Source: Actinopolyspora lacussalsi
GTDB taxonomy: Bacteria; Actinomycetota; Actinomycetes; Mycobacteriales; Pseudonocardiaceae
Direction of reading: 5' to 3'
NCBI GenBank assembly: GCA_030803735.1
Contig: JAURUC010000001.1
Location: 2,931,501 to 2,995,500 of the forward strand
Length of the DNA: 64,000 nucleotides
The notes below the pieces were generated by a model. That model was not told the origin of the DNA and did not search any database. It saw only the letters and a program-made list of their open reading frames with translations. The position numbers and the translations under genes are program-made. Below are positions 1 to 64,000 of this stretch, piece after piece (positions within the stretch are counted from its first letter, which is position 1; each line of letters starts with the position of its first letter).

Positions 1-2458
1 AGGTGTCCCTGACCTCCCTGGCCTTCTCCCCGAAGATCGCGCGGAGCAGCCGCTCCTCCGGGGTCAGCTCGGTCTCACCCTTGGGAGTGACCTTGCCGAC
101 GAGGATGTCGCCGCCCTGCACCTCGGCACCGATGCGGACGATGCCGCGCTCGTCGAGGTCGGACAGCACGTCCTCGGAGACGTTCGGGATGTCCCTGGTG
201 ATCTCCTCGGAGCCCAGCTTGGTATCGCGGGCGTCGACCTCGTGCTCCTCGATGTGGATCGAGGTGAGCACGTCGTCCTGCACCAGCCGCTGGGAGAGGA
301 TGATCGCGTCCTCGTAGTTGTGCCCCTCCCACGGCATGATGCCGACGAGCAGGTTCTTGCCCAGCGCCATCTCGCCGTCCTCGGTCGAGGGACCGTCGGC
401 GATGACCTGCCCTGCCTCGACCCGGTCGCCCTCGTTGACGATGGGCTTCTGGTTGATGCAGGTCCCGTGGTTGGACCGGGCGAACTTCTGCAACCGGTAG
501 GTACGCCGGTTGCCGTCGTCGTCCATGATAGTGAGGTAGTCGGCGCACAGGTCCTCGACGACACCCGCCTTCTCCGCGGTGATGACGTTGCCCGCGTCGA
601 CGGCGGCACGGAGCTCCATGCCGGTACCGACGAGCGGGGACTCGCTGCGCAGCAGCGGAACCGCCTGCCGCTGCATGTTGGCACCCATCAGGGCGCGGTT
701 GGCGTCGTCGTGCTCCAGGAACGGCAGCATCGCCGTGGCCGCCGAGACCATCTGACGCGGCGAGACGTCCATGTACTCGATCTCGGTGGGGGCGAGCAGC
801 TCGACCTCGCCGCCCTTGCGCCTACCGAGCACACGGTCCTCGAGGAAGTTGCCGTCGTCGTCGATCGGCGTGTTGGCCTGCGCCTTGGTGTAGCGGTCCT
901 CCTCGTCGGCGGTGAGGTAGTCCACCTGATCGGTGACCACACCGTCGACCACCTTGCGGTAGGGCGTCTCGATGAACCCGAACGGATTGACCCGGCCGAA
1001 GGTGGCCAGCGAACCGATCAGACCGATGTTCGGCCCTTCCGGCGTCTCGATCGGGCACATCCGGCCGTAGTGCGAGGGGTGGACGTCACGAACCTCGACG
1101 CCCGCACGCTCCCTGGAGAGACCGCCCGGCCCCAGCGCCGAGAGCCTGCGCTTGTGCGTCAGGCCGGCCAGGGGGTTGGTCTGGTCCATGAACTGGGAGA
1201 GCTGCGAGGTGCCGAAGAACTCCTTGATCGCGGCGACGACCGGGCGAATGTTGATCAGTGTCTGCGGTGTGATCGCCTCGACGTCCTGGGTCGTCATGCG
1301 CTCGCGGACGACGCGTTCCATCCGGGAGAGGCCGACCCGCACCTGGTTCTGGATGAGCTCGCCCACGGTGCGCAGCCTGCGGTTACCGAAGTGATCGATG
1401 TCGTCGAGCTCGACCGGGACGTCGTTGTCCTCGGAGCCCATCGAGTTCTCGCCCGCGTGCAGCCGGACCAGGTACTCGATGGTGGTGGCGATGTCGTCGT
1501 GTGTGAGCACGCCCGAGGTGAACGGCAGGTCGATGCCGAGCTTCTTGTTGACCTTGTAGCGGCCGACGCGGGCGAGGTCGTAACGCTTCTCCTTGAAGAA
1601 GAGGTTCTCCAGCAGCGTCTGCGCGCTCTCCTTCGTCGGCGGCTCGCCGGGACGCAGTTTGCGGTAGATGTCCAGCAGGGCCTCGTCCTGGCCCGAGGTG
1701 TGGTCCTTCTCCAGGGTCGACAGCATCGTCTCGGAGAAGCCGAACCGCTCGCGGATACCCTCGGCGGTCCATCCCAGCGCCTTGAGCAGGACGGTGACCG
1801 GCTGCCTGCGCTTGCGGTCGATCCGCACACCGACGGTGTCGCGCTTGTCGACGTCGAACTCCAGCCAGGCACCCCTGCTCGGGATGATCTTCGCGCTGTA
1901 GACGTCCTTGTCGGTCGACTTGTCGACGGTCTGGTCGAAGTAAACGCCGGGCGACCGGACCAGCTGCGAGACCACGACACGCTCGGTGCCGTTGATGATG
2001 AAGGTGCCCTTGTCGCTCATCACGGGGAAGTCCCCCATGAAGACGGTCTGGCTCTTGATCTCGCCCGTCGTCTGGTTTATGAACTCCGCCGTGACGAACA
2101 GCGGAGCCGCGTAGGTCATGTCCTTGTCCTTGCACTCCTCGATGGAGGCCTTGACCTCATCGAACCGCGGGTCGGAAAAGGACAGCGACATGGAGCCCGA
2201 GAAGTCCTCGATCGGGGAGATCTCGTTGAGGACCTCTCCCAGACCACCAACGGGCATTTCCTCGCCGGCATCGACCCGGCGCTGGAACCAGGCCTCGTCA
2301 CCGACGAGCCATTCGAAGGATTGGACCTGCAGATCGAGCAGGTCTGGTACTTCCAGCGGCTCACGGATCTTCTCGAATGAGACCCGCCTGGGGGCCCCAG
2401 GGATCCCCCTCGTGAAGTTGGAAGCTGCAGAGACCTTGGTCGCGCGGGAGACTGCCAA
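1..2458 (-). CDS. rpoB: DNA-directed RNA polymerase beta subunit (5' part)
   Basis: This is the beta subunit of RNA polymerase, forming part of the catalytic centre and the rifampicin pocket. The gene runs off the left edge: about 819 of roughly 1160-1170 residues are present, and the last visible residues are [10 protein letters not shown]. The start is TTG at 2458, giving (M)[14 protein letters not shown], the usual actinobacterial N-terminus, with GGAAGG seven bases upstream. The rifampicin-determining region lies near 1150-1200 and reads [11 protein letters not shown] then [14 protein letters not shown]. The Asp, His and Ser corresponding to E. coli 516, 526 and 531 are all wild type. rpoC is expected beyond the left edge. 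The mce operon transcribed toward it ends beyond the intervening CHAT gene. Identification is certain. Confidence 0.98.
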
Positions 2459-3275
2459 GATGCGTCCTTCCGGGACTCTGAACTGGCTGCAACCGCTTCC
2501 GGAGCGTTGGGTGTAAGTGTCCGGATAGCACGGCTGTCAAGGGTGCAATGGCGCCCGCAATCCGGAAAACCCCAGCGCAGGGGTCCATTACTGAGTCCTC
2601 AGGCCAGGGAACGGAGAATGCGGGCAGCGCAACGTAGCAGTCTAGCGCGCGTGTCGCCCGCTGTCGAGAGGGGGCCAGTACTGGCCGCCCCGATGATCAC
2701 CGCATCACCCGCTGGTTCATCTCCTGCGTCGTCCGCTCCGGCGTCTGCCGGGAACAAGCGTGACCTCCCGGAGGCCGTGAGTCAAGAGCTCCACACCGCA
2801 TCACTCTCCCGACGGAAAACAGGATCACTCGATGTGGTTAGGAACCACTCCGTGCGCTGCTGCTGTCACGGTACGCCGCGATCGGAGTCACATCGTCCGC
2901 GCCTCCACCTTTCGACGAGTGGCGACCACGAGGCCCACTCGGGACGCGCTCGGGACGCGCGAGCGCCTTCCCCGCCGCCACGAACACCGTCCCGCTGCCC
3001 GACACGCGAGGTGTCCGCCGCCCTACCGGACCCGCCTCCCGACGGCACTCGAACACCGGAAAAACGTTGCGTATTCCCACAGTGCGGACAATCGACGCGA
3101 ATTTTTGACCGATACCCCGGCGAAGCCGCACGGGACGCTCGTATCGTCTGCAGCGAGCAGCGGGCATGGCACGATCGAGATGTGACCGTGCGGAACCATG
3201 ATCCTACTCTATGGACGCTGCCGGCTTCCAGGAGCCGGCCCCGGTTTCGCACCGGCGGTGACACGGGAGAACAGG
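2459..3275. other. Divergent rpoB / TPR-CHAT intergenic region
   Basis: This 0.8 kb gap separates two divergently transcribed genes. Open frames crossing it have no recognisable domain or plausible ribosome binding site and do not match the codon bias of the neighbours. Apart from the possible rpoB promoter I see no RNA gene or strong hairpin. The length would fit multiple promoters for rpoB. Confidence 0.5.
2512..2540 (-). promoter_or_regulatory. Possible rpoB promoter
   Basis: On the minus strand a perfect TTGACA (-35, 2540-2535) is followed after 17 bases by CTTACA (2517-2512), a mediocre -10. Transcription would start near 2505 and give a leader of about 45 bases before the TTG start. 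This is seen only as a motif match; the -10 is weak. Confidence 0.35.
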
Positions 3276-6200
3276 ATGGACAACAAGGTGAACCAGCAGG
3301 ACCGAACCCCCCGGGACGACCGGACCGAACGTCCGACGCCGGAACAGGGGGCGAGCGGCACCGGAAACAGCTGGTTCACCAACGAGGCGGACGATCCCCC
3401 CTCATCCGAGCAGCTGGAGCAGCGAGAACCGGAGCAGCGAGAGCCGCGGCAGCAACAGCGGGGCACGGCCGCCCCCCATCCGGCAACCGCTCATTCGGCA
3501 ACCGCTCATTCGGCAGCCACCCATTCGGCAGCCGCTCGTGCCGCCGCCCCCCGTTCGGCGGAGCAGGACGCCGAACAGCGATACGCGGACGCGCTCGCCG
3601 CGCTCAACCGGATGATGAGCACCTTCGACTTCAAGGAACTGTCCTGGGTCACCGAGGTGCTGCGCGCCACGGCCGGAGCGCTGCCGGAGCAGGACCCCTC
3701 TCGTCCCGGGGTACTCAACAACCTGGGAAGCGCCGCCCAGCTCGCGCACCTCGCCTCCGGTGATCTCGCGCACCTGGAGGACGCGGTGACCTATTACCGC
3801 TCCGCCGCGGAGGCGGCGAGCAGCGACGATCCGGACGTGGTCCTCTACCTGAGCAACCTGGCACTGGCACTGACCGACTGCGCCGGCCGCAAGGGCTCGG
3901 CCGAGCAGGCCGTCGAGGCGGTCGACGTCGCCCGGCTCGGGGTCGAGCGCACCGGCACGGCCGGGGCGGGGGGCACGGACTCCGACTCGGCGGACCTGCC
4001 GCGCCATCGGGACACCGCGCTGATCCGGTTGGGAAACGCGCTGAAACTGCACGCCAGGCTCGCGGCCGACAACGACTCGGACGACGAGTCGATCGAGGTC
4101 TTCCAGGCCGCGCTGCGGGAGTCGAGCGGCCAGGACGGTGCGCAACGTCCCGAGGGCCCGGACCTGATGATCAGCCTCGGCTCGGCGCTGCTGCGCAGAC
4201 ACGAGCGAACCACCGATCCGAACGACCTCGACGAGGGGATCAAGTACCTGCGCACCGGCGTGGGGATGCTCCCGGACGGACAGCACCGCCGTTGGATGCT
4301 GCTGCGGTTCGCGGAGGCGCTGCGACTGCGCTACCGCCAGCGGGGTGACCTGACCGATCTGCAATCGGCGATCAACGAGCTGTTCGGGGTGCTCGACGAC
4401 CTGGAGTCGGGCAACCCGGTGCTGGGCAAACTGATCTGGAACCTCACCTCGGCGACGGTGGAACACCTGGACAGCAGCGGCGAGTCCGGCAATCTCTACC
4501 GCGCGTTGAAAACGATCAGCCCGGTGATGCGCAACCTGGCCACCGACGATCCGAACCGGGCCGTGGCGCTGGCGAGCTACGGAGCGCTGGCCCGCAGGCA
4601 CTACCTGCACGCGGGCAACACCGCGGCGCTGGACACCGCCGTGGCCGCGGGTGAGGCGGCGCTGGACGCCGAGACAACGGCGCCCAAGCGCTGCGCGGTC
4701 CTCAACTCGCTGGCCTCCACACTGATCACGCGGTTCGAGCGGGCGGGCCAGCAGTCCGACCTGGATCGCGCCCACGCCGCCGCCAGTGAGGCGCTGCAGG
4801 ACTCCGAACAGCGCACCGCGCCGCAGTACACCGCCTACGCGCAGCTGGGTGTGGTGTCCACGCACCAGCACCGGCTGAACTCGCGCAACGACGAGTTGGA
4901 AACGGCGATCGAGATGTTCGACAGGGCGCTGATCGCCATGCCGGACTCGGCACCGGAACGCGTCACGGTCGCCACTCACCTCGGCCGCGCGCTGCAGACC
5001 CTGCACCGCCGCACCGGCAGGCGGAAGCTGTACCGGTGGGCTCGCAGAACGCTGACCGAGGCGGCCACACTGCCGACCGGCCCGGCCGATCAACGCCTCA
5101 AGGCCGCCAATCTGTGCGGCAGGCTCGCGGCGCAGGCGCACCGCTGGTCCGAGGCACTCGAATCGTTCACGCTGGCGGTCGAGCTGCTTCCGCTGGTCAC
5201 ACAGGGCAAGCGCGCGGTGGCGACCCCGACGGTGCAGCGCCGCTGGGCACATGTGACCGCCGACGCGGCGGCCTGCGCGATCGAGGTGGGCAAACCGGAG
5301 CGGGCCGTGGAGCTGCTGGAGCACGGGCGTGCGGCGCTGCTTTCCGAGCTGATGCCCGCGGGCAGCGAGCTCGGGCAACTCAACCTGACCCATCCGGACC
5401 TGGCCACCGACGCGGTGCGGCTGCGCAGGCTGCTGGACCGCCACCCCGAGGAGCCGATCCTCGGCGGGGTGGACGTCATCGACGACGTGCGGCGCAGGCG
5501 CTGGCTGGCGGACACCTGGGACGAGTTGCTCGGCGAGATCCGGAACGAGTCCGGCGGTGATCGGATGCGGCCGTGGTCCTTCGACACCCTGGCAACGGCC
5601 GCCGACGAGGGAGCGGTCGTGTTGATCAACCTCAGCGAGTTCCGTTCGGACGCGGTGATCGTCTTCGGTGGTCGTGCTCTGGTGGTCCGGCTGCCCGGCG
5701 TGACACCGGAGCTGGCCGAGGAGCACGCGGCCTCCGCGCTGAACGCGGCGCAGCAGGCACAGCGCACGGCCGACACCGAACGCACCCTCGGTATGACGCT
5801 GGACTGGCTGTGGCAGCACGTCACACGCCCGGTGCTGGAGCGGATGGGATACACCCGCACACCGCCCCAGGGAGCGCGGTGGCCCAGGCTGTGGTGGAGC
5901 ACGCAGGGTGCCGCGGCCTTCCTCCCGCTGCACGCGGCGACCTCGACCGGCGGGGACAGCGCGTTGGACCGCGTGGTGTCCTCGCACACGCCGGGACTGC
6001 GCGTGCTGCTGACGACCAAGCGGCGGCGGGAGCGGACCGGTGCCGACACGGCGCTGATCGCGGGCCCCTCCGACGAGCGGACTCCCGAACAACCGGGCAG
6101 GATCCCGGCACGGCACTGGTCCTCGGCGACCGCGATGTCGGAGCGCGACCACACCGCCGACGACGTGTTCGCCGCGTTCGGGCACCACCAGCTGATCCAC

Positions 6201-6614
6201 GTCTGCGAACCGAGCACGCAGCACGCCGCCCAACCCGCCGCCGGACTGGTGCTGGACCGGGAGGACCGCGCCAGGTCGCTGAACCTGCTCGACATCGGGC
6301 AGCGGGACTTCGGGGACGCGAAGTTCCTCTGCCTGGCCAGGTGCAGGACGAAGGACGCCCCGTCGGCGGCGGCGCTGACGATGGCGGGGGCGTTCGCCTT
6401 CATCGGATTCGCGCACGTGATCAGCACGCTGTGGGCGATGCACCGGGGTCCGGCGGAGGACGTGCTGGCGGCGCTGTACGCGGAGCTGGCGCGCGACGGC
6501 GAGTTCCGGGCCGAGTTCTCCGCGGGAGTGCTGCACGCGACCACGCGCCGACTTCGGCGGCGCTACCCGGAGGCACCGACGCTGTGGGCCGGTTACACCC
6601 ACGTGGGGGTCTGA
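3276..6614 (+). CDS. Tetratricopeptide-repeat protein with C-terminal CHAT (caspase-like) domain
   Basis: A 1112-residue cytosolic protein. After a low-complexity N-terminus with AHSAT-type repeats (about residues 69-90) come many degenerate TPR helices (about 110-700) and a C-terminal CHAT domain (about 780-1112). The putative catalytic dyad is His975 in LIHVCEP and Cys1023 in LARCRT. In most CHAT proteins the His box is followed by a Cys-His-Gly motif, which is altered here. CHAT domains are caspase/separase-type peptidases, often acting in defence or regulated proteolysis; the substrate is unknown. The start at 3276 has GGGAGA seven bases upstream; an in-frame ATG at 3198 lacks a site. There is no adjacent partner gene, so the role is uncertain although the domain call is firm. 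Confidence 0.85.
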   Translation: MDNKVNQQDRTPRDDRTERPTPEQGASGTGNSWFTNEADDPPSSEQLEQREPEQREPRQQQRGTAAPHPATAHSATAHSAATHSAAARAAAPRSAEQDAEQRYADALAALNRMMSTFDFKELSWVTEVLRATAGALPEQDPSRPGVLNNLGSAAQLAHLASGDLAHLEDAVTYYRSAAEAASSDDPDVVLYLSNLALALTDCAGRKGSAEQAVEAVDVARLGVERTGTAGAGGTDSDSADLPRHRDTALIRLGNALKLHARLAADNDSDDESIEVFQAALRESSGQDGAQRPEGPDLMISLGSALLRRHERTTDPNDLDEGIKYLRTGVGMLPDGQHRRWMLLRFAEALRLRYRQRGDLTDLQSAINELFGVLDDLESGNPVLGKLIWNLTSATVEHLDSSGESGNLYRALKTISPVMRNLATDDPNRAVALASYGALARRHYLHAGNTAALDTAVAAGEAALDAETTAPKRCAVLNSLASTLITRFERAGQQSDLDRAHAAASEALQDSEQRTAPQYTAYAQLGVVSTHQHRLNSRNDELETAIEMFDRALIAMPDSAPERVTVATHLGRALQTLHRRTGRRKLYRWARRTLTEAATLPTGPADQRLKAANLCGRLAAQAHRWSEALESFTLAVELLPLVTQGKRAVATPTVQRRWAHVTADAAACAIEVGKPERAVELLEHGRAALLSELMPAGSELGQLNLTHPDLATDAVRLRRLLDRHPEEPILGGVDVIDDVRRRRWLADTWDELLGEIRNESGGDRMRPWSFDTLATAADEGAVVLINLSEFRSDAVIVFGGRALVVRLPGVTPELAEEHAASALNAAQQAQRTADTERTLGMTLDWLWQHVTRPVLERMGYTRTPPQGARWPRLWWSTQGAAAFLPLHAATSTGGDSALDRVVSSHTPGLRVLLTTKRRRERTGADTALIAGPSDERTPEQPGRIPARHWSSATAMSERDHTADDVFAAFGHHQLIHVCEPSTQHAAQPAAGLVLDREDRARSLNLLDIGQRDFGDAKFLCLARCRTKDAPSAAALTMAGAFAFIGFAHVISTLWAMHRGPAEDVLAALYAELARDGEFRAEFSAGVLHATTRRLRRRYPEAPTLWAGYTHVGV
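3481..3540 (+). repeat. In-frame 15-bp tandem repeat, four units
   Basis: Four 15-bp units (cggcaaccgctcatt and variants) sit back to back and encode the Ala-Thr-Ala-His-Ser repeats near the N-terminus of the CHAT protein. Copy number changes would keep the reading frame. Confidence 0.85.
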
Positions 6615-6639
6615 ACGTCGGTTCGGCGGAACGGTCGGC

Positions 6640-6664
6640 GGCGTCGATTTCTCGCGAAATCGCC
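6640..6664 (+). repeat. Short palindrome, ATTTC-N4-GAAAT family, copy 1
   Basis: Arms CGATTTC and GAAATCG flank the tetraloop TCGC, extended by GGCGT on the left and CC on the right. It lies 25 bp after the CHAT stop, in a convergent intergenic region. The same element occurs five more times in the window, always between convergent genes. Confidence 0.8.
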
Positions 6665-6672
6665 GTGCAGGT

Positions 6673-6714
6673 GTGGGGCCGCGCACGTGGGGCCGCGCAC
6701 GTGGGGCCGCGCAC
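6673..6714 (+). repeat. 14-bp tandem repeat, three perfect units
   Basis: gtggggccgcgcac occurs three times without mismatch, just beyond the short palindrome and between the convergent CHAT and Mce-associated genes. No function can be read from it. Confidence 0.9.
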
Positions 6715-6816
6715 GCGAGTACTGGGAGTGCGCCCCACCACCGCCCGGCGGTGGCGAGGTGTCCCGGCCGAGCGGCCCCGGTCGACCCCGTAACGGGGGC
6801 GTCAGAGCTGGATCAT

Positions 6817-7923
6817 TCAGAGCTGGGTCATGCTGCTGATCTTCCACTGGTCACCGCGTTTCACCGCGATGACGTTGAGCTGTGCCGGGTAGACACCGCC
6901 TTCACCGCTCTCGGTGCGGGTGGCGTTCTGGTTGACGAACAGCAGCACCTCGGCGCGCCCGTCCCGCAACATCGTCACCCCGGAGTCGGCGACGGTGGTG
7001 GTCAGCACCATCTTCTGTTCGGGGGCCTGCTCGCGCACCGTTCGGAACATCTTGTCGTACTGCTCGACCGAATCGCCGACCAGAACGTTGCCCGCCGTCT
7101 GCTCGGTTTTGTCCATATTGGAGTAGTCGAAGGAGAAGATCTTCTCCACGGCCTTGCCGACCTGGCCCTTCACCTCGCTGGTCGCCGACTCGTCCACCAG
7201 GGCCCGGTTGGCTGCCGCGCCCCCGTGCCGCAGCGTGTGAGCGGAGTACTGGAACCAGCAGGCCAGCCCGGCGAATCCCACGGTCAGCGCCAGCAGCACG
7301 GCCGTGAGCACCTTCCGGTTGCTCCGCGCCGAACCGCTCCCGGCGGTCGCGCCGGAACCACGGTCCGGGCCGTCCGGGGCGGTGTCGCCCGAGTCCGAGC
7401 TCTCGGAGTCCGAGTTCTCGGGGGTCGAACCGTCCGAATCAGAACTACCCGAGTCAGGGCCGTCCGAATCAGGGCCGTCCGAGAGGCCCTCCCCCTCGTG
7501 TCCGGGGAGCGACTCGTGTCGCCGTTCGGCCGTGTCGTCGGTCGCGGCCGAGGCAGCCACCGATCCGGTCTCCGACGCGGTGCTCGTTCCCTCCTCCTCG
7601 GGTAACTCCCCGTTCTCCTCGGGTAACTTCGTGCTCCTCTCCGACGCGCCGCCCCCGGCGGAAGTCATCGATGGCGCGGACTCGGCCGGAGCCGTACCGC
7701 CCGCACCGGTGGCGGTGGGCTCGTCGATCGAAGCCTCGCCTGACGAGTCGACTGGCGAATCACCGGAGGAATCGGCGGGCGAGTCGGCGGCGACATCATC
7801 GGTGACCTCGGAGGTTCGGGCGTCGCCACCGGTCGCGGCACGATTGCGCGCACCGGCCACGCGCGGCTTGCGCACGGCGGAACCGCCTCGGCCGCGGCCG
7901 GTGGGACGGCGAGAGTTGCTCAC
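6817..7923 (-). CDS. Mce-associated membrane protein with long acidic N-terminus
   Basis: A 368-residue protein, last gene of the mce operon. Residues 1-205 are an acidic Ser/Asp/Glu/Gly-rich low-complexity tail, presumably cytoplasmic. A single membrane helix (VLTAVLLALTVGFAGLACWF, about 206-228) follows. A C-terminal extracytoplasmic domain of about 140 residues ends GDQWKISSMTQL, the pattern of Mam proteins that stabilise Mce complexes. The gene starts 88 bp after the preceding mam gene, consistent with the same transcript. The family is recognised from the topology, the terminal motif and the position; the exact role is not known. Confidence 0.8.
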   Translation of the reverse strand: MSNSRRPTGRGRGGSAVRKPRVAGARNRAATGGDARTSEVTDDVAADSPADSSGDSPVDSSGEASIDEPTATGAGGTAPAESAPSMTSAGGGASERSTKLPEENGELPEEEGTSTASETGSVAASAATDDTAERRHESLPGHEGEGLSDGPDSDGPDSGSSDSDGSTPENSDSESSDSGDTAPDGPDRGSGATAGSGSARSNRKVLTAVLLALTVGFAGLACWFQYSAHTLRHGGAAANRALVDESATSEVKGQVGKAVEKIFSFDYSNMDKTEQTAGNVLVGDSVEQYDKMFRTVREQAPEQKMVLTTTVADSGVTMLRDGRAEVLLFVNQNATRTESGEGGVYPAQLNVIAVKRGDQWKISSMTQL

Positions 7924-8011
7924 GGGTGTTCTCCTTGCACGAAAACTGCGTTACCGGCCGGTTCGTGGCGGCCGTGACGGATCGATGTCGAGCGGCTCCG
8001 AGCGACACCGC

Positions 8012-8542
8012 TCACCCCGCGCTCGGGGTCATCCGGTTCAGCTTCCACTGCCCGTCGGTCCTGGTGAGTTCGGCCCTGACCCGCCAACGGCTGGTGGTCG
8101 GCTTGCCACCGTCCTCGGTCTTGGTGATCTTGTAACTGGCGATCATCCGGGCCTTGCCCTGTCGCGTGTTCAACTCGGTCAGGGCCGAGGCCAGGATCTC
8201 GGCCTCGGTGACCGACTTGGCCTTGGTCACCTGCTCGACACGCTGTTCCCGGCTGCCCTCGAGCACCTCACGCAGCGGCCCGGTGGTCCCGTCGATCGCG
8301 CGCCGCATGTCCTGCTTCACCCTGCGGTGGTCGATCGAGTTGAAGTTGATCACCGCCTGTTTTCCGACACGCGACACGCGATCCCGGGTGACCGCCAGCT
8401 CCACGTCGGAGTCGTTGGCCGCGAGCGCCCAGGAAACCCCGAATCCGCCCGCCGAGAGCACGCTCGCGACGAGCAGCACCACCGCCACCGGCACCATCCG
8501 CCAGCGGCGGGGCCGCAGCAGTGCCGAGACCGCCGATCTCAT
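8012..8542 (-). CDS. Mce-associated membrane protein
   Basis: A 176-residue protein. The start chosen is ATG at 8542, with GGAAGGGA eight bases upstream; an upstream in-frame start at 8626 has no such site. One membrane helix (about residues 18-40, VPVAVVLLVASVL) precedes an extracytoplasmic domain ending DGQWKLNRMTPSAG, parallel to the end of the neighbouring Mam protein. It lies 119 bp downstream of mceF. Mam proteins of this class accompany Mce lipid importers and probably help assemble or stabilise them. Confidence 0.8.
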   Translation of the reverse strand: MRSAVSALLRPRRWRMVPVAVVLLVASVLSAGGFGVSWALAANDSDVELAVTRDRVSRVGKQAVINFNSIDHRRVKQDMRRAIDGTTGPLREVLEGSREQRVEQVTKAKSVTEAEILASALTELNTRQGKARMIASYKITKTEDGGKPTTSRWRVRAELTRTDGQWKLNRMTPSAG

Positions 8543-8661
8543 AAGAGTCCCTTCCCGAACGAGTGCGGAACCGGCGCGGTGGCCCGATCGCCGACCGGGG
8601 CACCGCGCCCATCCGCTGTTTCGCACCGTCGCTGTTTCGCGCTGTCGCTCCGGTGTCGTCG

Positions 8662-9762
8662 TCAGTTACCAGGCGCGTTGTGAGATCCGCGTACAGCGGT
8701 GGGGCTTCCCTCCGGAACATCGCAACGCGCGTCGGTGTTCAGCGGTACCGCGCCGAGCTCGTTGCCCGCGCGGCGCTCGGTGCTCTCGTACACGCAGGGC
8801 ACCGGGTCGAAGATGTTGAGCGCCAGCCCGAAGTGCGCTGAACCGTCCCCGGGAGCGACGGTGAAACCACCGGCGCTGACCGCCGGATAGGTCACGAACA
8901 GCTGCTCCAACCCGGCGTTGTTGTCCGAGAGCGCCCTGGCAGTGGGGATACCGTTGGCCAACAGCGAGGAGAGCGCGGGACCGGTGGTGCGCAGTACTCC
9001 GCTGACCTGCTGGGCGGCTTCCGGTGCGCGGTCGAGCACCGCACGGATGTCGCCGTCGGACTTCTCCAGCTGTCGCGACACCAACCGCAGGTCCTCGCTG
9101 AACGACCTGATGGCCGAGGACTGGTCGTTCTGCGTCTCCAGCACCGTGGCCGCGTCGGAGAGCAGCCGCTTGGTCTGGGGCAGGTGGCGCTGCGCCTCGG
9201 CGGTGAACTCGTCCGTGGTGTCCAGGATGCGTTGCAGGTTCCCGCCGTTTCCCTCGAAAGCGGTTCCCAGCTCGTCGACGACGGTGCGCAACGAGTCCTC
9301 GGGCACCGACTCGACGAAGGAGTCCAGATCGGTGAGCAGCTCCTCGACGGGCAGCGGGGTCTCGGTGTTCCGTTCGCGGATCACCGAGCCGTCGTGCAGG
9401 TAGGGGCCGTCGGAGTTCTTCGGCAGCAGGTCCACGTACTGCTCACCGACTACCGAGCGGTTCGCCACGACCGCCCGCACGTCGGTGGGGATCCGCGGCG
9501 CGGCGGGCTCGATGTCCAGCGGAACCCGCACGCCCCCCGGGGTGAGTTCGAGTTCGCCGACCCGCCCTACCTGCACTCCCCGGTAGGTGACCTCGGCGTT
9601 GGGGAAGATTCCGCCGGAGTCGGCCAGCTCGACGGTCACCACGTAACCGCGCGGCCCGAACAGCCTATCCAGTCCCGCGTACCTGGCTCCGGCGTAGCTG
9701 ACCCCGACCAGCGCCACGACGAGGAAGGCCGCGATCTGCACACGTACCTTGCGGGTGAGCAT
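8662..9762 (-). CDS. mceF: Mce family protein MceF
   Basis: 366 residues: an N-terminal membrane anchor (residues 8-25), one MCE/MlaD domain (about 38-115, with TVELADSGGIFPNAEVTYRG and YVDLLP) and a helical tail. Six Mce subunits are thought to form a hexameric tube that carries lipids from the envelope to the YrbE permease. The ATG overlaps the mceE stop by one base (TGATG). As the sixth mce gene of the operon it is the F subunit. Confidence 0.93.
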   Translation of the reverse strand: MLTRKVRVQIAAFLVVALVGVSYAGARYAGLDRLFGPRGYVVTVELADSGGIFPNAEVTYRGVQVGRVGELELTPGGVRVPLDIEPAAPRIPTDVRAVVANRSVVGEQYVDLLPKNSDGPYLHDGSVIRERNTETPLPVEELLTDLDSFVESVPEDSLRTVVDELGTAFEGNGGNLQRILDTTDEFTAEAQRHLPQTKRLLSDAATVLETQNDQSSAIRSFSEDLRLVSRQLEKSDGDIRAVLDRAPEAAQQVSGVLRTTGPALSSLLANGIPTARALSDNNAGLEQLFVTYPAVSAGGFTVAPGDGSAHFGLALNIFDPVPCVYESTERRAGNELGAVPLNTDARCDVPEGSPTAVRGSHNAPGN

Positions 9763-11129
9763 CAGTCACCTCCGAACAGGAAGTCGAGGAAACCGCCGTC
9801 GTCCTCTCCCGAGGAGTCGTCCCGCTCGGTGGAGGGTTCCGTGGGTTCGGGCGAATCGGCCGTGCTCGGCTGTCCGCCCTGCCCCCCGCTGCCCTGCCCG
9901 CTGCCCTGTTCGGCGGAACCCGAGGACCGGTCCGAGGATCCGGAGGAGCCCGAGGCCAGCGGCAGCGGCATGTCGGGAAGCTGGGAGCCGCTCGATTCGC
10001 CGGGCAGATCGAGCAACGGTTGTCTGCTGCGTCCGAGATTCTCGGTGATGCGCGAGATGTTGAGGTCGACGTCCATGTACAGATTGGTGTAGTCGCCCTT
10101 GATCCCCTCCACGGCGGCGTCGGTGAAGGGGTAGGTGAACAGGATCTGCAACGACTTCGGCAGGTCCGAACCGGCAGCGGCGAGGTTGCGCAGCACCGGT
10201 TGCAGCTCGCGCAGATTGTGCAGGATGTCCTGCCTGGTCTTGTCGATCACGTCGGTGGCGACGCCGGAGAGCTTGTCCAGCGACTCCAGCATGGTCACCA
10301 GTTGCTGCCGCTGCCGGTTCAGCACCTTCAGTCCGGGTTCGAGGTCCCGCAGTGCGGATTCGATGTTGCCGCGCTGTTCGCGGAGCGTGGCGCTGAGCCG
10401 GTTGACGCTGTCCAGCGCGGCGGTGATGTCGTCCTTGCTCTCGTCCAGCTCGCCGACCAGTTGGTCCATGTTGGACAGCAGGTCGCGGACCTGGGACTCA
10501 CGACCGTCCAGGGCCTTGTTGAGCTCCTCGGCGATGTTCTGGATCTGGGCGATACCACCGCCGTTGAGCAGCATGGAGAGCGCGCCGAGCACTTCCTCGA
10601 CCTCGGGTCCGCGCCCGGTCCGCCCGTTGGGGATCACGTCCCCCTCGCCGAGTTCGCCCTTCGGTTCCTCGGACTCCGGCGGTTGGTACAGCTCCACGTA
10701 CTTCTCGCCCAGCAGGCTGGACTGTTCGATCTTGGCGAGCGCGTTGCCCGGCAGGTCCACCTTGTCGTGGACGGTCATGGTCACCTCGGCCCGCCAGGAG
10801 TCCGCGAGGAGTTCGACGTCCGAGACCCGGCCGACCGGCACGTCGTTGACCCGGACACCGGCGTTGGGCACCAGATCGGTGACGTCGTCGAACCGCGCCT
10901 TGACGGTGTAGGGGTCGTCCCCCACGTCGGCCCCGCCGGGCAGTGGCAGGCTGTGCACCCCGTTGAAGTCGCCGAGTCCGCAGCCGCTGGTGACCAGCAG
11001 GGTGGTCAGCAGCGCCAGCGAGACCCGGCGCAGCGGCCGGAACCGCGCGGTGGTGGTTCGAGTGGTGGCGGTCCGAGTGGTGGCGGTCCGAGCGTCAGCG
11101 GGGTCGGACGGTGTGTGCGGCGTGGACAT
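9762..11129 (-). CDS. mceE: Mce family lipoprotein MceE (LprK-like)
   Basis: 455 residues. A basic Thr/Arg-rich N-terminus and hydrophobic stretch lead to the lipobox VTSGC (Cys near residue 51), marking it as a lipoprotein; the fifth mce gene usually encodes one. An MCE domain (about 75-150, containing YTVKARFDDVTDLVPNAGVRV) is followed by a long helical region and an acidic Ser/Gly-rich C-terminus (about 365-455). ATG 11129 (TGATG overlap with mceD) is preferred to GTG 11132 because AAAGGA sits six bases upstream of it. Confidence 0.92.
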   Translation of the reverse strand: MSTPHTPSDPADARTATTRTATTRTTTARFRPLRRVSLALLTTLLVTSGCGLGDFNGVHSLPLPGGADVGDDPYTVKARFDDVTDLVPNAGVRVNDVPVGRVSDVELLADSWRAEVTMTVHDKVDLPGNALAKIEQSSLLGEKYVELYQPPESEEPKGELGEGDVIPNGRTGRGPEVEEVLGALSMLLNGGGIAQIQNIAEELNKALDGRESQVRDLLSNMDQLVGELDESKDDITAALDSVNRLSATLREQRGNIESALRDLEPGLKVLNRQRQQLVTMLESLDKLSGVATDVIDKTRQDILHNLRELQPVLRNLAAAGSDLPKSLQILFTYPFTDAAVEGIKGDYTNLYMDVDLNISRITENLGRSRQPLLDLPGESSGSQLPDMPLPLASGSSGSSDRSSGSAEQGSGQGSGGQGGQPSTADSPEPTEPSTERDDSSGEDDGGFLDFLFGGD

Positions 11130-12361
11130 CACTGTCCTTTCGATCCGGACCCTTGCGAGCCCTGGAAGAGCTCGTCGCTGCTGCGGCGCAGCGGCAGCGG
11201 CAGGTCTGGCTTGCCGCCCTGCTGCAGCTTGGCGATGGTCTCCGTCGGGTCGAGCAGTTCACCGCCGTCGCCCAGGAAGGAGCTCACCGACTCGCAGCCG
11301 TCGCGCAGCCCCGACGGCACGTTCGCCAGCGAGCCCTGCTGGCTCTCCGGCCTGATCTGCTTGAACAGCTTGCACAGCAGCACCAGCGGGGGCTGCCGCA
11401 GCTCGTTGAGATTGGCCCTGGTGTCCAGCGTCCCGGAAGCGGCGTTGTAGGAGTTCTGCAGGTTGCCCAGCGCCAGGGGCGCGTCGGTCAGCGTCTCGCG
11501 CAGTGCCTTGTTCTGCTCCGCCAGCACCTTGGCGACCGAGTTGAGCTGCTCGACGTTGCTGCGCAGCTTCTCGCGGTTGTTCCGCACGAACTTCTCGATC
11601 TTGTCCAGTGCCAGGGCGAGTTCGGACAGCGCCGTGTCGAGGTCGTCGCGCTGCGAGGCGAGCAGCTGGTTGATGTCGCGCATCTGGCTGTTGAAGTCGC
11701 GGACCTGCTCGTCGTTCTCGGCGAGGTTGGAGGTGATGCGCTGCAGCTGGTCCACTGTGGAGAACAGGTCCTCGCTGCTGCCGGACAGCGTGCTGCCCGC
11801 CTCGCCGAGATCGCGCAGGGTGCGGGAGATCAGCTCCCCGTTGCCCTCCAGGGTTTCCGCGCTGGTGCGCAGCAGCCTGCTCAGTTCGCCGTTGGAGTTG
11901 GCGCCCTCCGGTCCGAGCGCGGTGGAGAGTTCGTTGAGACTCCGGTAGACCTCGTCGATCTCCACCGGCGTCACGGTGCGCTCGTTGGGGATGGTCGCCC
12001 CGGCGGCCAGCTTCGGACCGCCGTCGTAGACCGGGGTCAGCTGCACGAACCTGCCGCTGACCACGCTGGGCGAGATCACCGCCGCTCCCGCGTCGGCGGG
12101 AACCTCCAGCGAGCGGCGCACGCTCAGCTCCACCCGGACCCGGTTCGGTTGCGGTGTCACGGTGTCGATGCTTCCCACCTGGACACCGAGCACACGCACC
12201 TCACCGCCCTCGTAGAGGCCGACGGCGTTGTCGAAGTAGGCGACGATGCGGCGCTGGTCCACACCGTAGAACACCCACCACACGGTCGCGGTGACCAGCA
12301 GCGCGAGCACGCTTCCCAGCGCCAGCGTCCTGGTGAGGGGAGGTTTGCCGAGTCGGTTCAT
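11129..12361 (-). CDS. mceD: Mce family protein MceD
   Basis: 410 residues with an N-terminal membrane helix (about 10-30), an MCE domain (about 35-115, VAYFDNAVGLYEGGEVRVLG) and a long alpha-helical segment, then a short basic/polar tail. This is the fourth of six substrate-channel subunits. Its ATG overlaps the mceC stop by four bases (ATGA), implying translational coupling. Confidence 0.92.
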   Translation of the reverse strand: MNRLGKPPLTRTLALGSVLALLVTATVWWVFYGVDQRRIVAYFDNAVGLYEGGEVRVLGVQVGSIDTVTPQPNRVRVELSVRRSLEVPADAGAAVISPSVVSGRFVQLTPVYDGGPKLAAGATIPNERTVTPVEIDEVYRSLNELSTALGPEGANSNGELSRLLRTSAETLEGNGELISRTLRDLGEAGSTLSGSSEDLFSTVDQLQRITSNLAENDEQVRDFNSQMRDINQLLASQRDDLDTALSELALALDKIEKFVRNNREKLRSNVEQLNSVAKVLAEQNKALRETLTDAPLALGNLQNSYNAASGTLDTRANLNELRQPPLVLLCKLFKQIRPESQQGSLANVPSGLRDGCESVSSFLGDGGELLDPTETIAKLQQGGKPDLPLPLRRSSDELFQGSQGSGSKGQ

Positions 12362-13338
12362 GGCAGGCAGCCCTCCTGGTTGATCGGGCCGACCGCGGGT
12401 GGCAACAGCCCGCAGAGGTAGACGTCGAACCAGCGGCCGTTGCCGAGCACGTTGGAGAACAGCCGGGTGAACGGCGCCATGCGCTCGATGCTCTTGCCGA
12501 GGTTCTCCTGGTTGCGCTGCAGCAGCTCGGTCACCTCGTCCAGCTGCCGCAGCGCGGGCCCCAGCTGCGCCGAGTTCTCCTCGACCAGGCCGGTGATCTG
12601 GCGGGACAGTTTCGTGACCCCGTCCAGCAGCGACTTGATCGCGTCCCTGCGCTGCCGCAGTTCCGCGAGCAGCCGGTTGCCGTCCCGCAGCAGTTTCTCG
12701 ATCTCGGTGTTGCGCTCGGCGACGGTGGTGGCCACCTTGTTCGTCTTGTCCAGCAGCTCCTTGAGCTGGCGGTCCCGTTCGGAGATGGTGTTGGACAGTC
12801 GGGACAGCCCCTGCAACGTGCCGCGCATCTCCTCCGAGGTTCCGGAGAGGGTGTTCGACAGGGTGCGGAAGCTCTTGGCCAGCTGCGTGGTGTCGACCTT
12901 GTCGACGGTCTCGGACAGCTGGCTGAAGGTCTCGATGACGTCGTAGGGCGACATGGTGCGCCGCAGCGGGATGGGCTCGGAAGTGGACTGGCGGTTCTCA
13001 CCCTTGGTGTCGAGGGCGAGGTACTTCTTGCCGAGCAGGGTTCCCACCTTGATCGCGGCCACGGTGCCGTCGCCCACCCAGGCGTCCCGCACGTCGAAGG
13101 TGACCTTGACGTGGGCGTTGTCCAGCTCCACACCGGTGACCGATCCGACCTTCACCCCGGCCACGCGCACGGTGTCGCCCTCGGTGAGGCCGCCCGCCTC
13201 GCTGAAGTTGGCGGTGTAGGTGGTGCCGGAGACGAACGGCAGGCTCTTGTAGTTCATCGCCAGCAGGAATCCCAGCGCCAGCACCAGCAGTCCGGCGATG
13301 CCGATCTTGATCGGGTCGCGTTTCCGGAAGGACTTCAT
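12358..13338 (-). CDS. mceC: Mce family protein MceC
   Basis: 326 residues from ATG 13338; GTG at 13347 is an in-frame alternative adding three residues. The basic start KSFRKRDPIKIG precedes a membrane helix, an MCE domain (YTANFSEAGGLTEGDTVRVAGVKVG-type motif near residues 40-60) and a helical tail. The C-terminus carries WFDVYLCGLLPP, resembling the end of MceB. The 4-base ATGA overlap with mceB supports the start. Confidence 0.92.
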   Translation of the reverse strand: MKSFRKRDPIKIGIAGLLVLALGFLLAMNYKSLPFVSGTTYTANFSEAGGLTEGDTVRVAGVKVGSVTGVELDNAHVKVTFDVRDAWVGDGTVAAIKVGTLLGKKYLALDTKGENRQSTSEPIPLRRTMSPYDVIETFSQLSETVDKVDTTQLAKSFRTLSNTLSGTSEEMRGTLQGLSRLSNTISERDRQLKELLDKTNKVATTVAERNTEIEKLLRDGNRLLAELRQRRDAIKSLLDGVTKLSRQITGLVEENSAQLGPALRQLDEVTELLQRNQENLGKSIERMAPFTRLFSNVLGNGRWFDVYLCGLLPPAVGPINQEGCLP

Positions 13339-14360
13339 GGGCGACACCTCGGCTGGGTAACCGGCATCAGCGGCAGCGGGATGTCGGTCTCCCCCACACC
13401 GACCGTGCCGGAGACCTCGCAGACGTAGAAGTTGAACCAGGAGCCGTAGCTCGCGGTCCTGCTGATGGTGTTGAGCTTGTCGGGCATGTTGCGCAGGAAG
13501 TCGCGCACGTCAGTCTTGTTCTCGTTGAGGTTGGCCGAGACCTCACGGAGCCCGGCGATGTCCTGCTGCAGCGGTGGTCTCGCCTGCTCGACCAACCCGG
13601 CGGTGGTGTTGGTCAGCTCGTCCATCGCGGTGATGGCGCCGCCCACGGAGCCGCGGTCGGAGGCCAGGCCGGAGACGAACTCCTGCAACTGGGACACCAG
13701 CCCGGAAAGCTGGTCACGACGGTCGTTGACCGTGGTCAGCACCTTGTTGAGGTTGTCGATGACCTGACCGATGACCTTGTCCTTCTCGGCGATGGTCTTG
13801 GTCAGCGAGGCGGTGTGGGTGAGCAGGCTCTTCACGGTGCCCGCCTCGCCCTGCAGCACCTGGATGATCTCGAAGGAGAGCTTGTTGACCTGCTTCGGTG
13901 ACAGCGCCTGGAACAACGGCTGGAAACCACCGAGCAGCGCGTTGAGGTCCAGCGGTGGCTGGGTGCGTTCCAGCGGGATGGTCGAGCCCGCCGACAGGTA
14001 GTCGTCCACCTCACCCGCGCCCTGCCGCAGTGACACGTAGCGCTCCCCGATCAGGTTGCGCCACTTCACCGCGGCACGGGTCGACTTCGGCAGCCGCTGT
14101 TCGGAGACTGTGAAGTCCACCTCGGCCGTACCGTGGTCGACCAGCCCGATGCTTTCCACCTGGCCGACCTTCACCCCGGCCACGCGCACGTCGTCACCGG
14201 CTTTCAGCCCGGTGACGTCGGTGAACAGCGCGGTGTAGGACTTCGAGTCGCGCAACCCCTGGTTGGCGATGGTCAGGATCAGCGCTCCGGTGGCGAGCAC
14301 GGTGACCAGCACGAAGATCGTGAACTTGACCAGCGGGCCGGTGATGGAACGTCCGCTCAT
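13335..14360 (-). CDS. mceB: Mce family protein MceB
   Basis: 341 residues from ATG 14360, which overlaps the mceA stop by four bases. It has a membrane helix at residues 10-32, an MCE domain beginning YTALFTDVTGLKAGDDVRVAG, and a helical region ending WFNFYVCEVSG. That conserved Trp/Cys-containing end recurs in MceC. It is the second channel subunit of the importer. Confidence 0.92.
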   Translation of the reverse strand: MSGRSITGPLVKFTIFVLVTVLATGALILTIANQGLRDSKSYTALFTDVTGLKAGDDVRVAGVKVGQVESIGLVDHGTAEVDFTVSEQRLPKSTRAAVKWRNLIGERYVSLRQGAGEVDDYLSAGSTIPLERTQPPLDLNALLGGFQPLFQALSPKQVNKLSFEIIQVLQGEAGTVKSLLTHTASLTKTIAEKDKVIGQVIDNLNKVLTTVNDRRDQLSGLVSQLQEFVSGLASDRGSVGGAITAMDELTNTTAGLVEQARPPLQQDIAGLREVSANLNENKTDVRDFLRNMPDKLNTISRTASYGSWFNFYVCEVSGTVGVGETDIPLPLMPVTQPRCRP

Positions 14361-15853
14361 TCGTAGCTCACCTCGCTTCCGCGCAGCAGCGGCCCCACGA
14401 GCAGCGAACTCCATCCGGGAACCCGCTCGGGGGAAACGTTCATCGTCGGGGCGAGCACGGTGGAGACGAACTCGCGCTCGGCCGGGGAGTTCACCAGCTC
14501 GCTGCCGGTGGTGGCCGACTGCGGCGAGGTGCTCGCCGCCGAGTCGTCGCCCCCTCCGCCCGAGGAATCGCCGCCCGGGGAATCGCCGGTCGGGGAATCG
14601 CCGCCCGGGGAGTCACTCGTCGGGGAGTCACTCGTCGGGGAGTCACTCGTCGGGGAGTCGGCCCCCTCACCACTGGGCAGGTAGTCCTCCATGCCCGAGG
14701 GCGGGTTGAGGCCGCCGTTGGAGGTCTTGGCCGGCGGTGGTTTGTAGGAGCCGTCCTTGACGGGGCCGTCCGGCGGGTACTGCGGGAAGGGGGTGGGTGC
14801 GTTCTCGAAGTTGTAGCAGCGGGGACCGCGCTTGTCCCGAAAGGCCGGCTCGTCCCTGCCCGGGACGTACTTGCCCCGGTCGGAGGTGATCTCCAACGTG
14901 ATGTGCAGCCCCGGTTCGTCGGTGCCCTTGCCGAAGGCCCGGTCGATGCGGGGGATGAACTCGGCCATGTCGTCGAGGAAGCACCGGTACTCCGGCGCGT
15001 ACTTGGCCAGCACGTCCATCGTGGGCCGTGCCGAGGAGTTGAGCCGGATCAGGTTGTCGCGGTTCTCGGCCAGGAACCCGCGCAGGTCGTCGGAGGTCCT
15101 GGTGGTCTGCCGGGTCAGCACGCGCAGCTGCTCGCGTTGTTCCACCAGCGTCCTGGACGTAGTGGTCAGGTTGTCCAGCGCGTTGAGCGCGTCCGGTGCC
15201 GCCTGTTCGTAGGTGCGGGCGAAACCGACGACCTCGCGGAGGTTGCGCTTGAGGTCGGGAACCGACGGGTTGATCCCCTCCAGGTAGGTGTTCAACCGCG
15301 TGAGGGTGCGGCCGATGTCCTCGCCGCGCCCGTCCAGCGCGGTGCTCAGCGCGTTGAGGGTGGCCGACAGCTCGGAGGGTTGCACCGCGCGCAGCACCTC
15401 CAGCGTGTCGGAGAGCACGTTCTGCAGTTCCACCGAGGTCTCGGTGCGGTCCTGGGTGATCACGTCCCCTTCGGACAGATGCGTGCCCGCGGGCCGGTCG
15501 GGGATCCGCAACGAGACGTAGCGGGAACCGAACAGCGACTTCGGCAGCAGCCGGGCGGTGACGTTGGACGGGATGCTGCCGACCTTGTTCGGCTCCAGGG
15601 CGAGCCGCAGCGTCGCGCCGTCACCCGCCGCGCTCACCTCGCGCACCTTGCCGACCAGCATCCCGCGCACCTTCACGTCGGAGCGGGGGCGCAGCTGGTT
15701 TCCGGCGGACGCGGCGCGCAGCTGCACCTCGACCACGGGTTTGAAGGCCTTCTGGTATATCGCCACGGTCAGGCTGACGAACAGCACCATGCTCATCAGC
15801 AGCGCCAGGCCCATCAGGCGCCGCTTGACCGGTCCGGGTCCGCGCCTGCTCAT
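14357..15853 (-). CDS. mceA: Mce family protein MceA with Ser/Pro/Asp repeat tail
   Basis: 498 residues from ATG 15853, overlapping the yrbEB stop by four bases. The order is a membrane helix (about 12-35), an MCE domain (about 40-120), a helical region, a conserved Mce C-terminal part with two Cys (YRCFLDDMAEF and GPRCYNFENAP), then a DSPTSDSPTS-type repeat tail (about 397-440). The low-complexity tail lies at the outer end and may reach into the cell wall. Confidence 0.92.
   Translation of the reverse strand: MSRRGPGPVKRRLMGLALLMSMVLFVSLTVAIYQKAFKPVVEVQLRAASAGNQLRPRSDVKVRGMLVGKVREVSAAGDGATLRLALEPNKVGSIPSNVTARLLPKSLFGSRYVSLRIPDRPAGTHLSEGDVITQDRTETSVELQNVLSDTLEVLRAVQPSELSATLNALSTALDGRGEDIGRTLTRLNTYLEGINPSVPDLKRNLREVVGFARTYEQAAPDALNALDNLTTTSRTLVEQREQLRVLTRQTTRTSDDLRGFLAENRDNLIRLNSSARPTMDVLAKYAPEYRCFLDDMAEFIPRIDRAFGKGTDEPGLHITLEITSDRGKYVPGRDEPAFRDKRGPRCYNFENAPTPFPQYPPDGPVKDGSYKPPPAKTSNGGLNPPSGMEDYLPSGEGADSPTSDSPTSDSPTSDSPGGDSPTGDSPGGDSSGGGGDDSAASTSPQSATTGSELVNSPAEREFVSTVLAPTMNVSPERVPGWSSLLVGPLLRGSEVSYE
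14577..14666 (-). repeat. In-frame 15-bp tandem repeat in mceA
   Basis: Six 15-bp units, three of them identical (ggggagtcactcgtc on the plus strand at 14607-14651), encode the DSPTS/DSPGG repeats. Unit length is a multiple of three, so expansion or contraction is frame-neutral. Confidence 0.85.
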
Positions 15854-16689
15854 CCGGCGATCCGAACCGTGGTCGTCGAGCCCCAGATGGCGAGGCTGAG
15901 CAGCAGGTCGAGCACCGCCGTCGACACGATCGCGGTGCGCACGGCGCGGCCGACGGCGATTCCCACCCCGGCGGGACCGCCGCTGGCGCGGTAACCGAAG
16001 TAGCAGTGCGTCATGATCACCACCACGCTGAATACGAGCACTTTGCCGAAGGACCACAGCACGTCCTGCGGCGGCAGGAACAGGTTGAAGTACTTGTCGT
16101 AGGTACCGGGTGGCTGGCCGTAGACGAAGATCGTGACCGCCCGGGAGGCGAGGTAGGAGGTCAGCAGCCCCAGCACGTACAGCGGGATCACCGCCACGAA
16201 ACCGGCGGTCACCCGCGTGCTGACCAGGTAGGGGAGGCTGGGGATCCCCATCACCTCCAGCGCGTCGATCTCGTCGGAGATGCGCATGGCGCCGAGTTGA
16301 GCGGTGAAGCCGGAGCCGACGGTGGCCGACAGCGCCAGCCCGGCGACCAGCGGCGCGATCTCACGAGTGTTGAAGTAGGCCGAGACGAAGCCGGAGAACG
16401 CCGCGGTGCCGAGCTGGTTCAGCGCGGCGTAGCCCTGCAGCCCGACCACGACACCGGTGAACATGGTCAGGCCGATCATCACGCCGACCGTGCCGCCGAT
16501 CACCGCGAGCGCGCCGCTGCCGAAGCTGACCTCGGCCAGCAGCCGCAGGACTTCCCTGGAGTAGCGAACGATCGCCTTGGGCAGCCACACCAGCACCCGC
16601 AGGTAGAACGACATCTGGTCGCCCAGGCCGTCCAGGGTCCGGAGTGGACGCCGCGCCACTTCGAGCGCGCGCCGGGAGATAGTGGTCAT
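15850..16689 (-). CDS. yrbEB: MlaE/YrbE-family ABC transporter permease B
   Basis: 279 residues with five to six predicted membrane helices and the MlaE signature region containing GSGFTAQLGAMRISDEIDAL (about residues 125-145). The EIDAL helix contacts the Mkl ATPase. It forms the inner-membrane permease together with YrbEA, from which it is separated by four bases. Its stop overlaps the mceA start. Confidence 0.95.
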   Translation of the reverse strand: MTTISRRALEVARRPLRTLDGLGDQMSFYLRVLVWLPKAIVRYSREVLRLLAEVSFGSGALAVIGGTVGVMIGLTMFTGVVVGLQGYAALNQLGTAAFSGFVSAYFNTREIAPLVAGLALSATVGSGFTAQLGAMRISDEIDALEVMGIPSLPYLVSTRVTAGFVAVIPLYVLGLLTSYLASRAVTIFVYGQPPGTYDKYFNLFLPPQDVLWSFGKVLVFSVVVIMTHCYFGYRASGGPAGVGIAVGRAVRTAIVSTAVLDLLLSLAIWGSTTTVRIAG

Positions 16690-16693
16690 TCCC

Positions 16694-17485
16694 TCACAAC
16701 CTCTGTGCCGGGAAGATCTGCAGATAGAGCAGCGTGACGATGAAGTTCACGGCGAACAGCAGCAGGAACGTCACGACCACCGACTGGTTGACGGCCTCGC
16801 CGACCCCCTTCGGTCCCGGTGGCGGGTTGAGACCGCGGTGGGCGGCCACCACGCCCGCGATGAAACCGAAGATCAGTGCCTTGAACTCGCCCACCCAGAT
16901 GTCGGACAGCCGCGCCAGCGAGCCGAAACTCGCCATGTAGGCGCCGGGCGTGCCGCCCTGCATGATCACGTTGAAGAAGTAGCCGCCGAGCACGCCGACC
17001 ACGCTGACCATGCCGTTGAGCAGCACCGCCACCAGCATCGCCGAGAGCACCCTGGGCACGACCAGCCGCTGCACCGGCGAGACGCCGAGCACCTCCATCG
17101 CGTCGATCTCGTCGCGGATCTTGCGGGAACCTAGGTCGGCGCAGATCGCCGAACCGCCCGCGCCCGAGATGAGCAGCGCGGTGACGATGGGGCTGGCCTG
17201 CTGGATGATGGCCAGCACGCTCGCGGCGCCGGTGAATGCCTGCGCGCCGAGCTGCTGGGTCAGCGAGCCGAGTTGCAGCGCGATCACGGCGCCGAACGGG
17301 ATCGCCACCAGCGCGGTGGGCATGATCGTGACACCGGCGATGAACCAGCACTGCTGGATGAACTCGCGCAGCTGGAACGGACGCCTGGGCATCAGGCGGA
17401 TCACATCGAGGCCGAGCGCGAACAACCTGCCGGTCTCGCGCAGTGCCCCGGTGCCCGGAATGTTGGTTCGGGTCGGAGCGCTCAC
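16694..17485 (-). CDS. yrbEA: MlaE/YrbE-family ABC transporter permease A
   Basis: 263 residues, MlaE family, with GAGGSAICADLGSRKIRDEI followed by DAMEVLGVSP (about residues 108-138) as the coupling-helix signature. The start is GTG 17485, overlapping the mkl stop by four bases (GTGA). With YrbEB it makes the transmembrane part of the Mce lipid importer. Confidence 0.95.
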   Translation of the reverse strand: MSAPTRTNIPGTGALRETGRLFALGLDVIRLMPRRPFQLREFIQQCWFIAGVTIMPTALVAIPFGAVIALQLGSLTQQLGAQAFTGAASVLAIIQQASPIVTALLISGAGGSAICADLGSRKIRDEIDAMEVLGVSPVQRLVVPRVLSAMLVAVLLNGMVSVVGVLGGYFFNVIMQGGTPGAYMASFGSLARLSDIWVGEFKALIFGFIAGVVAAHRGLNPPPGPKGVGEAVNQSVVVTFLLLFAVNFIVTLLYLQIFPAQRL

Positions 17486-18867
17486 CGCTCACCCCGCTTG
17501 CGCCAGAAGCGGCGGCGGTTGCGTCCGCCGGAGGCGGCGGGCTCGGCCGAGCCGACCGGCTGCTCCGGGGATTGTTGTTCCGGAGCCCGCTGTTCGGGGT
17601 CGCGCTGTTCCGGTGCACGGCGCGGATGCGGCGTGGGACGGGGTTGGGGCGAACCGGAGCTCGACGGGGCCTGCTCGGCGGACGGAGGGACGTCCTGCCG
17701 CGGGGCCTCCTGCTGAAAGGCGTCCGTGTTCGGGGTGCCCCTCCCCTCGTGGGGAAGTCGCGCCACCCGCTCGGTGGGGAGTTCTCCCGCGAATCTGGCC
17801 TCGCCGGAGAGCCGCACCGTGTCGCCGCTGTCGGCGCCCCACTGGCCGGCACCGGCATCGATGGGGCCGGTGGGGGCGTCCCCGGCCAGGCCGTAGCGGG
17901 CGCGTTCGGACTCGGAGAGGCTGTTGACCACGGCCTGCCGGGCGCCCGGTTCGAGCGAGTCGAGATCGGCCATGACCCGGTCCTGCCTGCGCCGCACCGC
18001 GATCCGCTCGGGAACTCCCGGCGAGATGCCCAGCTGCGGAATGATCTCGGGAACCCCCTGGTCCTCGCCGAGTTCGGCGAGTTCCGCGGCGGTCTGGCCG
18101 GAGTCCTTCTCCTCGCTCATCCCGATGGGGCCTGCCCTGCGGCCGTTGAGGAACTGTTCCACGGCGGGTTCGGTGGAGGTCAGCAGCAGCTCCCTCGGCC
18201 CGAACATGGCGAGGTGGCGCCGGTAGAGCATCCCGATGTTGTCCGGGACGGTGCGGGCGGTGTTGATGTCGTGGGTGACGATCAGGAACGTCGCGTCGGT
18301 CTGCGCGTTGAGATCGACGATCAGCTGGTTGAGATAGGCCGTGCGCACCGGGTCGAGCCCGGAGTCCGGCTCGTCGAACAGGATGATCTCCGGTTCGAGC
18401 ACCAGGGCGCGGGCCAGTCCGGCACGTTTCTTCATGCCACCGGAGATCTCGCCCGGCAGCTTCTCCTCGGAGCCGACGAGACCGACCATCTCCATCTTCT
18501 CGCCCACGATGCGGCGGACCTCGGTCTCGCCCTTCTTCGTGTGCTCCCGCAGCGGGAAGGCGATGTTGTCGTAGAGGTTCATCGAGCCGAACAGCGCGCC
18601 GTCCTGGAACAGCACGCCGAAGAGCTTGCGCACTTCGTAGAGCTGGCTCTCCGAGCAGTCGCAGACGTCCACCCCGTTGATGACGACCTTGCCGTGCTCC
18701 GGGTTGAGCAGACCGACCAGGGCCTTCAGAAACACCGACTTGCCGGTCCCGGAGGGACCCAGCAGCACGCTGATCTCGCCGGTGGGCAGCGTCAGCGTGA
18801 CGTCGGACCAGATGTTCTGCGACCCGAAGGACTTGGAAAGTCCCTCGACGGCCACTTCGACACCCAT
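17482..18867 (-). CDS. mkl: Mce transporter ATPase Mkl
   Basis: A 461-residue ABC ATPase. It has Walker A GPSGTGKS (about 36-43), Q-loop FQDGALFGSMNLYDN, signature region PGEISGGMKKRAGLARAL, Walker B ILFDEPDSGLDP and H-loop IVTHD. The long C-terminal extension begins FLNGRRAGPIGMSEEKD, exactly as in mycobacterial Mkl, and ends in Pro/Gln/Glu repeats. ATG 18867 has GGAGG five bases upstream; ATG 18888 and GTG 18906 are in-frame alternatives. It heads the operon and energises the YrbE/Mce importer. Confidence 0.95.
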   Translation of the reverse strand: MGVEVAVEGLSKSFGSQNIWSDVTLTLPTGEISVLLGPSGTGKSVFLKALVGLLNPEHGKVVINGVDVCDCSESQLYEVRKLFGVLFQDGALFGSMNLYDNIAFPLREHTKKGETEVRRIVGEKMEMVGLVGSEEKLPGEISGGMKKRAGLARALVLEPEIILFDEPDSGLDPVRTAYLNQLIVDLNAQTDATFLIVTHDINTARTVPDNIGMLYRRHLAMFGPRELLLTSTEPAVEQFLNGRRAGPIGMSEEKDSGQTAAELAELGEDQGVPEIIPQLGISPGVPERIAVRRRQDRVMADLDSLEPGARQAVVNSLSESERARYGLAGDAPTGPIDAGAGQWGADSGDTVRLSGEARFAGELPTERVARLPHEGRGTPNTDAFQQEAPRQDVPPSAEQAPSSSGSPQPRPTPHPRRAPEQRDPEQRAPEQQSPEQPVGSAEPAASGGRNRRRFWRKRGER

Positions 18868-18922
18868 CCGCACCTCCACGTCGCTCATCGGCACCCACGC
18901 CTGCACTCGGCCCGGGTAGCGG

Positions 18923-18941
18923 GTCAGGTGGGGAACCTGAC
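18923..18941. promoter_or_regulatory. Inverted repeat upstream of mkl, candidate operator
   Basis: GTCAGGT and ACCTGAC form a perfect 7-bp inverted repeat with a 5-bp spacer. It lies 17 bp before GTG 18906 and 55 bp before ATG 18867. A second pair, TGTGAC (18945-18950) and GTCACA (18973-18978), follows. TetR- or GntR-type regulators control several mycobacterial mce operons; no regulator gene is adjacent here. Confidence 0.5.
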
Positions 18942-19079
18942 AGCTGTGACACGCTTAACGAGCGTTGAACGCGTCACACCGGTCAACGAGCCCGGTGCGG
19001 CTGGGTTACTCCGGAGTTGCGAACGGATTTCGGCGGATGGGACAGGGCGAATGCGCCCTCGGAGGGGCGGGAACGCGAC

Positions 19080-19112
19080 GTGGCCGGTGCTCCACGGTGG
19101 AGCACCGGCCAC
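19080..19112. terminator. Strong hairpin after the ALF-repeat gene
   Basis: Two perfectly complementary 16-base arms, GTGGCCGGTGCTCCAC and its complement, surround one base. It lies 113 bp past the stop of the minus-strand ALF gene and upstream of the mce operon, so it probably ends that transcript. No T-run follows, as is common in actinobacteria. Confidence 0.75.
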
Positions 19113-19224
19113 TGCTTCACGAACTAGTCAGTAGGAATTCAGCAACGGCACAATCGGCGGTGGGACGCATTCGTGAATGCTCGAACCGCCGTACTCGCTG
19201 AATCCGCCGCTCCGACTCCTCGGT

Positions 19225-22200
19225 TCAGGAACAAGCTTTCAGCACGGATACACCCGGCGCTGTGGATATCACCTCAGCAACTGCCGTGTCCGAACCACCT
19301 CCGAAGGACCCAGGAACCGTCGACATCATCCCGGCGACCTCCATCACTTCCCCGGAAACGAACAACCCCGAACCGAAGCACTCTCCGCGGTCGAATTCCT
19401 CACCCGACGGCTTTTCCGCGACTTCCGCTCCGTCGAGAACCCGCTGCAGACATCCGGCCATCTCCGGACTACCGGAGGGATGGATCGCCACGCATTCGTC
19501 GGTCTCGTGCGAAGCCAACCCGATCTCTCGTTCGGTAACCTCCGGCCGGTTCTCACGTTTCTCCGTGTACTTCGCTCGTTCCTGTTCCGCCTTGTCCACG
19601 CGGGCCTGCGCCGCCGCTGCCGCGGCAGCGGCGGCGTCCTCACCCGCTTGCAGAGCGGCGTCGCGTGCCTGGTCGGCGGCGGAATAGACTTCCGAGGCGT
19701 AATCGTGAGCGTCGGATACGGAACGCTGTGCACTGACGGCGTAACTCGCGGCCTCGTCGGAGGACTGTGCCGCGGAACCGACTGCTCCCCTGACGGCGCT
19801 AGCCGAATCCGCCACACGTTGTGCGGCCGCCTGTGCTTCGTCAGCCGATGCCTGCGCCTGTCCGGCGTGCTCGGACGCTCGGTTCGCGGAATCGGCCGCC
19901 TGCTGCGCGTAGTCCTCTGCCTCCGCAGTCGCTCCACGTGCCTCGGCCGCGGCCTCGGCCGACTCGTAGGCCTGCCGCCGCGCGTCCGAGGCAGCCTGCA
20001 GTCCCCGCTCGACGAGCCTGTTCATCTCCGCGTTGTGGACAGCAGCCCTGTGATCACGCTGCTTGGCGATGTACTGCCCGTACTTCACGAACGAGCGGGT
20101 CCAGGCGGGCGTCCCCCGCAGAGCCGCTTCGGCGGCGGCACGCACGTGCGAACCGCCACCATCCTTGAGCTGGGTCGTTTTGACACGATGATCGGTGGCA
20201 CGAGCACTGTACTGTCCCTCGACGAGGAACCGGTGGACATCCGCCTCGGTGCCGTTCAGCGCCGCTTCGGCGGCTTCCTCGACCGCGGGGCCGGTGGCAC
20301 CGTCCAGAATCCGGGTCACGCGAACCCGTTCGTCGGTAGCACGGTCCGGATAGTCCTGGTTGGTCAGGAATTCATTGATCTCGGCGATCGTCCCCTGCAA
20401 TGCCTGCTCGGCTGCCTGCCGCAGGTCGAGGGACTCGCCCACCTCCGAGATGCGAGCGACCCGAGAACGGTTGTCCGAGTTCATCGCCGCCTCGCGTCCC
20501 GACTCGACCCACTGCCGCACATCGGCTTCGGTGCCGGACAACGCGTGCTGCGCCGCCTGCCTGCTCCAAGGGCCTCCGGTCCGCATGATGTCGACGGCTG
20601 CCTGCCTGCCCTTGCTCAGCACCGTCTCGGGTGAGGCATCGGAAGCACTCGCGGCGTCGAGCAGCTGTTGGGTCTCCGAGTCGATGCGGGCCTGCTCGCG
20701 AGCGTCCCACTGTGCTTGTTCCGGTTTCCGCTGCCGCGCCTGCTCTGCTGCCTCGGCCCGTCCGATGGTGCGCTGCCTCTGCTGCGCGAGCCGCTCTGTA
20801 TCGGCCTCACGTGCCAGTTTCACGACCTCGCGGGCCTGTACGGCCGCCGCCCTGGCGGCGTTCGCGGCTTCGATCGCGGCGTTGGCGTGCCGGGTGGCCT
20901 CAGCCGCCGCGTCGTCGGCCCCGCCTGCTTGCTCGGCCGCGTCGGCGGCGCTGTTGGCACGCTGCGTGGCGGAGTCCGCAACGACCGCCGCATCACCCGC
21001 GGCGTCTCCCGAACGGTTGGCCAGCGAGGTAGCCGCACTGGCTGCCTGCTGCGCACGCTGCGCCTGGGCTCGTGCCGCCGCGCCCGCCTGTTCCGCGGTC
21101 GCGGCCGCGTCCTCGGAAACCCCGGCCTGCTGTGCCGCGTCTTCGGCCGCCACACCGGCCGCTGCCGCCTTCTCGGAAGCACTGACCGCCGCCTGCGCCG
21201 CAACGGCCGCCTGGTCGGCCACGTCACCAGCACTGCGAGCAGCATCGGCGGCACGTCCGGCTCCCGCCGCGGCGTCCCGTGCCGTCGCGGCGGCATCACG
21301 AGCGGCCTGTCCTCCACTCGCATCACGCGCGGCAGCGGAGGCCGCCGAATACGCACGTGAAGCCGCCTTTCCCGCCAGACTCGCCGCCGACGCGGACTGC
21401 GAAGCGGCGTCGGCCACCGTTGCGGCAGCACGGTCCGCCGCTGCCGCCGCCGAAATCGCGCTTCCCGCGGCCCGGGCCGCTTCGTCCGCCTGCCCGGCCG
21501 CTTCCCGTGCAGCAGCGCTGGCTCTTACGGTGTCCCCTTGGGCTGCCTCGGCTTCCTCCTTGGCCCGCTGGGCTCCCTGCTTGGCCTGCTCCGCCGCTTG
21601 CGCGGCCTTCTCGCCCGCCTGCTTCGCGGTACCGGCTCGGTCACGGGCCTTCTCGCCCGCCTTCTCGGCACGCTCCACCAACTCGGTGACCGTGGCCTTC
21701 TCCGCGTCGCGTGCTTGCGCCGCCTCCCGCTCGTACTCGAGGAAGTTCCGCAGCGCGACGTCGGTGTCGGCCTCCAACGCGCGCTCGGCGGCTTCCTTCA
21801 CATGCGGTCCGCCCGCGGCCATGGCCTGTACGACTCGTACTCGCAGGTCGGTGTGGTGGGGCTCCTCCCAACCGCTGGTGAGGAACTCCTCCAGTGCGGT
21901 GTTGGTGTCGGTGTCCAGCGCCGTTTCGGCGGCGCTGGACACGCTGGGACCACCGGCTGCCTTGGCACGTACCACCCACAACCGCAGATCGGTGTGGTAG
22001 GGCTGCTCCCAACCGGTGTCCAGGAACTCCCGCAACGCGGCGTCGGCGTCGGCGTCGAGTGCCTGGTTCGCGGCCTGCTTCGTGGCGGGGCCGCCCTTGT
22101 CCATCATCCGCACAGTGCGGATACGCAGATCCTGGTGCGCGGCGGTTTCCCGCCCACCGTTGAGGAAATCCAGCATCGCGTCGTCGCCGCCCGCGAGTGC

Positions 22201-22416
22201 TTCGGCAGCGGCGTCACGTGTGGCCGGGCCGCCGTCCTGCCACAGCTGCACCACTTGCGCGCGCTCGCTCGGCGAGATGGTGCTCGCCTCCGCCGACGCG
22301 GCCGGTGCACTGCCCATTATGGCGGTGACCGTCGTGGCCGCGATACCGGCGGCCAACCCCGCTCGGTATCGGGTGCCGCGCTTGGCGGCACGTCTGTTCC
22401 TGTCGTGTCCTAACAC
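19225..22416 (-). CDS. Secreted ALF-repeat, Ala-rich coiled-coil protein
   Basis: 1063 residues. A signal peptide (basic start, hydrophobic segment, cleavage near ASAEA, about residue 43) is followed by short ALF repeats (about 50-230 and 590-800; motif HTDLRVRVVQAMAAGGP...AAERALEADTD..L). An extremely Ala-rich helical region lies between (about 240-570), with more helix to about residue 960. The last 80 residues have four Cys. In Streptomyces such repeats often precede a C-terminal toxin; here the protein ends about 80 residues after the helical region, without a recognisable toxin domain. It has its own terminator and an AT-rich promoter region. Confidence 0.8.
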   Translation of the reverse strand: MLGHDRNRRAAKRGTRYRAGLAAGIAATTVTAIMGSAPAASAEASTISPSERAQVVQLWQDGGPATRDAAAEALAGGDDAMLDFLNGGRETAAHQDLRIRTVRMMDKGGPATKQAANQALDADADAALREFLDTGWEQPYHTDLRLWVVRAKAAGGPSVSSAAETALDTDTNTALEEFLTSGWEEPHHTDLRVRVVQAMAAGGPHVKEAAERALEADTDVALRNFLEYEREAAQARDAEKATVTELVERAEKAGEKARDRAGTAKQAGEKAAQAAEQAKQGAQRAKEEAEAAQGDTVRASAAAREAAGQADEAARAAGSAISAAAAADRAAATVADAASQSASAASLAGKAASRAYSAASAAARDASGGQAARDAAATARDAAAGAGRAADAARSAGDVADQAAVAAQAAVSASEKAAAAGVAAEDAAQQAGVSEDAAATAEQAGAAARAQAQRAQQAASAATSLANRSGDAAGDAAVVADSATQRANSAADAAEQAGGADDAAAEATRHANAAIEAANAARAAAVQAREVVKLAREADTERLAQQRQRTIGRAEAAEQARQRKPEQAQWDAREQARIDSETQQLLDAASASDASPETVLSKGRQAAVDIMRTGGPWSRQAAQHALSGTEADVRQWVESGREAAMNSDNRSRVARISEVGESLDLRQAAEQALQGTIAEINEFLTNQDYPDRATDERVRVTRILDGATGPAVEEAAEAALNGTEADVHRFLVEGQYSARATDHRVKTTQLKDGGGSHVRAAAEAALRGTPAWTRSFVKYGQYIAKQRDHRAAVHNAEMNRLVERGLQAASDARRQAYESAEAAAEARGATAEAEDYAQQAADSANRASEHAGQAQASADEAQAAAQRVADSASAVRGAVGSAAQSSDEAASYAVSAQRSVSDAHDYASEVYSAADQARDAALQAGEDAAAAAAAAAQARVDKAEQERAKYTEKRENRPEVTEREIGLASHETDECVAIHPSGSPEMAGCLQRVLDGAEVAEKPSGEEFDRGECFGSGLFVSGEVMEVAGMMSTVPGSFGGGSDTAVAEVISTAPGVSVLKACS

Positions 22417-22735
22417 GTGGGTTCTCCCTGATTATCGCGAAACACGCGACAGCAGACATTCGCACGTCAAGATCATGCGAGCAATACTTCGGAACGAAAA
22501 ATACTTTTATCACGATTGAATAAAAACACTGACAGGGATGAGCAATCCGATGTGGTGTTTCGCATAAAAATTTGACACCGCCCGATTTTCGGCAAAAATC
22601 GGCACGCAAGCACCCGAAAGCACTAATTCGCACCGCCACAAACGGTATCACCCGTGGTTGATCTGCTTGCGGAGAAATCCGTTCGACGGATATCAACTAA
22701 CACCGGAAACACTGAGCGAGGAGACACGAGAAACA
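22417..22735. other. AT-rich divergent promoter region with hairpin
   Basis: This region between two divergent genes is markedly richer in A/T than the rest of the window. It contains CCGATTTT and AAAATCGG (22582-22602), an 8-bp stem with a 5-base loop, and TTGACA at 22572-22577 on the plus strand without a good -10. The composition suggests transferred DNA or a silencer-bound promoter. Confidence 0.5.
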
Positions 22736-23146
22736 ATGAGAGAAGAGAACGCCTTCGAGGCACGGTTTCGTGCGGCGCAGCTCGAAGCGGGGTACTGGAG
22801 AACCGGAAGCACCGACGAGGAGCTGGGCAACTGGGAGGATCTGGTCGCACAGTGTGAGGAGGGCTACGACGACATCACGGACGAGTACGACTTCGACCTG
22901 CAGTCCAGGGACTCGCTCGAACTGGCGCTGAACGATCCGGTGCTCAACGAGCACGAGGAGATCGAAGCGCTCCGCGCGCGGGTGTACGAGATCGATACCG
23001 GACTCCGCGCGATTTCGCACGACCAACCGGTGAGGGATCCGGCGAAACACCCGTGGTGGGAGTGCTACGTACCGAGATACGGCACCCGCGAGTTCGCGAA
23101 GGATGTCTACCGTCGATACGGCATCGCTATCAGCACTGTGGACTGA
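22736..23146 (+). CDS. Acidic hypothetical protein, divergent to the ALF-repeat gene
   Basis: 136 residues, strongly acidic, with a central CEEGYDDITDEYDFDLQSRD segment and a C-terminal PWWECYVPRYGTREFAKDVY segment. I recall similar small proteins in other actinomycetes but cannot name a function. ATG 22736 is preceded at 12 bases by GAGGAG. Its position next to a secreted repeat protein allows an immunity-protein role, but nothing in the sequence proves it. Confidence 0.65.
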   Translation: MREENAFEARFRAAQLEAGYWRTGSTDEELGNWEDLVAQCEEGYDDITDEYDFDLQSRDSLELALNDPVLNEHEEIEALRARVYEIDTGLRAISHDQPVRDPAKHPWWECYVPRYGTREFAKDVYRRYGIAISTVD

Positions 23147-23231
23147 CGAAGCACGAATCGAGCGACAGCGTGCTCGGGGAACAACGCAGCGCGACTCATC
23201 CCGGAAAGGGGTCACGAACTCGAACCGCGCC

Positions 23232-23606
23232 TCACAGCTCGGGCAGCGGGTCCTGCGGGACCTGGTCGGGCGAGCCGAGTTCGGCGTCGGCGGCGTTGAC
23301 CACCGGCACGTACTCGTCGTCCACTTCGTAGTGCACCCCGTTGAACGTGAACCAGGCCGCCGCGTTGGTGTCCACCGGCCCCAGCCGGACACCGCGCGGG
23401 CTCTTGGCGAGCACGCCCTTCGGCTTGCTCCGGTTGAAGATGCCGGTCGACAGCACCGTGATCGACTGCTGACTGACCACCACGACGACGCCGGGCGAGA
23501 TGCTGCCCAGGATCTCGGCGGGAAAGACGTAACGGATCCGCTCACCGGTCTCCAGAAACCGCTGAATACGCTCCCGGAACTTCGACGAGATCGGCATACC
23601 CGGCAT
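23232..23606 (-). CDS. Small PH-like domain protein
   Basis: 124 residues. After an amphipathic N-terminal helix (FRERIQRFLETGERI) come alternating beta strands (IRYVFPAEI, VVVVVSQQSITVLSTG, GVRLGPV), as in bacterial PH-like proteins of actinobacteria. It is rich in Pro/Glu at the end. The start is uncertain: ATG 23606 and 23597 are both possible, and neither has a good ribosome binding site. It is probably cytosolic; function unknown. Confidence 0.6.
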   Translation of the reverse strand: MPGMPISSKFRERIQRFLETGERIRYVFPAEILGSISPGVVVVVSQQSITVLSTGIFNRSKPKGVLAKSPRGVRLGPVDTNAAAWFTFNGVHYEVDDEYVPVVNAADAELGSPDQVPQDPLPEL

Positions 23607-23727
23607 ATTAACCGGGCTCGTTACCCAGTGTCGACGAGCGACATGCCCTACGTGGCCGATTCCGGCGGCCACCGTCGGCATTGACCGCCGACCGCTGCCG
23701 CGTGTTTCCACGAGACGAGCGACGAAC

Positions 23728-24270
23728 TCAGCCCTGCACGCTGCCCGGCCCTTCCACAAGGTGATCGTCTCGCACCGCTCGGCGCAGCGCCGACTCTACG
23801 ATGGCGCGCAGCCGAGGGCTGTGCGCACCGGGCCAGTAGATCCCGCCGCAGGCCACACACCTGGCGAACTCGTCGTAGCACCTGCGGGTACCGGGCTCCA
23901 GCCTGGCGGCGATCTCGGCCTTCGGTACTACCACCAGCTGTCCGTTGCAGGAGACGCATCTGGTCCAGGGCCGCGGCGTCGGTTCGAACCGGGCGAGCAC
24001 CTCGGTCTGCTGTCGGGCCGGATCGGAAGCGTAGACGTAGGCGCCCTCCAACAGCGCACGGCGGCGCAGCAGACCGCGGTCCCTGGTCAACAGCACCCCC
24101 GTGGACTGGACCAGATGCCCCAGTGCGGCGGTGCCGTCGTGCGGAACCCGAACCGGACCCCCTCGATGGCGAGATCCGACGAAGAACAGCAGCTCCCGCG
24201 CGGGTCGGACGAGCACCGCGTGGCCACCCGCTCGACCGCTCCGGGGATTCGCTGTCGAAGTTCCGGTCAT
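23728..24270 (-). CDS. Mut7-C RNase-domain protein, internally shortened
   Basis: 180 residues. The C-terminal half matches the Mut7-C (PIN-like) family: LLTRDRGLLRRRALLEGAYVY, RPWTRCVSCNG, then CVACGGIYWPGAH, a four-Cys zinc ribbon. The N-terminus (HDGTAALGHLVQSTGV) matches the start of the ubiquitin-like domain normally found in actinobacterial members. It then jumps straight to LLTRDR, omitting the segment (about 80 residues in relatives) that carries the first catalytic Asp. The protein is therefore probably not an active nuclease. ATG 24270 is the likely start. Confidence 0.7.
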   Translation of the reverse strand: MTGTSTANPRSGRAGGHAVLVRPARELLFFVGSRHRGGPVRVPHDGTAALGHLVQSTGVLLTRDRGLLRRRALLEGAYVYASDPARQQTEVLARFEPTPRPWTRCVSCNGQLVVVPKAEIAARLEPGTRRCYDEFARCVACGGIYWPGAHSPRLRAIVESALRRAVRDDHLVEGPGSVQG

Positions 24271-24376
24271 GGCTTCCCACTTCGATCCAGAACACGAGTC
24301 GGGGGCGGGCTCACGCCGCCACGGAACCCGCCCCCGCGACCGCACTGCCGTTCGCGCAGTGGGTCCGACGCCGCAA

Positions 24377-24871
24377 TCAACGACTCATCGCGGCCTCGTG
24401 ACTGCCCGTTCTCGGTTCCGGGGTCCGCGGCGCACGCCACGAAGCGGCGCCCGGATCACGCTCGGCGGACTCGAACACCGGCCTGCTGCCGTAGGTGAAG
24501 CGGCTCGCCAAGCCGAGCACCTCCAACGGCCGGTCCACCGCCCGGACACCGGTGACCAGGGACAGGCGTTTTCCGGTGATATGCGCTCGCAGGTCCAGCT
24601 GCGCCAGCACCTTGATCGCCTCGACCCCGAGGAAGGTCACACCGGTCAGATCCAGCACCACCACCGGTGCCGAGGAATCCAACCGATGCTGGACGAGTTC
24701 CGCGAAGCGGGGAACCGTCACCATGTCCAGCTCGCCGGACACGTTGACGACCATCACGCCGCGCCGCGGTCGCTCCGTACTCATCCGGAAGGCGACGTTC
24801 TCGTTGCTCTCCTCGACAGCACGCATGTATTCCGCGACGGAGTCGGTACCCCGAACCGATGATTCAGTCAT
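24377..24871 (-). CDS. STAS-domain protein (anti-sigma-factor-antagonist fold)
   Basis: 164 residues; the STAS domain spans about residues 30-135 (VMVVNVSGELDMVTV, VVVLDLTGVTFLGVEAIKVL). In true SpoIIAA/RsbV-type antagonists the second motif ends in Asp-Ser-Ser-Gly with a phosphorylatable Ser; here it is Gly-Val-Glu-Ala. Phosphorylation control as in RsbV is thus unlikely. ATG 24871 has GGTGG seven bases upstream. There is no adjacent kinase or sigma factor. Confidence 0.8.
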   Translation of the reverse strand: MTESSVRGTDSVAEYMRAVEESNENVAFRMSTERPRRGVMVVNVSGELDMVTVPRFAELVQHRLDSSAPVVVLDLTGVTFLGVEAIKVLAQLDLRAHITGKRLSLVTGVRAVDRPLEVLGLASRFTYGSRPVFESAERDPGAASWRAPRTPEPRTGSHEAAMSR

Positions 24872-25403
24872 ATGATCCACCTTTTGGTTTCCCAAGGTGG
24901 CGCAGAGCCGACGTCTCGCTCTTGATCCGAAAATTGCGCCACGACGCATCGCATTCGGCGAATACGACCGTCAGAGTCCCTTTCGCATGACCCGACGTCA
25001 CCGCCGACTGTAGCCAGCCCCGACAGGGGACGCCAAGAGAAACAGCTCACAGCACAAAACGAGAAAACCGACGTGCACACATAGCGTCATACCTAGTCAG
25101 GAGGTTGATCATCGTTCGGACCGGTCCCGGGAATCCCGCCCCACGAACCGAACACCGAGCGTGGTCGAGCGGTACTCGGCTCTCAGGAATTCTTCAGCCG
25201 GGACTCAGTGAAATCCTCGGATTCTTATTACTTTCCGTTCAAAGCGAAACCACTCGAAAGGGCACTAAAGACCCTGGCGAGAACACACTGTGCATGCTTG
25301 CGCCGGGAAACTCCCGAGAAGTATTCGTGCTCGATCCGAGTGCTCGCCTCACGTACCCCGGACCACAAGCACGGTCGGTCGGACGAACGGGGTCAGGACG
25401 AGA
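24872..25403. other. Intergenic region upstream of the STAS gene
   Basis: About 530 bp between the STAS start and the rplL terminator, with locally lower GC. No coding frame with convincing codon bias, no tRNA and no clear promoter consensus were found. AGGAGGT at 25100-25106 precedes no good start. Confidence 0.4.
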
Positions 25404-25435
25404 ACGGGGCGGCCGCCCGAAGGCGACCGCCCCGT
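25404..25435 (-). terminator. rplJ-rplL terminator
   Basis: ACGGGGCGG and CCGCCCCGT form a 9-bp GC-rich stem with a 14-base loop, 16 bp after the rplL stop. Confidence 0.8.
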
Positions 25436-25450
25436 GAAGTACCGGCTGGA

Positions 25451-25837
25451 TCACTTGAGGGTGATCTTGGCGCCGACCTCCTCGAGCTTGCCCTTGACCT
25501 CGTTGGCACGCTCCTTGTCGACCTTCTCGACGACCGGCTTCGGAGCGTTCTCGACCATCTCCTTGGCCTCCTTGAGGCCCAGGCCGGAGACGATCTCGCG
25601 GACCGCCTTGATGACCTTGATCTTCTCGTCACCGGCGTCGTCGAGCATGACGTCGAACTCGTCCTGCTCTTCCTCCTCCTCGGCCGGGGCGGCACCCGCG
25701 GCCGGGGCGGCGACGGCGGCCGGGGCGGCGGCCGTGACGTCGAAGGTGTCCTCGAACTGCTTGACGAACTCGGAGAGCTCCAGCAGGGTCATTTCCTTGA
25801 AGACGTCCAGCAGCTCTTCGTTGCTCATCTTGGCCAT
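25451..25837 (-). CDS. rplL: 50S ribosomal protein L7/L12
   Basis: 128 residues. The N-terminal dimerisation domain ([20 protein letters not shown]), an Ala/Pro/Glu hinge (about 36-60) and a C-terminal factor-binding domain ([20 protein letters not shown]) are complete. It forms the flexible stalk that recruits translation GTPases. ATG 25837 follows AAAGGA by eight bases. It lies 95 bp after rplJ in the usual operon. Confidence 0.98.
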
Positions 25838-25932
25838 GATGATGTTCCTTTCGGATCAGCAGCGCCTGCGCGCGGCGCACGGGTGGTGTTCGCGGGAGAA
25901 CCGGGCCGACCGCCGAGAACGGCGGTGACGGC

Positions 25933-26448
25933 TCACTCCTCCTTCTTGCCCTTCAGAGCCTCTGTCATGCGCGCGACCTGCGAAGCGGGCGCGGCGAACA
26001 GGGCCGCCGTCTCGTTGAGCTTCGCCTTCATCGCACCGGCCAGCTTGCTCAGCGTGACCTCGCGCGAATCCAGATCGGCGATGCGCTCGACCTCACCGGC
26101 CGAGATCGGGCGGCCGTCCATGTAGCCGCCCTTGATCTCCAGGGCCTTGTGGTCCTTGGCGAAGTCGCGCAGCGTCTTCGCCGCGTCCACCGGCTCACCC
26201 CTGATGAAGGTGAGCGCGGTCGGACCCTGGATGAGATCGTCGATGCCCTCGACGCCCGCCTCTTGGGTGGCGCGTCGGACCAGCGTGTTCTTCGCGACGC
26301 GGTAGGTCGCGTCCTCACCGAGGTTGCGGCGCAGCTGCTTGAGCTGGGCCGTGGTCAGTCCGCGGTACTCGGTCACGACGGTCGCGGTCGCGTTGCTGAA
26401 GTTCTCCGAGAGCTCATTGACCGCGTCAACCTTATCGGGCCTCGCCAT
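25933..26448 (-). CDS. rplJ: 50S ribosomal protein L10
   Basis: 171 residues: [18 protein letters not shown] and [12 protein letters not shown] are typical of L10, the stalk base that binds L7/L12 dimers through its C-terminal helix (about 135-165). GAGGAGGCGAC directly precedes the ATG. A long leader with a terminator-like hairpin precedes it, fitting autoregulation. Confidence 0.98.
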
Positions 26449-26708
26449 GTCGCCTCCTCTCTAGTGCCTCGCGACTGTGTGCCGGTCGCCAAGTGCCCTG
26501 AGACGACAAAAACGCCCCGGCGCATTCGGCACGGGGCGTGGAAGAACATCCACCGCGCGACAGTGATCTCGCGCTGCTGGGCCTCGTCCTCCTGCGCGGG
26601 TCGCCCGTCTCTACGGGACCTTCGTTCTCCACCGGGGGAACCGGGCGGTGCCGGGAACCTCACCGAGGGAAAAGACCAGCGGTCTCTGGTGGAACCTGTT
26701 CCAGCGTA
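26449..26708 (-). promoter_or_regulatory. rplJ promoter and long leader
   Basis: TACGCT at 26708-26703 on the minus strand is a good actinobacterial -10. Transcription would start near 26696, giving a leader of about 250 bases. The leader contains a CGTAGAGACGGG segment and the attenuator hairpin, consistent with an L10-type autoregulatory leader. No experimental or covariance test is possible here. Confidence 0.55.
26508..26539 (-). terminator. Attenuator-like hairpin with T-run in the rplJ leader
   Basis: On the minus strand ACGCCCCG and CGGGGCGT form an 8-bp stem followed directly by TTTT (five T in all including the stem end). It ends 60 bases before the rplJ start. No gene on this strand lies upstream that it could terminate, so it most likely attenuates rplJL transcription. 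Confidence 0.75.
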
Positions 26709-26779
26709 CGCCACGGATTCCTCGGTCCGGCAGCCACCCCCGACCCGCCACCCGGGGAAGGCTTGCGCCACCGGGCATC

Positions 26780-27715
26780 ATGATTACCGTGGTCGATCAC
26801 CGTGAGCCCTCCGAGCGCCCCCCGCAACACCCACCGGAACGAACCGGCGGGGCGAACGCCGCGGAGCCGATCGACGCCGAGGTGGTCGACGAGCACCCGT
26901 CCGAGCGCGCTCCGGCGCGAGCTGATGAGGCTCCCGGGACTACCGAGACTTTCGGGGCCAGCGGGACCCTCGGAGCCGGCGGGACCGGCGACGCGGCCGG
27001 AACGGGCGGGGAGTCGGGCAACGCCGGAACCACCCGCTCCGGTGAGGAGGACGCCCACCGCGAGTACCAGCAGTTCCTGGAGTTCCAACGGTTCCGGGAG
27101 ATGCGGCGGCAGTACGGCGACACACCGCCGGTGTCGGATCCCACGACCGCCGCCGGCGGCGGCAAGCGCCCCTGGTACCGCCGTGCGCTGCGGCTGCTGC
27201 GGTTCAAGTTCGTGCGACGACTGCTATACCTGCTGGTGCTGCTGCTGGTGCTGATGTACCTGTACAACAGCATGTTCGGCGGTGGTGGTGGACAGGCGTC
27301 TAACGGCTCCTCGCCGGGGGGCGAGGAGAGCAGGTCGGCGATGCTGCAACGCTCCCCGACCGCCGCGGTCCGAACGGTCTACGACGAACTCGCCAACCGA
27401 CCGGACACCGTCTGCCTGCTGTTCGACGGTGACGCGAGACGCGCGTTCGCGGACGTACACGACGCCGCGAACTGCCAAGCCGCGGCGCGGCGGCTCAACG
27501 AACGGGTGACCGAGCGGCTCGACTACAAGAACCCGGAAATCGACCGGAACGCGGTGCGGGAGTTCGAGTCGGAAACGGGCGGGAGCTGGGCCCGGCTCTC
27601 CTCCTGCGACCTGGGTGTGAGCGGCGGGCCCCGGCTCGGCGTGTTCCGGTTGCGGCAGGAGTCCTCCGGCGGCTGGCGGATCGACGGTTACCAGGCCGCG
27701 AACTGCGGAGCGTGA
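26780..27715 (+). CDS. Single-pass membrane protein, unknown function
   Basis: 311 residues. An acidic, Gly/Thr/Glu-rich N-terminal half (1-125) ends in a basic patch (RRALRLLRFKFVRR). A leucine-rich membrane helix (about 148-165, LLYLLVLLLVLMYLYN), a Gly-rich linker and an extracytoplasmic domain of about 125 residues with three Cys follow (TVCLLFDGDARRAF, NCQAAARRL, LSSCDLGVSG, ending GWRIDGYQAANCGA). The layout resembles Mce-associated proteins but the domain is not clearly the same. The start lacks a good ribosome binding site. Confidence 0.7.
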   Translation: MITVVDHREPSERPPQHPPERTGGANAAEPIDAEVVDEHPSERAPARADEAPGTTETFGASGTLGAGGTGDAAGTGGESGNAGTTRSGEEDAHREYQQFLEFQRFREMRRQYGDTPPVSDPTTAAGGGKRPWYRRALRLLRFKFVRRLLYLLVLLLVLMYLYNSMFGGGGGQASNGSSPGGEESRSAMLQRSPTAAVRTVYDELANRPDTVCLLFDGDARRAFADVHDAANCQAAARRLNERVTERLDYKNPEIDRNAVREFESETGGSWARLSSCDLGVSGGPRLGVFRLRQESSGGWRIDGYQAANCGA

Positions 27716-27830
27716 GGCCGCGCGGAAGACGTCGCGGAAAGGGCGAGGTCGGCCTGTTCGTGGGCAACGCCGGGATCTCCTTAGGATAACGACACGTCGC
27801 GACTTCCCGGGCGACGTGAAGTGTTCCTTC

Positions 27831-27870
27831 CATGAGCAGCCCAGTATTCCCATGAGCAGCCCAGTATTCC
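27831..27870 (+). repeat. Exact 20-bp tandem duplication at a gene start
   Basis: catgagcagcccagtattcc occurs twice in succession. Each copy carries an ATG, but since 20 is not a multiple of three only the second (27852) is in frame with the downstream glycosyltransferase-like gene. It may be a recent slippage event. Confidence 0.9.
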
Positions 27871-27908
27871 CCGATCAGCGGCGCAGCCGCCGCAGGAGTC
27901 CCCGCCCG

Positions 27909-30143
27909 ATGAACCGAACCGAGCAAGGCGACGATCCCGACCCCGCGACCCCCGATTCCGGAGGATCCACGGAACGGGGCGGGAACGTTCCCGGCCACGA
28001 AGGGCCCAGGCGAGCCGGACGTTTACGCGGGTGGTTCGCGCGACGTGATCCCGCCTGGATGATCGGGGCGCTGTCGCTGCTGCTGTCGGCGTCGTTCGTG
28101 CTCGTCAACCTGTCCTACAACGAGTGGCACTTCATCCCGCCACTGGACGACTCCTACATCCACCTGCAATACGCGGAGCAGTTCGCCGAGGGCCACTTTC
28201 TGCGGTACAACACCGGGGACCCGGTCAGCACGGGGGCGAGCAGCCTGCTTTACATGCTGGTTCTCGGCGGGCTGTACACGCTCGGATTCCAGGGCGCGGC
28301 GCTGCTACCGGCCGCGATGGGGCTCGGCGCGCTGTGCATGGCGCTGACGGCGGTGTGCGTGTACCGGATCGGCCACGCGCTGGTCGACCGACGGGTGGGC
28401 ATCTGGGCTGGTCTGCTCGTGGCGACGAACGGGGTGCTGCTGTGGGGCTCGGTCAGCGGGATGGAGATCGGGCTCGTCGCGCTGCTGGTCGCGGGAACGG
28501 TGCTCTCCTACACCGTCGAGGCCCCGCGAAGCCGGTTCGTGTGGACGCCGATCATCGCCTCGCTGGCGGCGCTGAGCCGCCCGGAGGCGTTCCTGTTAAT
28601 GCTGGTGCTCGGCGTGGCGATGGCCTGGACGACGCTGCGCGGGGCGCGTGCTTCCGGCTCCTCGCGCGCCGGATCGCTCGCCCGCCTCGCCCCGCTGCTG
28701 TTACCGCTGGTGGCCTACCTCGGCCAGGTACTGCTCTACGTGATCACCACCGGGCACACCTCGGCGAACGGGATGCGGGCTAAATCGCTGCTGTACGAGC
28801 CGATCTTCTACCCGATGGGTTTCCTCGACGAGGCGCTGAAGCAGTTCCACCTGGTGCTGCGCACGTTCAACGGGCTCAACAGCTTCGACTTCGTGTTCCC
28901 CGGCACGCTGCTGCTGGCCGTGGCGGGCACGATCGCGCTGCTGGTGCGGAAAACGCGGTGGACCCCGCTGGTGTGGGCGCTGGCGATCGGCTACCTGCTC
29001 GTGCTGCTGGCGATCTCGACGCTGCACGCCGCCACCATTCACCACCTGCGTTACCACCAGCCCTTCCTGCCGATCCTGCTGTTGCTGGCCGTGATCGGGA
29101 TCCACGGGGTGAGCCGACTGCTGCGCGACCGGCGCAACCGGCGGCTCGTGCTGCACGCGGGCCTGGTAACCGCGCTGCTGTTCACCGTGGCGGAAATGCC
29201 GTCCTGGGCGATCCGGTTGGGACAGCAGTCGGCGGGCATCCGCGGCCAGCAGGTCTCGTTCACCGCGTTCCTGGAGCGGGAACTGCCCCCGAACGCCGTG
29301 CTCGCGGTCAACGACGTGGGAGCACCCGCCTACCTCGGCAGTCACCGGATCGTCGACCTCGTCGGACTGACCACCAACCGGTTCACCAGCGCCAACAACC
29401 ACGGCGCGGGAAGCATCTACGAGGTGCTGCGCGACATGCCCGCCGAGCGGCGCCCCGACTACTTCGCGGTGTTCACGGAGTGGAAGGTGCACGACCTCGA
29501 CCACGGTGGCGTGTTCGCGGCGGAACCGCTGGCCACGTTCCACTCCAAGTCACCGACCTTCTCGTACCGAACGGTCGGGTCGGCGGGGGCGTGCCAGGCG
29601 TCGAAGCTCTGTGACGAGGTGGTGATCCACGAGGCCGACTGGAGTTCGCTGGGCTCCGGGGACCGGCCGGTGGAGAGCGACGCGCCGGGGCGGATCCGCG
29701 ACCACGTCAACGTGGCCGATCTGCGGAGCGAACAGCGGCACGACTACGACGTGCTGCCCGCGCACCGGGAGTTCCAGCCCTACACCGACCTGCGCACGGT
29801 GAACTCGCCGGACGGCGAGGTCGTGGACAGCGGCAGGCACGTGATCGGTGGTGAGTCCCTCACCGCCCGGAACCTGACCCCCGGTGAACCGGTCACGGTC
29901 ACCGCACGCTACGCCCGCAACGAAGAATCACCCGATCCGACGAAAATGTCGGTCTTCGCCAACGGCCGGAAGTTGCGGGACCGAACCCTGCTACCGAGTG
30001 GGAACGGTTGGCACGAGGCCACGTTCACTGTTCCGGGGGAGCTGGTCACCGACTCGACGCTGCGAGTCGAGTTCCGTCCCCGCGCCGGTTATCTGGGCCC
30101 CTACCCGGACTACATGTCCTACGGCTACTGGTTCAGCCAGTGA
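27909..30143 (+). CDS. GT-C-type integral membrane glycosyltransferase-like protein
   Basis: About 744 residues from ATG 27909, preceded by AGGAG; ATG 27852 is an alternative. After a polar N-terminus come about ten membrane helices (roughly 45-430). LDDSYIHLQYAEQF in the first extracytoplasmic loop carries the Asp-Asp pair typical of GT-C polyprenyl-phosphate-sugar transferases. The C-terminal 300 residues are soluble and periplasm-side (VNDVGAPAYLGSHRIVDLVGL), with a beta-rich end. It probably transfers a sugar from a lipid carrier to an envelope acceptor; donor and acceptor are unknown. Confidence 0.7.
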   Translation: MNRTEQGDDPDPATPDSGGSTERGGNVPGHEGPRRAGRLRGWFARRDPAWMIGALSLLLSASFVLVNLSYNEWHFIPPLDDSYIHLQYAEQFAEGHFLRYNTGDPVSTGASSLLYMLVLGGLYTLGFQGAALLPAAMGLGALCMALTAVCVYRIGHALVDRRVGIWAGLLVATNGVLLWGSVSGMEIGLVALLVAGTVLSYTVEAPRSRFVWTPIIASLAALSRPEAFLLMLVLGVAMAWTTLRGARASGSSRAGSLARLAPLLLPLVAYLGQVLLYVITTGHTSANGMRAKSLLYEPIFYPMGFLDEALKQFHLVLRTFNGLNSFDFVFPGTLLLAVAGTIALLVRKTRWTPLVWALAIGYLLVLLAISTLHAATIHHLRYHQPFLPILLLLAVIGIHGVSRLLRDRRNRRLVLHAGLVTALLFTVAEMPSWAIRLGQQSAGIRGQQVSFTAFLERELPPNAVLAVNDVGAPAYLGSHRIVDLVGLTTNRFTSANNHGAGSIYEVLRDMPAERRPDYFAVFTEWKVHDLDHGGVFAAEPLATFHSKSPTFSYRTVGSAGACQASKLCDEVVIHEADWSSLGSGDRPVESDAPGRIRDHVNVADLRSEQRHDYDVLPAHREFQPYTDLRTVNSPDGEVVDSGRHVIGGESLTARNLTPGEPVTVTARYARNEESPDPTKMSVFANGRKLRDRTLLPSGNGWHEATFTVPGELVTDSTLRVEFRPRAGYLGPYPDYMSYGYWFSQ

Positions 30144-30300
30144 CGCACCGAGCCCGGTGGATTCGGCCGCTGGAACCGGGTCCGGCCGGATAGGGCCGCG
30201 CGATGCGGATCCGGTCCGAGTCCGGTCCAGGGCCGACCCGAACGGCCCACGAGCAGAACCGGTCCGCCCGGGAAACGAATCGGGCCGCCCGCGAAAACGA

Positions 30301-30331
30301 ACCGGGCCACCCCTCCGAGGGGTGGCCCGGT
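30301..30331. terminator. Bidirectional terminator between convergent genes
   Basis: ACCGGGCCACCCC and GGGGTGGCCCGGT form a 13-bp perfect stem with loop TCCGA. It lies between the glycosyltransferase-like gene (plus) and rplA (minus). Confidence 0.85.
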
Positions 30332-30384
30332 CGCGGATCACACGCTGAAGTCCCCGCGGCCCGAACGGCCGCGGGAACGGGCGG

Positions 30385-31101
30385 TCATGCCGCCGCTGTC
30401 TCGAGCATGTTGCGGGTCCGGTTCGCGTCCACCGCGATACCCGGGCCCATCGTGGTGGTGAAGCTGACCTTCTTGAGGTAGCGGCCCTTGGAGGTGGCGG
30501 GCTTGGAACGCAGCACCTCGTCCAGCGCGGTGGCGTAGTTCTCCAGCAGTGCCTCCGTGGAGAACGAGGCCTTGCCGATGACGAAGTGCAGGTTGGCCTG
30601 CTTGTCCACCCGGAAGCTGATCTTGCCGCCCTTGATGTCCTGCACGGCCTTGGCGATGTTCGGCGTCACCGTGCCGGTCTTCGGGTTGGGCATCAGGCCA
30701 CGCGGGCCCAGCACGCGGGCGATCTTGCCGACCTTGGCCATCTGGTCCGGGGTGGCCACGGCCGCGTCGAAATCGAGCCAGCCGCCCTGGATACGCTCGA
30801 TCAAGTCGTCGGAGCCGACAGCGTCGGCACCGGCGGACTCGGCCTCAGCGGCCTTGTCGCCGGAGGTGAAGACGACGACGCGGGCCGTCTTGCCGGTACC
30901 GTGCGGCAGGTTCACGGTCCCGCGGACCATCTGGTCCGCCTTGCGCGGATCGACGCCAAGCCGCAGGGCCACCTCGACGGTGGGGTCCATCTTGGTCTTG
31001 GAAGTCTTCTTCGCCAGCTCGACAGCTTCCTTGGGGGAGTAGATCCGGTTGCGGTCAACCAGTTCGGCTGCCTGCTGGTATGCCTTGCTGCGCTTTGCCA
31101 T
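30385..31101 (-). CDS. rplA: 50S ribosomal protein L1
   Basis: 238 residues, full length. [15 protein letters not shown] and [19 protein letters not shown] are L1 hallmarks. L1 forms the mobile stalk next to the ribosomal E site and represses its own mRNA. It lies 112 bp after rplK and is probably cotranscribed. AGGAACAG precedes the ATG. Confidence 0.98.
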
Positions 31102-31213
31102 GTCTGTTCCTGTTCAACGGATCAGTTGTGGTCGGGGCCGCGCTGCGAGCCCTCCCACACTTTCGGTGGATCAAGGGGTACGACACCGACGGGCCGGGTC
31201 GCACGAACCGCTG

Positions 31214-31648
31214 TCAGTCCTGGACGCGAAGTCCCATGGAGCGGGCGGTACCGGCGATGATCTTCTCGGCCTCGTCCATCGAGTTGGAGTTGAGGTCGAC
31301 CCACTTGGTCTGGGCGATCTCGCGAACCTGCTCGCGGGTGACCGAACCCACCTTGGTCTTGTGCGGCTCACCACTGCCCTTCTGCACGTTGGCTGCCTTC
31401 ATCAGCAGCTTCGCGGCGGGCGGGGTCTTGAGCTGGAAGGTGAACGACCGGTCCTCGTACACGGAGATCTCGACCGGCACCACGTCACCGCGCTGGTTCT
31501 CGGTCGCGGCGTTGTAGGCCTTGCAGAACTCCATGATGTTGACGCCGTGCTGACCCAGCGCCGGACCGACCGGCGGCGCGGGGTTGGCCTGACCGGCCGA
31601 GATCTGCAGCTTGACGATCGCTGCGAGTCGCTTCTTCTTGGGCGGCAT
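31214..31648 (-). CDS. rplK: 50S ribosomal protein L11
   Basis: 144 residues from ATG 31648, with AGGAAG eight bases upstream. The Pro-rich N-terminus ([36 protein letters not shown]) and the C-terminal rRNA-binding domain ([12 protein letters not shown]) are intact. L11 binds the GTPase centre and is the site of thiopeptide action. A longer frame upstream has no translation signal. Confidence 0.98.
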
Positions 31649-31783
31649 TTCGTTCTTCCTGTCCTCGTTACTGTGGTCCGTGCCGGGCGCGCGACGCACA
31701 CCGACACGCGCACGGGCGGTCGGCAACACCGAACCGCCCGCCGAAGAGCCGCGGCGCGCCCCTGCCGGCCACCGCGGCAACCA

Positions 31784-31805
31784 CACTCCCGAAAAACCGG
31801 GAGTG
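31784..31805 (-). terminator. Hairpin between nusG and rplK
   Basis: CACTCCCG and CGGGAGTG form an 8-bp stem with loop aaaaac (T-rich on the minus strand), starting two bases after the nusG stop. It may be a partial terminator or an mRNA-stabilising hairpin separating secE-nusG from rplK-rplA. Confidence 0.6.
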
Positions 31806-31807
31806 GG

Positions 31808-32656
31808 TCAGATCTTGGATACCTGGTCGAAGGACAACTCGACCGGCGTCTCGCGGCCGAAGATCGACACCAGTACCTTCAGCTTCTGGGCCTCGCCGTT
31901 GACCTCGCTGATGGTGGCGGGCAGCGTCGCGAACGGCCCGTCCATCACCGTCACCGACTCGCCTTCCTCGAAGTCCACCTCGACCGCGGCGCTCTTGCCC
32001 TGCTCCGGCTTGGCGGCGGCCTTCTTGGCGGCGGTCTCCTTGGCCTCGCGCTCGGCCTGCGGAGCGAGGAACTTGAGGACTTCCTCGGTACTCAACGGCG
32101 AAGGCTGCGAGGTCGCCCCGACGAAGCCGGTGACGCCAGGAGTGTTGCGCACTGCCGACCAGGAGGCGTCGTTGAGCTCCATCCGGACGAGAACGTAGCT
32201 GGGAAGCACCTTGCGCTGTACGAACTTGCGCTGGTTGTTCTTGATCTCGGTGACCTCTTCGGTGGGCACCTCGACCTGGAAGATGTAGTCCTCGACATCC
32301 AGCGTCTGCGCACGGTGTTCGAGATTGTTCTTGACCTTGTTCTCGTAACCGGCGTAGGAGTGCACCACGTACCAGTCGCCCGGCGCGCGCTTGAGCATGG
32401 CGCGCAGCTCCTCGACCGGATCCGCTTCGGCTTCCTCGTCATCACTGGCCTCGGAAGCCGATGCACTGTCCCCGGATTCGGCACTGTCCTCGGAGTCGGC
32501 GGTGGCCGCGGAGTCGCCCGTCTCGCCATCTCCGCCGGAGTCCACCTCGGGACGCTCCTCGGCCGGGTCCGACGAACCCGTGGCGGAGTCCTCCGCGGTC
32601 ACGGCGTCCTGCTCATCGGACAGGCCGGTCAACTCCTGGCCGTCGTAGGAGGTCAC
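31808..32656 (-). CDS. nusG: Transcription termination/antitermination protein NusG
   Basis: 282 residues from GTG 32656. Residues 1-80 form an acidic Ser/Asp/Glu extension as in other actinobacteria. The NGN domain follows (about 90-200, [20 protein letters not shown] and [15 protein letters not shown]). The KOW domain is at the C-terminus ([19 protein letters not shown]). It binds RNA polymerase and couples to Rho or ribosomes. It sits 97 bp after secE. Confidence 0.96.
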
Positions 32657-32753
32657 AGTGGGTCTCGCTTCCTCTCGTGCGTTGCGTGCCCGGTGGATGG
32701 CATCCGCCACCGCACGAAGTCCGTGCGGGCGTCTAGCTGCCCACGGTCGGCAT

Positions 32754-33140
32754 TCAGTTGCCGAACAACTGGAGCACACCCTGCGCGAAGAGCAGATCCA
32801 GACCGGCTATGAACGCGACCATGATGCTGACGAACACCAGCACCACCGCAGTATAAGTCAATAGCTGCTTGCGCGTCGGCCAGATGACCTTGCGGAGCTC
32901 CGCGACCACCTCTCGGAAGAAGCGGCCGATCCTGCGGAACAGCGAAACCCGTTCTCCGCGGCCGTCCCTGGCGGGAGTCGGCCTGCCCTTGGGAGCGGTC
33001 GCGTCCTTCGAATCACCACCCGCGCCCTTCCGGGCGCTGGAACGCCCGGAGGCCCGGCGGCTACGGCGTGCGGCGGCACTGGAAGGTTGGGACTCCTCGT
33101 CCCGGTTACCATCCTGGTCCTGCTCGCGGTCCTCGCTCAC
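32754..33140 (-). CDS. secE: Preprotein translocase subunit SecE
   Basis: 128 residues: a long charged N-terminus (1-68), then [20 protein letters not shown], the conserved amphipathic SecE segment, and one membrane helix (about 95-118). SecE stabilises SecY in the translocon. The start is GTG 33140 directly after AGGAGGAGGC. Position between tRNA-Trp and nusG is typical. Confidence 0.96.
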
Positions 33141-33248
33141 GCCTCCTCCTAGATGGCGCTCGTCGGACGCGTGAACTCGTCAGTGGTGGTCACCGAGACT
33201 CGCACGGCCGACACCGTCCACTTCCTCCGCTCACCGTCAACATCGACG

Positions 33249-33321
<73 letters not shown>

Positions 33322-33531
33322 CCGCGATCGGTCGTCCCGACCACATCGGTACACCCTACGTCCCGACCGACACCGCACCGTGAGCGGGTCCGGCACGATC
33401 GACCCGTGCGGGCTTCCCGAGTACGAGAGTGTACGACATCACCGAAGTGGATTTCCAACCCCGTCCCCGAATCCGACATCCTCGGTGGGCACGGTTCGTA
33501 CGACGCGACACGCGTCTGCGACGATGCGGAC

Positions 33532-34767
33532 ATGGCCGCACCCGGAACACAGGCAAGCTCGACCACCGAATCCCGCGTCTCGGCCCGAGTCGGCGCGATC
33601 GCCGAATCGGCCACCCTGGCCGTGGACGCGAAGGCCAAAGCACTCAAGGCCGAGGGACGCCCGGTCATCGGATTCGGCGCCGGTGAACCGGACTTCCCCA
33701 CCCCGGAACCGATCGTGCGCGCGGCGACGGAGGCGTGCTCCGAGCCGCGCAACCACCGCTACAGCCCGGCGTCGGGACTGCCCGAACTGCGTGAGGCGAT
33801 CGTCACCAAGACCGCACGCGACTCGAACCACGTGATCCAGCCGAACCAGGTGCTGGTGACCAACGGCGGCAAGCAGGCCGTGTACCAGACGTTCGCCACC
33901 CTGCTCGATCCCGGCGACGAGGTGCTGCTCCCCGCGCCGTACTGGACCACCTACCCGGAGGCCATCAGGCTGGCGGGCGGGGTCCCCGTCGAGGTCCCCA
34001 CGGACGAGTCGACCGGTTACCTCGCGACGCTGGAGCAGCTGGAAGCCGCTCGCACCCCGCGCACCAGGATGCTGCTGTTCAACTCGCCCTCCAACCCGAC
34101 CGGGGCGATCTACCCGCCCGAGCGGGTCGCCGAGATCGGCCGGTGGGCGGTGGAGCACGATCTCTGGGTCGTCACCGACGAGATCTACGAACACCTGGTC
34201 TACGGCGACGCCAGGCACGTCTCCATGCCGGTGGAGGTGCCGGAGCTGGCCGACAGGTGCGTGGTGCTCAACGGGGTCGCCAAGACCTACGCGATGACCG
34301 GCTGGCGCGTCGGGTGGATGATCGGCCCGACCGACGTGATCAAGGCCGCGACCAACCTGCAGTCCCACCTGACGTCCAATGTGTCCAACGTCTCGCAGCG
34401 GGCCGCGCTGCAGGCCGTGAGCGGACCGCTGGACGCGGTGGCCGAGATGCGCGAGGCATTCGATCGGCGCAGGCGCACCATAGTGGAGATGCTCGGTTCG
34501 ATCCCCGGTGTGAGCTGTCCGGAGCCGAAGGGCGCGTTCTACGCCTACCCGTCCGTCAAGGAACTGCTCGGCAAGGAGATACGCGGAGTCCGGCCGCGGA
34601 CCAGCACCGAACTCGCCGAGCTCGTCCTGGAGCAGGCCGAGGTGGCCGTGGTGCCGGGCGAGGCGTTCGGAACGCCCGGCTACTTCCGGATGTCCTACGC
34701 GCTCGGCGACGAGGATCTCGCCGAGGGTGTCCGCCGGATGACCGCCCTCCTCTCCGAAGCCAAGTGA
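33532..34767 (+). CDS. aspC: PLP-dependent aspartate-type aminotransferase
   Basis: 411 residues, fold type I, subgroup Ib. Visible are [34 protein letters not shown], the PLP lysine in [16 protein letters not shown], and the substrate-binding Arg in GYFRMSYAL. It probably interconverts aspartate/2-oxoglutarate and oxaloacetate/glutamate; related substrates cannot be excluded. The residue before the PLP lysine is Ala rather than the usual Ser. The start has no strong ribosome binding site. It sits between tRNA-Trp and hadB, interrupting the mycobacterial order. Confidence 0.88.
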
Positions 34768-34808
34768 GGTACCGGGGTAAGCCGCTCGGTTTCCGTAGCT
34801 GGTTCAGC

Positions 34809-34911
34809 GGCGGAACCTCTGGCACGGCTCTCGCTGCGGGGAGGCCCGACATCGGGTAGCGACCTACACAACGTCGGGCCTTCCTCGCGAGAGCCGCACC
34901 GGAGAACCCGC
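34809..34911 (-). repeat. Family 1 palindromic element, copy A
   Basis: A 103-bp imperfect palindrome read on the minus strand: outer arms GTGCGGCTCTCGC / GCGAGAGCCGTGC, inner arms GGCCCGAC / GTCGGGCC, and apical stem-loop GTAGGTCGCTAC (34856-34867). It lies in the convergent aspC-hadB gap. Copies B and C keep the fold with compensatory changes. Confidence 0.85.
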
Positions 34912-34992
34912 GGCGGCGCCGATTGCGTAAGTGGTGGGAGCTCGGCCCGCGGGAGTGGTGGGAGGGTGGCTGATCGTCGGCTCTGTTGGCCC

Positions 34993-35015
34993 GGCGATTT
35001 CGTGGGAAATTGACG
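34993..35015 (-). repeat. Short palindrome, copy 2
   Basis: Read on the minus strand: AATTTC, loop CCAC, GAAATCGCC. It lies between the family 1 and family 2 elements in the aspC-hadB gap. Confidence 0.75.
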
Positions 35016-35042
35016 GAGCCCGGGCCCGCCCGCTGCTCGGGG

Positions 35043-35066
35043 GTGTCAATTTCTCGCGAAATCGCC
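35043..35066 (+). repeat. Short palindrome, copy 3
   Basis: GTGTCAATTTC, loop TCGC, GAAATCGCC. It lies 27 bp from copy 2 in opposite orientation, making an inverted pair. Confidence 0.75.
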
Positions 35067-35123
35067 GCCCCCGAAGACCCCCATCGGGAAGCGAGCACGA
35101 GCGACGCCGCGCGGGTGTCCCCG

Positions 35124-35218
35124 GTGCGTGAGTCGGATGCATTGCAAGGCCGGGCCGCTCGCCGCGTAGGTCGCTACTCAAGAGCCGGCCCAACGAAGCA
35201 AGGCGCCGACTCACGTGC
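35124..35218 (+). repeat. Family 2 palindromic element, copy A
   Basis: 95 bp bounded by GTGCGTGAGTCGG and CCGACTCACGTGC, with inner arms GGGCCGCTC / GAGCCGGCCC and the apex GTAGGTCGCTAC (35166-35177). That apical 12-mer is identical to family 1 copy A. Copy B at 62501-62595 differs at only four positions. Confidence 0.88.
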
Positions 35219-35247
35219 CGGCTAACCGACCACCGCGCCAGAGCGGG

Positions 35248-35667
35248 TCACAGCCTCACCAAGGCGTAGGCGCCGCCGAGCACACCCTGGTCGGCGCACT
35301 TGGCGGTGATGTTGATCTTCGCGGTGCCCTCCTCGCCCACGTCGGCGACCTTGCCGGAGAGCTCAACCGTGGCCCCGTGCCCGTCGTCGGGAACTTCGAC
35401 CGGGCGAGTGAACCGAACCCCGTGTTCGATGATCCGCCCGGGATCGCCCAACCAGTCGGTGACCAACTTGGTGGCCAACGCCATGGTGAGCATGCCGTGC
35501 GCGATCACCTCCGGAAGACCTACCTCACGGGCGAACGAGTCACTGTGGTGAATCGGGTTGAAGTCACCCGAGGCCCCCGCGTACCGCACCAGATCCGTTC
35601 TGGTGATCGAAACGCTGGACTCGGGCAACCGGTCGCCCTTCGCGACCGGCGACAGCGTCGTCGTCAC
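35248..35667 (-). CDS. hadB: MaoC-like (3R)-hydroxyacyl-ACP dehydratase subunit HadB
   Basis: 139 residues, hot-dog fold. The hydratase-2 motif GDFNPIHHSDSFAREVGLPE (about residues 34-53) carries the catalytic Asp and His, followed by IAHGMLTMAL. The GTG start 35667 overlaps the hadA stop by four bases. It pairs with HadA, which supplies the non-catalytic half. In mycobacteria HadB also pairs with HadC in FAS-II; no hadC is present here. Confidence 0.9.
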   Translation of the reverse strand: MTTTLSPVAKGDRLPESSVSITRTDLVRYAGASGDFNPIHHSDSFAREVGLPEVIAHGMLTMALATKLVTDWLGDPGRIIEHGVRFTRPVEVPDDGHGATVELSGKVADVGEEGTAKINITAKCADQGVLGGAYALVRL

Positions 35668-36128
35668 GCCTGATCTCCCTCCTCGGCCGTGCCACGAGCC
35701 ACCAGCGTGGACGTGGCGGTACAAACCGGCTCCCCCTCGGTCGTGCCGATCTCGGCACGCACGGTGAGAAAGTCGTTGCCCGCACGTGCCTTGATGTCGT
35801 CCACGTGGGCCACGGCCACCAGCACGTCCCCGGCACGGATCGGCCGGTGGTGCCGGAACGCCTGGTGCCCGTGCACGACGCGGCTGTAGTCCAGCCCCAG
35901 CTGCTCATCCTCGACCACGGCTTCCTGCGCCAGCACGGACAGCCGCATCGCGAACGTGGGCGGAGCGATCACGTCCGGGTAACCGGCGGCCTTGGCGGCC
36001 TCGGTGTCGCGGTACAGCGGCGAATCGTCCTTGATCGCCTCCGCGAATTCGCGAATCTTCTCCCGCCCGACCTCATAGGGGTCGCTGGGCGGGTACTCAC
36101 GTCCGATGAATCCTTCGTCGAGCGGCAC
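35664..36128 (-). CDS. hadA: (3R)-hydroxyacyl-ACP dehydratase subunit HadA
   Basis: 154 residues from GTG 36128: VPLDEGFIGREYPPSDPYEVGREKI is the HadA N-terminus. It has an N-terminal MaoC-type hot-dog (FAEAIKDDSPLYRD, PPTFAMRLSV) without the catalytic Asp/His pair, which HadB provides. It is downstream of rpmG behind a terminator and coupled to hadB by a GTGA overlap. Confidence 0.9.
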   Translation of the reverse strand: MPLDEGFIGREYPPSDPYEVGREKIREFAEAIKDDSPLYRDTEAAKAAGYPDVIAPPTFAMRLSVLAQEAVVEDEQLGLDYSRVVHGHQAFRHHRPIRAGDVLVAVAHVDDIKARAGNDFLTVRAEIGTTEGEPVCTATSTLVARGTAEEGDQA

Positions 36129-36155
36129 AACCCGCAGGTTACCGCAGCACGAAAA

Positions 36156-36189
36156 GAAACCCGCCCCGGCGGGAGCCGGAGCGGGTTTC
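36156..36189 (-). terminator. rpmG terminator
   Basis: GAAACCCGC and GCGGGTTTC pair around an inner CCGGC/GCCGG stem, and the minus strand continues CTTTTC. It lies between rpmG and hadA. Confidence 0.85.
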
Positions 36190-36356
36190 CCGAGTCCTCT
36201 CGACCCCTGGTCGAGACGCCCGATCACCGAAGCGGTCAGGAGGATTTCCGAAAGGTCGTCGACCCGGGCCCTGCTCAACCGACTCCGGTCGAGTGGCTCC
36301 GGGGACACCGTTCCGCGAGCGATCCCGGCCCGAACCCCGAAGGGCTCGGCGAGAAC

Positions 36357-36527
36357 TCAGCGGGTCTCCTTGTGCTCGCGGTGAGCATTGCAACGCGGGC
36401 AGTGCTTCTTCAGCGACATGCGATCCGGGTCGTTGCGACGGTTCTTCTTGGTGATGTAGTTGCGCTCCTTGCACTCTTCACACGCAAGAGTGATTTTGGG
36501 GCGAATATCGGTGGGCGTCTTAGCCAC
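36357..36527 (-). CDS. rpmG: 50S ribosomal protein L33
   Basis: 56 residues from GTG 36527: (M)[18 protein letters not shown] then [24 protein letters not shown]. Two Cys-x-x-Cys pairs show the zinc-binding form. It lies between tRNA-Met and hadA as in mycobacteria. Its terminator follows at 36156-36189. Confidence 0.96.
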
Positions 36528-36627
36528 GGGGAGACCTCTCTCTCGTGTCTGGAACCGGACGAGGATGCCGTCCGGTTCACTCCACGTGTATACCGCCCCG
36601 GGCCGGGCGGCATTTCAGCCGCAGGAG

Positions 36628-36699
36628 TAGCGGTGGCCGGATTCGAACCGGCGACACAACGATTATGAGCCGTTTGCTCTGCCCCTGAGCTACACCGCC
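36628..36699 (-). tRNA. tRNA-Met (CAU)
   Basis: 72 bases: acceptor GGCGGTG/CACCGCT (G-U at the first pair), discriminator A, anticodon loop CTCATAA, T arm GCCGG-TTCGAAT-CCGGC. It looks like the elongator type. Confidence 0.95.
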
Positions 36700-36781
36700 T
36701 CGCGGACATCCGCTGGTACACAGTACCTTCACAAGACAGCCGCAGCACCCAGTTTAACCGAGTGCCGCGGCCATCCCACAG

Positions 36782-36854
36782 AGCCCCAATACGGACTCGA
36801 ACCGTAGACCTTCGCCTTACCATGGCGACGCTCTGCCGACTGAGCTATTGGGGC
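36782..36854 (-). tRNA. tRNA-Thr (GGU)
   Basis: 73 bases: acceptor GCCCCAA/TTGGGGC, discriminator T, anticodon loop ATGGTAA with anticodon GGT, T-loop TTCGAGT. It heads the tRNA-Thr, tRNA-Met, rpmG string. Confidence 0.96.
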
Positions 36855-37026
36855 GTGCCCTCGCGGAGCGATTACTACTCTACACAACATCCGCACCGCC
36901 GCCGCACCGGGGGTGGTTTTTGGTATATCCGCAGGTCAACAATGCTCTCGACGCCTCGGAGCGAACTCACCGAACGACCGGGAGACACCGACCGAACGTT
37001 CGGACAGCTCGTTCGGAGGAATCCGA

Positions 37027-39684
37027 TCAGTTGACCCGAAGCACCGTCTCACCCAACTCCGGAGCCCCCTTCGGGTATTCCCGCCTGGTCCGTGCCCACA
37101 GCCACGACTCGAACCGCTCCTCGGAGAGCGGACGGGATATGAGGTATCCCTGCGCGGTGTCGCACCCCATCCGCACGAGCTGATCCCTGGCGGCGTCGTC
37201 CTCGACCCCTTCCGCGACCACGCTCAGCTCCAGCGAGTGCCCCAGTTCGACGATGGAACGCACCACCGCCATATCGCTGAGATCGGTCCCCATGCCGAGC
37301 ACGAAACTCTTGTCGATCTTTACCTCGTCGACCGGAAGTTGTCGGAGGTACGCCAGCGAGGAGTAGCCGGTTCCGAAGTCGTCGACCGCCAGCACCACGC
37401 CCAGCGCCCGCAGTCTGCGCAGCACCGGCAACGAGCGGTCCGGATCGGCCATCACGCTGGACTCGGTCAGCTCGAAGGTCAACAACCCGGGCGGCACATC
37501 GTGCCGGTCGAACGCCTCCCGCACCCGCTCGGGAAACGTCTCGTCGGCGAGGTTGCGCACCGAGAGGTTGACCGCCACCGAAAGCCGCAACCCCCGGTCC
37601 AGCCAGTCCCGGATGCGGATCAGCGCGCGTTCCAGCACGAACTCGGTGAGCGCGTCCACCAGCCCGGTGGCCTCCACGACCGGCACGAACTCGTCCGGTG
37701 AGAGACGCCCGTACTCCGGGTGCGACCAACGCACCAACGCCTCGGCGCCGACGATGCGCTTACCGGGCAGCGCGACCTTGGGCTGGTAGTGCACCTCGAT
37801 CTGACCGCTCTCCAGCGCCTGCCGGAACTGAGTCACCAGCTGGAAGCGTCGCAGGAAGATCTGTCCCATGCTCGGGACGTAGCCCCGCACACCGTCCTCG
37901 CCGGTGCGCGCGGCGCGCACCGCCACGTCGGCACGTTGCAGCAGCACGTCCACATCGCCCTCGGTATCCTCCTCCGCGGGCACGGAGGAGACGTAGCCGG
38001 CCACGGCCGTGGCCTCCACCACCAGCTTGTCGAGCGGGTAGGGCTCGGCTATCAACTCGCGCAGCACACCCGCGATCTCCGCGGCCTGTGCCTCGGTGTG
38101 CCCCTGCAGCAGTACCGCGAAGGAGTTCGCCTCCAGCCGTGCGACCGGCACGTGCGCCCCGAGGTACTCGCGCATCCGCCTGCCCGCCGCGACGATCATC
38201 CGGTCGCCCCAGGCATAGCCGAGTGCCTCACTGACCGTGGTGAGCAGTTCGAGATCGACGCGCAGCACCACGGCGGTGCTCTCCTGCAGCGCTTCCGCGG
38301 ACATCTCGCGGAAACCGGTGCGGTTGAGCAGCCCGGTGAGCGGATCATGATAGGCGTCGTGGCGCAACCGGGCCAACAACCTGCGGTTGTCCATCGCGGT
38401 GGCCAGATGACTCGCCAGGGTGTGCAGCAGCCTGATGTCGGCGCGCCCGAATCCGCGCCACCGGCTCACCCTGTCGTGCACCTCGATGGCACCCAGCAGC
38501 TGGTTCGTACCGCGCAGCGGCACGACCAGCGCCTCGTGCGCCGCCCTGCGGTTCAGCGCCCCGCGGATGTCCTCCGGGGCGTCGACGCTGCGGAAGGAAC
38601 GAACGTGCGTCCCCGGCAGTTGCAGCATCGAGCACTCGCGCAGCAGCGTTGCCCCGTCGGTGTTCATCTCCTCCGGCTGCGGACTGCCCGCCACCAGGGT
38701 GCTGACCTCTCCCCTGGGGTCCAACGAGAGGCGCAGCACCACACGAGTGGCATTGAGCTGTTCCCTGATCCGTTCGGCCACCGGTTCCCACTCGTCGACC
38801 GAGACCTGCTCACCGATGGCACTCACGGCTGGTGCGTCCGAATCGGACAGCACTCGTGCCGCGTGCTGCCCGGAACGTGCGACCCGCAGACTCACGTCGC
38901 TGAGCGCCTCCAGGTCGCGCTGTTCGCGCAGTAACCCGGAGTAGGCGCGGTAGAGCGCCAGCACGCCGGCCATGAGCACCGTCACCAGCGCCCAGCCCCA
39001 ACGGGTGTTGACCGCGAGTTCGTACCCCACGAGCCCGATGGAGGTGTTCAGCAGCCCGACGACGAGGGTACGGCCGCCGAGCAACAGCCCCGCGGACACG
39101 CGCATTCCGTTGCCCAGCGCGTACAGCGCGGCCACGGCGCAACCACAACTGATCAGCGAGGAGCTGGCGGCGCCGATCCCGGCACAGAGCCAGAGCGGCA
39201 CCACTTCACCGAGCGCGCCGCGACACGTGCCCGCGATCAGGAACGGGACGGCGATCTCCCAGCACAGCACCCCGGCGTTGTACGCGACATGACTGGCCGC
39301 GCGTTTGCGTACCTGCATCGCCAGTCCCGCGACGAGGTTGGCCGCCAGCACCACTTCGAACGGGGCGGTCAGCAGCCCGAGAATGAGCGGGATCTCGGTG
39401 AAGGAGATGGTCCAGCCGACCCGCTTGGCGTCCACGTCGATCGTGAGTTGCTCGGCCAGCAGGAACCCGACCGCGAGCAGCGGACCGATGAACAGCAGAT
39501 CGGGGTCTCGGGGGAACGGCAACCACAGTGCTGCCAGCAGCGAGACGAGCATCCCGCTCAGCAGCACGGAAAGTGAAAATCCCAGGAAGATGCGCCGTCT
39601 TCGCGGCGACACTTCGGAGCGAACCGGAGGGCGGGGAACATCGGCGGTCAACCCCGACTCCGAAGAGCGGTGATGCTCGATCAT
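37027..39684 (-). CDS. Membrane-bound GAF / degenerate GGDEF / EAL cyclic-di-GMP protein
   Basis: 885 residues from ATG 39684, with GGGAGGAG five bases upstream. About seven to eight membrane helices (30-255, MASE-like), a GAF-like segment (about 300-445), a GGDEF-fold (about 450-610) and an EAL domain (about 625-870). The diguanylate cyclase motif is replaced by EANSF (ARLEANSFAVLL), so synthesis is unlikely. The EAL domain is intact (GAEALVRW, NLSVRNL, ELTESSVM, DDFGTGYSSL, KIDKSFV, VAEGVED), so c-di-GMP hydrolysis is expected. It is monocistronic. Confidence 0.92.
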   Translation of the reverse strand: MIEHHRSSESGLTADVPRPPVRSEVSPRRRRIFLGFSLSVLLSGMLVSLLAALWLPFPRDPDLLFIGPLLAVGFLLAEQLTIDVDAKRVGWTISFTEIPLILGLLTAPFEVVLAANLVAGLAMQVRKRAASHVAYNAGVLCWEIAVPFLIAGTCRGALGEVVPLWLCAGIGAASSSLISCGCAVAALYALGNGMRVSAGLLLGGRTLVVGLLNTSIGLVGYELAVNTRWGWALVTVLMAGVLALYRAYSGLLREQRDLEALSDVSLRVARSGQHAARVLSDSDAPAVSAIGEQVSVDEWEPVAERIREQLNATRVVLRLSLDPRGEVSTLVAGSPQPEEMNTDGATLLRECSMLQLPGTHVRSFRSVDAPEDIRGALNRRAAHEALVVPLRGTNQLLGAIEVHDRVSRWRGFGRADIRLLHTLASHLATAMDNRRLLARLRHDAYHDPLTGLLNRTGFREMSAEALQESTAVVLRVDLELLTTVSEALGYAWGDRMIVAAGRRMREYLGAHVPVARLEANSFAVLLQGHTEAQAAEIAGVLRELIAEPYPLDKLVVEATAVAGYVSSVPAEEDTEGDVDVLLQRADVAVRAARTGEDGVRGYVPSMGQIFLRRFQLVTQFRQALESGQIEVHYQPKVALPGKRIVGAEALVRWSHPEYGRLSPDEFVPVVEATGLVDALTEFVLERALIRIRDWLDRGLRLSVAVNLSVRNLADETFPERVREAFDRHDVPPGLLTFELTESSVMADPDRSLPVLRRLRALGVVLAVDDFGTGYSSLAYLRQLPVDEVKIDKSFVLGMGTDLSDMAVVRSIVELGHSLELSVVAEGVEDDAARDQLVRMGCDTAQGYLISRPLSEERFESWLWARTRREYPKGAPELGETVLRVN

Positions 39685-40107
39685 CCACGCTCCTCCCGCC
39701 AAGCGACCCGTTTCATGGTCGCGTTACTCAGCGTCGATCGTGACGCACGACAACCCTGCTTGACCAGTCTTCGATTGGTGCCATCGTGGATGGACCATCG
39801 AGCAGATTACTAAACCCCACCACTAAATGTGGCCGCTTCATCCTCCGAAGTACACGGAAAGATCAGCGAGGGACACACAGCGCACCGGGAAACAGAACCA
39901 GGAAGAGATCACGCACAGCAACCGAAAACCACTGTGAACCTTGCCGCAGCAACCCATTCGAGCGGGCACGGTACGTGTCGATCTAACACTTTCAGTAATA
40001 ATCGCTGCTTCCGGCGCTCGACGTTGGTGCTACCCGCTGGCCGGTCTTCGACGAAGAACGGAGCGCACCGCCCCTTCTCCGCGCGGCCGGCTCCGGGCTC
40101 GAGCCCG
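39685..40107. other. Intergenic region upstream of the EAL gene
   Basis: 423 bp of relatively low GC between the EAL gene start and the end of the hydrolase gene, both on the minus strand. I see no coding frame with typical bias, no RNA gene and no strong hairpin; it presumably holds the EAL promoter. Confidence 0.4.
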
Positions 40108-41124
40108 TCAGTGCGGTATCCGGAACTCCTCGAAGAAGTACCGCACCGCTCGGTCCAGTTCGGCCAGTGCGGGTTCCGCTCCGGGCAGGTGACCGGATTC
40201 GGGCAGGAGAACCGAGCGTTTCGGTGCGTTCAACCGCCCCATAAAGCGTTCGGAATACACACCCGGAGTCCAGCGGTCGGCCTCGGGAGAGACGAGCAGC
40301 AACGGTGGCGCGGTGAAGTTCGCGGGCGAAACGGCGGGCGGCAGACGTAGGTAACTCCGGAACAGCCGCAACGGAATCGTGGCGGCACCGCCGAGCTCGT
40401 CGGCGGAGTAAGTGGCGGCGAGCCGCGCGTTGCCGGAAACCGCGGTGATGTCGAGCAGCCAGTGCAACGGAACCCGGTGCGGTGCGGGCAGCACCGGCAC
40501 CCGGGCCAATGCCTCCGACAACAACCCCGCGCCGGGATTGGCGACCAGACCGTCACGCACTTCCGGACCGCGCGGATCGGCCAGGCTGGTGACGACCAAC
40601 GCGGCCACTCGGTCCGGCACCCTGGCGGCGACCTGATAGGCCAACCAGCCGCCCAGTCCCATCCCGAACAGCACCACCGGTCGAGGGTCCGCGACGCGCT
40701 CGGCCGCGATCAGATCGATCACGCAGTCCACCCAGTGCCGATAAGTGAGGCGGGAATCGACCGCGGGACTCAACCCGTGCCCCGGAAGATCCGGTGCCAC
40801 GTACTCCAATTCGACCAACGAGGGCAATTTGGCGTAGGGAGCCAGCATCCTGCCGTAACCGCCGATACCGTGCAGCATCAGGAGTTTGGCCGCCGCGTCG
40901 TCCCGCCGGACGACGTCCAGGTGCAGCGGGACACCGCGCCAGGACCACCAGTGCTCGATGGGCGAATCCGTGGTGGTGCTGCGCAGCGCCCCGGGGAAGA
41001 ATTCCTGGTAGCGCAGCCAGTGCGTGTGCTCCAGATACCCGGGGACGGCTTCGGCCGAACCTATGGGAGGCCTGGCTCGCGAACCCGAGAACACATTACG
41101 AACATACGGAGCGAATCGCCACAT
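40108..41124 (-). CDS. Alpha/beta-hydrolase-fold protein lacking the nucleophile serine
   Basis: About 338 residues if ATG 41124 is used. The hydrolase core is clear: oxyanion HGIGGYGRML, APDLPGHGLSP, acid SPEADRWTPG, His in ESGHLPGAEP. The nucleophile elbow reads GMGLGG, with Gly in place of Ser, so the classical triad is broken. It may be a non-enzymatic or divergent member. The start is uncertain; it abuts the divergent PPOX gene with a possible 2-base overlap. Confidence 0.75.
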   Translation of the reverse strand: MWRFAPYVRNVFSGSRARPPIGSAEAVPGYLEHTHWLRYQEFFPGALRSTTTDSPIEHWWSWRGVPLHLDVVRRDDAAAKLLMLHGIGGYGRMLAPYAKLPSLVELEYVAPDLPGHGLSPAVDSRLTYRHWVDCVIDLIAAERVADPRPVVLFGMGLGGWLAYQVAARVPDRVAALVVTSLADPRGPEVRDGLVANPGAGLLSEALARVPVLPAPHRVPLHWLLDITAVSGNARLAATYSADELGGAATIPLRLFRSYLRLPPAVSPANFTAPPLLLVSPEADRWTPGVYSERFMGRLNAPKRSVLLPESGHLPGAEPALAELDRAVRYFFEEFRIPH

Positions 41125-41545
41125 GCGCATCGACCGGGAGCAGGCAATCCGACTGTTCGACCGGGCGCGCGTCGCTCGGCTGGGTACCGTGGGCCGTGAC
41201 GAGCAGCCACATCTGGTTCCCGTGACATTCGCGCTGACCGATGAGGGGCGGATCGCCACGGCCGTGGACCACAAACCCAAGACCACCACTTCGCTGCGCA
41301 GACTGCGCAACATCGAACGGAACCCGTTGGTCTCGGTGCTGGCCGATCACTACTCGGAGAACTGGGACGAGCTCTGGTGGGTACGCGTGGACGGCACCGC
41401 TTCGATCCACTCGGCCGAAACCGTTCCGGAAGCCGTGCGAGCGCTGGGTGACAAGTACGAGCAGTACCGACGGCGGCCACCAGTCGCGAGCCTGATACTG
41501 ATCGAGATACAACGGATCACCGGCTGGGCCGCCGCGGCCGACTGA
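41123..41545 (+). CDS. PPOX-class F420/FMN-binding protein (TIGR03668-like)
   Basis: 140 residues: DREQAIRLFDRARVARLGTV, PHLVPVTFAL, VDHKPKTTTSLRRLRNIE, then WWVRVDGTASI. This split-barrel pattern matches the pyridoxamine-oxidase-like family that in actinobacteria binds F420 or a flavin and performs hydride transfer. The substrate is unknown. Divergent from the hydrolase gene with essentially no intergenic space. Confidence 0.85.
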   Translation: MRIDREQAIRLFDRARVARLGTVGRDEQPHLVPVTFALTDEGRIATAVDHKPKTTTSLRRLRNIERNPLVSVLADHYSENWDELWWVRVDGTASIHSAETVPEAVRALGDKYEQYRRRPPVASLILIEIQRITGWAAAAD

Positions 41546-41600
41546 CGGCGGATGCTCGGAGCCGCGCCGCACTCCGACCACCCTGGCAGTCGGCACCGCC

Positions 41601-41701
41601 GCGGGTTCTCCCGTGCGGCTCTCGCGAGGACGCCGGAGACGTTGTGTAGTACCTACCCGATGTCTCCGGCCCGCAGCGAGAGCCGTGCGAGAGGTTCCGC
41701 C
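41601..41701 (+). repeat. Family 1 palindromic element, copy B
   Basis: 101 bp. Outer arms GTGCGGCTCTCGC / GCGAGAGCCGTGC, inner arms CCGGAGAC / GTCTCCGG (changed on both sides relative to copy A), apex GTAG-TAC-CTAC (41646-41656). It lies between the convergent PPOX gene and the 88-residue protein gene. Confidence 0.88.
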
Positions 41702-41847
41702 ACAGCACCACCCACGAAAGATGAGAGGACGACCCACGCAAGGCGTCCCGCGCTCAACCGGCCTGGGGGTCACCGGGAGCGCGGGACGCGTAATCGACAC
41801 TACTGATCGGCCGCAGCTGCTGTCGAGTCACCGATGGGCCGGGTCAC

Positions 41848-42114
41848 TCACTTTTCCGATTCCGAACCCGTGGCTTCGGACCTGCGACGCATCCGGACGC
41901 GCCCGGAGTGAAGATCCAGCGGTCCCGCACCGCTCTCCCTGTCGTCCTCCTTGGCGACGGCCACCCATTCGGCCCGTTCCAGTCGGTACTTGCTGCCCGC
42001 CTCGAACAGCCCGTCCACGCCGGTGACGGTCTGTCCCGAGCCGTCGAAGCGTCGTGCGTAGGAGTCGCGTCGCGCCTGGCGCCGCCTGGCGCGACGCAAC
42101 CGGTCTATGCTCAC
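41848..42114 (-). CDS. Small hypothetical protein, basic N-terminus
   Basis: 88 residues from GTG 42114. A very basic N-terminus (SIDRLRRARRRQARRDSYARR) precedes a small beta-rich segment (YRLERAEWVAVAKEDD, GPLDLHSGRVRMRRR). Codon bias matches the genome. I do not recognise a named family; it could be a nucleic-acid-binding or ribosome-associated protein. Confidence 0.6.
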   Translation of the reverse strand: MSIDRLRRARRRQARRDSYARRFDGSGQTVTGVDGLFEAGSKYRLERAEWVAVAKEDDRESGAGPLDLHSGRVRMRRRSEATGSESEK

Positions 42115-42299
42115 ACCGCCACGTTAACGGCGCGTGCCGCGCTTGCCCGGAACGGTGAGAGACGGGCCACAGTATTCCGCCGCGCCACCGACGACTCCGC
42201 CGCGCCACCGACGGCAGCGGCTGTGACGAGAAACACCGAACGACTCCGAGTACGGAGCCACCCCGCGACCCGGTCGAAGAACTTCAATAGGGTTTCGGT

Positions 42300-42617
42300 G
42301 TGCAGCAGGATCCGTATCAACTCCGCGTGCGGACAGCGCGGTTGTCCCCGCTGGCCGAGGCGTTCGAGGTCGTGGATCGGTACGCCGAGATCAATCACCG
42401 CTACCGCAAGCTGATCCACGACTCACGAGAGATGCTGGCGGCCACGGATGTGCGGCTCACCCAGGCGAGGGGGATGGGCAAGAAGCTCATGGTGCTGGTG
42501 CGGGCAGCCGGTTCGGACTTCAGGGAACGGCTTCCCCCGGAGCAGCGGCACCTGTTGGACGCGGGGCTGCGCCAAGCCGACGACCTGGTGTACGGCGACA
42601 GCACCGGGCAGGACTGA
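42300..42617 (+). CDS. Small helical hypothetical protein
   Basis: 105 residues from GTG 42300, with AGGG about seven bases upstream. It is largely alpha-helical (LAEAFEVVDRYAEINHRYRKLI, SREMLAATDVRLTQARGMGKKLM), with a C-terminal LPPEQRHLLDAGLRQADDLVYG. No family recognised. It is convergent with cvnD. Confidence 0.55.
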   Translation: MQQDPYQLRVRTARLSPLAEAFEVVDRYAEINHRYRKLIHDSREMLAATDVRLTQARGMGKKLMVLVRAAGSDFRERLPPEQRHLLDAGLRQADDLVYGDSTGQD

Positions 42618-42625
42618 GTGAACCG

Positions 42626-42658
42626 TCGCGGGCCACCGAACGAGTCGGCGGCCCGCGA
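42626..42658. terminator. Bidirectional terminator after cvnD
   Basis: TCGCGGGCC and GGCCCGCGA form a 9-bp stem with a 15-base loop, between convergent genes. Confidence 0.7.
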
Positions 42659-42703
42659 GACGGCGGCTGGTCCTCCGGGACCAGATACGGCGCCGGAAGC
42701 TGC

Positions 42704-43309
42704 TCAAGCGCTGCGGCCCGAGGACACCCACTTGCTCATGGCGTACTGGACCAGCGCGATCAGGGCCTCCTTGGTGGAGGACTGATCGCGCGCGTCGCAA
42801 CTCAGCAACGGAACGTCCGAGCTGACTGCCAGTGCCTCACGCACTTCTTCGATACTGTGCTGCAGCTTGCCGTCGAAACAGTTCACTCCGATGACGTAGG
42901 GAGTACCTCGGTCCTCGAAGAAGTCGATCGCCGAGAAGCAGTCGGCCAGCCTGCGGGTGTCCACCAGCACGACGGCACCGATAGCACCGCGCACCAGGTC
43001 GTCCCACATGAACCAGAACCGTTGCTGTCCCGGCGTGCCGAACAGATAGAGAATCAGATCGGCATCCAGCGACAACCGGCCGAAGTCCATCGCCACGGTC
43101 GTGGAGTTCTTGCCCGGGGTGGCGGCCAGGTCGTCGATCCCTTGGCTGGCCTCCGTCATGACCGCTTCCGTGGTGAGCGGAACGATTTCGGAGACCGAAC
43201 CGACGAAGGTCGTCTTACCCACGCCGAAACCACCGGCCACCACGATCTTGGCCGAGCTGGTGGAGGATTTTCCGGTCTGCTGGGGCGCCTTAAAGCCGGC
43301 GGAGTCCAC
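42704..43309 (-). CDS. cvnD: Conservon GTPase CvnD
   Basis: 201 residues, a Ras-like small GTPase of the prokaryotic conservon type: P-loop GGFGVGKTT (about 27-35), switch/G3 GTPGQQRFWFMWD, G4 GVNCFDGK. It is the output component of a CvnA-D signalling complex at the membrane. It overlaps cvnC by 20 bases, and a terminator follows. Confidence 0.95.
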   Translation of the reverse strand: MDSAGFKAPQQTGKSSTSSAKIVVAGGFGVGKTTFVGSVSEIVPLTTEAVMTEASQGIDDLAATPGKNSTTVAMDFGRLSLDADLILYLFGTPGQQRFWFMWDDLVRGAIGAVVLVDTRRLADCFSAIDFFEDRGTPYVIGVNCFDGKLQHSIEEVREALAVSSDVPLLSCDARDQSSTKEALIALVQYAMSKWVSSGRSA

Positions 43310-43907
43310 TCAACACCCTTTCCATCAACATCATGTGCGGTTCACTGCCGCTGTCGGTCACGGTCTGGTGGATATCGACCAGACCCTGTTCGGCCATATC
43401 CGCCAGCAGGACCTTGGCCACACCGAACGGCACACCAAGCAGCGCCCCGATCTCGGCAACCGACCGGGGCTGACCGCACAGCTGTACCACTGACTGGTAC
43501 TCCTGCCGCAAGGGTGTGCCCGGACGGTACTGCGCGCTGGTGGAAATAAGTGTCTCCAGCTCCAGTTCCACATTGGATTTGGTACGTCCCCCCGTCCACG
43601 CGTAGGAACGGATGCTGGCCGCTGGAGTGTCCTCCCCCTCTTCGGCCCGGTTCATCGGTTCGTTCTCCCAACCGACCGACTCCTCGGACCGGGCGCTGTC
43701 GGAACGCGTGCGCTCGGATCGCCGTGGACGCGGTGCGTCCTCCTGCTCCTCCGACCTCCGTTTGCTCCGGCCGCGCCCACTGCCGAAATTGAGCCCGTTG
43801 TAGACGTCGGCGAAAGTCGCCTCGTCGACGTCCTGCTCCTCATCCCGCCCGTACCACCGCCCGACCTCGTCGGAACGACGCTCGTTGTAGCCGGAATCCC
43901 TGCTCAT
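43290..43907 (-). CDS. cvnC: Conservon protein CvnC (DUF742)
   Basis: 205 residues from ATG 43907. An acidic/basic low-complexity N-terminus (1-95) precedes the DUF742 domain (IRSYAWTGGRTKSNVELELETLI, SVAEIGALLGVPFGVAKVLLADM), a winged-helix-like module, ending MERVLSGLRRL. The third component of the conservon. The eight-base gap to cvnB fits one operon. Confidence 0.93.
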   Translation of the reverse strand: MSRDSGYNERRSDEVGRWYGRDEEQDVDEATFADVYNGLNFGSGRGRSKRRSEEQEDAPRPRRSERTRSDSARSEESVGWENEPMNRAEEGEDTPAASIRSYAWTGGRTKSNVELELETLISTSAQYRPGTPLRQEYQSVVQLCGQPRSVAEIGALLGVPFGVAKVLLADMAEQGLVDIHQTVTDSGSEPHMMLMERVLSGLRRL

Positions 43908-43914
43908 GGTGGCC

Positions 43915-44355
43915 TCACACCAATTGCTCTGAAACGGAGTTGTCAGCACCCTGCAACTGCGAACGCAGCTCGGGCGTGAGAATTCGACCGACTCGCTCGA
44001 CCAGCATCGCCATCTCGTAGGCGATCAGGCCCATGTCGCATTGCGGTGCCGCCAGTACGGTCAGGCAGGAACCGTCACTGATGGACATCTGCAGCATCAT
44101 GCCGCGGTCCATCTCGACTATGGTCTCCTTGACCTGCCCCGCTTCGAAGCATCGAGCGGCGCCCTGGGTGAGGCTTAACAAGCCCGAAGCCACCGCGGCG
44201 AGCTGTTCGGCTCGGTCCCGCGGCAACTTGTCCGAAGACGTCAACAGCAGCCCGTCCGCCGAAACCACGATCGCGTGCGCTACTCCGCTCACGCGCTCCG
44301 TGAAATCGGTGACCAACCAATTGAACTGGTCGATCTTCGCCTGCTGAGATGACAT
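43915..44355 (-). CDS. cvnB: Conservon roadblock/LC7 protein CvnB
   Basis: 146 residues from ATG 44355 after AGGAGG. FNWLVTDFTERVSGVAHAIV, SADGLLLTSSDKLPRDRAEQLAAV and the C-terminal helix are typical of actinobacterial roadblock proteins, which bind the CvnD GTPase. 59 bp separate it from cvnA. Confidence 0.95.
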   Translation of the reverse strand: MSSQQAKIDQFNWLVTDFTERVSGVAHAIVVSADGLLLTSSDKLPRDRAEQLAAVASGLLSLTQGAARCFEAGQVKETIVEMDRGMMLQMSISDGSCLTVLAAPQCDMGLIAYEMAMLVERVGRILTPELRSQLQGADNSVSEQLV

Positions 44356-44414
44356 GTCGCCTCCTTTTGCTTGGTTCGGCGGTGGCTGAGCGGGCGGAAC
44401 TCGGCCCCACCTAT

Positions 44415-47400
44415 CTATTCCCCAGCGCTGTGCCTGCCCCGACGCACACCCTGCTGGAAACTCGACAACCGGCCACGGGTCTCGTCCGGCGCCGGCGTGT
44501 TCTGGGCCCCGGAACTCTGACCGCTCGGTGGTGGGGCGCTTCCAGGGGCGAGATGCTGTTTGGGCACTCGCCTGGGTAAGCCCGCCGAGGTGTAGTCCGA
44601 GGGCTGCGGGTCCGCAGCCGCGTCCGCTTCCTGCTGTGCCTGGTCGGTTTCGAAGTTCCACGCGGAGGACTCGTTCACCGGAGACTCCGATCGAGTGATC
44701 CAACTCGACGAATCCCGCTGCTGTCGAGCTCGTCCGTCGAGCTGATGGTTGGCTTCGGCTCCGGGGGCATCGGCATGCTGTGCCGTCGAGGGCGACTGGT
44801 CGTGCCGCGGCCCCTGGTCGGGGAAACCGCCGCCGGGGAATCCGGAGGCGGCACTGTCCGAGGACTTCTCGAGCTCGGCTTCTTCCATCCAGCTGAGTCC
44901 TCTGCCACCGGCGGCTGAACCGGGGTTCCCACCGGCCCGCGGACCGTCGGGAGCGGCTCCGGACCGACCACCGGAATCGTTCGACTGGCCGCGCGGCGTG
45001 CGGCGCGGCAGACCGGAGGGCGTGAAACCGCCCGGGTCCGCACGGGACTCGGAGGTGGGTTCCTCCACACGGGGATGTTGTGTGGTCTCCTCCGTGCTGC
45101 CCGGCGGAACCGGCGTCCCCGCGGGGACTCCCCTGTCGCCGGGCCTGTCGTTGGAGGGCCCGTCGCTGGAGGGCCTTTCACCGGGGAGCTTTTCGCCGAG
45201 GGCCCCCCTCTCGTGCGGGACTCGCCGGTCGTTGTCCTCCTCGCCGGTGGGCCAGGACCACTCACCGGTGCCGGACTGCCCCGAGGAGGTCTGGTGATAG
45301 GCGTCCTCGGGTGACGGGTGGAACCACTGTGGTGCGGAGTCGGTGAGCATCGCGGGTGAACCGGTTCGGGGGGCTATCGCGTGAACAACGGTCGGCGCGC
45401 TGTCCGAGTAACGCTGTTCCGGCCCCTCTTCCGAGGCGAAGTCGTCGAAGTGCAGCGATGCCCCGGACGACTCGTCCTCCTCGGTGCTTTCCACGTACTC
45501 CTGGCCCTCCGGAGGTTCGAAGAGACCGCGGAACCTGTCCGACGGCTCCGGATCCCGCTGCTGGGGGGCCCGCTGCTGGGGATCCCACTGCTGGCTCGCG
45601 GAGCGGACCGGCTCGGCAGCGGCCGGGGGGTCCGGTTGGGAAACCGGCGCGGAGGGCGGTGTCGGAGCCTGCGGCCGCGAGTTCCCCTGCTCCGGAGGCC
45701 GGGAACGGTCACCGCTCTGGGACGGAGGCTGGGTGGGAGTCGCCGGGGAGCCACCACGCTGCTGGGTCGGCAGCGAGGGGGGCTCCCCCAGATCGAACCG
45801 GGGCAGACCACCTTCCAGGATCTGATGACGGTTGGCCCCGTTGGCATTGGCCCCGTTCGCACGGGGCGCGGAGGTCTGTTCGTCGCCGCTGCGGTGCTGT
45901 TCATCGCCGCTGCGGGACCGCTCGTCACCCTGCTGTCCCGGCTGCTCCGTGGCGGTGCTGCCGGAGCTGTCCTGACCGGGGGCGGACAGCCGCTGTTCGA
46001 TGGTGGAAGGGCTCGGCTCGGGCGTGGACCGCACGGTGGACTGCGCGGAACCGTCGGGAATGACCAGGTCGGGCGGAATCCGGACCGTAGCGCGAACTCC
46101 GTCGACGTCGTCCCCGCCGTGCAACCGCACCGTGATGCCGTGCCTGCCCGCCAACCGCGCGATGACCAGCAGCCCCATTCGCCGGGAGGTTGACAGGTCG
46201 TACTCGTCGAAGGAGGCCAGCCGGTCGTTGGCCTCGGCGAGTTCCTGTTCCCCCATGCCGATCCCGTGGTCGAGCACGTCGATGGTCAACGAGGAGTCCT
46301 CGGACTGATGGCTGGAGACCGTGACCGAGGTCTCGGGGGAGGAGAAGTTCGCGGCGTTGTCGAGCAACTCGGCCATCAACCGCACCAGGTCGCTGCCCGC
46401 GTAGCCGACCAACCGGGCCGCCGGGGGCGACTGCACCACCACACGGGGATAGTGCTCGATCTCGGAGATCGCGGCACGGAGCACGTCGGACAGCTGCACC
46501 GGCTGGGTGAACCGGCGTGCCATGTCGCTGCCGGACAGCACCATGAGGTTCTCGTTGTTGCGCCGCATCCTGGTGGCGAGGTGGTCGAGCCGGAACAGTG
46601 TCGCCAGCTGGTCCGGGTCGTCCTCGTCGTGCTCGAGTTGCTCGAACAGTCGCAGCTGACGCTCCAGCAGGCTCTGACTGCGCCGGGAGACGTTGACGAA
46701 GGAGTCACTGTAACCGCGCCGCAGGTTCGCCTGCTCCGAGGCGAGGTAAAGGGCCTGGCGGTTGACCTCGTCGAAGGCGCGGGCCACCTGACCGACCTCC
46801 TCGGTGGTCCGCACCGGCACCGCGTCGACCTCCACATCGGATTCGGAGGACCCGTGCCGGATGCGGTCGACGGCACGGGGCAACTGCTCGTCAGCGGCGT
46901 GCAGCGCGCCGCGGCGCAGCTGATCCAGCGACCTGAGCAGATTGCGCCCCATCACGACGATGATGGCCGCGGCCACGATCAGCCCCGCGACCATGATCAC
47001 GGTGGTCAGTCCGGCCCGGTCGCTGGCTTCGTCGTACAACGAGTAAGCGCGCTGGTTGAACTGCTTCGACAGCTCGTAGCGCACCTGGGTGGTGCTGTTG
47101 ATCAGATTGTCGGAAAGCTGGTTCCACTGGTCCAGCGTCAGGGAGGAGCGCACTTCGTCGATCCGGATCGCCCGCATGAGCTGATCCTCGGTCTCCAGCC
47201 ACCGCTGCATGACGTCGCTGTTGACGACCTCCCTGGCCTGTCTCGGCTCGGAGTTGGCCACGGACTCGAAACTGGTTATCCGCGAGTCCAGCCGGGCCCT
47301 GGAGTCGTTGAGCGCGTCGGTCAGGTCGGGAGTGAAATCGCTCCGGGGCAGCGCGGCGTCCACCAGGGCACGTTGGATCCGGATCTCGTCCTCGGCCCTG

Positions 47401-48029
47401 GAGAGTTCGTGCAGCGCGCTGATCGTGCTGTAGAGCCTCGAATCGTCGATGGTGTTGATGACCGCGCGCTCCATCGACAGCAACGAACTGATGATCTCGT
47501 TGTAGGTGCCGATCGCGTCGACGGGCCGCAGCGAACCGGTCATCACTCCCTCGCGCAGTTCGCGCAGTTTCCCGAGCTGCCCGCGGAGTTGGTCGAACTG
47601 CGCCGAGGTCACCGGGCTGAACTTCTGCACGTTGTCCAGCACCTGGGGTGCCTTCTTCACGAATTCGGTGACCTTCGCGTACTGCTTCTGGTACTCTTGG
47701 CGCGCGCCGGGGGCCTCACCGAGCAGCTCGGCGGCCCTGGTGCGCTCGGTCTGCAGTCCGGTCAGCAGCGGCTGGATGCTGTCCCGCGCCTCGGTGAGCC
47801 TGCTGATCTCCTTGTAACGATTCGCCTGGGAAACCTCGTCGTTGATCTGGAAGACACCGAGCGCGAGCACGAACACGACCGGAACGAGCACGACGGCCCC
47901 GAGCTTGACCGGGATCCGCCAGTTCCGCCAGTCGCGCAGTGAGGCTCGCCGCGCACCACCGGGCCTGTTCCGCGCGGCTCGGGTGTCTCGGACCTGTTCC
48001 CGCTTCGCCCGTCGTGCCGCCGCACTCAC
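44415..48029 (-). CDS. cvnA: Conservon sensor histidine-kinase-like protein CvnA with long tail
   Basis: 1204 residues. Membrane helices at about 42-62 and 345-368 flank an extracytoplasmic nitrate/nitrite-sensor (NIT-type) helical domain. HAMP (about 370-440), a kinase dimerisation part with LDHLATRMRRNNENLMVLSG, and an ATPase domain (LAELLDNAANFSSPE, VLDHGIGMGEQEL, GLLVIARLAGRHGI) follow to about 660. The remaining 540 residues are Pro/Ser/Gly/Asp-rich with GLPRRTP and GLPRRVP motifs, a recurrent conservon-kinase tail feature. It starts the cvnABCD operon. Confidence 0.95.
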   Translation of the reverse strand: MSAAARRAKREQVRDTRAARNRPGGARRASLRDWRNWRIPVKLGAVVLVPVVFVLALGVFQINDEVSQANRYKEISRLTEARDSIQPLLTGLQTERTRAAELLGEAPGARQEYQKQYAKVTEFVKKAPQVLDNVQKFSPVTSAQFDQLRGQLGKLRELREGVMTGSLRPVDAIGTYNEIISSLLSMERAVINTIDDSRLYSTISALHELSRAEDEIRIQRALVDAALPRSDFTPDLTDALNDSRARLDSRITSFESVANSEPRQAREVVNSDVMQRWLETEDQLMRAIRIDEVRSSLTLDQWNQLSDNLINSTTQVRYELSKQFNQRAYSLYDEASDRAGLTTVIMVAGLIVAAAIIVVMGRNLLRSLDQLRRGALHAADEQLPRAVDRIRHGSSESDVEVDAVPVRTTEEVGQVARAFDEVNRQALYLASEQANLRRGYSDSFVNVSRRSQSLLERQLRLFEQLEHDEDDPDQLATLFRLDHLATRMRRNNENLMVLSGSDMARRFTQPVQLSDVLRAAISEIEHYPRVVVQSPPAARLVGYAGSDLVRLMAELLDNAANFSSPETSVTVSSHQSEDSSLTIDVLDHGIGMGEQELAEANDRLASFDEYDLSTSRRMGLLVIARLAGRHGITVRLHGGDDVDGVRATVRIPPDLVIPDGSAQSTVRSTPEPSPSTIEQRLSAPGQDSSGSTATEQPGQQGDERSRSGDEQHRSGDEQTSAPRANGANANGANRHQILEGGLPRFDLGEPPSLPTQQRGGSPATPTQPPSQSGDRSRPPEQGNSRPQAPTPPSAPVSQPDPPAAAEPVRSASQQWDPQQRAPQQRDPEPSDRFRGLFEPPEGQEYVESTEEDESSGASLHFDDFASEEGPEQRYSDSAPTVVHAIAPRTGSPAMLTDSAPQWFHPSPEDAYHQTSSGQSGTGEWSWPTGEEDNDRRVPHERGALGEKLPGERPSSDGPSNDRPGDRGVPAGTPVPPGSTEETTQHPRVEEPTSESRADPGGFTPSGLPRRTPRGQSNDSGGRSGAAPDGPRAGGNPGSAAGGRGLSWMEEAELEKSSDSAASGFPGGGFPDQGPRHDQSPSTAQHADAPGAEANHQLDGRARQQRDSSSWITRSESPVNESSAWNFETDQAQQEADAAADPQPSDYTSAGLPRRVPKQHLAPGSAPPPSGQSSGAQNTPAPDETRGRLSSFQQGVRRGRHSAGE

Positions 48030-48824
48030 GAAAGCTCCCGAAAGTCAAGCTGTCGTTCGTCCTGCTCTGTCACGGTGCGGTCCCTTCCGAACGAACAAAT
48101 CGTAGGAGAACGGCGCCTGTGCCACCCGGCCGAGTGAAGGCATATCCCCGTGTTCTCCGAGTCCCTCCGAGCGCATCCCGGATCACTTCGGTACGCGATA
48201 TTCTGGGCGGGCGTGATCCCCACAATACGCTCCGTCACCAATAGTCGCGTACCGCGAGGGTCACTTCACCAGCCTTTTCGAACGGGTGACGCGCGGCTTG
48301 TGGCCATCTCGGATTGTAAAGATAGCGGACAAGGTACCGATCGCGGGGCGACTTTTCCACCCCGCCCGCCTGAACAGGACATCCGGGCACATACAAGATC
48401 ATGTTTTGGGTTTGCCCGGCAGCGTGACACACGAAGGACGGAGAAAGTTCGCACAAGGTGTCGAACCGCATTATCCTAGCGTGTTCGACCGACTGTGAAA
48501 ACCGGGACAGGTGCGACGCCGTCGAGCCACTGTGGTACTCATCGGTAATGGCCCATGAGCTGCGACACGACAGAGCGAGACCCCTCGGCCATGCCCCGGA
48601 GTCCGGACTGTACATCCGTCCAACTACGGCGGAGGAAGCAACAGGATTCCCCCGATAGCGGGAACAAGGACGTAGTATGTTGCGCTGACCGGACAGGCTC
48701 CGGCGGGCCGACACCACGGCCGGGAGGCGTCGCGATTCGCGTCGGCTGTCGACGTGGTCGTCCCGAACACACCGAATCGGCACAACCCCACCGACACAGT
48801 TCACCGGCTTCGGAAGAAGGGCGC
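48030..48824. other. Divergent promoter region of cvnA and the DUF485-actP operon
   Basis: 795 bp between divergent genes. Frames crossing it carry no family resemblance. TAGTAT near 48674 could be a -10 for the plus-strand operon but lacks a well-spaced -35. No RNA gene or strong hairpin recognised. The length suggests layered regulation. Confidence 0.4.
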
Positions 48825-49244
48825 ATGAGCAACACGACGCCACCACCACTGCGCGCGCGGCACGGGGAGCGAAGCGAGAAAACGCATGCTTCCTTCGGCG
48901 GTATCGAGAAAAGCGCGGCACTCGGCGGAAAAACCGGCCCCGATTTCGCCGGAATTGCGGGATCGGCGGAATTCGGTGAACTGCGTTCACGGCTGAAGCG
49001 CTTCGTGTTGCCGATGACCGTGTTGTTTCTCGTCCTGTATCTCGGGTACGTACTACTGGCCGCCTACGCGCCGGACTTCATGGGCGAACCGGTCTTCGGC
49101 AACATCAATGTCGGCTTGTTGTTCGGGGTCGGACAGTTCGTTTCCACGCTCCTGATCACCACGCTCTACGTCAAGTTCGCCGAGCGGCGGGTGGATCCCG
49201 AGGTGGACAAGCTGCGGGAGACCGCCGGTGGTGGTCAGCCGTGA
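48825..49244 (+). CDS. DUF485 membrane protein, partner of ActP
   Basis: 139 residues. A polar N-terminus (1-50) precedes two membrane helices (about 65-85 and 100-122; RLKRFVLPMTVLFLVLYLGY, FGNINVGLLFGVGQF). The DUF485 family is regularly encoded directly upstream of acetate symporters. GGAAGAAGGG precedes the ATG, and the stop overlaps actP by four bases. Confidence 0.92.
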   Translation: MSNTTPPPLRARHGERSEKTHASFGGIEKSAALGGKTGPDFAGIAGSAEFGELRSRLKRFVLPMTVLFLVLYLGYVLLAAYAPDFMGEPVFGNINVGLLFGVGQFVSTLLITTLYVKFAERRVDPEVDKLRETAGGGQP

Positions 49245-50851
49245 ACACACTGGCGCAACAGCAGTCCCCGCTCGGCGACACCAGCCCCGTCGTCAACATC
49301 AGCGTGTTCGCCGGGTTGATTCTGCTCACACTGCTGATCGCCTACCGGGCCAGCAGCAGCGGGAACACCAGCGACTACTTCGCGGCGGGGGGAACCTTCT
49401 CCGGTGCGCAGAACGGAGTCGCGCTTTCCGGTGACTTCCTGTCCGCTGCCTCGTTCCTCGGCATCGCCGGTGCCATCGCGGTACACGGCTACGACGGGTT
49501 CCTCTACTCGATCGGCTTTCTCGTGGCCTGGCTGGTGAACCTGCTGCTGGTCGCGGAGCGACTGCGCAACACCGGCCGGTTCACCATGGGCGACGTGCTC
49601 AGCTTCCGGATGCGCCGACGTCCGGTGCGCGCCGCGGCCGCCGTTTCCACCCTGTTCATCACGATCGCCTACATGGTCGCGCAGATGGCGGGAGCGGGCG
49701 ATCTGGTGGCCCTGCTGCTGGACATTCACAGCGGTGCGGGACAGGCCCTGGTGATCGCCGTGGTCGGCGTGGTCATGGTCGGCTACGTGCTCATCGGCGG
49801 CATGAAGGGCACCACGTGGGTGCAGATACTGAAAGCGGTCATGCTGCTGCTGTCGGTGGCACTGATAACACTCTTCCTGCTGGGCAAGTTCGGCTTCAAC
49901 TTCAGCAGCCTGATGCAGCGCGCCGCCGAGAACAACCCGCTCGGCGAAGGCATGTTCGCCCCGGGCGCCCAGTACGGCGAAAGCGCACTGACGAAGCTGG
50001 ACTTCGTATCGCTGTCGATGGCCCTGGTGCTCGGCGTGGCCGGACTGCCCCACGTGCTGATGCGGTTCTACACGGTGCCGAACTCGCGGGAAGCGCGCCG
50101 ATCGGTCGTGTGGGCCACCTGGTTGATGTCGCTGTTCTACCTCTGCACGCTGGTCATCGGATTCGGCGCGGCGGCACTGGTGGGTACCGAGACCATCAAC
50201 AACGCGCCGGGTGGCGAGAACTCCGCCGCTCCGCTGCTAGCCTACGAGATCGGCGGGACGGTACTACTCGGTGTGATCTCCGCGGTGGCCTTCGCGACCA
50301 TCCTCGCCGTGGTCGCGGGCCTGACCCTGACGGCGTCCGCCTCGTTCGCGCACGACTTCTACGCCAACGTGATGCGCGGCGGCAAGGCCGACCCGGCCTC
50401 CGAGGTCAGGGTGGCGCGCATCACCGCGATGGTCATAGGTGTCGCGGCCATCCTGGGTGGAATCCTGGTCAACGGGCAGAACATCGCCTTCCTCGTGGGA
50501 CTGGCCTTCGCGATCGCCGCCTCCGCGAACCTGTCCACTCTGGTGTTCACGCTGTTCTGGAAGCGGTTCAACACCAGCGGAACCCTGTGGGGGATGTACG
50601 GCGGGCTCGCGTCCTGTCTGCTGCTCATGCTGTTCTCCCCGGTGTTCTCCGGGTCCGCCGACTCCGTCTTCCCCTCGGTGGACTTCAGTTTCTTCCCGCT
50701 GAGCAACCCGGGTCTCGTGTCGATCCCGATGTCGTTCCTGTGCGGTGTCATCGGCACCCTCGTACGGCCGCGTTCCGCCGATCCGGAGGACTTCGACGCG
50801 ATGAAGGTGCGCTCGCTGACCGGTATCGGTTCGCGGGACGTGGTGCACTGA
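49241..50851 (+). CDS. actP: Cation/acetate symporter, sodium:solute symporter family
   Basis: 536 residues, about 13 membrane helices. DYFAAGGTFSGAQNGVALSGD followed by FLSAASFLGIAGAIAVHGYDG is the ActP/MctC signature of the SSS family. It imports acetate or related monocarboxylates with a cation. GTG 49241 overlaps the DUF485 gene (GTGA), indicating coupling. A strong hairpin follows at 50958. Confidence 0.94.
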   Translation: MNTLAQQQSPLGDTSPVVNISVFAGLILLTLLIAYRASSSGNTSDYFAAGGTFSGAQNGVALSGDFLSAASFLGIAGAIAVHGYDGFLYSIGFLVAWLVNLLLVAERLRNTGRFTMGDVLSFRMRRRPVRAAAAVSTLFITIAYMVAQMAGAGDLVALLLDIHSGAGQALVIAVVGVVMVGYVLIGGMKGTTWVQILKAVMLLLSVALITLFLLGKFGFNFSSLMQRAAENNPLGEGMFAPGAQYGESALTKLDFVSLSMALVLGVAGLPHVLMRFYTVPNSREARRSVVWATWLMSLFYLCTLVIGFGAAALVGTETINNAPGGENSAAPLLAYEIGGTVLLGVISAVAFATILAVVAGLTLTASASFAHDFYANVMRGGKADPASEVRVARITAMVIGVAAILGGILVNGQNIAFLVGLAFAIAASANLSTLVFTLFWKRFNTSGTLWGMYGGLASCLLLMLFSPVFSGSADSVFPSVDFSFFPLSNPGLVSIPMSFLCGVIGTLVRPRSADPEDFDAMKVRSLTGIGSRDVVH

Positions 50852-50915
50852 CGGGTCGCCGTGGTCGGCGGGATCTCGTCGGCCCGGTTTCCGCGGGGGT
50901 CGCTCGGTGCGGCCC

Positions 50916-50945
50916 CCGCCGGGTCTCGTGCCGCCGGGTCTCGTG
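50916..50945 (+). repeat. 15-bp tandem repeat, two perfect units
   Basis: ccgccgggtctcgtg twice, then a degenerate third unit. It lies in the actP / dehalogenase convergent gap. Confidence 0.8.
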
Positions 50946-50957
50946 CCGCCGCCTCTC

Positions 50958-50993
50958 GCGCCGGAACCGCACCGCCCCGTCCGGTTCCGGCGC
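50958..50993. terminator. Bidirectional terminator after actP
   Basis: GCGCCGGAACCG and CGGTTCCGGCGC form a perfect 12-bp stem with a 12-base loop between convergent genes. Confidence 0.75.
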
Positions 50994-51028
50994 CGTCAGG
51001 GGTTCCGACACCGTCAGGGGTTCCGACA
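50993..51028 (+). repeat. 18-bp tandem repeat, two perfect units
   Basis: ccgtcaggggttccgaca occurs twice in tandem directly after the actP hairpin. Confidence 0.85.
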
Positions 51029-51064
51029 CCGTTCCGCGCTGGCCGCGTTCGGCTCCGCCGGTGT

Positions 51065-51976
51065 TCAGTCCGAACGGCGCACGAACTCGGCCACTACGCG
51101 GCCCAGTTCGGCGCCCGCGTCCTCCTGGAGGAAGTGACCGGCTTCCGCGATGGTCGCGTGTCGCTGTCCGGCAGCGCCCGGCAGCAGTTTGCGCAGCACC
51201 GGCCCCATGGCCGCGGTGATCGGATCACTGTCGCTGAACGCGGTCAGCACGGGTGTGTCGTCCGCCGCCAGCGCTCGCCACGCGGCACGGTTCGCCTCGG
51301 TGGCCGGATCGTCCGGGTTGGTCGGCACCAGGCCCGGCATGGCGCGCGGCCCGGCCTTGTAGGACTCGTCCGGGAACGGCGCGTCGTAGGCGGCGCGTAC
51401 TTCCGGCGACATCGGTCGGGCACATCCGCTCGCCACCAGCCGTCCGACGTCGAGGGTTTCCGCCTGCTCCACGGCCCTGCGGAACCGCCACCACACCTCG
51501 GGCATGTCGTGATCGCCGGTGGGCATGCCGGTGTTGGCCGCTACAGCACCCGAGAACCTGTCCGGGTGCTCCGCGAGCAGCCGCAGTCCCAGCAGCCCGC
51601 CCCAGTCCTGCCCCACCAGGGTGAGCTCACGCAGGTCGAGCACGTCGAAGGCGAACTGGCGCAGCCACTCGACGTGCCGCGCGTAGCTGTGGTCGCCGAT
51701 CTCGGACGGCTTGTCCGAACGACCGAAACCGACGAGATCGGGAGCGATGGCCCTGATGCCCGCCTCCGCCAGCACCGACATGACGTCGCGGTAGAGGAAG
51801 GACCAGCTCGGCTCCCCGTGCAGCAGCAGCACCGTCGGGCCGTCCGCCGGACCGGCCGCGACGTAGGCCATGCGCAGCGTTCCGCCGTCCTGATCGGACA
51901 GCTCGACGTGGTGGGGGCGGTGCTCGAAGCCGACGACGCCGGCGAAACCCTCTTCGGGAGTGGTCAGTACACGCAT
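51065..51976 (-). CDS. Haloalkane dehalogenase-like alpha/beta hydrolase
   Basis: 303 residues. The nucleophile is Asp in GQDWGGLLGL (about residue 124), not Ser, as in haloalkane dehalogenases and epoxide-hydrolase relatives. The oxyanion motif is HGEPSWSFLYR, as in DhlA/DhmA; Trp125 follows the nucleophile; FSDSDPI supplies an acid and AEAGHFLQED the His. It would hydrolyse a carbon-halogen bond to alcohol and halide; the natural substrate is unknown. ATG 51976 start; monocistronic. Confidence 0.85.
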   Translation of the reverse strand: MRVLTTPEEGFAGVVGFEHRPHHVELSDQDGGTLRMAYVAAGPADGPTVLLLHGEPSWSFLYRDVMSVLAEAGIRAIAPDLVGFGRSDKPSEIGDHSYARHVEWLRQFAFDVLDLRELTLVGQDWGGLLGLRLLAEHPDRFSGAVAANTGMPTGDHDMPEVWWRFRRAVEQAETLDVGRLVASGCARPMSPEVRAAYDAPFPDESYKAGPRAMPGLVPTNPDDPATEANRAAWRALAADDTPVLTAFSDSDPITAAMGPVLRKLLPGAAGQRHATIAEAGHFLQEDAGAELGRVVAEFVRRSD

Positions 51977-52192
51977 GCGGTGACGCTACAACCGCTTTCG
52001 TGACGGCGTCCACGGAACCGCTCCGTTCCACAAGCCCCGGAACCGGGAACACTCAGTGCTCCCGAACCGCCACACGAGGTGCCGGAACGGTGCTAATCTC
52101 GGGAAAGGCTCGGTTCCGAGCTCTCGCCGGAATTTCCGGGGCGCCCGGGGTGTCCCGGCTGCGGACAACACCTCCAGGAGTCCCGGCCCACG

Positions 52193-52609
52193 ATGTCCAA
52201 CGGCACCACGACGGCCAGGCGCACTCCGGTCATGCCCGCCTGGACCATCTGGGTGGGCGCTCTCGTGCTGCTGTTGGTGGCGAGCCTGTCGATGTGGTTG
52301 CTGCTGGAGTCGTTCGGCAGCGGCAGCGATCGGGACAAGGCCCGGCTGGAAACCGTCAAGGTCGCGGGCAGCATCGTGCTGGGAACCGGTGGAGGGGTCG
52401 CACTGCTGCTGGCCGCACGCAGGCAGCGGGCCACCGAGCTCTCGCTCGACCAGAAGGAACGAGCGGCTGCCGACGCCAGACACGACGCCACCGAGCGGCA
52501 CGCGGAACACCGGCCGGGCGCGGCGGCTGGGACTGCGTCCGCCCACCCGCCGGATGAACCGCGCACAACCCTCGCTGCTCGTGCCGATCAACGGCCTAGA
52601 GGCGGGTGA
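52193..52609 (+). pseudogene. Pentapeptide-repeat protein gene, N-terminal part before apparent frameshift
   Basis: 138 codons. Two membrane helices (about 15-38, 58-76) and a charged stretch RATELSLDQKERAAADARHDATERHA are the usual N-terminus of actinobacterial membrane pentapeptide-repeat proteins. From about residue 105 the third-position GC drops and similarity ends. At the same place the adjacent +1 frame acquires high GC3 and continues the family pattern. It may be a real frameshift, a sequencing error or a programmed shift. Confidence 0.65.
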
Positions 52610-53294
52610 CGAGCTGGAGGAGCAGCAGCAGGAGGAGCAGGTGAGGCGTACCGCGCAGCGGCTGATCTGCTCCCACCTCCGACCGGATCCGGACGCGAGC
52701 GGGGAGCCGACCAATCCGAAGTTCTGGCACGACATCAGTCTCGACCTGACCACCGCGACCCTGCAGGACTGGAACCTGGTGGACTGCCGGGTGCATCACG
52801 TGCGGCTGGACCGCGCGCGGTTTCTCGGCCCCGCCGTGTTCGACCGGGCCGAGTTCACCGGGCAGGTTCGCGCCAGGGAGACGGTGTTCCAACACGAGGC
52901 GTGGTTCGCCGACACCACGTTCCGGCGGTTCGTACGGCTGGACCGCACGGAGTTCCACGCCGAGGCCGATTTCGACCGGGCGGTGTTCGAGGAGTGGCTG
53001 AGCCTGTCGGGGGCGGTGTTGCACGGGGCGTCCTCGTTCCGGGACGTCCGGACGGCGGATTCGGACCGGGAAGCGCCGTCGAAACCTTCGTCCGGGGAAG
53101 GTCCGCCACTGCCCGGCAGTGCTCCGGGAGAGTACGAAAGACCTGGGAGCCAGGACGGGGAACCGTCGGATGCGGCGGAGGAAAGGACTCGGGACCAGCT
53201 GGTATCCCCTGGGGAGCTCGGCTCGGCGGTGGGTTCCGCCGGTAAGCGATCCACTTCGGACAGTCGCGACACGATCCGGCGGATGCAGGGCTGA
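52555..53294 (+). pseudogene. Pentapeptide-repeat protein gene, C-terminal part
   Basis: From ATG 52555, 246 codons; the frame is open further upstream (from about 52520) with high GC3. EEQVRRTAQRLICSHLRPD and FWHDISLDLTTATLQDWNLVDC are followed by A(N/D)xF-type repeats (RARFLGPAVFDRAEFTGQVR...TVFQHEAWF...TEFHAEADF). This is the beta-helical part of a pentapeptide-repeat protein whose N-terminal membrane part is in the preceding frame. The last 80 residues are polar and disordered. It could be translated alone from its own ATG. Confidence 0.65.
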
Positions 53295-53295
53295 A

Positions 53296-53347
53296 CCCAG
53301 CGAAACGACCCAGCGAAACGACCCAACGAAACGACCCAGCGAAACGC
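53296..53347 (+). repeat. 13-bp tandem repeat, four units
   Basis: cccagcgaaacga, same, cccaacgaaacga, cccagcgaaacgc. It begins two bases after the pentapeptide-repeat stop and ends 37 bp before the GNAT gene. Confidence 0.92.
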
Positions 53348-53384
53348 GTAGAAATGCACCTCGTTGCATCACTATGCTCAATCC

Positions 53385-54170
53385 GTGATCTCACTCGCCG
53401 AGCTGGAGAAGCTCATGCGACGGGGATGGCCCGCGATTCGGGAGACGACGGTCGACGGTTGGATCGCGCGGCTCTCCGACGGAGTGACGCGGCGGGCCAA
53501 CTCGGTCCTGCCGGTCCACTGCCCGAACGACCTCGCCGACGCCATCGGCCGCGTCGAGGAGCTGTACCGCGGCCACGGACTGCCGCCCGTGTTCCAGGTC
53601 GGCCCCGCCGCGCGTCCCTCCGGTCTGGACTCCGCACTGGCTCGACGGGGATACGAAGTCCGAACGCCGACGATCGTTCAGGTCGCGCCGATCGCGGACG
53701 TACTGCGCCGGATTCCACCGCCCCACCGCGAAGTACGGGTGTTGAACCGACCGGACTCGTCCTGGCTGGAGCTGTGGTGGGAGGTGGACGGCCGGGGCGA
53801 CCCCGATTCGCGGGCGATAGCCCACGAGATACTCACCGGTGGTGAAGCGTTGTACGCGGCGGGCGAGGACCGGCACGGCACCGCCGCGGTGGGACGGCTC
53901 GCCCTGGTCGGTTCCTGGGCAGGGGTGTACTGCATGGCGGTCCGGCCCGACGCGCGACGTGGCGGCCACGCGAGCGCGATCCTTCACGGTCTGTTGGAAC
54001 GTGCCGTCGAGCTGGGAAGCGAGCACGCCTGGCTGCAGGTGACGGCCGACAACCTCGCCGCACGCGACCTCTACGAGCGGGCGGGATTCGTCACGAGGTC
54101 GAACTACCACTACCGGGAGCTCACGAAGCCCGTCACCGAAACGGTCCCCGCCCGAACGAGGACGGCGTGA
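53385..54170 (+). CDS. GNAT-family N-acetyltransferase
   Basis: 261 residues from GTG 53385 (TTG 53364 also possible). The C-terminal GNAT fold shows VYCMAVRPDARRGGHASAIL, with the acetyl-CoA-binding R/G-rich loop, and LQVTADNLAARDLYERAGFV. The N-terminal half (WPAIRETTVDGWIARLSDGVTRR) is a diverged second GNAT-like unit, as in two-domain actinobacterial members. The acceptor is unknown. Confidence 0.88.
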   Translation: MISLAELEKLMRRGWPAIRETTVDGWIARLSDGVTRRANSVLPVHCPNDLADAIGRVEELYRGHGLPPVFQVGPAARPSGLDSALARRGYEVRTPTIVQVAPIADVLRRIPPPHREVRVLNRPDSSWLELWWEVDGRGDPDSRAIAHEILTGGEALYAAGEDRHGTAAVGRLALVGSWAGVYCMAVRPDARRGGHASAILHGLLERAVELGSEHAWLQVTADNLAARDLYERAGFVTRSNYHYRELTKPVTETVPARTRTA

Positions 54171-54215
54171 ACCGATCGGCACAGCGGCGGGAACGGTGGA
54201 GCCCGGAAAACCGGC

Positions 54216-55976
54216 TCACCCGAATATCGACATTCGAGCCCACTCCATCGCCTCGCTGAAGCTGTTGGTCACCCCGACGGCGTCCAGTTCACTGGCCCAC
54301 TTGCGCCGCGCGGGGGTGACACGTGCCACATAGAAAACCACGGGCCCCTTGTAGATGTTCTCGTCACGCAGCGCCTGAACGTCCTGCAACCCGGAATCGT
54401 CGACACCGTGCCGGTTGATGTCGGAGACGATTATGTCCGGAACTCTGCCACGTATGGCCCGCTTCATCGACTCGAAGTCACTGGCGGTGTCCACCTTCGC
54501 CCCCCACTCCCGCAGGGTGGTGACGATCCTTCCGGTGTCGGAGAACTCACCGTTCTTCTCCGCGAAGACGTCGTCCACGACGAGTGCGTACCCACCCTGC
54601 ATGTCGGTGTGCTCACCCGGCAACCGCTCCTCGGCGTCGGCGATCCCGCCCGGATCGAACTGGAACCGCCGACGTTGCAGGTGCTGCCGTAGGTGATCGA
54701 AGCGCGGAGACTCCTTCAACTGACGCAGCGTGGTGGTGAACACTTCATCGGTGACAAGCCTGGGGAAGGACTCCGGAAGCTGCTGCTCCAGTTGCCCGAG
54801 GTAATCGCGAAGCACATCACGGTCAACGTTCTCGCCAGGCGATTCGATCTTGTACTTCGTGAAGACGTCCCGCCACGATTCAGGGTTCGTACCGCCCATG
54901 TTGATGTCTTCACGAACATCGTGGTATTCGAGGAACTCCTGCACGGGATCCTCGGTGGCGGAGCTGGTGAGCAGTCTGTAGAACGCCGGATAGAAGTGCT
55001 GCAGCAGCAGGACTCTGACCAGGATGTCCGCACCGAAGTCCTGCCACTCCTTGTCGAGATGGTACTCGAGCACGAAGCTGTTGATCAGTCTCTTGATGCG
55101 TCGCGGATTACGGCCGGTACGCTCGGCGACGAAGTTCAGCACGTGATCGTCGAAAAATCGCGAGGTACCCGATCTCGATGCGTAGCCGTTGACCAGGTCA
55201 CGCACCTGACGCTGCCCCGGCTGGGGCGAGTGGTAGTTCACCTGGACGATCTTCTCCAGATACCCGGCCGGATGAGCGCCCGCGATGTCCGACTGCTGGA
55301 TACTGCGATTGAGGGCGGACTGATCACAGCCGATGACGAACACCAGCCCGGGGACGTCCAGATAGAGTTTGATCGCCTCGCAGACGGTCACCACCACATC
55401 ATGCCGACAACGATCCAGATCATCGACGAAGACAACGATCTGCTTACCCGCCGAGTTCGCCGAGTTCACCCACTCCTGGGCCATCTCCCCGACCGCACCA
55501 CGAATCTCGTTGCGTGACTTCGGGTCCACCGAAAGCTGCGCCCAGAGCTCGTCGACCAGCCGTCGAAGGCCGAATGTGGTCATCGCGAGGCGGAAACCGA
55601 TGCGAATCCACCTCGACAACCGCGGGGCTCCGGCAACCCTGTGGTAAGCCCTGCGCACGATGTTCCGGTCGAAACGCAGCAACACGGACTTGATCAGCAC
55701 TTCCAAGGCGTCGGATCCCGAGGTCCAGGCGTTGAACCAAGCCGTCCGCACTCCTTCCGTCCCCTCCAGTCGAAGCTGCAGCTGTCGCATGAGGCTGCTT
55801 TTTCCCATGCCCCAGCCGGCATCGATCGCGAGCGTGAACGGAGTGGAGTCCCGCGAGGAGACGATCAGGTCGGAGAGTCTGTCGGCGGTATCACTGGTAC
55901 CGAGCAGGTCCGCCCCATTCTCGCTCACCGGCTCGTCGTTGAGAACGACGAAACGGTCGTCCGCCGACGGTTGCAC
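54216..55976 (-). CDS. KAP-family P-loop NTPase fused to a receiver-like domain
   Basis: 586 residues from GTG 55976 behind GGAGAGGA. Walker A GWGMGKSS (54-61) and Walker B VVFVDDLDRC (181-190) belong to the KAP NTPase family. After the NTPase (to about 450) comes an unusual C-terminal domain (about 465-586): ALVVDD (acidic pair), PDIIVSDINR (phosphoacceptor Asp) and VVFYVARVT, the order of a two-component receiver. The conserved Lys-Pro near the end is not present. KAP proteins occur in phage exclusion and membrane-complex assembly. It stands alone, with a membrane-spanning insert not obvious. Confidence 0.85.
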   Translation of the reverse strand: MQPSADDRFVVLNDEPVSENGADLLGTSDTADRLSDLIVSSRDSTPFTLAIDAGWGMGKSSLMRQLQLRLEGTEGVRTAWFNAWTSGSDALEVLIKSVLLRFDRNIVRRAYHRVAGAPRLSRWIRIGFRLAMTTFGLRRLVDELWAQLSVDPKSRNEIRGAVGEMAQEWVNSANSAGKQIVVFVDDLDRCRHDVVVTVCEAIKLYLDVPGLVFVIGCDQSALNRSIQQSDIAGAHPAGYLEKIVQVNYHSPQPGQRQVRDLVNGYASRSGTSRFFDDHVLNFVAERTGRNPRRIKRLINSFVLEYHLDKEWQDFGADILVRVLLLQHFYPAFYRLLTSSATEDPVQEFLEYHDVREDINMGGTNPESWRDVFTKYKIESPGENVDRDVLRDYLGQLEQQLPESFPRLVTDEVFTTTLRQLKESPRFDHLRQHLQRRRFQFDPGGIADAEERLPGEHTDMQGGYALVVDDVFAEKNGEFSDTGRIVTTLREWGAKVDTASDFESMKRAIRGRVPDIIVSDINRHGVDDSGLQDVQALRDENIYKGPVVFYVARVTPARRKWASELDAVGVTNSFSEAMEWARMSIFG

Positions 55977-56288
55977 CTCTGTCCTCTCCTAACAGCGATT
56001 TCCACCGGTTCCCCGGAGTGATGAGATTCTTCGCGCCGTGTCGCCGTCGAGCGCCCGTCAACGACGGCGAGCCGTGCCGCACCGGTTTTCCGGTTCGCCC
56101 CGGCGAGATCTCGACGCACTCATGACCACCACACGGACCGGTAAAACACCCTGACTCGTCGCGAGCGGGCCCCTCGGCCACCTCGGAAACATCCTCGCAG
56201 TCGGCACTACCGCTCGTGTCGAGAACGGCGGTTTCCGTGCACGGACTCAATCGCGTTCCGCCGGGCGGTTCAACAGCCCCGGAAACAA
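55977..56288. other. Intergenic region upstream of the KAP gene
   Basis: About 310 bp with no convincing gene. AGGAGAGGAC near 55980-55990 (minus strand) is the KAP ribosome binding site. No promoter consensus is evident. Confidence 0.4.
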
Positions 56289-56332
56289 GAAACCGCCCCC
56301 TGCCCCGTCTTAGCGGGTCAGAGGGCGGTGTT
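56289..56332 (-). terminator. Terminator of the downstream tRNA-Tyr copy
   Basis: ACCGCCC/GGGCGGT outer stem (56292-56298 with 56323-56329) with an inner CCCG/CGGG stem; T-rich on the minus strand beyond it. Nearly identical to the hairpin at 56689-56732. Confidence 0.8.
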
Positions 56333-56340
56333 ATCGATTG

Positions 56341-56421
56341 TGCCGGGTAGAGGATTCGAACCTCTGAAGCTTGCGCGGCTGATTTACAGTCAGCTCCCTT
56401 TGGCCGCTCGGGCAACCCGGC
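56341..56421 (-). tRNA. tRNA-Tyr (GUA), copy 1
   Basis: 81 bases, class II with a long variable arm: acceptor GCCGGGT/ACCCGGC, discriminator A, anticodon loop CTGTAAA (GTA), T arm AGAGG-TTCGAAT-CCTCT. Identical in sequence to copy 2. Confidence 0.97.
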
Positions 56422-56523
56422 TTTCGCCAGTCATCGCTGGCTCGTGCCGGACGATCATACCTACCGGTGACGCCGAGCGGCACACCCCCCGGCTACCGAA
56501 CGAGCACAGCGATAATGCGCCCA

Positions 56524-56568
56524 GCGGCAACGAACACCGCGGCAACGAACACCGGGGCAACGAGCACT
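56524..56568 (+). repeat. 15-bp tandem repeat, three units, between the tRNA-Tyr genes
   Basis: gcggcaacgaacacc twice, then ggggcaacgagcact. Confidence 0.85.
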
Positions 56569-56688
56569 GGGACACGGCGGAGCAGCTGTGAAGACTCGTC
56601 GGATCCGATGCGACGAAGCCGCATACCGCACCGGCGAGCGCTCGCACACCGCTGGGGCGGGACCAGGCGGGCCGAGCCGTGGCCAAAA

Positions 56689-56732
56689 GAAACCGCCCCC
56701 TGCCCCGTCTTCGCGGGTCAGAGGGCGGTTTC
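56689..56732 (-). terminator. Terminator of the upstream tRNA-Tyr copy
   Basis: GAAACCGCCC and GGGCGGTTTC (10-bp stem) with an inner CCCG/CGGG pair, followed on the minus strand by CTTTTGG. Confidence 0.88.
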
Positions 56733-56740
56733 GCCGATGG

Positions 56741-56821
56741 TGCCGGGTAGAGGATTCGAACCTCTGAAGCTTGCGCGGCTGATTTACAGTCAGCTCCCTT
56801 TGGCCGCTCGGGCAACCCGGC
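56741..56821 (-). tRNA. tRNA-Tyr (GUA), copy 2
   Basis: 81 bases identical to copy 1, 319 bp away in the same direction, with its own terminator. The duplication covers tRNA plus terminator. Confidence 0.97.
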
Positions 56822-56940
56822 ATAGCAGCCATCCGCTGTTGGCTTGTACCAAAATCCTACATACCGGCACCCGCGCTCGTGTAAGGGGGCCGGGGTAGCG
56901 TATTCGCTCACCAAACCAGCGCTCGTGAGGAGTTGCCGAC

Positions 56941-57432
56941 ATGGCGGACCCGTCGTTCGACGTAGTGAGCAAGGTCGACCGGCAGGAGGTGGACAACGCA
57001 CTCAACCAGGCTGCCAAGGAACTCGCGAACCGGTTCGACTTCAGGGGAACCGACACGAAGATCAGTTGGTCCGGCGAGGAGGCCGTGACCCTGGAGTCCG
57101 AGACCGAGGAGCGATGCAAGGCCGCGGTCGAGGTCTTCAAGGAGAAACTGGTCAAGCGGGGTGTCTCACTGAAGGCGATCGAACTGGGCGAACCGGTCAG
57201 ATCGGGCAAGGTGCACCGGGTCTCCGGCAGCCTCAAGCAGGGCATCGCGCAGGAAACGGCCAAGAAGATCTCCAAGAAGATCCGCGACGAGGCACCCAAG
57301 GGAGTGCAGGCGCAGATCCAGGGCGACCAGTTGCGGATCTCGGGCAAGAAGAAGGACGATCTGCAGGCCGTGATCTCGCTACTGAAAAGCAGTGACTTCG
57401 ACGTGGCGCTGCAGTTCGAGAACTACCGTTGA
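56941..57432 (+). CDS. yajQ: YajQ-family (UPF0234) nucleotide-binding protein
   Basis: 163 residues, full length. [29 protein letters not shown] and the repeated ferredoxin-like fold ending LQFENYR are diagnostic. YajQ proteins bind nucleotides, c-di-GMP in Xanthomonas; the function in actinobacteria is unknown. GAGGAG lies about ten bases upstream. In mycobacteria it is also close to htpX. Confidence 0.95.
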
Positions 57433-57510
57433 GCGGGTGCGGGGACGAGCCCGCTCGCGGAGTGATCGCGCCGCACGCAAAGCACTCTTAACCGTCGACG
57501 GGAGAGCTCG

Positions 57511-58410
57511 TTGAAGGGAATCGTGTTGGCCGGGGGCAACGGCACGCGGCTGCACCCGGTCACCCAGGTGGTGTCCAAGCAGCTTCTCCCGGTCTACGAC
57601 AAGCCGATGGTGTACTACCCGCTCTCGGTGCTGATGCTGGCCGGGATCCGCGACATCCTGCTGATCTCCACTCCCGAGGACCTTCCGCTGTTCCGCCGCC
57701 TGTTCGGCGACGGCAGCAGCCTCGGGCTGCGCATCGAGTACGCGACCCAGACCGAGCCCAACGGGCTGGCGGAGGCGTTCCTGATCGGCGCCGACTTCAT
57801 CGGCGACGACTCGGTGGCGCTCGTACTGGGCGACAACATCTTCTACGGTCAGGGGTTCTCGAAACTGCTGCAGCGCAGCACCACCGAGCTGCAGGGCTGC
57901 ACACTGTTCGGCTACTCGGTGCGCGATCCGCAACGCTACGGCGTGGGCGAGACCGACGGTGCGGGCAAGCTGGTCTCGCTGGAGGAGAAACCCGCCGTCC
58001 CCCGCTCCAACAAGGCGATCACCGGCCTCTACCTCTACGACAACGAGGTGGTCGAGATAGCCCGTACGCTGCGTCCCTCGAATCGTGGCGAGCTGGAGAT
58101 CACCGACATCAACACGACGTACCTCGAGCGAGGTCGTGCGCACCTGATCGAGCTGAATCGCGGTTACGCCTGGCTGGACACGGGCACGCACGAGTCGCTG
58201 CTGGAAGCGGGACAGTTCGTGCAGGTGTTGGAACACCGCCAGGGAGTGCGCATCGCCTGCCTGGAGGAGATCGCGCTGCGCATGGGATACATCACACCCG
58301 AGGAGTGTCACGAGTTGGGGAGGCGGCTGTCCAAGTCCGGTTACGGCCAGTACGTCATGGAGATCGCCGAGGCCATCGCCGGGCGGGAGCTGGACGCCGG
58401 GGCCGAGTGA
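57511..58410 (+). CDS. rfbA: Glucose-1-phosphate thymidylyltransferase
   Basis: 299 residues from TTG 57511, preceded by GGGAGA. LAGGNGTRLHPVTQVVSKQLLPVYDKP is the nucleotide-binding loop, with EYATQTEPNGLAEAF, VLGDNIFYG, RYGVGE, EEKP and WLDTGTHESL. It makes dTDP-glucose from dTTP and glucose 1-phosphate, the first step to dTDP-rhamnose and other deoxysugars. No other rml/rfb genes are adjacent. Confidence 0.95.
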   Translation: MKGIVLAGGNGTRLHPVTQVVSKQLLPVYDKPMVYYPLSVLMLAGIRDILLISTPEDLPLFRRLFGDGSSLGLRIEYATQTEPNGLAEAFLIGADFIGDDSVALVLGDNIFYGQGFSKLLQRSTTELQGCTLFGYSVRDPQRYGVGETDGAGKLVSLEEKPAVPRSNKAITGLYLYDNEVVEIARTLRPSNRGELEITDINTTYLERGRAHLIELNRGYAWLDTGTHESLLEAGQFVQVLEHRQGVRIACLEEIALRMGYITPEECHELGRRLSKSGYGQYVMEIAEAIAGRELDAGAE

Positions 58411-58446
58411 GTCGGCTCCGGCCTCCCGCGACATCGGTTTCCGGGC

Positions 58447-58471
58447 GGCGTCAATTTCTCGCGAAATCGCC
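58447..58471 (+). repeat. Short palindrome, copy 4
   Basis: GGCGTCAATTTC, loop TCGC, GAAATCGCC, 37 bp after the rfbA stop. Confidence 0.8.
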
Positions 58472-58497
58472 GCTCCAGTGCGGCGTCATGGCCCGTA

Positions 58498-58522
58498 GGC
58501 GTCGATTTCCCACGAAATCGCC
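58498..58522 (+). repeat. Short palindrome, copy 5
   Basis: GGCGTCGATTTC, loop CCAC, GAAATCGCC, 26 bp after copy 4 in the same orientation. Confidence 0.8.
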
Positions 58523-58573
58523 GCGCCGCTACGACGCGGTGCCGCTCCCGCCACCCACGCAGCCCGGCCATCC

Positions 58574-58675
58574 GCGGGTTCTCCGGTGCGGCTCTCGCGA
58601 GGACGGTCCCGACGTTGTGTGGTAACCACCCGATGTCGGGGCACCCGCAGCGAGAGCCGCACGAGAGGTTCCGCC
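58574..58675 (+). repeat. Family 1 palindromic element, copy C
   Basis: 102 bp. Outer arms GTGCGGCTCTCGC / GCGAGAGCCGCAC (13 perfect pairs), inner CCCGAC / GTCGGG, apex GTGG-TAA-CCAC (58619-58629) where both sides of the apical stem changed relative to GTAG/CTAC. Between convergent rfbA and htpX. Confidence 0.9.
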
Positions 58676-58713
58676 AAGTAAGTGGGTCCGCCCGCTCGCG
58701 CCGGGAACCTCTG

Positions 58714-59589
58714 TCAGTAACGAGTGGGTAGCTGGCGCCCTGCCAGACCCTCCAACCGTCGAACCCTGTCGGAGATGGGCGGGTGGGTCGAGAACAACCG
58801 TGTCATCCGTTCCCCGGCGCGGAACGGGTTGGCGATCATCAGGTGGGACTCGCTGACCAGCTTCGGCTCGGCCGCGAGCGGGGCCTGCTTGGTCCCCCGT
58901 TCGAGTTTGCGCAGTGCCGATGCCAGGGCCAATGGATCTCCCGTCAGCTCGGCTCCCGATGAATCCGCCTGGTACTCGCGGGAGCGGCTCACGGCCATCT
59001 GGACCACGGCTGCCGCCACCGGCCCGAGCAGCGATACCAGCAGCAGCGCGATCAGATTGGGGCGTTCCTCGTCGTCCCCGCCGAAGCTCGCGAAGATCAG
59101 CCCGAAGTTCGCGATGAAGGTGACCGCACTGGCCAGCGCGCCCGCGACGCTGGAGATCAGGATGTCGCGGTTGTAGACGTGGGAGAGCTCGTGCCCCAGC
59201 ACGGCGCGTAGTTCCCGCTCGTCGAGCAGCTCCAGGATCCCGGCGGTGGCACAGACGGCCGCGTTGCGGGGGTTGCGCCCCGTCGCGAACGCGTTGGGCG
59301 CCACGGTGGGACTGATGTAGAGCGCGGGCATCGGCTGCTTCGCGGATGTGGCGAGTTCACGCACGATGCGGTACATCGCGGGCTGCTCCGCCTCGGAAAC
59401 CGGCCGAGCACGCATCGACCGCAACGCGAGGTTGGCCGAGTTGAAGTACGCGTAGCCGTTCATTCCGAGCGCGATCAGCAGTGCCACGACCATGCCGGAC
59501 CGCCCGAACAGCGACCCGAGCAACACGATGAGTGCGCTCATGGCACCGAGCAAGAGCGCCGTTTTTACTCCGTTCCAATGCCTGTGCAA
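58714..59589 (-). CDS. htpX: Membrane-bound zinc protease HtpX
   Basis: 291 residues from TTG 59589 ([15 protein letters not shown] aligns with mycobacterial HtpX starts; GGGAG four bases upstream). Membrane helices lie at about 10-28, 32-52, 145-165 and 175-200. The zinc site is HELSH with the downstream Glu in [23 protein letters not shown] is conserved. It degrades misfolded membrane proteins. A candidate ECF promoter lies 130 bp upstream. Confidence 0.96.
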
Positions 59590-59718
59590 GGTACTCCCGC
59601 CTCCGCCCGGTTTCCGGACCAGTTTCCGGGGACCGGCCACCTTCGACGGTGACCGGGAACCACGCACGGTGAGCGGCGATTCACGCCGGCCGGGCGCCCC
59701 GTGAAGAACTCACTCGGA

Positions 59719-59745
59719 CAACGTCGCGCGGGGACCGCCAGTTCC
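59719..59745 (-). promoter_or_regulatory. ECF-sigma-like promoter of htpX
   Basis: On the minus strand GGAAC (59745-59741), 17-base spacer, CGTTG (59723-59719), the SigE/SigH-type layout. It would start transcription near 59711, about 120 bases before the TTG. It fits an envelope-stress role of HtpX. Confidence 0.55.
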
Positions 59746-60074
59746 TTAACACGCCACGCCGAACACGTCACAGAATCGGTGGAGACCGAGCTCATAGCCC
59801 CACCGATCAACTTTCTCTCGCGAAGAAACTAAACTGAGGGACACTTGTAAACGACTCACGCGCTCGGCCCGTACCGACACGCGAGGCCGCACTCGGCGGC
59901 GAAACGTTGTCGAACCGGCTGCTGTGGTGGCTACGCGGTGGAGCTCTCGGCCGCGCTCCCCGCCGGATGAGACATCGGGCGCGGTGAGGCTGCTCGTTCG
60001 GGCCCGTGGCCGGAGGACGGGCTCGGAGCGTACTGCCGCCACCGGCATCCGGGAGGCGGCGGAGAGGATTCGGA
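59746..60074. other. Promoter region of the YceI-family gene
   Basis: About 330 bp upstream of the YceI gene. It contains a lower-GC patch near 59800-59850 (TTTCT...AGAAA inverted repeat) but no coding frame I can support. Confidence 0.35.
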
Positions 60075-60959
60075 TTGGTCTTGTCGAAACTGCTCGGCCG
60101 TGGTGCCGCGCGCAAACCCGCCCGAGAAGGCGCCAGCAACGCGCTGCCTCCCACCCCGCTGGACGGCGGGACGCTGAGCTGCCAGGTACACGACGAAGCC
60201 GATCGCCCGCTCCCCGAGGCCACCGTGACGGTGGTGAACCGACTTAATCAGCAGGTGGCCAGCGGAACCACCGACGGGTACGGCTTCTTCCTCGCCACGG
60301 TGCAGCCGGGCACCCACAAGGTCTCGATCACGGCGGGCGGCTACCAGCGGACGGGCACCAGGGCCGAGGTCCGCACGAACCGGCACACCGCGATCGGCTC
60401 CGTGCGCCTGGAGCGGGACCCGGAGAGCACGCTCCCCGAGCCCGGCGTCTGGACGTTCGATCCGGACCACACCGAGATCAGGTTCATCGCACAGCACATC
60501 GGCATGTCGAAGATCCACGGCGCCTTCCGCGAGCTGGAGGGGCGCGTCACGGTCCGGGAACCGTTCGAGAAGTCCGTGGTCGAGGTCGCCATCGACGCGT
60601 CCAGCATCGACACCGGAGTTCGCATGCGTGACGATCACCTGCGCTCCGCCGACTTTCTGGACGTGGCGAACCACCCGAGGCTGTACTTCCGCAGCGACAG
60701 GTTGACCCAACTGCGCGGTGACCGCTGGGTGGTCGGTGGCCAGCTGACGCTGCGCGGCAGGAGCAGTCCCGTGCAGCTGGACACCACCTACCTGGGAACG
60801 CGCTCCTGGAACGGCACCCGAACGGCGTGTCACTCCACTACGGAACTGCGCAGGGAGGACTACGCGGTCAACTGGCAGCAGCTGCTGAGCAAGGGAATCG
60901 GCGTGGTCGGTCCGACGGTGCGGATCGAGCTGGACGTGCAAGCGGTGCTGAAGGAGTGA
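60075..60959 (+). CDS. YceI-family protein with N-terminal carboxypeptidase-regulatory-like domain
   Basis: 294 residues from TTG 60075, preceded by GGAGAGG. Residues about 35-115 are a beta-sandwich regulatory-like domain (LSCQVHDEADRPLPEATVTVVN, GYGFFLATVQPGTHKVSITAGGY). Residues about 125-294 are the YceI lipocalin-like barrel (WTFDPDHTEIRFIAQHIGMSKIHGAF, RMRDDHLRSADFLDVANHP), which binds polyprenoid lipids in relatives. No signal peptide is visible, so it is probably cytosolic. Confidence 0.9.
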   Translation: MVLSKLLGRGAARKPAREGASNALPPTPLDGGTLSCQVHDEADRPLPEATVTVVNRLNQQVASGTTDGYGFFLATVQPGTHKVSITAGGYQRTGTRAEVRTNRHTAIGSVRLERDPESTLPEPGVWTFDPDHTEIRFIAQHIGMSKIHGAFRELEGRVTVREPFEKSVVEVAIDASSIDTGVRMRDDHLRSADFLDVANHPRLYFRSDRLTQLRGDRWVVGGQLTLRGRSSPVQLDTTYLGTRSWNGTRTACHSTTELRREDYAVNWQQLLSKGIGVVGPTVRIELDVQAVLKE

Positions 60960-61073
60960 CCCGAGAGCTCGCCCCGGAGCTCGCGTTCCCGTTCGGTCGT
61001 CGTCCCGCACCGAGTCGGGCACGCGCCTCCGGTGGCGGAGAGACGCGGCGGCTGCGCCACCGCTTCGCCACCG

Positions 61074-61943
61074 TTACTCGTGCAGTTCCATGGTGCAGCA
61101 CTTGGGGCCACCGCCGGACTTGCGCAGCTCCGAGATGTCGGTGAGCAGCGGCTCGTAGCCGTGCGCGCGCAGTCGTTCGGCGAGAGCGGTGGCCTCGCTG
61201 GGCAGCACCACGTGCTTGCCGTCGGAAACCCCGTTGAGCCCGAGGCACTCCGCGTCGGCGGAGTCGGCGATCACCGCGTCGGGGAAGAGCCTGCGCAGTA
61301 CCTGTCGGGAGCCCTCGGAGAACGCCTCGGGATAGTAGGCGACCTGCGGCCGATCGCCCTTGCGGAGGACGAACAGCGCGGTGTCCAGGTGGTAATAGCG
61401 GGGGTCGGTGAGCCGCAGCGATACCACCGGGACGCCGAGCACCTCCTGGGCCTCGGCGTGGGCCTGCGGATCGGTCCGGAAACCACTGCCCGCCAGCAGC
61501 AGCTGTCCGGTCCAGGCGAAGTCGCCCTCGGCCTCGTTGATTCGGGAGGGCATCACCAGATCACGGTAGCCGCTCGTGGAGAACCACCTCCGGAAGTGCT
61601 CGGCCTCGGGAGCGCGTTCGGGTGACCTGAACCGGGCACCGAGCACTCGGCCACCGATCACCGTGGCAGAGTTCGCGGAGAAGACCATGTCGGGCAGTCC
61701 CGGCTGCGGCGGCACGGTCTCGACGGTGTGACCGAGCCGACGGTAGATGCCCGCGAGCTCACGCCACTGCGACATCGCCAGTTCGGTGTCGACGGGCTCG
61801 TCCGGGTCCATCCACGGATTGATGGAGTACTCTACCGTGAAGTGTTCCGGGGGACACATCACGTAGTGACGCCTCGTCGGCACGTTCCCGGCCGTGTCGT
61901 GCCGTTGAACGGGATCGGGCGCTGCCACGGTGGAGACCGACAT
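61074..61943 (-). CDS. Arginine deiminase-superfamily hydrolase (dimethylargininase-like)
   Basis: 289 residues from ATG 61943. The pentein-fold catalytic residues are visible: acid in EAEGDFAWTG, His in YYHLDTALFVL and Cys in GGGPKCCTMELHE at the end. MCPPEHFTVEYSINPWMD is typical of the actinobacterial Rv2323c-like group, which is likewise divergent from an Lrp/AsnC regulator. It acts on arginine or a methylated derivative, releasing ammonia or an amine; the exact substrate is unproven. Confidence 0.88.
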   Translation of the reverse strand: MSVSTVAAPDPVQRHDTAGNVPTRRHYVMCPPEHFTVEYSINPWMDPDEPVDTELAMSQWRELAGIYRRLGHTVETVPPQPGLPDMVFSANSATVIGGRVLGARFRSPERAPEAEHFRRWFSTSGYRDLVMPSRINEAEGDFAWTGQLLLAGSGFRTDPQAHAEAQEVLGVPVVSLRLTDPRYYHLDTALFVLRKGDRPQVAYYPEAFSEGSRQVLRRLFPDAVIADSADAECLGLNGVSDGKHVVLPSEATALAERLRAHGYEPLLTDISELRKSGGGPKCCTMELHE

Positions 61944-62016
61944 ATTACGTAATCTAATCCCTGCTTTTGCAGCATTCAATGCGCCTTCATTGCGGCGAAT
62001 ACGGCAGAATGTTGCA
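61944..62016. promoter_or_regulatory. Divergent operator region of the arginine hydrolase / Lrp pair
   Basis: A perfect palindrome ATTACGTAAT (61944-61953) touches the hydrolase start. TGCAGCATTC (61968-61977) and GAATGTTGCA (62007-62016) are inverted with 9 of 10 matches. Lrp proteins often bind such sites in their own divergent promoters. Confidence 0.5.
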
Positions 62017-62017
62017 C

Positions 62018-62458
62018 ATGGACCCCCTGGATCAACGAATCGTTTCGCAACTGGTCACCGACGCCAGGGCCAGTTACGCGGAGATCGGCGAGGCGGTGGG
62101 ACTCTCCGCTCCCGCCGTGAAACGACGTGTGGACAAACTGCTGGACAACGGCGTGCTGCAGGGCTTCACCGCCGTGGTCGACCCGGAAGCGCTCGGCTGG
62201 GGGACCGAGGCCTTCGTGGAAGTGCACTGCCACGGCAACGTGCCCACCGATCGACTGCTCGCGGGGCTGGAACCGCTGCCGGAGGTGGTTCGCGCCTACA
62301 CCGTCTCGGGGGAGGCGGACGCGATCGTGCACCTGCGTGCGGCCGACATCCACCATCTCGAAACCGCGCTGGAGCGGCTGCGTGCGGTCGAGTTCATCAA
62401 TCGGACCGTTTCCACCGTCGTGCTGTCCCGGTTACTCGACAGACCACCCCAGGCATGA
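62018..62458 (+). CDS. Lrp/AsnC-family transcriptional regulator
   Basis: 146 residues from ATG 62018 (ATG 62009 also in frame). The N-terminal helix-turn-helix (SYAEIGEAVGLSAPAVKRRV) and C-terminal RAM ligand domain (FVEVHCHGNVP, VVRAYTVSGEADAIVHLRA) are complete. It is divergent from the arginine deiminase-like gene and probably senses an amino acid to control it. Confidence 0.93.
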   Translation: MDPLDQRIVSQLVTDARASYAEIGEAVGLSAPAVKRRVDKLLDNGVLQGFTAVVDPEALGWGTEAFVEVHCHGNVPTDRLLAGLEPLPEVVRAYTVSGEADAIVHLRAADIHHLETALERLRAVEFINRTVSTVVLSRLLDRPPQA

Positions 62459-62500
62459 TGAGGGGCAGTGTCGAGACTTGCGTGCCTGGTCGGGTAGCCG

Positions 62501-62595
62501 TCACGTGAGTCGGCGCCTTGCTGTGTTGGGCCGGCTCTTGAGTAGCGACCTACGCGGCGAGCGGCCCGGCCTCGCAATGCATCCGACTCACGCAC
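62501..62595 (-). repeat. Family 2 palindromic element, copy B
   Basis: 95 bp, inverted relative to copy A and 91 of 95 bases identical. The apex GTAGGTCGCTAC is at 62553-62542 on the minus strand. Between the Lrp gene and the convergent edge gene. Confidence 0.9.
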
Positions 62596-62720
62596 CGGGG
62601 TTCCCACGCTGCTTATCCGAATGGTCGCGTCCCGACGGTGCCGACTGCGAGGGCGGTCGGAGCGCGGCCTGCGGGGGTGGCTGGAGTGCGGCTTCGCCCG
62701 GTGGCCTTTCCCGGCGGCGC

Positions 62721-62745
62721 GGCGATTTCGCGCGAAATCGACACC
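62721..62745 (-). repeat. Short palindrome, copy 6
   Basis: Read on the minus strand: GGTGTCGATTTC, loop GCGC, GAAATCGCC. It lies in the same convergent gap as family 2 copy B. Confidence 0.78.
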
Positions 62746-62776
62746 GCACGGGCCACTCAGACGCCGCATGGGCCGC

Positions 62777-64000
62777 TCAGGAGCGCGAGCGGCCGTCCCA
62801 GGCGACGAAACCGGCCTGCTCGGCGTCCGCCGGACCGCGGAACCACACCTCCGCGACCACCCGATCGAAGTAGGGCGAATCGGCGGTGTGGTACTGCCGC
62901 GAGCCGAACTGCCCCTTGACCGTGTAGCTCTCGTCCGGCCTCGGTTGTTCCGGATACTTCTCGTCGGGGTACCACTCCTGCCGTTCGTTCCCGGCATCGG
63001 TGTCGGACTCGCCTGCCGTCGCGTCCGAGGACCTTCCCGGGGCCTGGTCACCGAGGACGTTTCCGCTCAGCACGGAGTGGGCACTGGTGGCGGAGCCACC
63101 GCGCCGGGTGTTGGCCCCCGGAACTCTTCTGGGAAGCCCTTCTGGGGTCTCGTCTACACCCGCGGCACCACCCGGCGCGGAGTCGGTGGGCCCGGCGGGA
63201 GTGGTCCCACCCGTGGTTTCCTCGGGATCCGGGGCGGAACCCGCACCGTCGGTCACCGGCGAGGACGAGCTGTCAGGCAGTTCGGCACCGCTGCGGTCGG
63301 GGTCGATGCCGGGCGTCACCATCGGCTCGAACAGCGAACGCAGCCTGCCGGTGAGTTCCCCCTCGGAGGACTCGCCGGAGCGCTCCCCCACCTGCTCACC
63401 GACTGCCGTCCCCTGGTGCTGCTCGCCCGGTTCCGAACCCGAACCGGGACGTTCGGAACCGCCGAACTCTCGCGTGGTCTCCGAGGCGACGTTGTCGGTG
63501 TCGTACATGTCGAACTCCGCGGCCGAGAACCACGTGCGGTCCCCGGCGGAACCGGAGAGTTCCGCACCGGAGCTCACCTCGGCGGGTGCGGTGGGCGTAG
63601 CGGACCACTCGGCGCCGCCCGGCGCGGGGGCCGACTCGGGGGGCTGTCTGCGCGGGTGTTCCTCGCGCAGCTCGCGTTCCCGCTCCAGTCGCAGCTCGGA
63701 CTCGTCGAAGGAGGCGGTGTCGGCGCCGTGCGGTCTCTCCTGGACGGGCTCCCACTCGTCCGTCGGGGAGGTACGCGCGCCTTCCGGCCCGGGCGCGGCC
63801 GCGAAGACGGACCCGCCGAAGTCCTCGGAGGCGGCCTCCATCCAGCGCGCGCGCTGGCTCCCCAACGGCCGGGGCACGTGCTCGGTCGGCCATTCGGCGG
63901 CGCCCGATCCGGAGGGGGTGGTCGCGTCCGAGCCCTCGGGGCGATGCGCGGCGGCTTCGGTGCCGGATTCCGGGACACGGTCGTGCGGCGTCCCGTTCTC
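62777..64000 (-). CDS. Large acidic protein with C-terminal sunset-type motif (3' part)
   Basis: The frame is open from the right edge, so about 407 C-terminal residues are seen. Most is Ser/Gly/Glu/Pro-rich low complexity with MEAASEDFGGS and EGLPRRVPGAN. The last 60 residues read ESYTVKGQFGSRQYHTADSP then YFDRVVAEVWFRGPADAEQAGF, the actinobacterial sunset-type motif (YHxxxSPYY...AEVWF...AEAAGF). GLPRRVP also occurs in the CvnA tail of this window. The N-terminal domains lie outside, so function cannot be assigned. Confidence 0.75.
   Translation of the reverse strand, partial: ENGTPHDRVPESGTEAAAHRPEGSDATTPSGSGAAEWPTEHVPRPLGSQRARWMEAASEDFGGSVFAAAPGPEGARTSPTDEWEPVQERPHGADTASFDESELRLERERELREEHPRRQPPESAPAPGGAEWSATPTAPAEVSSGAELSGSAGDRTWFSAAEFDMYDTDNVASETTREFGGSERPGSGSEPGEQHQGTAVGEQVGERSGESSEGELTGRLRSLFEPMVTPGIDPDRSGAELPDSSSSPVTDGAGSAPDPEETTGGTTPAGPTDSAPGGAAGVDETPEGLPRRVPGANTRRGGSATSAHSVLSGNVLGDQAPGRSSDATAGESDTDAGNERQEWYPDEKYPEQPRPDESYTVKGQFGSRQYHTADSPYFDRVVAEVWFRGPADAEQAGFVAWDGRSRS

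Follow-up and report, generated by a model that had tools for sequence, protein, structure and literature searches.

The 102-bp hairpin at positions 58574..58675 (plus strand; copy C below) very probably represents the conserved core of a family of MITE-type, non-autonomous DNA transposons, one that belongs to the actinomycete family of its host. The window, i.e., the whole stretch of DNA analysed, comprises 64,000 nucleotides (2,931,501-2,995,500) within a single 5,028,440-base contig of the Actinopolyspora chromosome, and a protein encoded in it finds its nearest relatives within Actinopolyspora, at 99% identity in A. righensis and A. alba. The original prediction described three copies of the hairpin, which are all present at the places and on the strands given and align as described: copy A at 34809..34911 (minus strand, 114.1 bits with the covariance model), copy B at 41601..41701 (plus strand, 115.7 bits), and copy C (120.9 bits). 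The inner stems (CCCGAC/GTCGGG in copy C), the apical stem (GTAG/CTAC in copies A and B versus GTGG/CCAC in copy C), and the outer arm, whose GTGC/GTGC ends pair through wobbles in copies A and B and as Watson-Crick pairs in copy C, are also as described. The length of 102 bp holds for the conserved core, which is about 100 bp with CGGGTTCTC and GAGGTTCCG at its ends, but not for the full element, which is longer in relatives. What had been missed is that the hairpin belongs to a mobile element whose ends and target sequence can be recognised in relatives, and that it stands at a near-fixed distance from a stop codon.

In the window, copy A lies 41 bp from the stop codon of a class I/II aminotransferase gene (33307..34767, plus strand) and copy C 38 bp from that of a peptidase M48 gene (58714..59667, minus strand), while for copy B the codon-usage gene calls gave no near-side stop codon within 60 nt. 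A short repeat unit accompanies all three copies: twice, as TTGCGTAAGTGGT and CCGCGGGAGTGGT, in the flank of copy A (34923..34959, plus strand), twice beside copy B (41707..41741, minus strand), and once beside copy C (58550..58562, minus strand). The three copies are real, but they are not the only such hairpins in the window, which also holds two weaker matches to a second family of similar fold. One of these, at 35121..35232 on the plus strand (30.0 bits, E 3.4e-5; homologous loci were folded), faces copy A within the same convergent intergenic region; the other is at 62487..62598 on the minus strand (25.0 bits, E 5.7e-4). The second family has a similar three-tier layout with a GTAG/CTAC apex, and 30 pattern matches in this genome. 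A third dispersed element consists of 16-bp palindromes of the GATTTCGCGCGAAATC type, found in the window at 6646, 34996, 35048, 58453, 58504, and 62724 and often sharing intergenic regions with the hairpin elements: two palindromes of the GATTTC..GAAATC type lie between copy A and the second-family member (34996..35063), and two lie upstream of copy C (58453..58519).

On the strand as first described, copies A, B, and C fold with energies of -77.3, -73.9, and -74.0 kcal/mol (z -8.17, -8.79, and -7.96), with none of 200 shuffles as good; the opposite strand folds less well (-69.5, -61.2, and -59.0 kcal/mol). Pair covariation, as in a structured RNA, is found in both alignments made. In the first, with 28 sequences (15 rows from the same genome and 13 from others) and the structure set by hand, 20 of 40 pairs are changed on both sides, giving 69 such cells against 15.5 in shuffles, and the covariation score is 0.229 against 0.083, a level reached by none of 500 shuffles. 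Model R2, built from this alignment, then served to align a second set, of 46 matches (44 of them distinct) that span at least five genera. In this set, which leans towards the structure because it was fitted to the model and shares some sequences with those that built it, 27 of 39 pairs have two-sided changes, with 251 cells against 74.0 in shuffles and a score of 0.419 against 0.111 (0/500 shuffles); pairing is 93.3% and drops to 41-49% if the partners are slid by 1-3 columns. None of the 500 shuffles reaches any of the five measures, so the proposed selection on a folded form is borne out, as is the covariation that more sequences were expected to bring.

The mispairs are one-sided, with G-T against A-C pairs at 141:14 in the first set and 172:13 in the second, and the strand first described is therefore the folding strand. 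Near the base of the hairpin, two G-T pairs, present in 44/44 and 43/44 sequences, flank a U-U mismatch that is kept in at least 95%. Conservation is concentrated in CGGGTTCTC, GCGAGGAC, a CCC across the internal loop, and GAGGTTCCGC; the unpaired blocks that are conserved lie around GCGAGGAC and in the facing CCCGnAG. The inner hairpin, by comparison, can be replaced outright, for example at locus L244. What is conserved in the core of about 100 nt is a fold on one strand, in which the stems covary, wobble pairs are invariant, and certain unpaired blocks are retained. Replication of long palindromes readily gives rise to template-switching, and such switching, by copying one arm onto the other, could create paired changes in the absence of any selection; the near-perfect arms of many copies would agree with this. 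Template-switching would, however, also repair wobbles and mismatches, and the persistence of the two G-T pairs and of the U-U mismatch, together with unpaired blocks conserved across genera, led us to reject this origin as most improbable.

No family named in Rfam accounts for the element, and to that extent the original prediction holds. A search of Rfam over the window at the gathering threshold returned five matches, all tRNA, and a relaxed search (E ≤ 1) with four related loci returned one tRNA and a sub-threshold MIR1219 match (25.7 of 79 bits); a known Rfam family was rejected on the grounds that no match reached the gathering cut-off. A description of the element was likewise not found in the titles and abstract openings of the literature searched.

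Many more copies exist in the genome, as had been anticipated. A 26-base pattern of the 5' arm, allowing up to three mismatches, has 113 matches against none for the reversed control, and a covariance model made from 30 copies finds 132 copies in the 5.03-Mb chromosome at E ≤ 0.01 (the E-values being rough), which excludes chance. All 132 were studied with at least 1 kb on either side. The same 26-base pattern occurs at 51, 48, 99, 108, 55, 1, 103, and 71 places in eight other genomes of the genus, and beyond the genus in one of 52 genomes, at five places. Model R2 at E ≤ 0.001 matches at least 78 of 297 genomes carrying the family label, in 15 of 46 genera, in a search that scored at most 13 candidates per genome under strict filters, so that counts saturate. 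That label covers this genome as well as the others and is presumably GTDB's Pseudonocardiaceae; in the NCBI taxonomy, Actinopolyspora falls in Actinopolysporaceae, and Saccharopolyspora in Pseudonocardiaceae. In a class-wide sample, again strictly filtered and with at most 10 candidates per genome, 2 of 394 genomes matched, both within the family (one being this genome) and none outside it. In Halopolyspora algeriensis and Saccharopolyspora soli, copies occupy the copy A site or lie close to it, and four other named loci outside Actinopolyspora (L147, L150, L163, and L166) gave nothing above 21.3 bits.

The evidence for mobility comes from relatives, above all from two genomes of one related genus, G248 and G307. 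In G307, three recent copies match one another for 51-62 bases leftward of the hairpin and for 38-39 bases rightward before they diverge; they are flanked by CTAG on both sides in two cases and by CTAG and TTAG in the third. The whole element in these two genomes is about 200 bp long and has short terminal inverted repeats, with the ends CTAG-GACGTGTTTTATAAG and CTTTCGAAACAGGCC-CTAG. Whole-flank alignment with MAFFT proved misleading beyond the hairpin. The right end was recognised by pattern in 26 of 30 loci, and of these 26 copies 12 have identical flanking 4-mers, mostly CTAG, and 17 have the left CTAG. Seven of the 26 are without the hairpin. As some copies end in CTAG on both sides although they have no hairpin, mobility probably does not depend on it, unless the hairpin was deleted once the copy had inserted. 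The inverted-repeat search, extended over 36 related loci, gave clear ends only for G248 and G307, the sole other match being a 12-base inverted match in locus L262 of genome G021.

One copy, at locus L270, lies inside an open reading frame. When its flanks are joined through a single CTAG, the open frame lengthens from the 82 codons found to 253, and its product has matches to helix-turn-helix families that extend across the join (HTH_20, 46.1 bits against a cut-off of 27). Another frame is also open across the join (782 codons against 538 as found), so openness alone proves little and it is the family match that counts. The copy appears to split a regulator-like gene, and this in-gene insertion supports duplication of the target. 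We consider mobility in the relatives to be well supported.

A candidate for the mobilising enzyme is present in the same genome. Six loci of one insertion sequence in G307 start with CTAG-GGGTCTGTTTCAGAAG or nearly so, five of them with a right end, AAACAGGCC-CTAG, about 0.92 kb on, and its DDE transposase belongs to the IS5 family (NF033580, 131.7 bits against a cut-off of 110). The ends of the insertion sequence and of the MITE are alike but not identical, and the two have nothing else in common. Given the similar ends and the same CTAG target, the elements would be moved in trans by an IS5-family enzyme, presumably in G307 by this transposase. A transposase gene carried next to the hairpin was rejected: in an all-against-all comparison of open reading frames from related loci, those of the 40 most recurrent frames whose positions were checked cover or adjoin the element. 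Separately, at locus L293 in G248, an IS5-family insertion lies inside an element of this kind, adjoining the conserved CTGAG of the 3' arm.

In the Actinopolyspora genome itself, terminal repeats were not apparent by eye among the copy flanks inspected, and a 156-residue piece of the G307 transposase has no relative at E ≤ 1e-20, while all eight genus relatives searched have between one and seven at the same threshold. Mobility in this genome may be assumed by homology; as to target duplication, what is seen here is an excess of TAG and CTAG stop codons. The copies in this genome would be old, with decayed ends, and many of them inherited in place.

The position of the hairpin relative to genes is regular, as judged with gene calls from a simple codon-usage script rather than a published gene finder, both here and for the related loci. 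The near-side gene converges on the 3' end of the hairpin in 107 of 132 copies, and 94 of the 132 lie 25-50 nt from the neighbouring stop codon and antisense to that gene, the commonest distance being 36. By class, convergent genes flank 63 copies and divergent genes 8, and the copies flanked by co-directional genes number 44 in one orientation and 17 in the other; the skew of 44:17 is against having the folding strand within mRNA. Among the related loci (37 of the 41 numbered L229-L269, after removal of three that duplicate a place and of a single short one; A. mortivallis supplies one of the 37), the near-side gene converges in 29, and the co-directional classes are 10 and 7, so that the skew is weak.

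Part of this regularity is consistent with the target. CTAG is rare in GC-rich genomes and is tolerated mostly at stop codons. Among the 95 near-side genes with a stop within 60 nt, the stop is TAG in 27 against 41 of 334 other genes (p 3.7e-4), and CTAG stands at the stop in 10 of 95 against 6 of 334. As most near-side stops are nevertheless TGA (64/95), CTAG targeting accounts only partly for the proximity to stop codons. In the mechanism that we favour, survivors would be left just past genes because CTAG or stop-like targets are tolerated there, which would put the 3' end of the hairpin at a near-constant distance from the stop of the neighbouring gene.

The same placement could also mean that the hairpin, spread anciently by transposition, is now a working part of the adjacent genes, maintained by the host as a 3'-end RNA element (transcription end, RNase III site, or mRNA stabiliser). 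Its position after stop codons, so often between convergent genes, speaks for this, as does the fold being kept where transposon ends are not found. Against it, T-tailed terminators are rare overall (22 of 372 gene ends scanned) and equally so with and without the element (5/93 versus 17/279), on which ground replacement of such terminators was rejected. None of the three window copies has a T-tract after the hairpin on either strand, i.e., the stem followed by T-tract of an intrinsic terminator is absent. By eye, a few copies follow a T-tailed terminator instead.

Comparison of orthologous sites also bears on host maintenance, and does so in both directions. Of 13 copies compared from the sister genome G127, which bears the same species label, 11 have a copy at the matching place in the Actinopolyspora genome, one has the second family instead, and one is without a compared counterpart; of seven compared from G004, three have a counterpart, one aligns over the hairpin but failed the anchor rule, and three are unplaced. 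This sample is biased, as the stretches compared surround copies of the Actinopolyspora genome. Where a site is shared with G127, 89 of 1157 hairpin columns differ, as do 132 of 475 and 67 of 445 columns of the 40-base flanks, in rough counts that include indels; further left, 342 of 997 columns differ, and the gene window differs at 283 of 2279, a figure raised by two misplaced windows. The lower divergence of the hairpin favours host maintenance, although the hairpins might also stay alike through gene conversion among copies. Of the 30 changed pairs in 13 ortholog pairs (one broken copy excluded), 2 are changed on both sides, 15 are changed on one side and still paired, and 13 are broken, and 25 further changes fall at unpaired positions, so that constraint after insertion is present but modest. 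Moreover, presence and orientation of the element at one site vary among species. Maintenance by the host as a 3'-end element is thus possible, though we rate it below an even chance.

Two sites may bear on the turnover. At 62380-63000 of the window the second family is present, and family 1 stands at the same place in G127 (locus L353); modules seem to have been swapped between gene 3' ends. In A. mzabensis the intergenic region of the copy A site (L141, 14468-14955) aligns better inverted (alignment score 260 versus 19.5 direct), which may reflect a clean inversion of the segment between the two stop codons or, just as well, an independent rebuilding from repeated modules; we do not claim an inversion.

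Conservation of one strand with its loops, in a hairpin that is probably dispensable for movement, suggests that the hairpin has a second role. We lean slightly towards RNA as its active form. The original prediction that the wobbles favour RNA stands as far as they are one-sided and the strand described is the one that folds; it does not amount to proof of RNA, as G-T pairs are also tolerated in single-stranded DNA. An active single-stranded DNA, serving as the site of a hairpin-recognising enzyme as in REP/RAYT or integron attC systems, would equally be strand-specific in its fold, and it could find support in the direction of the copies along the chromosome: 47 plus and 22 minus at 1.25-3.5 Mb versus 18 and 42 at 3.5-5.0 Mb (three copies fall elsewhere), with dnaA at 3.594 Mb. 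None of the 132 copies falls between 15 kb and 1.30 Mb, a copy-free quarter roughly opposite dnaA if the chromosome is circular. Gene direction and a younger region near the terminus could, however, explain both the strand bias and the copy-free stretch. (Second-family matches at 449,036 and 1,250,026 fall inside this stretch.) Furthermore, none of the four Y1-transposase matches (PF01797) in the genome is within 10 kb of a copy, model R1 has no match at E ≤ 1 in the four Y1 loci, and movement in the relatives leaves terminal inverted repeats and terminal CTAG, as with DDE enzymes. We therefore regard the single-stranded DNA reading as unlikely.

In the preferred mechanism a widespread host factor would bind the folding strand in the form of RNA, which is the least certain step. 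The bound RNA would act on transcription or RNA ends and would probably blunt transcription running toward the 3' end of the next gene, whereby insertions at gene 3' ends could be tolerated. The 44:17 skew, by which the folding strand is usually kept out of mRNA, fits with an RNA that is active if transcribed. The explanation as a whole, i.e., a transposon core, survival at gene 3' ends, and a strand-specific RNA, seems likely to us. A bolder version, which we offer as speculation and hold to be rather doubtful, is that of a mobile structured RNA whose internal loops are fixed, which is recognised by a host factor found in many related genera and travels as the cargo of successive IS5-type transposons, in effect a portable module for gene 3' ends.

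Many bacterial MITEs form hairpins. A core that covaries on one strand across genera, also in the absence of recognisable transposon ends, suggests that it is read by some component of the cell. The element links about 130 places, mostly gene ends, on one chromosome, and through it the idea that transposons deliver 3'-end RNA control in GC-rich actinomycetes becomes testable. If the bolder version is true, a mobile structured RNA kept by hosts after decay of the transposon ends would provide shared, genus-wide control at the 3' ends of more than 100 genes.

Several known systems resemble the element in part. Integron attC sites are covarying hairpins after a stop codon, with the folding strand antisense to the gene, and the element shares these features; unlike attC sites, its copies are dispersed singly, and no cassette array was seen. 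REP palindromes with GTAG or CGTC ends lie downstream of genes, mostly between convergent and co-directional open reading frames, and the GTAG ends often supply a TAG stop and the G-T pairs are taken to suggest a function as RNA (PMC3733652). The placement downstream of genes, the G-T pairs, and the TAG stops are all like the element, while REPs are 20-40 bp long (PMC3733652). A core of about 100 bp ending in CGGGTTCTC and GAGGTTCCG is not a 20-40 bp palindrome with terminal GTAG or CGTC, and membership in REP/RAYT was rejected as there is no Y1 gene near the copies and R1 is without a match at the four Y1 loci. ERIC/IRU, Correia/NEMIS, RUP, RPE, and YPAL, at about 100-200 bp and with transcripts predicted to form long stem-loops, are similar in size and shape as far as their description goes, and the portions of that account consulted do not mention fixed spacing from stop codons or conserved internal loops (PMC2229807).

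The closest likeness is to MITEs of the IS5 family. Like them, the element is small, has no gene that we could see, and, plainly so in G307 and G248, bears terminal inverted repeats, with a CTAG at either end; the identical flanking 4-mers of 12 of 26 copies and the in-gene insertion conform to target duplication, and the six loci in G307 supply, within one genome, the autonomous partner whose ends resemble those of the element. It differs in its conserved, covarying core of about 100 nt, which is not seen in the insertion sequence and which occurs also where the ends are not recognised.
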